From Spirochaetia bacterium (GTDB lineage Bacteria > Spirochaetota > Spirochaetia > Treponematales > Treponemataceae), in assembly GCA_022768685.1 (NCBI GenBank), contig JALEPQ010000134.1, positions 1 to 38,059 on the forward strand: a stretch of 38,059 bases of DNA, written 5' to 3'. Numbering within the stretch: position 1 is the stretch's first letter; the number at the start of each line of letters is the position of its first letter. This document shows, in pieces, positions 1-38,059 of the stretch. The position numbers and the translations under genes are program-made. The notes below the pieces were generated by a model, which saw nothing but the letters and a program-made list of their open reading frames with translations, did no database searches and had not been told where the DNA came from.

Positions 1-165
1 GCGAAGGAGCGGGGCGTGGTTCAAAAACACTCTTTTTGTGGCTGCTGCGAAGCAGCAGTTCAATAGTTTCTATACCACAAAAAGCGTGTAGCGCATTATT
101 GCGCGGTTTTGAATCACGCAACCGTGACTGGGAGCCAAAAATTCAGGATTTTTGTTTATAATGCG
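1..165 (+). repeat. structured repeat element, left copy
   Basis: 64-165 is about 95% identical to the reverse complement of 6100-6200; nested complementary arms 14-26/107-119, 27-41/75-89, 42-48/52-58 and 91-94/101-104. Confidence 0.8.
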
Positions 166-197
166 GAGGCCCTGGATATTCTAGAATCTGGAAATTG

Positions 198-206
198 TGC
201 TATAAT
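198..206 (+). promoter_or_regulatory. extended -10 (TGCTATAAT) for the small membrane protein
   Basis: TGn immediately before TATAAT at 201-206; about 31 nt leader with SD before ATG 238. Confidence 0.5.
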
Positions 207-237
207 AAAACTATTACAACGTAAGAGAGGTATTAAA

Positions 238-666
238 ATGGGAAAAAAGAAAACAGGATCATTAAACATCTTATATTTAATAGGAATGGTTTTAACTGTA
301 GTAGGTTTTTGTTTACCAATGATTACAGGACCTTTAAAAGGTACATACAACGGATTCAAATTCATTAACTTTGATAACAGTGGATTTGTAACAATTGGTG
401 CTTTAGTATTGTTTATTGGAGCTTGTATTGGTGCTGCTGTAGGACTTTTATCACTTTTAGGAATTAAAATTCCTTCAAAAAAGCTGCTTGCATTAGTTGC
501 AATTCTTGTTGTTCTTGCAGGTGCATGTATTCTTGTAATTGGATTTGCTTCTGGAAACGGAGTTTACAAATTCTTAGGTAAACAGCTTTTCAAACACGCC
601 ACTTACGGTTTTTATATGGTAATTGGCGGTTGGGTTGTTTCCTTAATCGGTTTTATACTCAAATAA
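238..666 (+). CDS. small multi-TM membrane protein of unknown function
   Basis: ORF-track frame 109..666, but ATG at 238 is preceded by gagagg (SD) and an extended -10 TGCTATAAT (198-206); MGKKKTGSLNILYLIGMVLTVVGFCLPM... has about four hydrophobic helices. Confidence 0.75.
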   Translation: MGKKKTGSLNILYLIGMVLTVVGFCLPMITGPLKGTYNGFKFINFDNSGFVTIGALVLFIGACIGAAVGLLSLLGIKIPSKKLLALVAILVVLAGACILVIGFASGNGVYKFLGKQLFKHATYGFYMVIGGWVVSLIGFILK

Positions 667-675
667 CAGTTTAAG

Positions 676-2028
676 CTATATTTCTATAATTAGAGCACCG
701 GATTTTTCATCTGTTTTAAGCTGAGAGTCCGGTGTTTTTATTTTAACAGGAATCAAATCTCCAGATTTTATCTTTTCTGCCTTCTGCCCTCTTGTTTTTA
801 CAAGAGTTAATCCTAATTTACTGCAGGCATAATATCCGGTACAGTGATTTGGAAGCATAAAGCTGTCTGAAGCAATTCTTAATAAAAGTTCATCTGATTT
901 TTTATTGTTTTCAGCTGCAGGATGTGAACTTGCAGAAATGAAACTTAAAACAGCTCTTTCCTTTGGAAGTTTTGCCAGTGTTGAAAGTTTTTGTAATCTG
1001 ACAGGGGCATCTTCTGTATTGAAGGCAAAGTTGCACCATTTATTTTTACTTCCTGTGTAAGATTTAAAGCCATTCATAGGGCATTCTTCAGAATGAGGAC
1101 AAGGCGCAATAATAGTATCCTGATTTCTTAAAAATCTGTCACGTAAAAGACTTAATGTTCTTGCGGCTTTTGGAACTCCAGGTTCAATTAAAAGAAAGTG
1201 AGCATAAGCAGCAGCATAATTTTTAAGCTGATCGAAATATTTTTTTGACTGAAATTCAGGAGGCATATCGCTTGCCTGATCAAGTTCATTGAACATATTG
1301 GCACAGGTAATAAAATCACATTTCTGGCGGATACTGGTTCCAAAACTTCCCTTTACGCGGATAATTTTCCATGGTTCTGTATCAGGGGTTCTTGCAGCAA
1401 TGGAAAGGTAAATATCTTCTCCTAAGGCCATTGAATTTGAAGAAACATCAAGACAATACCAGGTGAATTTTTTATTGCGAAGTTCCGGGCGGGCAAGCCA
1501 GAGAGCCGTAACAACTGTAAGGGGACCTGAACCTAAATCAAGACAGATAGAATCTTCTTTTTGTGGAAAGGAACTTTCCGGGAGATTTGAGAAAAGTCGT
1601 GTAAGACGTACCAGATTCCACCATGTAAAATAACGGACATAAGAGGAAAGCTGAATATTGTCATTCATATAACCTAATCTTCTTTCCGAACGCTGGTCTG
1701 TAAGCTGGTGAGAAAGTGAACGGATGTTGTCTGGCAGTTGCTGAATCTGGCGGCTGTTAAGGGGACGGACTCCTTGTATAATTTCATCAAAATTTGAAAG
1801 TGTTGTTTGAGCAAACTTATCAAGAGTAGAAGTAGAGAATAATGCGGATGCAGGAAGCAGGAATGAGGAATTACTATTTTTATGATTTGGTTGAGAAGTT
1901 TTGTTATTGTATGAGGATTTTTTTTGATTGGATTCTGGCTGAACGTGTATTTTTTTGTTTGCTTCAGCTCGTTTTACCTTTTTGCTTTTTTTTCCTTCTG
2001 TAAATTTTGAATAAAATTTATCTTCCAT
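676..2028 (-). CDS. Rsm22-type small-subunit rRNA methyltransferase family protein
   Basis: DLGSGPLTVVTALWLARPEL SAM-binding motif and Cys-rich CPHSEECPM...WCNFAF typical of the Rsm22 family; SD aagagg before ATG. Confidence 0.75.
   Translation of the reverse strand: MEDKFYSKFTEGKKSKKVKRAEANKKIHVQPESNQKKSSYNNKTSQPNHKNSNSSFLLPASALFSTSTLDKFAQTTLSNFDEIIQGVRPLNSRQIQQLPDNIRSLSHQLTDQRSERRLGYMNDNIQLSSYVRYFTWWNLVRLTRLFSNLPESSFPQKEDSICLDLGSGPLTVVTALWLARPELRNKKFTWYCLDVSSNSMALGEDIYLSIAARTPDTEPWKIIRVKGSFGTSIRQKCDFITCANMFNELDQASDMPPEFQSKKYFDQLKNYAAAYAHFLLIEPGVPKAARTLSLLRDRFLRNQDTIIAPCPHSEECPMNGFKSYTGSKNKWCNFAFNTEDAPVRLQKLSTLAKLPKERAVLSFISASSHPAAENNKKSDELLLRIASDSFMLPNHCTGYYACSKLGLTLVKTRGQKAEKIKSGDLIPVKIKTPDSQLKTDEKSGALIIEI
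696..745 (+). terminator. hairpin plus T-tract terminator lying inside the 3' coding end of the convergent gene
   Basis: caccgga (696-702) / tccggtg (728-734) followed by tttttatttta. Confidence 0.5.
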
Positions 2029-2061
2029 AATTTCCTCTTAATGTTGAATCTTTTTTATAAA

Positions 2062-2394
2062 TTAATTCCTGATTCCGCCTTCCGAATTCCTGATCAAAAT
2101 ATAAAGTTCTGAAAGTTCTGCCCTGCACTGTCGTATCTGTTGAATTAAATCTGCATTATCCTGTACCAGTTGAGCTTCTTCCAGAATCCTCTGACCTGCA
2201 CCTTCTGCAGTATATTTTTTTTCTGTAATCAGATATTTAAGACGAAAAATTAATTCAACTTCTTTCTGGGTATAAAGTCTCCTTCCGCTAACATCCTTCT
2301 GGGGAGTAAAGCCGGGTACAACTTCCTCCCAATAGCGCAAAACATGAGACTTTACACCTGTTAAATCTTCAACTTGTCCAATTGTATATGTCAT
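2062..2394 (-). CDS. MerR-family transcriptional regulator
   Basis: MTYTIGQVEDLTGVKSHVLRYWEEVVPGFTPQKDVSGRRLYTQKEVELIFRLKYL is a MerR-type winged HTH; start moved to ATG 2394 from ORF-track 2457. Confidence 0.8.
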   Translation of the reverse strand: MTYTIGQVEDLTGVKSHVLRYWEEVVPGFTPQKDVSGRRLYTQKEVELIFRLKYLITEKKYTAEGAGQRILEEAQLVQDNADLIQQIRQCRAELSELYILIRNSEGGIRN

Positions 2395-2429
2395 ATTTTT
2401 TTTCAGAGGGGACAGACCCCTACAAAGTA

Positions 2430-2462
2430 GATTGCCACGTCGCCTTGCTCCTCGCAATGACA
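2430..2462. repeat. REP-like element CATTGCGAGGAGC..GGCGACGTGGCAATCT
   Basis: Minus strand reads tcattgcgaggagcaaggcgacgtggcaatct with ATTGC/GCAAT terminal inverted repeats; resembles a dispersed repeat remembered from many bacterial genomes. Confidence 0.55.
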
Positions 2463-2464
2463 GA

Positions 2465-2816
2465 TTTTCCCCAAAAAACAGGAGAGCGAGACAAAGTCCC
2501 TTGACACTTTTAAATTGCCTATAGGTCTCCTAAACCTTACAAGTGCCTTATACCAGTTTTTTTTCAAAAAAACTGGAGAGCGAGACAATGTTCCTTAAAG
2601 CTTTAAAATTGCCTATAGGTCTCCTAAAACTATACAAGTGCCTCGTGCCTGTTTTTTTCTAAAAAAACAGGAGAGCGAGACAACGTGCCTTTAAACTTAA
2701 AATGTTCCTATATGTCTCGCTAACCTTTACTAGTGCCTTATACCAGTTTTTTTCCAAAAAACTGGAGAACGAGATAACGTTCATTGACACCTTAAAGTTG
2801 CCTAACTATCTCGTTC
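2465..2816. repeat. tandem array of ~94-bp units with internal hairpins
   Basis: ggagagcgagacaa / ggagaacgagataa recurs at 2481, 2575, 2670 and 2764 (spacings 94, 95, 94); junction hairpins at 2553-2576, 2648-2671 and 2743-2765. Confidence 0.9.
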
Positions 2817-4307
2817 CTCCCACTTCTTCCGAGACCCTTTTAATTCCAGCTGAACAGGTATATGATCATATCCTAAATCTTCACGGATACGGTTTTTAAG
2901 ATATGTAATATATGTTTCAGGTACAACTTCTGGACGAGTAGCAAAAATGATGAAAGATACAGGATTTGTACTGGCCTGAGTCATATAACGGATTTTAAAG
3001 TGTGCAGTTTTACTTGCTGGAGGCGGATATCTGTCCAACCAATCCTGCAGTGCATTGTTCAAAGATGAAGTTCCTATTTTCTTTGTAAGCTGTCCATATA
3101 AATCAATAGTTGTATTCAAAAGATCTTTTATTCCTTCTCCATTCAAAGCAGAAAGAGGAAGAATTGGGGCAAAATCCATGTGAGCAAACATAATGTTCAT
3201 CCATTCTCTGGCAGCCTTTACAGCTTTCTGGTTCTGTTCTTCCCGTAAATCCCATTTATTTAAAACAAAAATGATTGCACGACCTTTTTCATAAGCAAGA
3301 GAACAGATTTTCTTATCCTGTTCAGCAAGACCTTCAACAGCATCAATCATAAGGAAAACAACATCACATTCATCAAGAGTTTTAATTGCACGGTTTACAG
3401 AGTAATATTCAACATCATCAGTAACTTTTGCTTTACGGCGTATACCTGCAGTATCAAGAACTTTAAACGCCTTTCCAGCATAAGAAAATTCTCCTTCAAC
3501 AACGTCCCGTGTTGTTCCTGCATAATCACAAACAATAGAATTTTCGCTGTGAGTAAGGCGGTTAGAAAGAGTAGATTTTCCTGTATTTGGTTTTCCAAGA
3601 ATTGCAATCTTAATAGGACGGTCTTTTGAAAGTTCTTTTACTTTACTAAAATCACAACGTTTTTCTATTAAGTCTGACAATTCTCCAAAGCGGTCACCAT
3701 GTTCTGCGGAAATAAAAATCAGTTCATCAAAACCATATTTTGCATAGTTCCATGCTTCAGCTTCATTCTTTCCACCTTCAGTCTTATTTACAGCTGCAAT
3801 CACTTTATTCCAGTAAGGACGCATTTTGATGATAAATTCTTCATCTTCACCAGTAATAACACCTGCTTCAAGAAGAAGAATAACAACATCAGCCTTGTCA
3901 ATCATTTCAAGGGAACGTTCTACTACATATTCATCAAGTTCAGCTTCTTTAGAGCCAATATCACGGGTAAGTTTGTATCCGCCAGTATCTACAAGATGAA
4001 TAGGTTTTTCGTGGATAAAAGCTGTAGCTTCAACAGGGTCACGAGTAACACCAGGCTGATCATTTACGATTGCAATACGTCGCTGTAAAAAACGGTTAAA
4101 TAAAGTCGATTTTCCAACATTTGGACGTCCGGCAATAACAACTAAAGGAAGATTTTCATATTCTTTATCTTCTGGACGTACATCATCAACTTTATCTTCA
4201 ATAAAATCTGGTTCAACTTCAGGTTCTGTATTAAAAATATCAACTTCAGAACTGTGAATAACTTCTTTAGGTTTACTAAAGTCTGGCTTTGCCTTTTTCT
4301 TTGCCAT
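2802..4307 (-). CDS. der: GTPase Der (ribosome biogenesis, two G domains)
   Basis: GRPNVGKSTLFNR...DTGG and GKPNTGKSTLSNRL...DTAGIRRKAKV...NKWDL; C-terminal KH-like domain; ATG 4307 with ggag SD is preferred over TTG 4319. Confidence 0.95.
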   Translation of the reverse strand: MAKKKAKPDFSKPKEVIHSSEVDIFNTEPEVEPDFIEDKVDDVRPEDKEYENLPLVVIAGRPNVGKSTLFNRFLQRRIAIVNDQPGVTRDPVEATAFIHEKPIHLVDTGGYKLTRDIGSKEAELDEYVVERSLEMIDKADVVILLLEAGVITGEDEEFIIKMRPYWNKVIAAVNKTEGGKNEAEAWNYAKYGFDELIFISAEHGDRFGELSDLIEKRCDFSKVKELSKDRPIKIAILGKPNTGKSTLSNRLTHSENSIVCDYAGTTRDVVEGEFSYAGKAFKVLDTAGIRRKAKVTDDVEYYSVNRAIKTLDECDVVFLMIDAVEGLAEQDKKICSLAYEKGRAIIFVLNKWDLREEQNQKAVKAAREWMNIMFAHMDFAPILPLSALNGEGIKDLLNTTIDLYGQLTKKIGTSSLNNALQDWLDRYPPPASKTAHFKIRYMTQASTNPVSFIIFATRPEVVPETYITYLKNRIREDLGYDHIPVQLELKGSRKKWEERDS

Positions 4308-4326
4308 AAAATTCTCCAAAGGACTC

Positions 4327-6045
4327 TTAAATCTTAAGAGGATTTAATTTTTTGTCAGTAATTGCTTCTAATTCCTGAATTGTAAAGCGAGAAAGCAATT
4401 CTTTTGTACTTAATATCTGTTTTGGACTCATACTTAAAGTTCTAATTCCCATTCCACCAAGCACCATGATGGAATCCTGTCTTCCGGCCATTTCACCACA
4501 AACAGAAACAGGAATATTTGCTTCATGACCAGTCATGTAAGTTCTGTGAATAAGTCTTAGTACAGCTAAGTGGAATTCGTTGTACAGACCTGCAACATGA
4601 GGATTTTCACGGTCAACTGCAAGAGTATATTGAGTTAAGTCATTTGTTCCAAGACTGAAAAAATCACTTACTTTTGTAAGACAATCCGCAATAATAGCAG
4701 CCGCAGCTGTTTCAATCATAATTCCAAGAGGAACATCCTTGTATTCTATGCCTTCAGATTTAAGTTCAGATTTAACTTCATCAACAATAGAAAGACATTC
4801 CTTTACCTGTTCTACACTTGTAATTAAAGGAAACATGATTTTTAAATTTCCGTAAACTGAAGCTCTGTAAAGGGCTCGTAACTGAGTTTTTAAAACTTGA
4901 GGGTAAGAAAGACTTAATCTTACAGCTCTAAGACCCATAAGAGGATTTTTTTCCTCAATGGCAGGAATATCTACAGAGTTGATTAATTTATCACCACCTG
5001 CATCAAGAGTTCTTATAGTAACAGGCTTGTCCCCCATAGTTTCAAGTACAAATTTATAAGCTTCAAACTGAGAATCCTCTCTGAAAGTTCTGGCAGCCGC
5101 ATTAAGAGAAACACCACTTTCAGCCATATACAAAAATTCAGTTCTAAAAAGGCCTATACCATCTGCACCTTCAGCTTTTGCAATAACAGCCTCTTCTGGT
5201 GTGCCAATATTGGCCAGGAGTTCAAATTTTGTTCCATCTTTGGTAACAGCAGGTTTATCAAGGAATGTTTTTAGGGACTGCTTTCTCTGATATTCTTCAC
5301 GAATTTTAGCTTTATATTCATCTATAGTAGTTTTATCAGGACTTACAAGAATTTCTGCTTCTTTACCATCAACAACAACAGTTTCTCCGTTGTGTACTTT
5401 TTTTACAATTTCATCAATGCCCACAACAGTTGGAATACCATAGTTTCTGGCAAGAATAACAACATGACTTGAAACACCACCTTCAGTTAATGCAAGACCG
5501 GCAATCTTACGCCTGGAAAGGATGATAGTATCAGATGAACTTAAAGATTTAGCAATAATAACAGAACCGTCAGGAACCTGATTTATATCAAACTGGTGAA
5601 TATTAAGCATTTCATCAAGAACACGCCCAAAAATATCAGTAATATCCTGAGCACGTTCAGCCAGATAGTCATTACCAGACATTCTTAAGCGGGATGCATA
5701 TTCCTGGGATTTATAATCAATAGTGTAAATAATGTTAAAAAGTTCTTTCTGGTAATAATCTTTTACTTCTTTCATAAAAACAGGATCTTCCAGCATAAGA
5801 ATATAAGTTTCAAAAACTTCACGCTGAGCCTTATCCTTTTTATCTGTTTTAGAAAGAGTATCAAGATGAGTGTTCAGATTATAAATTACAGACTGAACAG
5901 CAGATTCAAAGTGATTCCATCCTGCATTAACTTCATTTAAACTTATTCTATGCTGAGGAATAGCCCTTTTTACAGGTTCAGGAATTACAAATGCAGTTCC
6001 TATGCCAATTCCATCAGCTGCCGGTATACCAAGAAAAACTTCCAT
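4327..6045 (-). CDS. ptsI: phosphoenolpyruvate-protein phosphotransferase (PTS enzyme I)
   Basis: GGVSSHVVILARNYGIPTVVG phospho-His region, GADGIGLFRTEFLYM, VCGEMAGR; family-typical start MEVFLGIPAADGIGIGTAF at 6045. Confidence 0.95.
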   Translation of the reverse strand: MEVFLGIPAADGIGIGTAFVIPEPVKRAIPQHRISLNEVNAGWNHFESAVQSVIYNLNTHLDTLSKTDKKDKAQREVFETYILMLEDPVFMKEVKDYYQKELFNIIYTIDYKSQEYASRLRMSGNDYLAERAQDITDIFGRVLDEMLNIHQFDINQVPDGSVIIAKSLSSSDTIILSRRKIAGLALTEGGVSSHVVILARNYGIPTVVGIDEIVKKVHNGETVVVDGKEAEILVSPDKTTIDEYKAKIREEYQRKQSLKTFLDKPAVTKDGTKFELLANIGTPEEAVIAKAEGADGIGLFRTEFLYMAESGVSLNAAARTFREDSQFEAYKFVLETMGDKPVTIRTLDAGGDKLINSVDIPAIEEKNPLMGLRAVRLSLSYPQVLKTQLRALYRASVYGNLKIMFPLITSVEQVKECLSIVDEVKSELKSEGIEYKDVPLGIMIETAAAAIIADCLTKVSDFFSLGTNDLTQYTLAVDRENPHVAGLYNEFHLAVLRLIHRTYMTGHEANIPVSVCGEMAGRQDSIMVLGGMGIRTLSMSPKQILSTKELLSRFTIQELEAITDKKLNPLKI

Positions 6046-6053
6046 AATAGAAG

Positions 6054-6083
6054 AGTATAGCACAAAGTAAAGGTAATTCACAA
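6054..6083 (-). promoter_or_regulatory. sigma70-like promoter for ptsI, TTGTGA-18-TATACT
   Basis: Minus-strand TTGTGAattacctttactttgtgcTATACT ending 8 nt before ATG 6045. Confidence 0.5.
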
Positions 6084-6099
6084 TTCATATCAGGGCAAA

Positions 6100-6200
6100 C
6101 GCATTATAAACAAAAATCCGATTTTTTGGCTCCCAGCCACGGTTGCGTGATTCAAAACTGCGCAATAATGCGCTACACGCTTTTTGTGGTATAGAAACTA
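6100..6200 (-). repeat. structured repeat element, truncated inverted copy
   Basis: Reverse complement matches 64-165 with about 3 small differences; the left arm (1-63 equivalent) is absent. Confidence 0.85.
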
Positions 6201-6282
6201 GAAAAATTCAAGGGGAAAATAAAAATAAGATAAGAAAATAATAAAAAAAAGATAATTTTCTTTTATTTCTACTATAAATTTG

Positions 6283-6311
6283 CTTACAACCGCTATGAAT
6301 TCATTTATAAT
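6283..6311 (+). promoter_or_regulatory. candidate promoter CTTACA-17-TATAAT for the giant lipoprotein operon
   Basis: -35 6283-6288, -10 6306-6311; would leave a leader of about 190 nt. Confidence 0.35.
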
Positions 6312-6510
6312 AATTATAATTGGATATAGTGGGCTTTTTTTCGCGTGTGCTAGTATTTAAATCAACACGTGTGGAAAAGTTATAAGTAATTAAAAAAGGG
6401 TATTGTGAAGTTAACTAACGATTTTTTTATATATAACCGATAATAGAATGATAATTTTTTTCTTATAAAGAATATAAAAAATGATTTAAAATCCTATGGA
6501 GAAAAAGTGT

Positions 6511-9500
6511 ATGAAGAATAAGCTTACAGGTATTTTATTTTCTTTAGTAATTTTTATAGCAATGATTTCATGTAAAGTTGGTTTAGGGGAAATTGTTGAT
6601 TTAGTTGCGCCTGAAATTACTGTAGAAGAAATGGTAGCTTATAATACTGACGGTTCTATTGCTGATACGGTCAAAGATTTTGGTACTGCAGTGTACACAA
6701 AGAAAAATGTTACTTTTTCAGGAAAGGCAACTGATAATGTTGAAGTTACAAAAGTATATGCTGAAATTAAATGGAATGATTCTGATTACACATATTTAAA
6801 AACAGCCGATATTTCTGGCGAAAAGTGGACTCTTGATATCTCCTTTGAAAAAGAAGGTGCATGCTGGTTAAAAATTGTTGCATGTGATAAGAATGAAAAT
6901 TATGGCACAAAAGCAAATAAAGTTGTGACTCTATTTGTTGATGAAACAGCTCCTAAAGCAGATGACTGGTATATAGATCGCCAGATAAATGGTATTCAAT
7001 ATAAGTTAAAATCACTTAAGGATTTAAAAAATATTCTTGAAGAAGATAAAAATCTTTCAAATCCAAGCAATAAAGATGTGGCTCAAAATGGTGATTTTTT
7101 AATCTGTGCTAGTTTTGATGATGCGGCTGGAATTAAGTCAGGAACTACAAGTATAAGCATTTATGATGAAAATGGAAATAAAGTAGTTTCTGGAATTGAG
7201 GTTGATTCAAGTTCAACTAGTGATTATGCTCCAAAATTTAAGATTGATGGAGAAATCCATAATCTGGCTAAAACTGGAAAGAATTATTATCAAGTACGTT
7301 ATTCTTCTTCAGATATTATTCCAGATTCAAATAGTGTAAAAGATATAGAAGTTTCTTTAGGCTGGTTCTTGTGGTGGCCAGAAAGTGATATGCCAAGATG
7401 TTCTATTACAGATTTAGAAGAGAATGCTTCTTCAATGAGTATTCGCACTGGAGATTCATTAAATATCACAGTATTTGATGATGATGCCTTAAAAGGTGAT
7501 ATTACTTGTAAACTTAAAGGTGATAATCCTTCAAATGATGTTACAGTAACTAAGACTATAACTTCAGATACTGAACGAGAATGTAATATTATAGTAAAAG
7601 CTCCAGATACACCTCAGACAATGACTTTGGAGATAACAGCAAAAGATAAAAATGGAAAGCCTTTGAATACCCAGTTTACGGTCTATGTTACAGATGAATT
7701 TAAACCTAGTGTTATTTTTACATCTCCAGAAAATAATCAAGTACCTGCTGTAAATGGGGATGAGGCAAATATCACATTTGAAGGAATTGCACTTGATAAA
7801 GTTGTTTGTAATTTCCTTGAAATTATTTGGGTTCCAGATTCTGTAACTATAGATGCAACTGCAAAGAAAACTCTTGCACAAAACTGGTTTAACTCAATTG
7901 ATTACTCTAAAAAAACTCCTGTTGCTGATGAAAAGGACTATGAATTTGAAGAAGGAACTGGTGACTATGCTGGTCTAAAAAAATGGTCTGCTAAATTAAA
8001 AGAATCTGAAGAGGAAGAGGGTTTTAAAAAGTATGAATTTAATTTTAATATTCCTTTACTAGAAGAAACTGGTCTAAAATCTGAAGCCAAAAAAGATAAA
8101 TATTTCTTTGCCAGAGTTATTCGCTCAAATGATATTTATAGTGAATCAGAATTAAAGCTTACAGGCGATAATCTTGTTCCAGAAATAAAAGCAATTTCCC
8201 CAGCAGGAAATATGGCCTATATTGATGGTGATTTAGATTTAGTAATTAAATTTAAGGGTGAAAAACAGAGTGGGCTTCCTATGAATATTGAAAAATATTC
8301 TTTAAAAGAAGATGGAAAACCCTTAAATGGAATTTATGATACAAAAGGAGAGTGTTATACATATACAGTTCCTAAAGCTACTTTAGATGAGTATGTTCAA
8401 AATAATAAAAATCCTAAATTCACTTATTATGTAGAAGATGTTCTTGGAAATTCAGCATATGCGGAATACCAGTTTATTATTGATACTCTTCCAATAATTC
8501 AGACTGTAACTTCTTCTGCTTCTGCAAAGTGTAAAAAAGGTGATGAAATTTACATAAACGTATCTTTCTCTAAGCCTATTACTTGTTCAGAGGATGTAAA
8601 ACTAAAGCTTAGAAATATAAAAAACGCTGGTGCTGGTAATGGTGAAAATACTACAGTTTATGCTGATTATAGTTCCGGTTCAGGTTCAACAACATTAATT
8701 TTCAAATATACAGTTAAAGAAGGAGATACTTCTACAGGTCTTGAGGTTTACAATGAAACTGGTGTTGGACCAATTAAAGGTATAGATGAATCTGTAGCTC
8801 ATTTAGCTCAACTTTCCCCAGAAAATAATCTTCAGGCAAAGCGTGCTGGTAATCCTATAACTATTGATGGTGTTACTCCAAATGTAAAAAGCATAGAAAT
8901 TTCAACTGATTCAGGTGCTGAAAATAAGAATAACAATATTTCATATTTAAAAGCTGGCCGAACTGTTACTGCCACTGTAATAACAGATAAAAAAGTTTCT
9001 GTTCAGGGATCTCCTGTTATAGATCTTTATAATGATGCCAACAACAAAAAAATAACATTAAATTGGCAAGGCATTGCTGATGAAGGAACAGGTAGTAAGC
9101 TGACATTTACAAAGAAAGTTACCAGCGATGATGAAGGTTTATATAATAAGAACTATAATTTTGTTAATTCAGATGTCATAAAAGATTCCTATGAAAACTC
9201 CATTTCTGTAGGTTCAGTTACTGCTACGGGAGAAACTTTTATAGTAGATACAACTGCCCCTGGTAAACCAAAAATAAAAAATGCAGATGGTACAGCCGAA
9301 TTAGCTTCTGGTAAATATATGTCAGATGTAACATTTAGTATTTCAACAGATGCTAATGATGCTAAAGGTGTAGCTGAAACTTCTATAAGCAAAATAGAAT
9401 ATTCACTTACAGGAGGAAGTACTTGGGAAATAAATCCTTATAAGTCTCCAGTTACAGTTTCTTCTGATGCTAACCTTGTAGCGCGTGTAACAGATTATGC

Positions 9501-11958
9501 TGGTAATATTTCTGTATATTCTGATGTTGTAAATCTTGAAATTACAAATAAATTCCCAACATTTACGGTGGAATGTACAAACTCAGATGGTAACTATAAA
9601 GCAGGTGATACAATTACATTTAGAGTTTACTTTAAAAGAGAAGTAAATATTGATTCTAACTCAACTGCATCAATTTCTCTTTCAAAAAATGCTGATGCTG
9701 AAACAATTACATCTGGAGCAAAGGCTACAATTACAGCTACATCTAAAGGAAAAAATAGTGTAACTAGTGCAGATTTTACTTATGTAGTTCAAAAAGCAGA
9801 TGAATTTACACTAAAAATTGGAAGAAATGATTTAGCTCTTTCAGGTATTACAGATTTATACGGCTTTACTCAAGCTGGAGCAAAACTCACTGCCGACTTT
9901 TCAAGAGAAGCCGACTATTCAAGAGAAAATGTAAGATGTGATGGTGTTCCTCCAACAATTACAAGAATGGAGCCAAAAGGAGATAAAACAACACAGAATG
10001 GTTTAAATGCCTATTCAGAGGCAAAACAGATTGTTCTTACATTCAGTGAACCAGTTACTGCAGTTAGTGGAAATATCTATTTACGCCAAACCGCAGGTTG
10101 GGCTATTCCACCAATGCTTACTGCAGATGAATTTAATACAGTATTAAGTGCAGTAAATAGTGCAACTATTGATACAAGTAAAACAAATACACTAACAGGT
10201 TCACAAGTTCTTTATATGGATGGACTTGAAGATGCTGAAAACTTGTATAACTCATTGGTAGGTGCAGCACATGACCGTTACCATGGTACAGCACAGTATG
10301 TTGGTCCATATAAAAAGATGACAAATGGAATTAAAGATAACGGAGATCCAGATTTAGATCCTAAATATGTTCTTGATTTTGGAGTAGATATTTGGGACTC
10401 TGCAAAATCTACAAAGAAAAACTTTGGTAAGACTTTTGAACCAAATTACAGAAAGAAAAGTGCCTCTGGTAATTATATTGGTGAAAATGCATACAATACC
10501 TATCACCATAAATATTATGCTGGTTGGGTAAATGTTCTTACTGGTTCTGACATTAATCCTCATGAAATAACAACAGATACTATTAGATATGTCCTTGAAC
10601 AGGCTCACTATCATGAACGTTACATGGCTGTAAATTCATCGTACGTAACAATTTCTGATGATAGTACAACAGTAACCTTGAATTTCCCTAATGATATTTT
10701 TGGAAACACTAATTTGCCTGCAGGTCGTGAATGGGAACTTGTTATTGAAGAAGGAACCTTCATGGATGCCAGTGGAAATAAGTTTGGTTATGATTATTCT
10801 GGAGATACTTTGCAGAAAACAACTGGCGATATTGTTCAAATAGCAAACAAAGGAACTACTGAAGGTAAATGGAAAAGAAAAAGAGACACTGCAGATAAAC
10901 CGTTAGTTCTTATTCAAGATGGAAACAATGTAGCATTTATGTCTGCTGGTGTTGCAACACCTGTAATTCGTGTAGACAGATATAGTTATGGATTAGGAAT
11001 TTTCCAGCCTAAAGATATTAGTGACGGAAAATTTGTATCTGAAATGATAAATTCTATCTCTACGGAAACAACTAAGGTTACAAGTCTTGATTCGTATTTA
11101 CAGACAGGAAGCACAGCTCCTACTGCAAAAGTTGCTGTAAAGATTGACTGTGAAACTAAAAATGCAACTATTAAATATGCTAGAAAGACAGCTGAAACAA
11201 ATACTTGTGTGGATAAAGAAACTCAACCTGAAAGAACAAATGGTAGTTCCGTAGTAACAAAATCTTCTTCAATACAGCTTGATGTTCCTACAAGTAACAC
11301 AGATGCATCTGATAATGACCACAAAGGAGAAGGTAATTCAAATGGAGCAACTAGGGCCATTTTCCTGGGAGGAAACGGAGATTATACAAAGGCCTATAGA
11401 GAATATATCTATGCTGATGCGACTGTGGGTGAAATTTCTTCTGCCCCAGCTAAAGAGGGAATTTTCCAAACTGTTGTTTGTATAAATCATCCACTACATA
11501 ATAAAGCTTATAGTAGAACTTCAGATGATGTATATACTTTTGGTGCAGGACAGCAGGTCGTAAATATTCATGGATATACTACAAAGTCAATTACTCCTTA
11601 TCCATTAAGAGACCAGCTAGTAGCGTCTGCTTATATGAGACAAACATATCAATCTCCATCACCAAATAATTTTAACTATTACTGGATTAGTTATGAAACC
11701 TTAACGGATGCAACATTCTCAATGTATGTATATGGTCAAAATGCTTATTGGGGCTACCATAACTATGGTACTTATAACTCACTTAACTGGGGAGATTGGT
11801 CAAAGGATTACGGAGTATTTAAGGCTGGAGAATATACATTGTGTACAGGAATGGAAAGCTATGTTTCAACTTGGTATGATTCTGATAAAAAATATAATAG
11901 TGCCGGGGAAGAAACTAATAGGAATTCAAAAAAATTAAGTGAATGGAGAAAGGACTAA
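6511..11958 (+). CDS. giant Ig-like-repeat surface lipoprotein 1 (~1815 aa)
   Basis: Signal peptide with lipobox AMISC then KVGLG; repeated D..AP / YkaGd.I.f.V.F sandwich domains; SD ggag 9 nt before ATG 6511. Confidence 0.85.
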   Translation: MKNKLTGILFSLVIFIAMISCKVGLGEIVDLVAPEITVEEMVAYNTDGSIADTVKDFGTAVYTKKNVTFSGKATDNVEVTKVYAEIKWNDSDYTYLKTADISGEKWTLDISFEKEGACWLKIVACDKNENYGTKANKVVTLFVDETAPKADDWYIDRQINGIQYKLKSLKDLKNILEEDKNLSNPSNKDVAQNGDFLICASFDDAAGIKSGTTSISIYDENGNKVVSGIEVDSSSTSDYAPKFKIDGEIHNLAKTGKNYYQVRYSSSDIIPDSNSVKDIEVSLGWFLWWPESDMPRCSITDLEENASSMSIRTGDSLNITVFDDDALKGDITCKLKGDNPSNDVTVTKTITSDTERECNIIVKAPDTPQTMTLEITAKDKNGKPLNTQFTVYVTDEFKPSVIFTSPENNQVPAVNGDEANITFEGIALDKVVCNFLEIIWVPDSVTIDATAKKTLAQNWFNSIDYSKKTPVADEKDYEFEEGTGDYAGLKKWSAKLKESEEEEGFKKYEFNFNIPLLEETGLKSEAKKDKYFFARVIRSNDIYSESELKLTGDNLVPEIKAISPAGNMAYIDGDLDLVIKFKGEKQSGLPMNIEKYSLKEDGKPLNGIYDTKGECYTYTVPKATLDEYVQNNKNPKFTYYVEDVLGNSAYAEYQFIIDTLPIIQTVTSSASAKCKKGDEIYINVSFSKPITCSEDVKLKLRNIKNAGAGNGENTTVYADYSSGSGSTTLIFKYTVKEGDTSTGLEVYNETGVGPIKGIDESVAHLAQLSPENNLQAKRAGNPITIDGVTPNVKSIEISTDSGAENKNNNISYLKAGRTVTATVITDKKVSVQGSPVIDLYNDANNKKITLNWQGIADEGTGSKLTFTKKVTSDDEGLYNKNYNFVNSDVIKDSYENSISVGSVTATGETFIVDTTAPGKPKIKNADGTAELASGKYMSDVTFSISTDANDAKGVAETSISKIEYSLTGGSTWEINPYKSPVTVSSDANLVARVTDYAGNISVYSDVVNLEITNKFPTFTVECTNSDGNYKAGDTITFRVYFKREVNIDSNSTASISLSKNADAETITSGAKATITATSKGKNSVTSADFTYVVQKADEFTLKIGRNDLALSGITDLYGFTQAGAKLTADFSREADYSRENVRCDGVPPTITRMEPKGDKTTQNGLNAYSEAKQIVLTFSEPVTAVSGNIYLRQTAGWAIPPMLTADEFNTVLSAVNSATIDTSKTNTLTGSQVLYMDGLEDAENLYNSLVGAAHDRYHGTAQYVGPYKKMTNGIKDNGDPDLDPKYVLDFGVDIWDSAKSTKKNFGKTFEPNYRKKSASGNYIGENAYNTYHHKYYAGWVNVLTGSDINPHEITTDTIRYVLEQAHYHERYMAVNSSYVTISDDSTTVTLNFPNDIFGNTNLPAGREWELVIEEGTFMDASGNKFGYDYSGDTLQKTTGDIVQIANKGTTEGKWKRKRDTADKPLVLIQDGNNVAFMSAGVATPVIRVDRYSYGLGIFQPKDISDGKFVSEMINSISTETTKVTSLDSYLQTGSTAPTAKVAVKIDCETKNATIKYARKTAETNTCVDKETQPERTNGSSVVTKSSSIQLDVPTSNTDASDNDHKGEGNSNGATRAIFLGGNGDYTKAYREYIYADATVGEISSAPAKEGIFQTVVCINHPLHNKAYSRTSDDVYTFGAGQQVVNIHGYTTKSITPYPLRDQLVASAYMRQTYQSPSPNNFNYYWISYETLTDATFSMYVYGQNAYWGYHNYGTYNSLNWGDWSKDYGVFKAGEYTLCTGMESYVSTWYDSDKKYNSAGEETNRNSKKLSEWRKD

Positions 11959-11961
11959 GTT

Positions 11962-14900
11962 ATGAATAAGATAATAAAAAATAAATTAATATATGTATCA
12001 ACTTTTTTAATCAGTTTTCTTCTTTTTTCTTCTTGTATTGTAGGTCTTGGGCCTGCAATTGACCTTATGGCACCAGAAGTAACACTTGATTCTCATAGTA
12101 ATAATGACTCTGTACCTGAATCTTTTGTGTTATATGGAACCGCTACAGATAATGAGGCTGTTTCAAAAATAACAATCAGCTTTGAAGATGCTGAAATGTA
12201 TTACCAGATTGTACCGGGTGAATCAACCTGGCAGAAAAAAAATCAAAAAACTGGTGATTGGAAGGCCATTCAAAATGATTCAAATAACTATTGTAAACAG
12301 GTTAATGGAACATGGAACTGGTCTGTAACAATTGATACAGATGATAAAACTTCTGCAAAAACAGATTCTACCTTTACTTTTACTATCATTGTTTATGATA
12401 AGCTTGGAAACTCAACTAAAAAATCTAAGGTGGACTGTTCTGTAGTTCTTGATACTTCAAATCCTAGTGTAAGTATTTATAAGCCAGAGCTTTTTGAAGG
12501 TACATATGAAAGTATAGTTGCTTCAACATCAGGCTATGAAACAAAAGATGGAAATGTTATTAGTCGTCTTTTAAATGGAGATATTACTTTTTCTGGAAGA
12601 ATCAGTAATTCAGTTTCTTTCAAAGGTATGAAAATTGAATTTGATAACGGAAAACTTAAATCTGGTATAAATAAAACAACAGGATTATCTGCAGTAACTT
12701 CTATTGAAGATATTTTAAATCTTGGAACAGAATCAAGTTTAGGAGATTCAACCGCCCCTACAGTTTATTATTCAAAATTAATTGAAAAGTCAGATTTAAA
12801 AGAATGGACTCTTACAGTTTCTCCAGAAGAATGGGCAACTTCAGAAAGTGGAATTGCTAACGGATTAAATACTGGAAAACACATTATTCGTGTAGTAACT
12901 ACAGCCTTAAGTTCTTCTGGTTCCTGGGAAAGAAAAGTTGTTGGATACTTTTTGTGGTATCCAGAAGCAGATGTGCCTTGGCTTACAGTTTCTGTTGGTG
13001 ATGTGTCTTTTACAGATTCTGAATCTGTTGGGACAGAATGCTATCCGGGTTCAAATATTTCTGGAATTGCTCAAGATGATGATGAAATTCAAAGCTTTGT
13101 AACAAGAGTATATAAATTGTCAGGAAGTAGTACATTTACTTTATATTCTGCAACTGATTATCAAAATCCTGTTACTCATACAATTTCTGTTGATAGTCCA
13201 AAATATGCTGCCTGGACTATGAAAGTTCCAACTGAAACAGGTGTTTATAAGCTTGAAATGGAATTAAAAGATAAAACAGGAAATTCAGTTATTGAAGAAC
13301 GATATTTTAAATCTTCTGATGTAGGTGCTCCTAACATTACTATAACAAGTCCTGTAAATGATACTTATGCAATTACAAATGCAGAGGGAAATATAGCTTT
13401 TAAAGCTTCTGCGGTAGATAATACTAAATTGGAAAGCTTTGCTTTTGTATGGCTTAATCCTAAAAACAGTTCTGATCCAAATAATAAGATTAAATATCTT
13501 ACAGGAACAGATGCTAACTGGGCAGAAGCAACTGAAGATGGTTGGTCTGATACGGCTGGGAATAAAATTTTTAAAATTGAATTGAATGACGATGGAAGAA
13601 CTGCATACCTAGATAAGACTTACAATCTTTATGAGAATTTTGGAATAGATGGTGAAGAGGTACTTCTTGGAACACAAGATTTTATATTCCGTGCTTCTGA
13701 TGGAGTTAACACTTGTGTAACAACATTAACTTTATCTGGAGATTCTCTTACACCAGAAGTAAGTTTTAATAATATATCTTTTGGTTCTTCTACGCCACAA
13801 TCATTAGAAAACAATATTCCGTCTTTTGAAAAATCTGTAACTAGTGAAAAAGCTACAATTACAGGAACCTGGAGCGATAAGTTTACTCCAAACTTAAATA
13901 ACTTAGAAAAAATTAAGATATTTACCGTAAATTGGGGTGGTTCTGATTATGATTTAGAAAAAGACAACATAAAAGCAGATGGTACCTGGGAAGTAAAAAT
14001 TAAAGCTCCAGCAGGTGGTGGAACTATTACTGCAAAAATACAAGATTATGCAGGAAATTCTAAAACTGTACAGGCTGCTGTAAATATTGAAACTGCTGAT
14101 TTATCACTTTCAAGAATTGGTTGTGAAAATGATGATGGTGCCTATAAAGCAGGTAGTGAAATTATTGTTACATTAAATTTCTCTAAAAATACTGATGTAG
14201 AATTAGGTTCAGAATTAAAACTTCCTTATCTTGTATTAAATAATGGTGGAAAAGCTGTATACATTAATGAAACAGCTTCTCAAATTATAACAACAGGAAG
14301 TGGTTCTACTATTCATAGATATAAATATATTGTTTCTGAAAGTGATAGAGATGTTGAAAATCTTGGAGTTTCTGGAATTGTATTAAATGGGGCAGTATGG
14401 AAAGATTCAAAAGTAGAAAATGAATTTACTTTCTTTAAAGAAACTTCTAATGCTGATGGTTCTAGAGACATAAATCTTCAAGATGGAAATAGCCTGGAAA
14501 AAACTAGAGCTATAAAAATAGATAATACAAAACCAGCTGTTAGTTCAATAAATGTGCTTTCTTCTGGTTCTTCAGGAAATTATTATAAGGAAGGAGATTC
14601 TATTCTTCTTTTGTTGAATTTTACTGAAAATGTAACTGTTACAAACTATTCTAGTTTGAGCTTAAACTTTGCTCATGGTAAAAGTTCAGATTTAAACAGT
14701 GCTACACTATCTGGTTCAAATGGTATTATTTTTACTCATAAAGTAGAAGCTGGTGAAAATACATCACAATTTAAATTAAATGATTCATCACCATTTATAA
14801 ACACTGGAGTTATTGTAACAGATTCTGCTGGTAATGATTTAGCTTGGGATAGTATAACTACAGGCAATATTACTATTACAAATTTTGACAAAGTAATAAT

Positions 14901-17106
14901 TGATACAACACCACCGTTTGCTCCAAAATTTATGAATGCGGATGGAACAACAACTTGGAATCCTTCAAGCATTATTCTTGATAATGAAGGAACAAGTTTT
15001 ACTTTGCAAAAACAAAATGATGATGTTAATTCTATGGAATATTCTGTAGACAATGGTACTACATGGGTAACCTATAGTGGCAAAGTTGATTTAAAAAATA
15101 ATGGTTCATACACTGTTATTGCGCGTGCAACAGATAATGCGGGTAATGTTTCTGTTAAAAGTTCACCAGATATTACCTTTACAATAGATAAAGGTGAATT
15201 ACTGTCAAAAATTACAGCAGATACTTCTAGTGGTTCCTACGGAGTTGGAAAAACTATTACAGGACGAATTGAATTCCGCAAAGCAGTAACCATACCTAAA
15301 GGTGCAAAAGTTACTCTTAATATTGCAAATAGCAATGAGAAAATTAATAAACGAGACTGTGATATAACAGAATGTATAGATTCATCAAAAAATAGTACTA
15401 AATTTACATTTGCATATACTGTAGTTGAAGGTGATGCTATTGACGAACTTGATGTTATAGAATTGGCATTGGGAAATGTAACAGTTGATGGAAAAACAGT
15501 TGATATAAATAATCCTGATGAAAGTAGTGAAAAACGCTTTAAGAAAAATAGAACTATCAAAATTGATGGAATTGCGCCAAAAATTTCAGGTACTCCTTCT
15601 ATTAGTGGAACAACAATGACTATTGAATTTGACAGTGCTGTTTCTAAAGGTTCTGGAAGTATAGAAATTGAATATGTTAATGAAAATTCTGACAACGGCC
15701 AAAAATTCCATGTTCCAGCTGTGCTTACTGCCAGTGAATATTCGGAACTTAAAGCAATTTTTGCAGCTCAAAACCCTGCTGTTACACTTTCTATGTATTA
15801 CGAACAAGGAACAAACGGTGCAAAAGTAAGTGGAAATACTTTAGTAAATGATACTTCGACTAAGTATACACTTAAAATTAATAAAACAGACAGTGGTGTA
15901 GAAAGTATTAGTGATACTGATTCAAATCTAGTAAAGGCTTTTATAACTGCAAATAAACATAAGGTAACTGTACCTGTTATTGCTGATGAAGTAACATTAA
16001 GTGCTGATAATAAGTCTATAAAAGTAGAGTTAAGTTCTACTTATGCGCTCCCAGTAAAAGGTGCTAATTATTCAGTAACTATTCCTGCTGGTTTTGTATC
16101 TGATGATGTAAATAATCCAAATGCTACTGTAACAGAAAAAGTACAAGCTCCTGGAGTTGAAAAACCAGAAATCAGAATTTATAAGCCAAGTTATTCAATA
16201 ACTAATCCTGGTAATACAACAGGTGCTACTGTAAGTATGACAGATGTTCAGACTGCAACAATGTTTATAACTTGTAGAACACCTGGTGCTACCATTAATT
16301 ATGGTAAAACATCTGATTCTAATGCTGCAACAGTTGCATATAATTCTAATTCAACAACAGCACGAAAAGAAGTACTTGTTCACAGTAATCCAATTAATGT
16401 AAGTACAACAAAAACAGGTGACGTAACAATTCCAACTGTAAAATCATCAAATTATACTTCAAATACTGCAGTTGATTTAGGAAGTGATGATAGCTTGAAA
16501 GTTAATTCATTTACTGGTGCACAAGGATTGAAGATAGCAATTACTGCACAAGCTAATAAAGATGGAATAGATTCTGACTTAAGCTATGAATATGCAACAA
16601 GAACCGTAGTTAAATTTAATTTGCAACATCATCGTGATGCAATAGGTAATACTACTGCTAAGAATTCCCTAACATTTAAAGATTTACGTGTTTGGCTTAC
16701 AGGTGGAGACAGTACATCTGGTCCAAATGCTTCTTCAAGTTTTCCTCTGGCATGGTCTGACAGTTCAAAGTTTAAATTAATGGAAGGTAAGCATACGGGT
16801 TCAACTACTGATGATAAGGAAAGTATGTATGGTAAGTGGTGGTGGGTTTCTTGGGATATTACTTCTACAACCTATATTGGCTTTGTTATAGGAGATGTTC
16901 CTTCTGATGCAAATACAAACGGTCCAACTTTCTGGTATTTAGGAGACTATCATTGGACTTTAATCAAAGAAGATTATCCACTGTATCCAGGAGAATGTCT
17001 GTTTATGGAAGCAAAAGATGAAACTGGTAGTGATGGTAAAAGTGTAAGTATTCCTTATGGTGCCCAGTTTAGTTTTAATCAAACAAAAGTTGTTTCTAGA
17101 GAATAA
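11962..17106 (+). CDS. giant Ig-like-repeat surface lipoprotein 2 (1714 aa), paralogue of lipoprotein 1
   Basis: Lipobox LFSSC then IVGLG; 3 nt after the previous stop with SD ggag; same domain order and related C-terminus as lipoprotein 1. Confidence 0.85.
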   Translation: MNKIIKNKLIYVSTFLISFLLFSSCIVGLGPAIDLMAPEVTLDSHSNNDSVPESFVLYGTATDNEAVSKITISFEDAEMYYQIVPGESTWQKKNQKTGDWKAIQNDSNNYCKQVNGTWNWSVTIDTDDKTSAKTDSTFTFTIIVYDKLGNSTKKSKVDCSVVLDTSNPSVSIYKPELFEGTYESIVASTSGYETKDGNVISRLLNGDITFSGRISNSVSFKGMKIEFDNGKLKSGINKTTGLSAVTSIEDILNLGTESSLGDSTAPTVYYSKLIEKSDLKEWTLTVSPEEWATSESGIANGLNTGKHIIRVVTTALSSSGSWERKVVGYFLWYPEADVPWLTVSVGDVSFTDSESVGTECYPGSNISGIAQDDDEIQSFVTRVYKLSGSSTFTLYSATDYQNPVTHTISVDSPKYAAWTMKVPTETGVYKLEMELKDKTGNSVIEERYFKSSDVGAPNITITSPVNDTYAITNAEGNIAFKASAVDNTKLESFAFVWLNPKNSSDPNNKIKYLTGTDANWAEATEDGWSDTAGNKIFKIELNDDGRTAYLDKTYNLYENFGIDGEEVLLGTQDFIFRASDGVNTCVTTLTLSGDSLTPEVSFNNISFGSSTPQSLENNIPSFEKSVTSEKATITGTWSDKFTPNLNNLEKIKIFTVNWGGSDYDLEKDNIKADGTWEVKIKAPAGGGTITAKIQDYAGNSKTVQAAVNIETADLSLSRIGCENDDGAYKAGSEIIVTLNFSKNTDVELGSELKLPYLVLNNGGKAVYINETASQIITTGSGSTIHRYKYIVSESDRDVENLGVSGIVLNGAVWKDSKVENEFTFFKETSNADGSRDINLQDGNSLEKTRAIKIDNTKPAVSSINVLSSGSSGNYYKEGDSILLLLNFTENVTVTNYSSLSLNFAHGKSSDLNSATLSGSNGIIFTHKVEAGENTSQFKLNDSSPFINTGVIVTDSAGNDLAWDSITTGNITITNFDKVIIDTTPPFAPKFMNADGTTTWNPSSIILDNEGTSFTLQKQNDDVNSMEYSVDNGTTWVTYSGKVDLKNNGSYTVIARATDNAGNVSVKSSPDITFTIDKGELLSKITADTSSGSYGVGKTITGRIEFRKAVTIPKGAKVTLNIANSNEKINKRDCDITECIDSSKNSTKFTFAYTVVEGDAIDELDVIELALGNVTVDGKTVDINNPDESSEKRFKKNRTIKIDGIAPKISGTPSISGTTMTIEFDSAVSKGSGSIEIEYVNENSDNGQKFHVPAVLTASEYSELKAIFAAQNPAVTLSMYYEQGTNGAKVSGNTLVNDTSTKYTLKINKTDSGVESISDTDSNLVKAFITANKHKVTVPVIADEVTLSADNKSIKVELSSTYALPVKGANYSVTIPAGFVSDDVNNPNATVTEKVQAPGVEKPEIRIYKPSYSITNPGNTTGATVSMTDVQTATMFITCRTPGATINYGKTSDSNAATVAYNSNSTTARKEVLVHSNPINVSTTKTGDVTIPTVKSSNYTSNTAVDLGSDDSLKVNSFTGAQGLKIAITAQANKDGIDSDLSYEYATRTVVKFNLQHHRDAIGNTTAKNSLTFKDLRVWLTGGDSTSGPNASSSFPLAWSDSSKFKLMEGKHTGSTTDDKESMYGKWWWVSWDITSTTYIGFVIGDVPSDANTNGPTFWYLGDYHWTLIKEDYPLYPGECLFMEAKDETGSDGKSVSIPYGAQFSFNQTKVVSRE

Positions 17107-17131
17107 AATTATAAAAACATAAAATTAACTT

Positions 17132-17170
17132 AAAATCCCCCAAAAGTTTTTTTTTGGGGGATTTTTCTTT
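17132..17170 (+). terminator. Rho-independent terminator after lipoprotein 2
   Basis: aaaatcccccaaaagtttttttttgggggatttttctttt. Confidence 0.85.
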
Positions 17171-17260
17171 TATTTTATTCCCTATGGAGCTAGATTCTCT
17201 TTTAGAGCAGATAAAAAAATCACACGTTAAAAATTATTCTAAACTTTCCAAAGATCCTCT

Positions 17261-17322
17261 GTGAACCCCTTCGCAATAATCCGCGTAACCGAGCAATTAC
17301 GCTTGATTATTGCGTTGTTCAC
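17261..17322. repeat. long interrupted hairpin in the intergenic region
   Basis: gtgaac/gttcac, gcaataatc/gattattgc, gcgtaa/ttacgc nested around ccgagcaa. Confidence 0.8.
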
Positions 17323-17482
17323 ACAGTGCTTACTGTCCCCCTCTTTTTAGTAAAGTCTTCTCATTTAAATAGTATTTCCGTAACATTGTTAGTTAATTTG
17401 CAAAAAAAAAATTATATAAAATCAATAAATCCCGATATAATAAAGGTAAGAGTTTATATTTCATAATATATTGGGGTATTTT

Positions 17483-20400
17483 ATGAATAACTATTTTAAA
17501 AAGTTTAACTTAATTTTATGTTTAAGTTTAACAGGATTATTTACATTTTCCTGTAGAATTGGTCTTGGAGCATCAGTAGATACAGAACCTCCAAAGATTT
17601 CAATTGAATCACCTGCTGCCAGTGCAGTTATTAGGGACTCCTTTGCTTTAAAGGGTAATGTTTCTGATGATAAGGGGATTAAATCTATTGAAGCTGTTTT
17701 TACTTCTACAGATTCAAAAGGCTATTCAAGAACTTTTACTGGCGACGTAACTGATGAATCTTGGAAGTGTATTATTTCTGATATGCCAGATGGTAGTTTT
17801 GAAGTAACTGTTACTGCCACTGACCATAGTAATCACACTACAACTGCATCCCGCCAGTTTACAATTGATAATACTCCACCTTTAGTAGTTTTACAGCGTC
17901 CTTCTTCTAAGGCAACTGCTGATAATTCCTCTACAGATTCTTACGGCCAGCTTTTAACTCTTGAAGGTCAGGCTGCTGATGATAATGATGTAGATCATAT
18001 TGATGTTTCTATTTTCAAGGATGCTGCACAGACTCAGCTTTTAAAAACTGTAACTCTAAAGAATGTTCCTCCAACTATTTCTTTGGATGTTGCACAGTTT
18101 GTTGATGGAGTGGAAAATGACTATTCAACTATTTACGGAACAACTTCAAAAATTGATGATACACGTTATTTTTATCTTTCGTTAAAAGTTTATGATGGTG
18201 CAAAACGCTATCCGGTTGATGGAGAGCGTTCTGCTGATGATGATAATGGAAATGCAACAACTTCTTATTATCTTTACAGTGATCTTTCTGGTTCTGTTTT
18301 AAGTAATTATAAGGTTACAGATGTTTACCACATGCTAAGTGGGTTTTATTCCGATTCTAATGTTAGTAATTCTGTAAAACAGCAGCTTGAATCAGTTTCA
18401 ATTAAGGAATCAAGATTTTCATTAAATCCAGAAAACAGTCCTACTTATACTGTTACAGGAAGAAGCTGGCTAACAGTTGAAAAAGATTCTGAAGGCAACA
18501 TTAGTCCAACAGAAGGTCTTGATAAAATAACAAAAGATTACTATTTAACAAATGACACAGCTCAGCTTGTAGTAGAAGTATCACCAGGTCTTGATGGTTC
18601 ATCTATTCTCCCAGAGACAATTGGTGTTTATTTATTAAAAACTAATAATGTTGGTGAACCTGAAAATAACGCAGAAAAAATCTGGATTGTAAAACCAGAA
18701 ACTGCTTGGGGTGATTATCCTGCAGAAACTGCTCCTTTGTGGTCAGATAGAAAATCTATGAGTGGTTCATCTTACAAGTTCTCAAGCGAAAAAAATATTT
18801 CTGCTTCTGAATACGGATTAAAAATTAATGCTTGCTACAGAATTTATGTCGTAGGTAAGGATAATGCAGGAAATCAGTTAAATAATACTGATACAAAATT
18901 CTGTGGTTTCTATCTTGCTTCAAGTGGTGCAACTATGAGTTATAAGCTCATGGAGCAGGAAGATTATGTTACAACACAGGGAACTAAAAATAAGGTAAAT
19001 ACAATCTTAAAAATCCGTCCAACAGATAAAAATAAATTCTATGCTTACAGAATGTTTTCATCTTCAATTCCTAGAACCATTAGTAAGGATATGTTCTATG
19101 ACAATGGAAAATTAATAACAGGTGTAACAGAACTTGAGATTGAAGGAATTCCTGACTCTTACGAAGGAGCAGATTCATCTTCTTATAGTGCTATTTATTA
19201 TGACAACGATATTCCTCTTGAATATGTAGATGATAATGATAAATCTACTGTAAAAAAATATTTAATGTATCTTATTTTGGATTATAAACTTGGTGGAAGT
19301 GAAGAAACTGATGTTAACTTACAAAATACGTACGATTCATATTTAGCTGTAAAAATTGATGACATTAAGCCTACAACAACAATCAAGCAGCCAGTTGCTT
19401 CTTACAAGGATGATACAAAATATATAGATGATACTTCTTTTGATTTCCGTCTTGAATCAAAGGATAGTGATTCTGGAATTGAAAAACTTGAATATGTAAT
19501 CACAAAATCCTCTACAGCACCTGCTGATGGTGATGCTGCTTGGATAAGTACAGATGATTACACTGGTGGAGTTTATGATTTTTCAAGAAATCTTATTGAG
19601 GGTGAAAATTCTCTTGCAGAAGGTAAATGGTATTTATATGCAAAATCAACTGATGCTGTTGGTTTAGTTTCTGATACAGTCAGCACATGGTTCAATGTTG
19701 ATAAAGCTGCGCCTGCTTTGACAGTTTCTGATCTTACTGAAGATTCTAAAAATCTTTTAAATCAGACTATTACAATAGATGGGAATAATAAATATCTTAC
19801 AATTACAGGAACTATAGATGATTCAAATGCTCTTCACGGAACTGAATCTCTTGTAATTAAAGTTGATGATGTAAATAAGGTAAGTACAAAAATTGATGTA
19901 GCAAATGATCATACTGCAACTGCACAAGAACCTTGGACATATACAAAATCAACAAAAACCTGGACTTACAAGCTTCCTGTAGGAGATGTTCCCGGAACTC
20001 TTAAAGAAAATTCAGATGTAAAACTTGAAGTAATTGCAAAGGATATTGTAAACAGAAAGGTTTCTAGAGAATTTACACTCTATTATGATACTCATAAACC
20101 TATTGCCAGCATTTCTTCTCCAGATACAGATTATTCTGAGACACAATTTATTAGTGCAGATAAATTTGATTTTAAGATTGATGCTTCAGATTCAACAGGT
20201 TCTGGAATAAAAACTATAAGTTATGTCTTCAGCAGATCTTCTACAAAAGAAGGAATTTCAGAAACTTGGGTAGATGATAATTCTTACATAAGTGGCGATA
20301 AGTACATTACAAAAGAACTTGTTTCAGGAAATGGAACTCCAGAAAATGCAGCACAACTTACAGAAGGTAAGTGGTACTTATACGTAAAAGCAACTGATAA

Positions 20401-23400
20401 AGTAGGATTAACATCTGATACAATATGCAGGGCCTTCAATGTAGATAAATCAACTCCAGACTTAAGGGTAAAAGTTGGTGATAAACAACTTTCCGAAGAT
20501 TCTACTAACGCATTCTATGAAGAAATCTCTAATAAGGGAACTGAAAATGAAGCCTTAGTTCTTACTGGAACGGTTTCAGATACAAATGCCCTTTCAAAAC
20601 TTGAAATTTCAGTAGATGGACAGAATCCAGTTTCAATTACACCAAATAAAGGAACTTGGGAATATAATCTTCGTGTAGGACCAGAAGATGGTACCTTACA
20701 AAAGGATGCTTCTATTTCCGTAAATTTAACTGCAACAGATGCAGTTAGTCGCAAAACATCAAAGGATTACATTGTTTATTATGATACAAAAGCTCCAACT
20801 CTTGATGTTTCAAGTCCTGCAGAAAATATTTCTGTAGATGCAGGAGCTTATAAAATTAAGGGTAATGTAGTTGATGATGGATTTGGACTTACAACTCTTG
20901 TTTTTGAATTAAGAGAACGTGGAAAAACTACAGTCCTAAAAGACGAAAATAATAAGGCCATATCAGGAACTTCAACTTATGATGCGACAACAAAGAAGTG
21001 GAGTGGTTCAGGTAATTATCCTCTTACAGTTCGTGGTGGACAGTGGTATTTCTCAGAAACATTCGGAAGCACAACAGAATCTGCAATTCCTTTAGGAACA
21101 AAAGAAGGTTCAATTGATTTATATGTAAAGGCAACAGAAAACAGTGCTGTAACTTCACGTGCAAAAATCACAGAAAAAACAGTACCATTCTATTTTGACA
21201 GTGCACTTCCTGGTGTAAATGAAGATGGAATTCAGGCAAAAGGTAGAACTACAAATACAAACTTTACATTAAAAGGAAAAGTTTGGGATTCAAATGAAGT
21301 CGCAAGCGTAAGCGTAAGCTACGATGAAAATGGCATTACAAAAACTTTAACATCTACAGGTGACTCTCCAAAGGTTACACTAGGTTCTGTTGTAACAGCA
21401 AAAACTGAAGCTACAGGAGCAGCTTGGTCATGTCCATTTGAAATTACTTCTTCACGTATTAACGGAACAAAAGACGGTGAACTTTCTGATGGTACATACA
21501 CCTTTACAATTACAGCAACAGATGCAGCCGGAAAAACAGCAACTGTTCAGCGTACTGTAACTGTAGATACAATAAAACCTGAAATGGGAACTAATGTTGT
21601 AGATGGTTCTCAGGGTACAAAAATAGGTGATAATTACTGGTTTAGTACAAATCAGGTTCCAATTTTAATCAGAGCAGAAGATGATACAAATGGAACTGGA
21701 ATTTCTAAAGTAGAATATTCATTAAGTTCAGACTTTGCTTCATCTGCAGCTTTAGCTACAAGTAGTTTTAAATTATCTGGTGAATCATCTAAAAAAGAAG
21801 GATGGGCAGGAACTGTAACTTGTTCAAGGGAGGGTGCAAATACAATTTATGTTAGAGCTACAGATACAGCAGGAAACAAGATTGAAAAATCTATTACTGC
21901 TTATGTAGATACAAAATCACCTGCATTCACTTGTACAAATTTAAATACCACAATTACAGGGACTCAGGTTTCTACAGAAAGTGAACTGATTGTTAATGGA
22001 ACGACAGATATTACAATTATCCTTTCAGATGTTGCAGATGATGAAACTAGTGGGGAAGGTACTTTTGCTGGTTTATACACGTCTGCTACAGAAAATGCTG
22101 CTGTCCAGATTGTGGAATTAGGTTCTACAAAAGTAGACATTAAGTCAACTTATGATTCAGATAGTGAAAAATATATTCTTACAATTCCAAAAGAACAGCA
22201 GACAAAAGCAAATTCGGGAAGTGTAAAAGTTCAAATAACAGATAGGGTTGGTCATTCTACAACTACAGAAGCATTTAAAATGTCAGTAGATACAAGTGCA
22301 CCAACAATAAAAATTACTTCCCCAACAGCAGGTAAGGAAGTAAATAAAGTAATAACAGTTTCTGGTGAAGCTAGTGATACAAATAAGGTTAGCCTTGTAA
22401 CTGTAACTGCTAAGGGAAATTCAAAGACAAAATCTTATACATTTACCCCTAAAACAGCTGCAGAAGATGTTGAATGGTCAGTTAATATTGATACAACATA
22501 TTTTTATAATGATAAAGAAACAGAAAATTTGGTTCTGTCTGTAACAGCAAAAGATTCTTTGGGCAATGAAACTATAGCAGCAAATGAAGTAACAAGAACA
22601 ATTAAAATCAATCAGAATCTAGATCGCCCTAAAGTTGTAATTTCAAATCTTGATGGTTCTGGAACAACTTTAATGTACGGAAACAGAGCTTCTATTTCTG
22701 GTACTGTTGAAGATGATGATGGAATTGAAAATTTTGCTGTAGTATCGTCTGCAATTACAGATTTTGCTACTGGAACTAAATCAAAATTCCTTGCTGAAAA
22801 TTCAAAACCATATTCGGTGAGTGATGGTTCACAAATTACATTAAATATCCTCAATTCAAAGACAACAGACAGTCAGGATGATATTGATAATTTGTACAAA
22901 ATAACTCCTGCAAGAGATTCTCGTATTTACAAATATTATGTAAAAACTGAGGCTGAAATAGATTATTACGATGTTACAATTTATGAACCTGAAACAGGAA
23001 TCTGGACATTCTATCCGCATGATGCATCTGATGCTAATAAGTCTATCTATTTTGTAATTCAGGATACAGATTCTACTAATGTAACCACTTCAGAAGGCTC
23101 AACAACATATAATTATTTCTATACAACTTCAACTAATCAGCTTTACAATCCTAAAGTGCAGTTTAAATCTGGAACAGTTGGTGATAATAAAACAGTAATT
23201 ACATATCTTTCTGACAGTAAATCTCCAGAATTTGTTTCTGCAAGTATGAACTATAAGGCCACTTCTAGTGCAAAAACAGAAGATGGAACAGAAAGCAATG
23301 TAAATCAATCAACAATTGTTGGTGGAAACAGAAAATTTGTTCAGTTTGTTATTACATGTTCAGATGCTGCTGGAATTTCTAGAATGCAGCTAAAAGTTGT

Positions 23401-26400
23401 AGATTCTACTAATGCAGAAAAACAAAACTTAAAAATTAATACAGACGCTGAAAGAGCTGTTAATGATGGAACACTAATAAATGGAATTTGGACAACTCCA
23501 TACATTGATGTTTCAGATTTTGCAAAAGGTGGTGCCCGTGGAGTTCTGACTTTCTATGATGGAAGTGGGCTTTATAATAATACAACAATTAACTTTACAA
23601 TTGATAATGACGCTCCTTCGTATTCAGGAATTTCTCCGTTGTCAAATGATGAAGTTACAGGTCAGATTACAATAACTGGTAATACAACAGATATTGGTGA
23701 TGCAGGTGTAGTTTCTACAAGATGGATTATTCCAACTTATAAAACATGGACATATACAAAGGATGCAACTGCAACTTACGAAGAAGGTCACTTTGTAAAA
23801 GATGGTGAAAATTATAAGGCTTATACAAACGAAACTACAGGTGATACATATTCAAGAACAGGCGCTACACAGTATACAGATGCAGAGATTAAGGCAATGA
23901 ATGCTTTAGTAAAAGATTCTAGTCCTGTTTATGCTTATGGTCACTATTCGTTAAATTCTTCTGGAAAATATGAGACTGCTATTGGTAAAACAAGCGGAGA
24001 TACATATTCAAGCCAATTAAATGAAATGGATCAGGGCTCAACAGCTACAAGCTGGACAAAAATCTTCACAGAAACAGAAATTAAGTCTTATGATAAAGAT
24101 GATTTATCAAATACTTATGTAGTTTCAAAAGATGAAGCCGCTGGTGATATTTATCTTGTTCCTTTCTACATTGTTTCAGAAGATGCAGTAGGAAATATTT
24201 CGATTAAGAAGCATGTAATCAGACATAATCCTGATGCAAATATTCCTCGTGTAACTTCAATTTCTCCAAATGAAGATGATTATGATGAAATTAAGGATTC
24301 AAATGGAGTTGTAACTGGAAGACAGAATTATGTAACAATGGGTGGTACAATCAAAATAAATGGTACTGCTCAAGATAATGTAAGCATAAGTAAAGTATTC
24401 TTACAGATTGATCCAAATCCAACTTTGACTTCTGGAAAATATGTTCCAAATTTTGACTCTACAGATAAATCAACAGTTGCAGGATACACAAGTACTGGTA
24501 CTTCAAAGGTTTATACAATCACAGATAAATCAAACATTACAGGATTATCTGATGATAAAAAAGATAAGATTGCAGCTGCATGGTGGGGTATTGAAGTAGA
24601 AAAAACAACTTCTTGGAATAAAGAAATTAACAAATATGGTGAACTTAATCCTTCTGAAAATGGTTTAAAATATGTTTGTATTCGTGCATGTGCATTAGAC
24701 AATGAAGGAAATATTGGTGCTTGGTGTTCTCCAATTACAATTGCAATTGATATGGGAACTCCAAAAATTGGTGAACATGGGCAGAGATTGTATAAGTACA
24801 ATTCAACAGGCTTTAATAGTAATAGCCCAGAATTAAATATTGAGGCTCGTATCGAAACTTACTCTGCTGATAAATATTTAAGAGGAAATTGGTACTTTGT
24901 AGTTTCAGTAGAAGATGAAAGTGGAATTAGCGAATGTGAAGTTTACAAAGATGGTGGACTTATAAATACATCAGACTATACTGCAAAATCTGTTGGAACT
25001 GGTGATTCTGGATGGGGTACAAGAAGTGGAAAGTTACTCTATATTCCAGTTGATAATTCTTCAACAACAGTAACTTATACAGTTTATGCAAAAGATGCTG
25101 ATGGAAAAACATCTGAAAAGGATTTTACATTCAATATTGATAATGATGCACCAATTATTTCTTCTGTAAAGGGTAATTCAAAATCATTATTAAGTTCACC
25201 AGACGCAATTTCTAACTCAAATTATAGGTACCAGTTGGAAAGTGCAATTGCAGATAATAATTCTGGATTGGATATGGTTGCTTTCTATTTTGAAAGAGCA
25301 ACAGGAACTACAGATATTGACGGTGTTTATGATGTAATGCTGCCACACAATAATACTCGTGCAAACAGAATTACTGGAGCAGCTTCAAAAACAGTTGTTT
25401 CTGGTGCAACACCAATTACATTCAAGGGATTAGAATTAACTGGGACAACACGTTCTACAGATAAAACTGTAGTTCATGCATCTTTGGTGAATAATGCAAA
25501 TATCAGAACCGGTGGTTTAATTTTCATTGGTGGTATGTATCACCGAATTGATGGTTTTGCAAAGGCTACTGGTACAATTACCTTAGATGAAGCTGTGGCA
25601 GTTTCAGAAACAAATGTATTCTTACCATATGCTCAGGTAATTGATAATGCAGATAAGTGGAACTGGAATGAAACTACTCATGTTTATGATAAAGTAACAG
25701 ATGATGATGATAACATGGTTGAATCTCTTACAGGTACAAAATCTGGAGGATATTCTGCAGAAGCTTCATTTGATTCGTCAAATATTTACGATGGTCCAAT
25801 AAATCTTGTTATTGTAGCATTTGATAAAGCTGGAAATACAAGTGGAAGAATTATAGAAACATCAGTTCAGAATAATAGACCACAAGTTTCGAAAATTTGG
25901 TTAGGTACAGATTTAACCGGTGATGGAAAATATGCAGATTCAGAATTTGAAGAATATGATGTAGGTCATGTAAGCGGAACAACTTCATCAGCTGTAATTA
26001 CAACAGCAGGCTATAAAGAAGTTCGCTATAACGAAGATACACATGCATATTACACAGTAAATTCTTCTCGTGGTGCTTTTACTGTAAAAGATAAACTCGT
26101 AGTAGTACCAGAATTTGTTGGTGGAAACGGAGATATTCAGATGGTATTTAATCCATCTGCAAGTGACACAGAAATAAATAAAACTGAAGAAACTGCTGCA
26201 AACAGAATAAAAACAACAATATTCACTTCTTCTCATGTACCAACAACTACAAGTGGCGTAGATGTAAATGAAACAATTAGAATAGGAACAAAAGCTTATA
26301 TACTTCAGAATAATTCAGAAACTGCAACAACTAAACTTCCTGCTGATTCAGCATCTGCAAAAGTTTCATTTACATTCTGGGATTCAACAGATGGTCTTGA

Positions 26401-29400
26401 ATGTGGTTCAACTTCACAGTGGGCTTATGTAAGAATTACAGACTTAGCTGTAGATTGTGTTGATGACGTAGCTCCAAAAGTAATTATTGACCCATTTAAG
26501 TGGACTGGAAGAGGATTTGATGTGGTAAAGAATAGTGATGGTACTGTAAAAGGCTATAGTCCACTAAATAATCTTTATTATTCGGTAAATAACGCTAACT
26601 GGAAAACAGCTGGTACTGGAGGAACAGAAGCCTCTCCAACAAATTCAGAAGTAAACGGACATATTGAACTTGTAAATGATATTGATACGACTAAAGTTAC
26701 TGCTGATAACTTTGGAACAAACGATCCTAAAGTTTCTGGAAAAATTGTAGTTCGAGGTACAGCTTACGATGATGTACGTCTTGATACACTTTGGGTTTCT
26801 TTTGCAGGAATGACACTGGCAAATAAACTTACAAATACAGTAAGTATTAAAACAGCTGCAAATGCTATGCCGACACTTTCAACAAATGGTGAATATACTG
26901 TTGGAGCAGTTACTTATTACCAGGCTGCAAAATATACAACAGCTTCTTCAACTTGGAGTACAGCAACTGCAACAATTGGAACTGAGGGATGGGAATTTAA
27001 GATTGTAGAAGATGGAGTAAATGATAGTAACAGTTTCTTTAATCAAAAGGGACATCGCGTAACGTGGGAACTTTATCTTGATACTGCAAAAATACCTAAT
27101 GTTGCTCAAAAAGATGTAAAAGTAGCAGTATTAGCAGTAGATGGAAGAGGACAATTACAGTCTAGTACAAGTGTAGAAGGAACAGCTTCCGCTTCAAATG
27201 CAACTAATTACAATGCAGTTTGTGTTCCTTCATATCAGATGGATGTTGTACCTTATATTACAAGTGTGGATACATACATATATGGAAAATTAAAGAGTAG
27301 TATTAGAAGTGCTTACTCAAGAACATCATTAGGAAATTATATAGTTCGTAATAATGAAGAAATTACAATACATGGTTTCAACTTAGGAAGTTCTACAGTT
27401 GATCCTGTAATTACTAATGGTACAAAAGGCTCTGGAAAGAGTACGTATTATGTAAATGGAAATCTAGTTGTTTCAACTGCAAATATGACTTCTGGTAATT
27501 TTGCACTTAAAGTTGGAGTTTCTGGAAGTGAAGTGGATTTATTCAATAATTACAGTAATAACAACGCAAAAGGATCTTTCACAGGAACAATGAATGATTC
27601 TACTAGTTATGACAATAAAAATACTTATGGTTATAACAGAATGCCAAATAATTCAAGTAACAATCTTCTTACAGATGATATTATATTTGACGTATGGCAG
27701 TTCAATAGTGCTGCAGCAAAACCTGTAAGTGGAAAACTTTCAGAACCAGTAATGAGAATTAATCCAAAAGATGGCAGAATTGGTTTTGCATTTGTAAGTG
27801 GTCCGGCAGATTTTTCAATGTCTCAAATGTTTCAGGGACAATCAAATTCATACACAAGATTCCAGCATAACTATGCTACATTCAATAATGTAAGTTTTGT
27901 TTATGATTCAAATGGTATTGCTCATGGTACAACAACTGGTTTGGATACCTATCCAGAAGATACTAATTATAATTACACTTTAGCAGGTAGATTTACTTAC
28001 CAAAACAGCAAATGGGGAACAGGTACTGTTAATAGTATGAATGATAATTATGATGGTACCAATAAAGTCCGTCTTGAAGCTATAGGAATTCCGGGAAATA
28101 ACAACACTGATAATAAAGGTAATATCAGTATTATTGTAAACGGAACTAAACCAATTAGTTATACTATGACAGAAACAAGATTTGCATCTCCAACAATAGC
28201 TACTACTACTCATGGAACAGCAATGAATCAAACATCTGTTTATCTTGCATATTATGATGATATTCAAAAACAGATAAGATTTAGATATGCAACTTTAGGT
28301 GATAGTAAAGGCAATTACAATAATTTTAATGATAATGGTAAAGATAATAAACGCATTGCAATTAGTAATTATAACCCCGACGGAGCTGGAGATAATAATA
28401 ATGCAAAACGTGTATTTGAATCTACTACAAATGTATTTAGTTTAATTGCAGGAAAAGACTGGCAGCAAACTAGAAATTCTGCACAAGATGGCTCAGATAC
28501 AAATTATAAATATACAAGAGTTACTTCTGCTGCTGAAAATAATATATCGCTTGCTGCCGATGGTTATTATCTTGATACTGGTTCTGTTGCTGGTAAATAT
28601 GTTGCAATTGATGCATTAGCTGGTACTGCAAGTAATGGAACTGTTACTTCCTCAAATGCAGCTTCCGGTGATACTGTAGTTGCAGTCTGGTTTGATGGAA
28701 CAAACTGTAATTACTCATATATTGTAAATCCAACTTCAGGAAATGATTTAAATGCTTACAGAACAACAATAGCAGATGGTTATTGGTCAAAACCTAAAGT
28801 GATTTTTAGTGAAGGTGGAGAATACTGTAATGTTAAGTTTGGTCCAGATGGATCAGTTCATATTGCAGCTAATGTTGATGGTGTACTTAAATACGCTTAT
28901 TTAAAAGATCCTGCAGCAATCTCAAGCTATGTTGAATCAACAGATTCTGTTGTTATAGATTCATATTCAAATACAGGTACACAGATTACAATTGATGTTG
29001 GTTATGATAAAACAAGAACAAGTGTAGTTGTCCCATATATTGGATACTATAATGAATCTGCAAAACGAGCTGCCGTAGCTCATCCTGTAATAAAGAGCAC
29101 AACAACAAGTGGAACAACAACTTATTCTGTAAATTATAAAGCTCAGGGTACAAGCGATTCTGTTTATACAGGAAACTGGGAAATTTCTATTGTTCCAACT
29201 GCAAGTGATCTTTCTGATGCATTAAATACAACAGATAAGGTAAGTATTGGATTATGGAAAACAACAACTGGCGTAATAAAGAATTCTACGACAGGGTCAT
29301 CATCAGCTTCTAATACAAGTGGAAACTGTTGGGGTAATGGAACCGCTTATCCTGTATTAGGATATTCAGTTGTTACAACTTCTGGTACCGCAATAGAAAC

Positions 29401-29416
29401 TGCACAGATGAAATAA
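17483..29416 (+). CDS. giant multi-domain Ig-like lipoprotein 3 (~3977 aa)
   Basis: MNNYFKKFNLILCLSLTGLFTFSC lipobox then RIGLG; many FTIDNTPP/NVDKxxP/DTKAPT Ig-like junctions; IPT/TIG-like and propeller-like C-terminal part; start moved from TTG 17471 to ATG 17483. Confidence 0.85.
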   Translation: MNNYFKKFNLILCLSLTGLFTFSCRIGLGASVDTEPPKISIESPAASAVIRDSFALKGNVSDDKGIKSIEAVFTSTDSKGYSRTFTGDVTDESWKCIISDMPDGSFEVTVTATDHSNHTTTASRQFTIDNTPPLVVLQRPSSKATADNSSTDSYGQLLTLEGQAADDNDVDHIDVSIFKDAAQTQLLKTVTLKNVPPTISLDVAQFVDGVENDYSTIYGTTSKIDDTRYFYLSLKVYDGAKRYPVDGERSADDDNGNATTSYYLYSDLSGSVLSNYKVTDVYHMLSGFYSDSNVSNSVKQQLESVSIKESRFSLNPENSPTYTVTGRSWLTVEKDSEGNISPTEGLDKITKDYYLTNDTAQLVVEVSPGLDGSSILPETIGVYLLKTNNVGEPENNAEKIWIVKPETAWGDYPAETAPLWSDRKSMSGSSYKFSSEKNISASEYGLKINACYRIYVVGKDNAGNQLNNTDTKFCGFYLASSGATMSYKLMEQEDYVTTQGTKNKVNTILKIRPTDKNKFYAYRMFSSSIPRTISKDMFYDNGKLITGVTELEIEGIPDSYEGADSSSYSAIYYDNDIPLEYVDDNDKSTVKKYLMYLILDYKLGGSEETDVNLQNTYDSYLAVKIDDIKPTTTIKQPVASYKDDTKYIDDTSFDFRLESKDSDSGIEKLEYVITKSSTAPADGDAAWISTDDYTGGVYDFSRNLIEGENSLAEGKWYLYAKSTDAVGLVSDTVSTWFNVDKAAPALTVSDLTEDSKNLLNQTITIDGNNKYLTITGTIDDSNALHGTESLVIKVDDVNKVSTKIDVANDHTATAQEPWTYTKSTKTWTYKLPVGDVPGTLKENSDVKLEVIAKDIVNRKVSREFTLYYDTHKPIASISSPDTDYSETQFISADKFDFKIDASDSTGSGIKTISYVFSRSSTKEGISETWVDDNSYISGDKYITKELVSGNGTPENAAQLTEGKWYLYVKATDKVGLTSDTICRAFNVDKSTPDLRVKVGDKQLSEDSTNAFYEEISNKGTENEALVLTGTVSDTNALSKLEISVDGQNPVSITPNKGTWEYNLRVGPEDGTLQKDASISVNLTATDAVSRKTSKDYIVYYDTKAPTLDVSSPAENISVDAGAYKIKGNVVDDGFGLTTLVFELRERGKTTVLKDENNKAISGTSTYDATTKKWSGSGNYPLTVRGGQWYFSETFGSTTESAIPLGTKEGSIDLYVKATENSAVTSRAKITEKTVPFYFDSALPGVNEDGIQAKGRTTNTNFTLKGKVWDSNEVASVSVSYDENGITKTLTSTGDSPKVTLGSVVTAKTEATGAAWSCPFEITSSRINGTKDGELSDGTYTFTITATDAAGKTATVQRTVTVDTIKPEMGTNVVDGSQGTKIGDNYWFSTNQVPILIRAEDDTNGTGISKVEYSLSSDFASSAALATSSFKLSGESSKKEGWAGTVTCSREGANTIYVRATDTAGNKIEKSITAYVDTKSPAFTCTNLNTTITGTQVSTESELIVNGTTDITIILSDVADDETSGEGTFAGLYTSATENAAVQIVELGSTKVDIKSTYDSDSEKYILTIPKEQQTKANSGSVKVQITDRVGHSTTTEAFKMSVDTSAPTIKITSPTAGKEVNKVITVSGEASDTNKVSLVTVTAKGNSKTKSYTFTPKTAAEDVEWSVNIDTTYFYNDKETENLVLSVTAKDSLGNETIAANEVTRTIKINQNLDRPKVVISNLDGSGTTLMYGNRASISGTVEDDDGIENFAVVSSAITDFATGTKSKFLAENSKPYSVSDGSQITLNILNSKTTDSQDDIDNLYKITPARDSRIYKYYVKTEAEIDYYDVTIYEPETGIWTFYPHDASDANKSIYFVIQDTDSTNVTTSEGSTTYNYFYTTSTNQLYNPKVQFKSGTVGDNKTVITYLSDSKSPEFVSASMNYKATSSAKTEDGTESNVNQSTIVGGNRKFVQFVITCSDAAGISRMQLKVVDSTNAEKQNLKINTDAERAVNDGTLINGIWTTPYIDVSDFAKGGARGVLTFYDGSGLYNNTTINFTIDNDAPSYSGISPLSNDEVTGQITITGNTTDIGDAGVVSTRWIIPTYKTWTYTKDATATYEEGHFVKDGENYKAYTNETTGDTYSRTGATQYTDAEIKAMNALVKDSSPVYAYGHYSLNSSGKYETAIGKTSGDTYSSQLNEMDQGSTATSWTKIFTETEIKSYDKDDLSNTYVVSKDEAAGDIYLVPFYIVSEDAVGNISIKKHVIRHNPDANIPRVTSISPNEDDYDEIKDSNGVVTGRQNYVTMGGTIKINGTAQDNVSISKVFLQIDPNPTLTSGKYVPNFDSTDKSTVAGYTSTGTSKVYTITDKSNITGLSDDKKDKIAAAWWGIEVEKTTSWNKEINKYGELNPSENGLKYVCIRACALDNEGNIGAWCSPITIAIDMGTPKIGEHGQRLYKYNSTGFNSNSPELNIEARIETYSADKYLRGNWYFVVSVEDESGISECEVYKDGGLINTSDYTAKSVGTGDSGWGTRSGKLLYIPVDNSSTTVTYTVYAKDADGKTSEKDFTFNIDNDAPIISSVKGNSKSLLSSPDAISNSNYRYQLESAIADNNSGLDMVAFYFERATGTTDIDGVYDVMLPHNNTRANRITGAASKTVVSGATPITFKGLELTGTTRSTDKTVVHASLVNNANIRTGGLIFIGGMYHRIDGFAKATGTITLDEAVAVSETNVFLPYAQVIDNADKWNWNETTHVYDKVTDDDDNMVESLTGTKSGGYSAEASFDSSNIYDGPINLVIVAFDKAGNTSGRIIETSVQNNRPQVSKIWLGTDLTGDGKYADSEFEEYDVGHVSGTTSSAVITTAGYKEVRYNEDTHAYYTVNSSRGAFTVKDKLVVVPEFVGGNGDIQMVFNPSASDTEINKTEETAANRIKTTIFTSSHVPTTTSGVDVNETIRIGTKAYILQNNSETATTKLPADSASAKVSFTFWDSTDGLECGSTSQWAYVRITDLAVDCVDDVAPKVIIDPFKWTGRGFDVVKNSDGTVKGYSPLNNLYYSVNNANWKTAGTGGTEASPTNSEVNGHIELVNDIDTTKVTADNFGTNDPKVSGKIVVRGTAYDDVRLDTLWVSFAGMTLANKLTNTVSIKTAANAMPTLSTNGEYTVGAVTYYQAAKYTTASSTWSTATATIGTEGWEFKIVEDGVNDSNSFFNQKGHRVTWELYLDTAKIPNVAQKDVKVAVLAVDGRGQLQSSTSVEGTASASNATNYNAVCVPSYQMDVVPYITSVDTYIYGKLKSSIRSAYSRTSLGNYIVRNNEEITIHGFNLGSSTVDPVITNGTKGSGKSTYYVNGNLVVSTANMTSGNFALKVGVSGSEVDLFNNYSNNNAKGSFTGTMNDSTSYDNKNTYGYNRMPNNSSNNLLTDDIIFDVWQFNSAAAKPVSGKLSEPVMRINPKDGRIGFAFVSGPADFSMSQMFQGQSNSYTRFQHNYATFNNVSFVYDSNGIAHGTTTGLDTYPEDTNYNYTLAGRFTYQNSKWGTGTVNSMNDNYDGTNKVRLEAIGIPGNNNTDNKGNISIIVNGTKPISYTMTETRFASPTIATTTHGTAMNQTSVYLAYYDDIQKQIRFRYATLGDSKGNYNNFNDNGKDNKRIAISNYNPDGAGDNNNAKRVFESTTNVFSLIAGKDWQQTRNSAQDGSDTNYKYTRVTSAAENNISLAADGYYLDTGSVAGKYVAIDALAGTASNGTVTSSNAASGDTVVAVWFDGTNCNYSYIVNPTSGNDLNAYRTTIADGYWSKPKVIFSEGGEYCNVKFGPDGSVHIAANVDGVLKYAYLKDPAAISSYVESTDSVVIDSYSNTGTQITIDVGYDKTRTSVVVPYIGYYNESAKRAAVAHPVIKSTTTSGTTTYSVNYKAQGTSDSVYTGNWEISIVPTASDLSDALNTTDKVSIGLWKTTTGVIKNSTTGSSSASNTSGNCWGNGTAYPVLGYSVVTTSGTAIETAQMK

Positions 29417-29439
29417 AGTTATTCACACTCATTCCCCCA

Positions 29440-29481
29440 GGGACAGTCCTCTTCCCAAGAGTCTGTCCCCTTTTTTTTTTT
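29440..29481 (+). terminator. Rho-independent terminator after lipoprotein 3
   Basis: gggacag-tc-ctctt-ccc-aagag-t-ctgtccc followed by about 11 T. Confidence 0.9.
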
Positions 29482-29566
29482 ACGCAGGATTATTTTGCTG
29501 CTTAGAATTATCATCATCTCTTCCCGATTGTCGATAATTTTGTTAAATTTATAGTCGGGGTTAGAA

Positions 29567-30775
29567 ATGAAATCTTCTTTTATTTACAAAGTTTTTTGTG
29601 GAGTAGCTTTTGCTTCACTTCTGTTTGTTGTTTCCTGTTCAAAAGACAAAAATGTTTCTGTAGGTTTTTATAATTTAGATTCCCATGTTGTAGAGGGAAT
29701 AAAATCTGTTATTGACAGTCATTATGCTGATCAGAAACTTAATTTTACTTATATTCAGTTCTCTGATGACAATCTTGAATCGCAGTTAAAATCTTCTAAA
29801 ATTGATTTATTTTTTGCTACTGATGGTTATGGGGCTAAAACTATAGTAAAGTCTGCTAATGAAAAAGCTGGAATTCCTTCTTCTGTACTGGGAAATGTAA
29901 CTACAAGTATTCAGCGCAAAGCTATAGTTTCTGAAAACTTAGTAAAAGCAGTTCCAGTTCTTTCTGATAATATTGAAGTTGATGTGGAAATTCCTGCTTT
30001 TCAGGAATCAAAAATAAAAGGAATTGGTTCATTAAAAGATATTCAGAAGTTTGGTGAGCAGCAGAAAAAATTTGTTGATTATCCGATTGTATTTGCCGGT
30101 GATGAACCAGTTTTCTTTTTTGATTTTCTTGGTGCCCTTTGCGAAGCTTGCGATGGTCAAAAATATTATGAAGAAGCAGTAAAAATTCTTGAAGAAGCGG
30201 CTGCATCAGAAAAAAAATTCAATGCAAAAGAAGTTGCGGAACAGCTGACAGAAAAAAATTCTTCTCCAATGTTAAAAACAAAAGATTTTTTAAGACAGCT
30301 TTACAATAAGAAGTTATTCAGTAATGAAGTTTTTAATTACAAAATTCATGATGTTCAGGCATTTTCTGCTGCTCGTTCATCAAAAATTCTCTTTATGAGT
30401 TTTACAGATCATCGTAATTTTGATCAGAATGTAATTTCAAGATATGAATCTAGTTTTATACCTTCATTAACACCAAAAAATGTAAGATTTTTTTCATCTT
30501 CAACTTTGTATGCAATTCCTGTAACTTCAAATCCAAATGCCTCAAAAATAGCACAGGATTTTGTATCTGTAGATTTTCAGGAAAGTTTGTGCCGTTCAAC
30601 AGGTTTGGCTCCTGTTTTAAGAAACTGCAGAACTACAGATGTTCAGGCTAGCGATGTCAGATTCTGGATAGCTTCATCTTCAACACCAAATGCAGGTCTG
30701 GGACACGAAACATCACTTACAAAAGAGCAGTTGAGACAAATTAAAAACGAACTTAAAGCAAATATTATTTATTAA
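29567..30775 (+). CDS. lipoprotein resembling an extracellular substrate-binding protein
   Basis: Lipobox VVSC; mixed alpha/beta sequence with KSSKIDLFFATDGYGAKTIVKSA and a late FVSVDFQESLCRSTGLAPV segment typical of family-1-like binding proteins. Confidence 0.6.
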   Translation: MKSSFIYKVFCGVAFASLLFVVSCSKDKNVSVGFYNLDSHVVEGIKSVIDSHYADQKLNFTYIQFSDDNLESQLKSSKIDLFFATDGYGAKTIVKSANEKAGIPSSVLGNVTTSIQRKAIVSENLVKAVPVLSDNIEVDVEIPAFQESKIKGIGSLKDIQKFGEQQKKFVDYPIVFAGDEPVFFFDFLGALCEACDGQKYYEEAVKILEEAAASEKKFNAKEVAEQLTEKNSSPMLKTKDFLRQLYNKKLFSNEVFNYKIHDVQAFSAARSSKILFMSFTDHRNFDQNVISRYESSFIPSLTPKNVRFFSSSTLYAIPVTSNPNASKIAQDFVSVDFQESLCRSTGLAPVLRNCRTTDVQASDVRFWIASSSTPNAGLGHETSLTKEQLRQIKNELKANIIY

Positions 30776-31408
30776 TCATGAATTATAAACTGGTTGTAAA
30801 CCAATAAATGCTGTTACAGATTTTTCCGGAGCCATTACCAGTGTATCCATCAACGTAAGTCCTATTTTTGTACATGGTAACAGGCGGAAAAAGTCTTTTT
30901 GGACATCAAGACTGACATCTCCATATCCAGGGCTGTATCTGGGTTTTGCAGTAAATCCTTGGGCTTCCGCATCCTTTTTTATTTTATCATTTAATAAATT
31001 AACAACTTCTTCTATGAACATTGCTCCTGTAGCCTGAAATATAGCAGCCTTTACCGAATCAAAATGTTCTGTACGCTTTATGAGCATATCAACCTGACTG
31101 CCAATAGTAGCCGCCAGCAAAATTACTTCAGTACATCCTGAAAGATTTTTACTCAAATCTTGTGAAGAAAAAGAAACATCCGCAAACTCAATCTTTCCAC
31201 CAATTCCTAATTCCAAATTCCTCATTCCGAATTGACTGTAAACCGCCTTTGGTACAATCACTTTTTTCATTTCTTCTATGCATTGGTGAATTAAAAGTTC
31301 AACTTCATTTTCAGGCGGATTTAATTTACTGTAGCCTAAATATCTTGCAGCTTCGTTAAAGTCAGGCTTGATTTCTGATTTGTCTGGATAAAAAAACTGA
31401 ATGTTCAT
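30776..31408 (-). CDS. stand-alone vitamin B12-dependent methionine synthase activation-domain protein
   Basis: KPRYSPGYGDVSLDVQKDFFRLLPCTKIGLTLMDTLVMAPEKSVTAFIGL matches the MetH activation-domain signature. Confidence 0.85.
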   Translation of the reverse strand: MNIQFFYPDKSEIKPDFNEAARYLGYSKLNPPENEVELLIHQCIEEMKKVIVPKAVYSQFGMRNLELGIGGKIEFADVSFSSQDLSKNLSGCTEVILLAATIGSQVDMLIKRTEHFDSVKAAIFQATGAMFIEEVVNLLNDKIKKDAEAQGFTAKPRYSPGYGDVSLDVQKDFFRLLPCTKIGLTLMDTLVMAPEKSVTAFIGLQPVYNS

Positions 31409-32088
31409 TATTTTTTACTGACTTTACAGTTTTTAATTTTTGGAATTCCAGAAAAATCTTTTGCCAAAGTAAGAGGATCCAGTTTACTTGGAACTTTTAC
31501 TATGTATGAAACTACAATTTTTTCGTCTGGAGAATATTCTAAATCTGTATCAAAAATAATGATGTCATTTTTTTTAAAAACCTGTTCAATCTGTTTTTCA
31601 TCAATATCTTCATCGGTAAATTCAAGGCTTACAACTTTTGTACTGCCTTGTGGAATCAGTTTGTGTTCAATTTTTTCAGATACAAACAATGTTATAAGAA
31701 TTAATGCCATTGTTAAAAATGCAGGATAGTAGAGAGCTGCTCCGCATGTAAGGCCAATTCCAGAATCAGCAAAAATTACAGCTGCAGTTGTAATCCCACG
31801 GATATTAAATCCTTCTTTTATGATTGTTCCACCACCAACAAAACCAATGCCCGTAATTACACCGGCTGCAATTCTGGTAGGATCTCCACGTATATTACCA
31901 AATTTAGAAAGTTCTACGGAAATAATGCTTAGTAAAGCAGAGGAAATACAGATTAAAACTAAAGTTCTTATTCCAACGGCATGCATTCTGATTTTTCGTT
32001 CAAGACCAAGAATTGAACCGCACAATAAAGCCGCAAAAATTCTGATTGAATAGTCTAAAAATGGATGTGAAACAATAAAATCTACCAT
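31408..32088 (-). CDS. MgtC/SapB-family membrane protein
   Basis: RIFAALLCGSILGLERKIRMHAVGIRTLVLICISSAL...GDPTRIAAGVITGIGFVGGGTIIKEGFNIRGITTAAVI. Confidence 0.9.
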   Translation of the reverse strand: MVDFIVSHPFLDYSIRIFAALLCGSILGLERKIRMHAVGIRTLVLICISSALLSIISVELSKFGNIRGDPTRIAAGVITGIGFVGGGTIIKEGFNIRGITTAAVIFADSGIGLTCGAALYYPAFLTMALILITLFVSEKIEHKLIPQGSTKVVSLEFTDEDIDEKQIEQVFKKNDIIIFDTDLEYSPDEKIVVSYIVKVPSKLDPLTLAKDFSGIPKIKNCKVSKK

Positions 32089-32096
32089 AAAAATCC

Positions 32097-32822
32097 CTAT
32101 CTGAATAATTTAAATCCTGAAGAAATTCTGTCTCCAACTTTAACCCAGTTTAAAGCCTGTTTTACCGTCTGTTTGTTTTTTTGTGTGCTTATAGTTTTAT
32201 AACTTTCATTAACCCAGTTTGCAATTGCATTTTCATCATTATAAAATTCATTTGAAAAAGGACATTTTGCCAGAATTACAGAAAGATAATCTCTGTCATT
32301 TACATAAATTGCAAAATTTTCTGCAAATTTTTCAAAAGCAGCTTCTGCAGAACTTACCAGGTTTGTTGCAGGAACAATACTTATATTTTTTGCGGATGAT
32401 AAAACTTCAGCTTTTGAAGGATAGCTTTTTAATAAAAATGTAACTGTAATTTTTTCTTTCTGCTGGTCTATTCTTTTTATCAGTTCATTTGCTGTAAACA
32501 TAAAAGAATTAATCATACAATCATTTGCAGCAGCAACTTCTTCGGTTTTATCTTCTGAAAATTTTGATGTAAAATTCTGTGAATCAAAATAAAAAATTAC
32601 ATGATTAATGTTCTGTAATTCAGTTTCAGCTTTAATAATAAAAGAATGAGCAGAAATTGCAGAAGCTTTATTCCAGTTTGTTGTAAAAACATTTTGTGGT
32701 GGATTTATATTTTTTTCTTCAAGATTTTGATTTGTAAAAATTTTATTTTCCTGAAGACAAAGAGAAGAGCAGAAATCCAGACTGTCTGGAAAATCTTTTC
32801 CTATTAAAAGCACATTAGACAT
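32097..32822 (-). CDS. hypothetical protein, possible Rossmann-like fold
   Basis: MSNVLLIGKDFPDSLDFCSSL N-terminus; complete ORF in a leftward operon; family not recognised. Confidence 0.65.
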   Translation of the reverse strand: MSNVLLIGKDFPDSLDFCSSLCLQENKIFTNQNLEEKNINPPQNVFTTNWNKASAISAHSFIIKAETELQNINHVIFYFDSQNFTSKFSEDKTEEVAAANDCMINSFMFTANELIKRIDQQKEKITVTFLLKSYPSKAEVLSSAKNISIVPATNLVSSAEAAFEKFAENFAIYVNDRDYLSVILAKCPFSNEFYNDENAIANWVNESYKTISTQKNKQTVKQALNWVKVGDRISSGFKLFR

Positions 32823-32828
32823 ATTCAA

Positions 32829-32871
32829 ATTATACCACAGTGTAGAATGACATTCTACACTGTGGTATAAT
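32829..32871. promoter_or_regulatory. perfect palindrome carrying two mirrored extended -10 boxes (bidirectional promoter)
   Basis: attataccacagtgtagaatg-a-cattctacactgtggtataat; TGGTATAAT occurs on both strands, 6 nt and 8 nt from the two start codons. Confidence 0.75.
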
Positions 32872-32879
32872 CAACTTAT

Positions 32880-34109
32880 ATGAAAGTTTGGATTAAATAT
32901 TTACTTGGAATTGCTCTTGGAATTATCACTGCATTTATTCTTCCTGTGGAGAATATTCAGTTTAATAACTTTATTTCTTTTCTTACAGAATTTTTTATCA
33001 GATTCGGAAGATATCTTGTTGTACCATTAATTTTTTCAACAGGGATTATTTCAATAAATAAACTGCGTTCATCAAAGCTCCTCTTCAAAACTTTTGGATG
33101 GACTTTAATAATTATTGTATTTTCAACTTTTATTCTTACTTTAGCTGGGCTTCTTTCAATTGTTATAGTTCGTATTCCTCGTATTCCAATTACAGTTGAT
33201 AACGCCGTAAATGCAGTTCGTTTTGATATTAAGGGATTAATTCTTTCTCTTTTTCCATATTCAGGTTTTGAAGCACTTAAAGAAGGTTCATTCCTCTTAG
33301 TATCCTTAATTTTTTCATTCCTTATTGGATGGGAATCAGCTTCAGAAGAGACTACTTTTAAGCCGGTATTTTCTCTGGCAGATTCACTTTCAAAACTTTT
33401 TTACAATATTTCCGTTTTCTTTACAGAAGTTCTTTCTGTTCTTTCAATTGCAATTGCATGTAATTGGGCATACACTTTCCGTGACATAATTACTTCTGGA
33501 ATCTACACTTCAATGATTATTATGTTCCTTGTAGATTTAGTTCTTGTAGTTGCAGTTATTTATCCTCTTATTCTAAGATATGTCTGTCATGATCCTCATC
33601 CTTATAAAGTTTTATATGCCAGTCTGGCACCAATGTTCCTTTCATTTATAAGTGGTGATTCTAACTTGATTTTGCCTTTATCTATCAGACATGCAAAGGA
33701 ATCTTTAGGAATAAGAAGACGTTGTTCTGGATTTACTTTCCCAATTTTTTCTATTTTTGCCCGTGGGGGGTCTGCTTTAGTTTCTGTAATTTCATTTATT
33801 GTAATCTGGCGTTCTTATTCATCTTTAAGTATTCCTTTTACAGATATTTTATGGATTTTTGGAATTGCGTTTGGAATGTCTTTCCTTTTAGGAGGGCTTC
33901 CATCTGGTGGAGCTTTTGTTCTGCTTACAATTATGTGTTCACAGTATGGAAAAGGATTTGAAACAAGTTTCCTTCTTTTAAAACCAGCTGCATTGATAAT
34001 CTGTTCATTTGCTACATTGTTTGATTGTGTAACTGCAATGTTTGGTAGTTATATAGTAGCTGTTAAAACAAAAATGATTGAACATCATACATTGCAACAT
34101 TTCATTTAA
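32880..34109 (+). CDS. DAACS-family dicarboxylate/amino acid:cation symporter
   Basis: About 8 TM helices; FIRFGRYLVVPLIFSTGI, SFISGDSNLILPLSI, ARGGSALVSVISF, GLPSGGAFVLLTIMCSQYG motifs. Confidence 0.85.
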   Translation: MKVWIKYLLGIALGIITAFILPVENIQFNNFISFLTEFFIRFGRYLVVPLIFSTGIISINKLRSSKLLFKTFGWTLIIIVFSTFILTLAGLLSIVIVRIPRIPITVDNAVNAVRFDIKGLILSLFPYSGFEALKEGSFLLVSLIFSFLIGWESASEETTFKPVFSLADSLSKLFYNISVFFTEVLSVLSIAIACNWAYTFRDIITSGIYTSMIIMFLVDLVLVVAVIYPLILRYVCHDPHPYKVLYASLAPMFLSFISGDSNLILPLSIRHAKESLGIRRRCSGFTFPIFSIFARGGSALVSVISFIVIWRSYSSLSIPFTDILWIFGIAFGMSFLLGGLPSGGAFVLLTIMCSQYGKGFETSFLLLKPAALIICSFATLFDCVTAMFGSYIVAVKTKMIEHHTLQHFI

Positions 34110-34218
34110 TCATTTACAATAGTAAAGACTAGAATTTATAGCACTCGATTTTTAAAAGTTTTATCCAGTTAAGAAAGTTTTTGGCTTATAAGTTTTATGT
34201 TGAAGAGAGGGAAAATTA

Positions 34219-35103
34219 TTGGCTATTTCAATTGAAGAAATAGTGACTGGACGAAAAACTTTTTTTATAACTCCGGACACGTCACTATTACCAGAAAGTT
34301 TTTTAGAAGATTATTTCTCATTAGGCTATGAATGCTATTTTGTTGAAAATGACAAGCGTGTAGATATTCGACGAAAAATAGATATTATCATAAATACTTT
34401 TAGAGATGTAATCCTGTTTTTTAATATTGATTATCCAATTTCAGATGTAAACTGGGATGAAATAATAGACAACACCCTCAGAAAATACAACAATGGAACT
34501 TCAATAGGTGTTTTCTATATAAAACGTCAGTCAAGAGAAGAAAAATTACGGTTAGAAAAAAAATATCTTTTTGAAAAAGGATTAAATTGCGGTTGTATTC
34601 AGCTTGAATATCAGAAAAAGCAGAATTTTGAAATTATTGAAAAAATTTTGCGTGCAAATCAGGCTCAGGGACGCAGAAAAAACATCCGGGCCCTCTGTTC
34701 AAACACATGTACTTTCCAGATTAGGTTTAATGGTGGATGTTATAATGGAATTTTACAGGACGTAAGTCTATCTCACTTTTCATTTTTGTTTTCAGAAAAT
34801 ACAATTCCTGTAAAGCTTTATGAAAAAATCTCAGACATTCACTTTAATATTAGAGGTTTTCTATTTAAATCTGATGCAGTTTTAATTATGGAACGTAAAG
34901 TTGGTGGTAAAAGTCTTTATGTATTTGCATTTACTTCTTCAAATGGAGCTGCCGGCTTGGATCAGCGAATTCATCAACTTTTGGTTCCTGTAATTTATCA
35001 GCTTATGTCTGCAAATTGTAAAACTTTGTTAGATCAACTTTATATGAGTGGAATTGAAGATAAATCTGAAAAAGATATCTTTAAAACTCCTGATTTTTTA
35101 TGA
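34219..35103 (+). CDS. PilZ-like domain protein
   Basis: C-terminal GRRKNIRALCSNTCTFQIRFNGGCYNGILQDVSLSHFSFLF resembles PilZ; TTG start with agaggg SD. Confidence 0.6.
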   Translation: MAISIEEIVTGRKTFFITPDTSLLPESFLEDYFSLGYECYFVENDKRVDIRRKIDIIINTFRDVILFFNIDYPISDVNWDEIIDNTLRKYNNGTSIGVFYIKRQSREEKLRLEKKYLFEKGLNCGCIQLEYQKKQNFEIIEKILRANQAQGRRKNIRALCSNTCTFQIRFNGGCYNGILQDVSLSHFSFLFSENTIPVKLYEKISDIHFNIRGFLFKSDAVLIMERKVGGKSLYVFAFTSSNGAAGLDQRIHQLLVPVIYQLMSANCKTLLDQLYMSGIEDKSEKDIFKTPDFL

Positions 35104-35124
35104 TGATATTCTGTAAAAAATCTA

Positions 35125-35153
35125 CTGACTAAAATCTCCTTTTTTCGTAAAAT
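35125..35153 (+). promoter_or_regulatory. promoter for tex, CTGACT-17-TAAAAT
   Basis: -35 35125-35130, -10 35148-35153, 10 nt before ATG 35164. Confidence 0.4.
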
Positions 35154-35163
35154 GCTCATTACT

Positions 35164-37557
35164 ATGGAATTTACACAAGAATCAATTGACGCACTCGTTG
35201 TTAACGAAGTGGAAATTATGAAAAAAATTGCTGACGAATTAAATGTTCGTGTTGCTCAGGTTAGTGCTGTAATCAGCCTTTTTGATGAAGGTTGTACAGT
35301 TGCATTTATCAGCCGTTATAGAAAAGAAAAGACAGATAACCTGGATGAAGTTCAGGTATTAAATATCGATCATCTTTTTAAATCATATAAAAATCTTGAA
35401 GAACGTCGTCTTGAAATTGTAAAAGGAGTTTTTGCACAGGGAAAACTTACAGAATCTCTTTATAATGCAATTATGTCTGCTGCAACTTTAACTGCACTTG
35501 AAGATTTGTGGGCACCATTCAAGAAAAAGAAGAAGACTCGTGGTATGGTTGCTGCAGAAAAAGGGCTGGAACCTTTGGCAGATGCTATGCTTGAAATGGA
35601 TGATGCAAAAATTGAAAAAGAAGCAGAAAAATATGTTAAGACTGACAATGAGGATCCTGCTTTAAATGTTGAAACAGCTGCTGATGCTCTTGCCGGTGCT
35701 AAAGATATTATTGCAGAACGTGTAAGTCAGGAAACAAAAAACCGCGAAGCAATTTACGATCTTTACATAAAAACAGGCAACATTGTTACAAAAGGTATTG
35801 TTCCAGAAGGACAGACTGAAGAACAGGCTCAGAAACTTTCTACATATCAGATGTACTGGGATTATTCAGAACCTTTAAATCAGGTAAAACCACATCGTAT
35901 TCTTGCTATGAACCGTGGAGAACGGGAAGGTGCTTTGTCTGTTACAATTGATGTAGATGTAGATTCTGCTATTGCAATGCTTCAGAAAAAAGCTGTTATT
36001 AATAATAAATATCATTCAGAAGCTATTGAAGATGGTGTTGTTCGTCTTCTTTCCCCAGCTGTAGTTCGTGAAATCCGTTCTGATGAAGCTGATGAAGCTG
36101 ATGCACACGGAATTGGAATGTTTGGTGAAAATTTAAAAAATCTTCTTATGACTCAGCCTATTAAAGGAAGCCGTGTTCTTGGAGTAGACCCGGGTTACCG
36201 CAATGGTACAAAATGTGCTGCCCTTGATGAAACAGGTAAATATCTTGGTTTCTTTAAAATCTATCAGGAAATTAATCCTAAAGAAGCCTATGATGCAATC
36301 AATGACGCAATTGATAAATATGATATTCAGGTTTTAGCTGTTGGAAACGGAACTGGTTCGCATGAAGTGCAGGAAATTGTTGCTAAAGTAATCAGCGAAA
36401 ATTACGCAAATTCAGATGTAAAATATACTGTAGTTGATGAATCTGGTGCATCAGTTTATTCAGCTTCTCCAGTTGCCACAGAAGAATTCCCGGATTTAGA
36501 TGTAATGGTTCGTGGTGCTATTTCTATGGGTCGCCGTTTACAGGATCCTCTTGCCGAATTAGTAAAAATTGATCCTAAAGCAATTGGTGTTGGTCTTTAT
36601 CAGCACGATGTAAACCAGAAAAAACTTGCAGAACAGCTTGATGAAGTTGTTAGTTCAGTTGTAAACAATGTAGGTGTAAACTTAAATACAGCTTCTTACA
36701 TGCTTTTGAAATATGTTTCTGGAATTAACGTTTCTACAGCTAAGAAGATTGTTGCTTACCGTGATGCAAACGGAAAAATTACAAGCCGTGAAGATCTTAA
36801 AAAAGTTCCTGGACTTGGACCAAAAGCATTTGAACAGTGTGCAGGTTTCTTGAAGATTGCAGAATCTTCTGACCCTCTTGATAATACCTGGGTTCACCCT
36901 GAAAACTATGATGCTGCCCGTGAAGTTTTACCTCTAATTCAGAAGGGAGAAAAAGTTCCTGCAGATTTAATTAAAAAGGTTGCTGAAAAATATAAGCTGG
37001 CAGAATCTACTGTAAAAGATATTGTAGAAGAATTACAGAAGCCAAACCGTGACCCTCGTGACGGATATCCTGCTCCAATCATGCAGAAAGGCGTTGTTCA
37101 GTTTGAAGATTTAAAACCTGGAATGAAAGTTACAGGAAAAATAAAAAACGTTGTAGATTTTGGTGCTTTTGTTGATATTGGTTTACACGAAACAGGTTTG
37201 ATTCACGTTTCAGAACTTAGTGATAATTTTGTAAGCAATCCAATGGAAGTTGTAAAAGTTGGTGACACATTTGAGTTTACAATTATTGAACTTGATATGG
37301 ATCGCCGCCGAATCAGTCTTTCTTTGAAGAGTGATGCTGCTGGACGTGCAGGAACAGGTGCAAAATCTGCTCCAGTAAAACGTGAAAATCGTCCTGCAGG
37401 AACTGGTACTGGTGACAAAAAACGTGTAGTTGTGGTTAAAAAAGGTGGAAATTCTGCCGGTAACACAAATAACACCGATAATAGAAGCAGAAATTACAGT
37501 TCAAGAAATGATGATGGAGATACTTATAATCCATTTGCAGCTTTTTTTAATAAATAA
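35164..37557 (+). CDS. tex: Tex-family RNA-binding transcription accessory protein
   Basis: VLGVDPGYRNGTKCAALDETGK YqgF-like domain, HhH region, C-terminal S1 domain PGMKVTGKIKNVVDFGAFVDIGLHETGLIHVSEL; ORF-track ATG 35152 is possible, MEFTQES at 35164 is preferred. Confidence 0.93.
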   Translation: MEFTQESIDALVVNEVEIMKKIADELNVRVAQVSAVISLFDEGCTVAFISRYRKEKTDNLDEVQVLNIDHLFKSYKNLEERRLEIVKGVFAQGKLTESLYNAIMSAATLTALEDLWAPFKKKKKTRGMVAAEKGLEPLADAMLEMDDAKIEKEAEKYVKTDNEDPALNVETAADALAGAKDIIAERVSQETKNREAIYDLYIKTGNIVTKGIVPEGQTEEQAQKLSTYQMYWDYSEPLNQVKPHRILAMNRGEREGALSVTIDVDVDSAIAMLQKKAVINNKYHSEAIEDGVVRLLSPAVVREIRSDEADEADAHGIGMFGENLKNLLMTQPIKGSRVLGVDPGYRNGTKCAALDETGKYLGFFKIYQEINPKEAYDAINDAIDKYDIQVLAVGNGTGSHEVQEIVAKVISENYANSDVKYTVVDESGASVYSASPVATEEFPDLDVMVRGAISMGRRLQDPLAELVKIDPKAIGVGLYQHDVNQKKLAEQLDEVVSSVVNNVGVNLNTASYMLLKYVSGINVSTAKKIVAYRDANGKITSREDLKKVPGLGPKAFEQCAGFLKIAESSDPLDNTWVHPENYDAAREVLPLIQKGEKVPADLIKKVAEKYKLAESTVKDIVEELQKPNRDPRDGYPAPIMQKGVVQFEDLKPGMKVTGKIKNVVDFGAFVDIGLHETGLIHVSELSDNFVSNPMEVVKVGDTFEFTIIELDMDRRRISLSLKSDAAGRAGTGAKSAPVKRENRPAGTGTGDKKRVVVVKKGGNSAGNTNNTDNRSRNYSSRNDDGDTYNPFAAFFNK

Positions 37558-37561
37558 TTGT

Positions 37562-37590
37562 TTTACAACAGTAATTTCTTAAATTATAAT
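37562..37590 (+). promoter_or_regulatory. promoter TTTACA-17-TATAAT for the terminal lipoprotein gene
   Basis: -35 37562-37567, spacer 17, -10 37585-37590, then SD ggagg and ATG 37633. Confidence 0.6.
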
Positions 37591-37632
37591 AAAATGGGCT
37601 TTTTATGGGCCTGTTTTAAACGGAGGCAAGAA

Positions 37633-38059
37633 ATGAAAAAAAGATTTATTATTTTTTCTTTGTCAGTTTGTTTAGTTTCTCTTGTTGGATGTAAGTGGAA
37701 TGTTCCGCAAAAAGTCACTGTAAAATCAAATGCGGAATACAATTTCACAGTTGGAAAGGTAAGCAAGAATTTAAGTGATTCAGTAGATCTTTCAAAAACA
37801 TTAAGCGATAGTCTTTCTACAAATAATGCAAAAATCTATGACTATTATCCAAATGAACTGGATTCTGCTGTTCAGAAGTATTTGATGGAAATGCCAATTA
37901 AAGACATTGAACTGGACTTTGGAAAATATTTTGAAGGTCTGAATGTGGCAGGTGATATTCAAGGATTAAGTCACTCAGAAACATTTACTGTACCTAATGT
38001 AAATGGCCAGACAGCAACATCAAAAGTTGATTTGACTGGACTTCAGACTATAGTGAATA
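37633..38059 (+). CDS. lipoprotein of unknown function, truncated by the window edge
   Basis: ATG after cggagg SD; MKKRFIIFSLSVCLVSLVGCKWNVPQKVTVKSNAEYNFTVGKVSKNLSD...; open to the last base, so absent from the ORF track. Confidence 0.8.
   Translation, partial: MKKRFIIFSLSVCLVSLVGCKWNVPQKVTVKSNAEYNFTVGKVSKNLSDSVDLSKTLSDSLSTNNAKIYDYYPNELDSAVQKYLMEMPIKDIELDFGKYFEGLNVAGDIQGLSHSETFTVPNVNGQTATSKVDLTGLQTIVN

Follow-up and report, generated by a model that had tools for sequence, protein, structure and literature searches.

A structured tandem hairpin array between der and merR belongs to a gene-end repeat family of Treponema

Between der, which encodes a ribosome assembly GTPase, and a MerR-like regulator gene, a draft Treponema genome carries a real, structured, tandem array of hairpins that is a member of a genus-wide gene-end family without Rfam match, near the Rfam TD clan. 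The window, i.e., the 38,059-nucleotide stretch of DNA analysed here, is one contig of this genome (G000; 2.28 Mb in 208 contigs). In a comparison of der, gut Treponema MAGs are its nearest named relatives, and T. bryantii is also near. On balance, the array is probably one site of a dispersed gut-Treponema repeat family that resembles the Rfam TD-1/TD-2 clan, targets gene 3' ends and has its stem completed from the host gene.

Layout and structure of the array

Tandem Repeats Finder reported a period of 94 bp (3.5 copies, 80% matches; 2473-2804) and a repeat search of the window gave start-to-start spacings of 94, 95 and 94 bp, in agreement with the original prediction of a four-unit array of ~94 bp. 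All hairpins named in that prediction were recovered at the same coordinates, and the array lies, as proposed, in the merR leader, on the minus strand between the two genes (Table 1). Read from der, a unit consists of a long-loop hairpin (S1; stem of 9-10 bp, loop of ~28-30 nt), a gap of 2-4 nt, a second hairpin (S2; 10-bp stem, short loop and AGTTTT..AAAACT core) and a ~20-nt tail. In the der-proximal unit, the coding sequence GAACGAGATA pairs with TATCTCGTTC around the der stop codon, confirming that one stem arm (2807-2816) is the C-terminal coding sequence of der (ERDS-stop). Only the two units closest to der have a perfect S1 stem, which is reduced to ~5 bp (GAGAC/GTCTC) in the other two, and S2 of the merR-proximal unit is truncated at the start of another dispersed repeat (~2400-2470). 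The head (GACAGACCCC) of this neighbouring repeat (GGGGACAGACCCC...TGTCATTGCGAGGAGC) recurs beside arrays at C66, C161 and C74 of G000, and the contig starts with a hairpin-rich repeat (window 1-180; GCGAAGGAGCGGGGCGTGGTTC...CACAAAAAGCG) that is found again next to family arrays at C97, C189, C125 and C93.

Table 1 Features of the der-merR region, with window positions, and location of a TD-2-like repeat elsewhere in G000
Feature	Position	Strand	Details
Whole array, four double-hairpin units, der to merR	2456..2816	-	Covariance-model matches 2721-2815, 2626-2721, 2531-2626, 2456-2532
Unit 1 S1	2767..2816	-	Left arm 2807-2816 (der coding GAACGAGATA), right arm 2767-2776; der stop codon in loop
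Unit 1 S2	2743..2765	-	CCAGTTTTTT..AAAAAACTGG
Unit 2 S1	2674..2721	-	Arms 2713-2721 and 2674-2682, AGCGAGACA/TGTCTCGCT
Unit 2 S2	2648..2671	-	CCTGTTTTTTT..AAAAAAACAGG
Unit 3 S1, decayed	2579..2625	-	Right arm 2579-2587; left side AGGAGACC keeps ~5 bp
Unit 3 S2	2553..2576	-	
Unit 4 S1, decayed, and truncated S2	2470..2531	-	S1 right arm 2485-2493
der, ribosome assembly GTPase	2802..4319	-	End overlaps unit 1 (ERDS-stop)
MerR-like regulator gene	2062..2394	-	Downstream of array
TD-2-like second repeat (L203-L213)	G000 contigs C179, C139, C38, C93, C84, C76, C173, C164, C169		

Folding of the minus-strand transcript, which had been suggested as a check, showed that on the strand of der and merR the region is more stable than each of 100 dinucleotide shuffles (z -5.3), and the plus strand likewise folds better than 100/100 shuffles (z -6.2). 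The predicted covariation of the hairpins was also borne out: in an alignment of ten units from three loci of G000, which was not fitted to a model, changes on both sides occurred in 12 of 20 pairs (31 cells, against 11±2.5 in shuffles). An alignment of 43 sequences from several species had such changes in 17 of 19 pairs, with 212 double-change cells compared with 62±7 when partners were shuffled and at most 29 when partners were slid, and 95% of its cells pair; this alignment was fitted to the covariance model, and its counts lean towards structure. Covariation alone can stem from a copying process and need not prove RNA function. Within one array, a right arm is more similar to the other right arms than to the left arm of its own stem.

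Dispersal and placement at gene ends

The genome-wide search that the original prediction had called for recovered, with a covariance model, ~14 related loci in G000, mostly tandem; the model built from ten units reached 35 places at E up to 1. These places include C16 (four units behind an OmpA-like gene), C66, C161, C189, C112, C74, C94, C97, C202 (mnmE), C85, C125 (purH) and C21. Hairpins of the AGTTTT..AAAACT type number 110 in G000 compared with 36 for the reversed control, and following up 20 further stretches with this pattern yielded one new array with both stems, at C22 (pnp), outside the model list. The unlinked loci C10, C16 and C66 share S1 loop and S2 sequence, with model E-values down to 1e-18, and copies of AAGCAGCGC occur at seven loci. 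A second covariance model detected relatives of the family in 66 of 196 genomes of the genus, with copy numbers from 1 to >20 and species-specific loop sequences, and its matches in a phylum sample spanning 69 genera were confined to the genus of the window. An Rfam search of the window returned nothing relevant, and the exact stem DNA of G000 had no match in the named genome collection. At one locus, C21 of G000 (L033 1501-1757), a long reading frame contains family units in frame, with a period of 87 bp, so that the repeat is translated. A cluster on G123:C82 was considered as a set of integron cassettes and this idea was rejected, as the units flank ordinary genes in mixed orientation and a cassette layout is absent.

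At der itself, the distance to merR is 407 bp in the window, compared with a median of 9 bp across 105 loci where both genes are present (some species are counted twice, from two collections). None of the 29 fetched relatives carries the der-merR array. The two genes nearly abut elsewhere, and the array is therefore a lineage-specific insertion. A few relatives have other, unrelated repeats at this site. In two relatives, G122 and G099, another repeat (GGCCGGTGATAAATAGC...) supplies a replaced and longer C-terminus of der (L082, L084; VRKAAGGR-stop); this repeat is also found inside the C202 units of G000. The proposal that the array was amplified from the 3' end of der holds in part: the der end does form one arm, and interior unit heads align with it in a short, diverged alignment, as could result if duplications had taken part of der along. 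However, the array did not simply grow out of der. Loop and S2 are common to ~14 other loci of G000 and to other species, and der is thus the landing site and the donor of one arm.

The family as a whole is associated with gene ends, and units often start within the stop codon. Among 126 distinct units, 29% start between -30 and +20 of the stop codon of a long sense ORF, compared with 4.4% of positions chosen at random in these loci (ORF calls came from a simple script rather than a gene finder). Convergent genes flank 25 of 58 classified element sites but only 7 of 61 element-free spacers, and codirectional copies in antisense orientation mostly abut the 3' end of the neighbouring gene; the family consequently marks the ends of genes irrespective of its orientation. 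Direct repeats of the gene end border some of the copies. At L054, L128 and L166, copies seemingly landed before the native stop codon, giving the protein a short repeat-encoded C-terminus (e.g., KASA-stop, CTKVEI-stop).

Hairpin pairs that closely follow stop codons, are enriched between convergent genes and carry compensatory changes in their stems could also be functional terminators or attenuators whose structure is kept by RNA selection; tandem copies would then make termination between der and merR stronger. A survey of 13 genomes (PMC8355165) reports that hairpin clusters lacking U-tracts are frequent terminators, and the family shares with these clusters the arrangement of at least two adjacent hairpins close behind stop codons, although those clusters are a predicted function class, whereas the family described here is a dispersing sequence family. 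We consider this explanation unlikely. S1 has a ~28-nt loop without adjacent U-tract, copies occur in opposite orientation and even inside a reading frame (L033), and most genomes of the genus lack the family. The terminator or attenuator series envisaged in the original prediction is not shown: the features of a canonical terminator (a G+C-rich stem with a short loop, followed by a U-tract) are weak, with a single, marginal terminator-like site compared with 0.5 expected.

Stem arms shared with host coding sequence

Stems that incorporate the end of the host gene are found beyond der. At mnmE in G000, the final codons of the gene with its stop (GGGAAATAG) are part of the S1 stem. The array at pnp (C22) has the opposite orientation; GAATAG is used by its S2, and a stretch of pnp, GATGCAATTTCTGAATAG, is repeated in the unit. 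The best natural comparison comes from ilvC, where the arms read CCAGTTTTGTAA/TTACAAAACTGG in G185 and G153, CCTGTTTTGTAA/TTACAAAACAGG in G222, CCAATATTGTAA/TTACAATATTG in G000, AACCTGTTC/GAACAGGTT in G075, G085 and G133, and CCAATACTTTA/TAAAGTATTGG in G182; in each of these genomes, the downstream arm is the reverse complement of the last codons of its own species. An inverted match of at least 9 nt between coding end and downstream sequence was present in 38% of 29 ilvC loci compared with 7% for mismatched species, a value inflated by near relatives. Several ilvC loci contain the gene end twice, around hairpins. This makes ilvC a clear natural case of a non-coding arm following coding changes between species, although these loci bear more on the process than on the exact family, because not every ilvC hairpin is a full S1-S2 unit. 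Host templating at der would be a single case, since one genome has the array there, and at L128, L166 and L126 both S1 arms look element-derived; host templating is therefore not universal. With dispersed copies, empty der sites in relatives and duplicated gene ends at ilvC, pnp and mnmE, the suggestion of a MITE-like array is supported: the array is part of a family that is dispersed, MITE-like and shows genuine covariation.

Arms that follow coding changes, and right arms that are more alike within an array than to their own left arms, could also arise independently at each gene end by replication slippage and template-switch (quasi-palindrome) correction followed by tandem duplication, with no mobile family involved. 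This origin is improbable, because convergence cannot explain the loops and S2 sequences shared by unlinked loci (C10, C16, C66) or, similarly, the seven loci with AAGCAGCGC. Quasi-palindrome correction may nevertheless act on top of dispersal.

Relation to known repeats and proposed origin

The closest known family is the Rfam TD-2 RNA (RF03162), grouped with TD-1 RNA (RF03155) in clan CL00124. TD stands for Treponema denticola, and the motifs were reportedly described in a comparative study in 2017; our searches of the literature on TD-1/TD-2 and Treponema hairpin repeats found no relevant description. Like the window family, these RNAs occur in Treponemataceae in many copies per genome, form tandem units of ~95 bp, consist of a hairpin, a TT(A/C) gap and a AGTTTTGC..GCAAAACT-type hairpin, and have copies that begin at stop codons. 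TD-2, too, proved to be dispersed and tandemly repeated in Treponemataceae, with matches at E up to 0.01 in 95 of 145 genomes and >20 copies in several; 7 of 20 copies inspected in one genome start within ~20 nt of a stop codon, and TD-2 copies share with the window family the AGTTTTGC hairpin and the short gap to the preceding stem. The window array thus has the AGTTTTGC/GCAAAACT hairpin after a stem and short gap in tandem units of ~95 bp, but differs from the three-hairpin, short-loop architecture of TD-2, which has a 14-bp stem with a 4-6-nt loop in place of S1 and a third hairpin, compared with two hairpins and an S1 loop of ~28-30 nt here. The TD-2 model matched neither window 2000-3200 at E up to 1 nor nine array loci of G000 at E up to 10. 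Close to a family member, a TD-2/TD-1 match occurs once (L129) and falls below the gathering score, and TD-2 matches in G000 are sub-threshold and away from family array loci. The array is accordingly described as a TD-like variant, by resemblance to TD-2 rather than proven homology. Another multi-hairpin repeat of G000 (GAACGTTTAAAATAGATGGC...GAGTTTTTTTGCAAAAACTC...) is TD-2-like; none of its roughly ten copies reaches the gathering score of TD-2. Most of the TD-2-rich genomes (G071, G124, G127, G128, G146, G160, G171) lack window-family matches and window-family-rich genomes have few TD-2 matches, a distribution that looks roughly complementary.

REP/BIME repeats (PMC3733652) are likewise extragenic palindromes that lie at the 3' ends of genes or in convergent intergenic regions and form tandem mosaics, which raises the question of mobilisation by a RAYT (Y1 transposase). 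Three Y1_Tnp genes are present in G000. However, the window family has locus-specific S1 stems and no fixed tag tetranucleotide, and PF01797 matches are absent from eleven of the family-richest genomes (G027, G079, G186, G123, G065, G162, G004, G023, G147, G153, G201), a point softened by gaps in these drafts, many of which are incomplete. We rejected RAYT mobilisation, which appears very improbable, as the presence of Y1 transposases does not track the family.

The best reading is a TD-like mobile repeat that amplifies in tandem at gene 3' ends and whose stem is completed from the host gene. Judging from present-day sequences, a repeat copy would land at a gene 3' end, and fold-back (snap-back) synthesis would then use the host gene as template for one arm. 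Tandem duplications that include part of the gene end would subsequently amplify the site. The outcome at the RNA level would be a row of strong hairpins behind the stop codon of an intact gene, with up to four hairpin pairs placed in a der-merR transcript. These hairpins probably act passively, as a 3'-end or intercistronic structural barrier that protects from exonucleases, and possibly cause weak termination before merR; attenuation of merR by the array is possible. For the function, such a passive role as barrier or 3'-end protector is the simplest guess.

Stems that are shared with host codons and follow them are more striking than the array itself. We tentatively propose, as a possible though doubtful generalisation, that a mobile hairpin repeat copies the reverse complement of the host's last codons to complete its stem, either by snap-back synthesis on DNA or by reverse transcription at the mRNA 3' end, and that the TD-1/TD-2 'RNAs' would then be relatives within this mobile class, and not RNAs dedicated to a role as sRNA or cis-regulator. 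If true, each copy would be custom-fitted to its gene and would re-create an intact gene end. The ilvC arms make the origin of such palindromes, by RNA selection or templated copying, testable, and the resemblance described here connects an RNA clan catalogued in Rfam with a gene-end repeat that occurs across the genus and amplifies in tandem.

Follow-up and report, generated by a model that had tools for sequence, protein, structure and literature searches.

Introduction

Divergent overlapping promoters are arrangements in which two promoters overlap and the polymerases exclude each other. A long palindrome within a promoter, on the other hand, is normally read as the operator of a protein. 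Leaderless genes with a -10 element adjoining the open reading frame have been surveyed in bacteria (PMC3160421) and in Deinococcus-Thermus (PMC12340547), and the 2011 survey reported such genes in 6 of 18 Spirochaetes genomes (PMC3160421). Bidirectional bacterial promoters can also arise from symmetry of the -10 element itself, in which case the starts usually lie 18 bp apart off one shared -10 and one product is often an antisense non-coding RNA (PMC10268837). Finally, template switching between inverted repeats leads to homogenisation of the arms and to inversion of the spacer (PMC8604942), and homogenisation of quasi-palindromes by this route is known from yeast genes, from mutation sites in E. 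coli and from RNA hairpins (PMC8604942, PMC7202029, PMC8794818).

The locus described here lies in a window of 38,059 nucleotides (the whole stretch of DNA that was analysed) from a Spirochaetia bacterium, a Treponema of gut type. It resembles the surveyed leaderless genes in having a -10 a few nucleotides before the ATG and no Shine-Dalgarno (SD) sequence, whereas here 43 bp hold two such arrangements in mirror image, and the divergent pair is conserved. As in the promoters based on -10 symmetry, one stretch of DNA serves RNA polymerase in both directions through its sequence symmetry, but two separate -10 elements are present and both products are conserved protein-coding genes. Overlap with polymerase exclusion is predicted, as for divergent overlapping promoters in general; what sets this locus apart from them is a perfect dyad, no known local regulator and, as predicted, no 5′ UTR on either side. 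The arms becoming identical and the spacer inverting are features shared with template-switch quasi-palindromes, here proposed for a conserved bidirectional promoter across many species. The locus is conserved and mostly explicable, and what is new is the combination of divergent overlapping promoters with predicted leaderless genes on both sides, together with a plausible mutational cause of the perfection of the palindrome.

A perfect palindrome between two divergent genes

The palindrome consists of two arms (32829-32849 and 32851-32871) that are complementary at 21/21 positions around a single central base, A32850, so that only 1 nt lies between them (Table 1), exactly as the preliminary description had claimed. 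It is far beyond chance, the longest perfect arm (loop of 0-3) reaching 8-11 bp in 20 first-order randomisations of the window. Genome baselines were drawn from 275 kb of the window's genome and 400 kb of one relative; elsewhere in the former, a single further palindrome had perfect arms of at least 20 bp. This one (L183:226-270, on contig C16) has 22-bp arms and a 1-bp centre and is located just upstream of an ArsR-family-like regulator gene, a position that looks like the one expected for an autoregulatory operator of such a gene. A tRNA search found none.

Table 1. Coordinates of the mirrored promoter, its elements and the genes on both sides
Feature	Position	Strand	Remarks
Whole mirrored promoter	32829..32871	.	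43-bp dyad kept in 34 upstream regions, window included
Extended -10 TGGTATAAT of symporter gene	32863..32871	+	Followed by 8 nt, then ATG 32880
Mirrored extended -10 TGGTATAAT of orphan/MgtC/MetH-like operon	32829..32837	-	Followed by 6 nt, then ATG
Candidate weak -35 TAGAAT of + promoter	32843..32848	+	17-bp spacer; sits inside the opposite arm
Candidate weak -35 TAGAAT of - promoter	32852..32857	-	Right arm; mirror of the + candidate; columns 27 and 29 invariant
SDF/DAACS-type sodium:dicarboxylate (or amino acid) symporter gene, predicted leaderless	32880..34109	+	Pfam PF00375, 6.5e-34
Orphan gene, predicted leaderless	32097..32822	-	SDR-like Rossmann fold in model
MgtC family gene, downstream in minus-strand operon	31408..32088	-	PF02308, 7.9e-32
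MetH-activation-domain-like gene, overlaps MgtC gene end	30776..31408	-	PF02965, 6.5e-05, just below curated cut-off

The identities previously proposed for the flanking genes (a symporter on one side and an orphan, an MgtC and a MetH-activation gene on the other) were confirmed by Pfam, with a sub-threshold match for the MetH domain. The orphan product gave no significant match in Pfam, NCBIfam or PDB sequences. Its AlphaFold model (37 sequences, pLDDT 91) matches FabI/FabG-type folds in the PDB (E about 1e-8, TM about 0.6), and the product is accordingly modelled with a Rossmann fold like that of short-chain dehydrogenases/reductases (SDRs), so that it is not an obvious DNA-binding protein. 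No regulator domain was found in the tested flanking genes, and no HTH regulator gene adjoins the palindrome. Of 146 genus genomes, 143 have the symporter and 144 the orphan, and in the upstream regions examined the two are usually divergent neighbours with a gap of 55-58 bp. Among the relatives that have names, Treponema of rumen and gut predominate; they include T. bryantii, in whose strains the locus is present (L254, L255, L263). Two other reading frames in the window were noted: a 3981-aa ORF (17471-29416, plus strand) that opens with a lipoprotein-like signal and contains numerous repeats of Ig-like or bacterial surface type, and a 294-aa ORF downstream of the symporter (34219-35103, plus strand) with no Pfam or NCBIfam match, whose C-terminal half appears PilZ-like by eye.

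Predicted leaderless starts on both sides

An extended -10 closes each arm, with its hexamer at 32866-32871 for the plus strand and at 32829-32834 (ATTATA as written on the plus strand) for the minus strand, where the A of the ATG is position 32822. No SD was seen in the window before ATG 32880 or ATG 32822, and the arrangement proposed in the preliminary description, an extended -10 at 6 or 8 nt from the ATG without an SD, was found at both starts. The identical promoter strength suggested for the two sides gained no support: the distances to the start codon (6 versus 8 nt) and the discriminators differ.

A spacer of 17 bp, the same spacing as that of the strong TTGAC -35 in other genera, puts each candidate -35 (a weak match) in the opposite arm. 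In the plus-strand candidate, T1 and G3 of TTG are invariant in relatives (columns 15 and 17), which probably makes T15 and G17 the first and third bases of the -35 that serves the opposite arm's -10. We treat this element as a candidate because the hexamer is otherwise poor, matching the consensus at 3/6 positions, and is not called by a promoter scan.

Comparison with relatives strongly predicts leaderless initiation on the symporter side and on its mirrored counterpart. When 3-12 nt before the symporter ATG were searched in 83 distinct upstream regions, a -10 matching in at least 5/6 positions ended 6-10 nt before the ATG in 81 of them, and none was nearer than 6 nt. With sigma-70 geometry, 6 nt is about the shortest distance that lets the A of the ATG be +1. 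Similarly, TATAAT-N(4-12)-ATG precedes the symporter in 71/200 genus genomes, with no case at N4 or N5, and the orphan-side distance is mostly 6-7 nt in relatives. An SD-like motif occurs in only 3/83 symporter upstream regions, two of which are the regions without an adjacent -10. These two belong to sister species (L019 and L021), and both carry AGAGGA before the ATG; in L019 a -10 was found 63 nt upstream. The exception appears to fit the rule, an SD being present where the -10 no longer adjoins the ATG. In other genera of the family, all 20 sampled genomes have the order -35, 17-18 bp, -10, 5-8 nt, ATG, with no SD. The proposal of a bidirectional promoter with leaderless starts is therefore strongly supported: the -10 elements adjoin the ATG and never come closer than 6 nt on the symporter side, SD motifs are nearly absent and reappear in the two exceptional species, and the other genera are alike. 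A literature search found no mapped transcription starts in Treponema. Across the genes of the window's genome, TATAAT peaks at 6-8 nt before the ATG (13 cases, compared with about 8 over the other 38 positions), which suggests that leaderless promoters are common there. At the symporter gene, the predicted leaderless start would be conserved across the whole spirochaete family.

Conservation and loss of the dyad

The regions that retain the 43-bp dyad all belong to one large clade. All 34 dyads have in both arms the same A11, T15 and G17, the same TG of the extended -10 and, bar one position, the same -10, which makes about half of each arm invariant, promoter-like sequence; the n of TGn is a matched base in both arms. 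In a further species (L111/L145), the arms are different and again nearly perfect (TTTTATCAGTTGT/ACAACTGATAAAA). In several lineages, however, the symmetry has been lost while the -10 elements were kept, and mismatches and insertions in the dyad are tolerated in relatives. One outcome that the preliminary description had named as refuting its reading, loss of the symmetry with retention of the genes, thus occurs in part of the genus, while the -10 elements persist almost everywhere; this indicates that symmetry is not essential to the promoter. The spacing of the -10 pair (22, 33/34, 43 and 52-54 bp) gave an impression of helical periodicity, which we do not propose since spacings of 38, 46, 47, 49, 59, 70, 88 and 97 bp also occur. 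The dyad centre is also a landing site for inserts: L015 carries a GTCATTGCGAGCACGAAGTGCGAAGCAATC repeat there and L020 part of one, and a separate hairpin, ATCAGGGCAAACG...CGTTTGCCCTGAT, is found in L149.

Co-variation of the arms and inversion of the centre

We next consider the arm positions that are free of promoter constraint (7, 10, 12, 14 and 16). Among 19 representatives, the arms match at these positions in 68% of comparisons within species as against 41% across species, and the arm co-variation score was 0.167 compared with 0.090 +/- 0.015 in shuffles, none of 500 shuffles scoring as high; control pairings with the arms slid against each other scored only 0.024-0.067. Close relatives inflate the simpler tests. 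Paired changes on the same branch numbered 18 versus 11 expected (permutation p about 0.02-0.03, a moderate signal). Positions 18-21, near the centre, showed no co-variation between the arms.

The centre itself changes orientation. Between L050 (AGTATCACAATCC) and L081 (GGATTGTGATACC), which lie within a fully supported clade, the core differs at 8 of 13 positions when compared directly and at 1 when one copy is inverted; the corresponding differences are 5 and 2 for L022/L016 and 4 and 1 for L136/L059. These contrasts were picked after inspection, and their simulated P values are thus optimistic. By parsimony, the central 3-5 bp have undergone at least 4 orientation switches on the tree. Two hallmarks of template switching, co-variation of the arms at unconstrained positions and inversion of the spacer between relatives, are thus present at the dyad, suggesting that slips in DNA copying keep re-matching the two arms.

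Taken together, these comparisons make it likely that the palindrome represents two interlocked outward promoters with leaderless mRNAs, whose symmetry has been polished by template switching. The two would be extended -10 promoters of the sigma-70 type, each arm holding the TGnTATAAT of one and probably a weak -35 (T-G) of the other. Interlocked in this way, they would admit one polymerase at a time, and the overlap therefore predicts competition between polymerases. The transcription start would coincide with the A of each ATG or lie no more than about 2 nt from it, so that the symporter gene and, opposite it, the SDR-like/MgtC/MetH-like operon would both have leaderless mRNAs. The common promoter motif would make the two arms a quasi-palindrome, and we infer that template switching during replication copies the free positions of one arm into its partner and occasionally flips the centre, with a perfect palindrome as the outcome in the window's species. 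The persistence of the dyad symmetry would then have a simpler, mutational explanation, which we regard as plausible.

Alternative explanations of the symmetry

A different possibility is an operator function: a transcription factor, dimeric or paired, would bind the dyad and control both genes, with selection for binding keeping the symmetry while the site drifts with its regulator. In its favour are the long perfect dyad, the co-variation of the arms, which could likewise result from selection on a site bound by a symmetric protein, and the matching n of TGn in the two arms; the second long perfect palindrome of the genome sample, moreover, adjoins the ArsR-like gene. Against this, a covariance model of the dyad, which finds the symporter locus at E about 1e-6 or better in 15/16 genomes (the sixteenth, G139, is the one with changed arms), gave no second confident site in any of the 16 (next best E 0.36), and a search of the window's own genome with the arm, allowing up to 3 mismatches, found no confident second copy. 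A single copy in 16 genomes and no adjoining regulator gene make a regulon operator less likely, the orphan with its SDR-like fold being no obvious DNA-binding protein, and the earlier suggestion of an operator is left with little support. Furthermore, the constraint on the arms mostly coincides with promoter elements, the symmetry has been lost in several lineages that keep the -10 elements, and repeated inversion of the centre is not predicted for an operator. We therefore consider this explanation unlikely, although a regulator with this one site keeps some probability.

Rather less probable still is that the symmetry reflects merely two inverted copies of one promoter motif, the remainder being chance and shared ancestry with no homogenising process. 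As some half of the positions in each arm are invariant and promoter-like, most of the symmetry would indeed need no further cause. However, agreement at the free positions is higher within a species than between species, these positions change together on the same branches, the window copy matches at 21/21 positions while other copies reach 20/21 with a different sequence, and the centre flips its orientation. It is very improbable that the palindrome acts as a structure, whether as a cruciform extruded under strong supercoiling or, in longer transcripts, as an RNA hairpin: its single-strand fold is very stable (-18.9 kcal/mol, z -9.2), but it lies between the predicted starts and hence outside the transcripts of these promoters, relatives tolerate mismatches and insertions, and no Rfam match was found. 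A terminator was rejected because the dyad is upstream of both starts, as was a bidirectional promoter with a single shared -10, whose geometry is wrong for two -10 elements and predicted starts about 57 bp apart.

If interlocked promoters polished by template switching are indeed the explanation, the comparative data offer an alternative route to a promoter palindrome, in which two outward promoters form an imperfect inverted repeat that is then perfected by copying errors. This would be a warning against inferring operators from symmetry alone, and the locus would be a naturally occurring case of RNA polymerase interference in which no regulator takes part.

Other mirrored promoter pairs in the genus

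Each of 10 genomes was found to have 1-3 outward TGnTATAAT pairs 26-53 bp long; among the mirrored pairs, perfect symmetry belongs to the window copy. In many species, a 33-bp mirrored pair, ATTATAGCAAA-N11-TTTGCTATAAT, is located between a gene that we take from its translation to be metA and a divergent unnamed gene (L316-L340, L212, L216). Its ATGs are often 6-8 nt from both -10 elements, and, in contrast to the symporter locus, both sides have C as the n of TGn. The occurrence of mirrored pairs at several loci indicates that the genus uses this mirrored leaderless design repeatedly. More tentatively, and with less than even confidence, we propose that Treponema has a class of regulator-free either-or switches, each made of two mirrored, interlocked extended -10 promoters flanked by leaderless genes (43 bp at the symporter/SDR-like locus, 33 bp at metA, and others), whose symmetry would be perfected by template switching and not by selection. 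Separately, one relative (G041; L202 and L203) carries the short perfect palindromes TTGAGTAGTGTACACTACTCAA and TTTGGGTAGTGTACACTACCCAAA with the common core GTAGTGTACACTAC, which look like the sites of one regulator.
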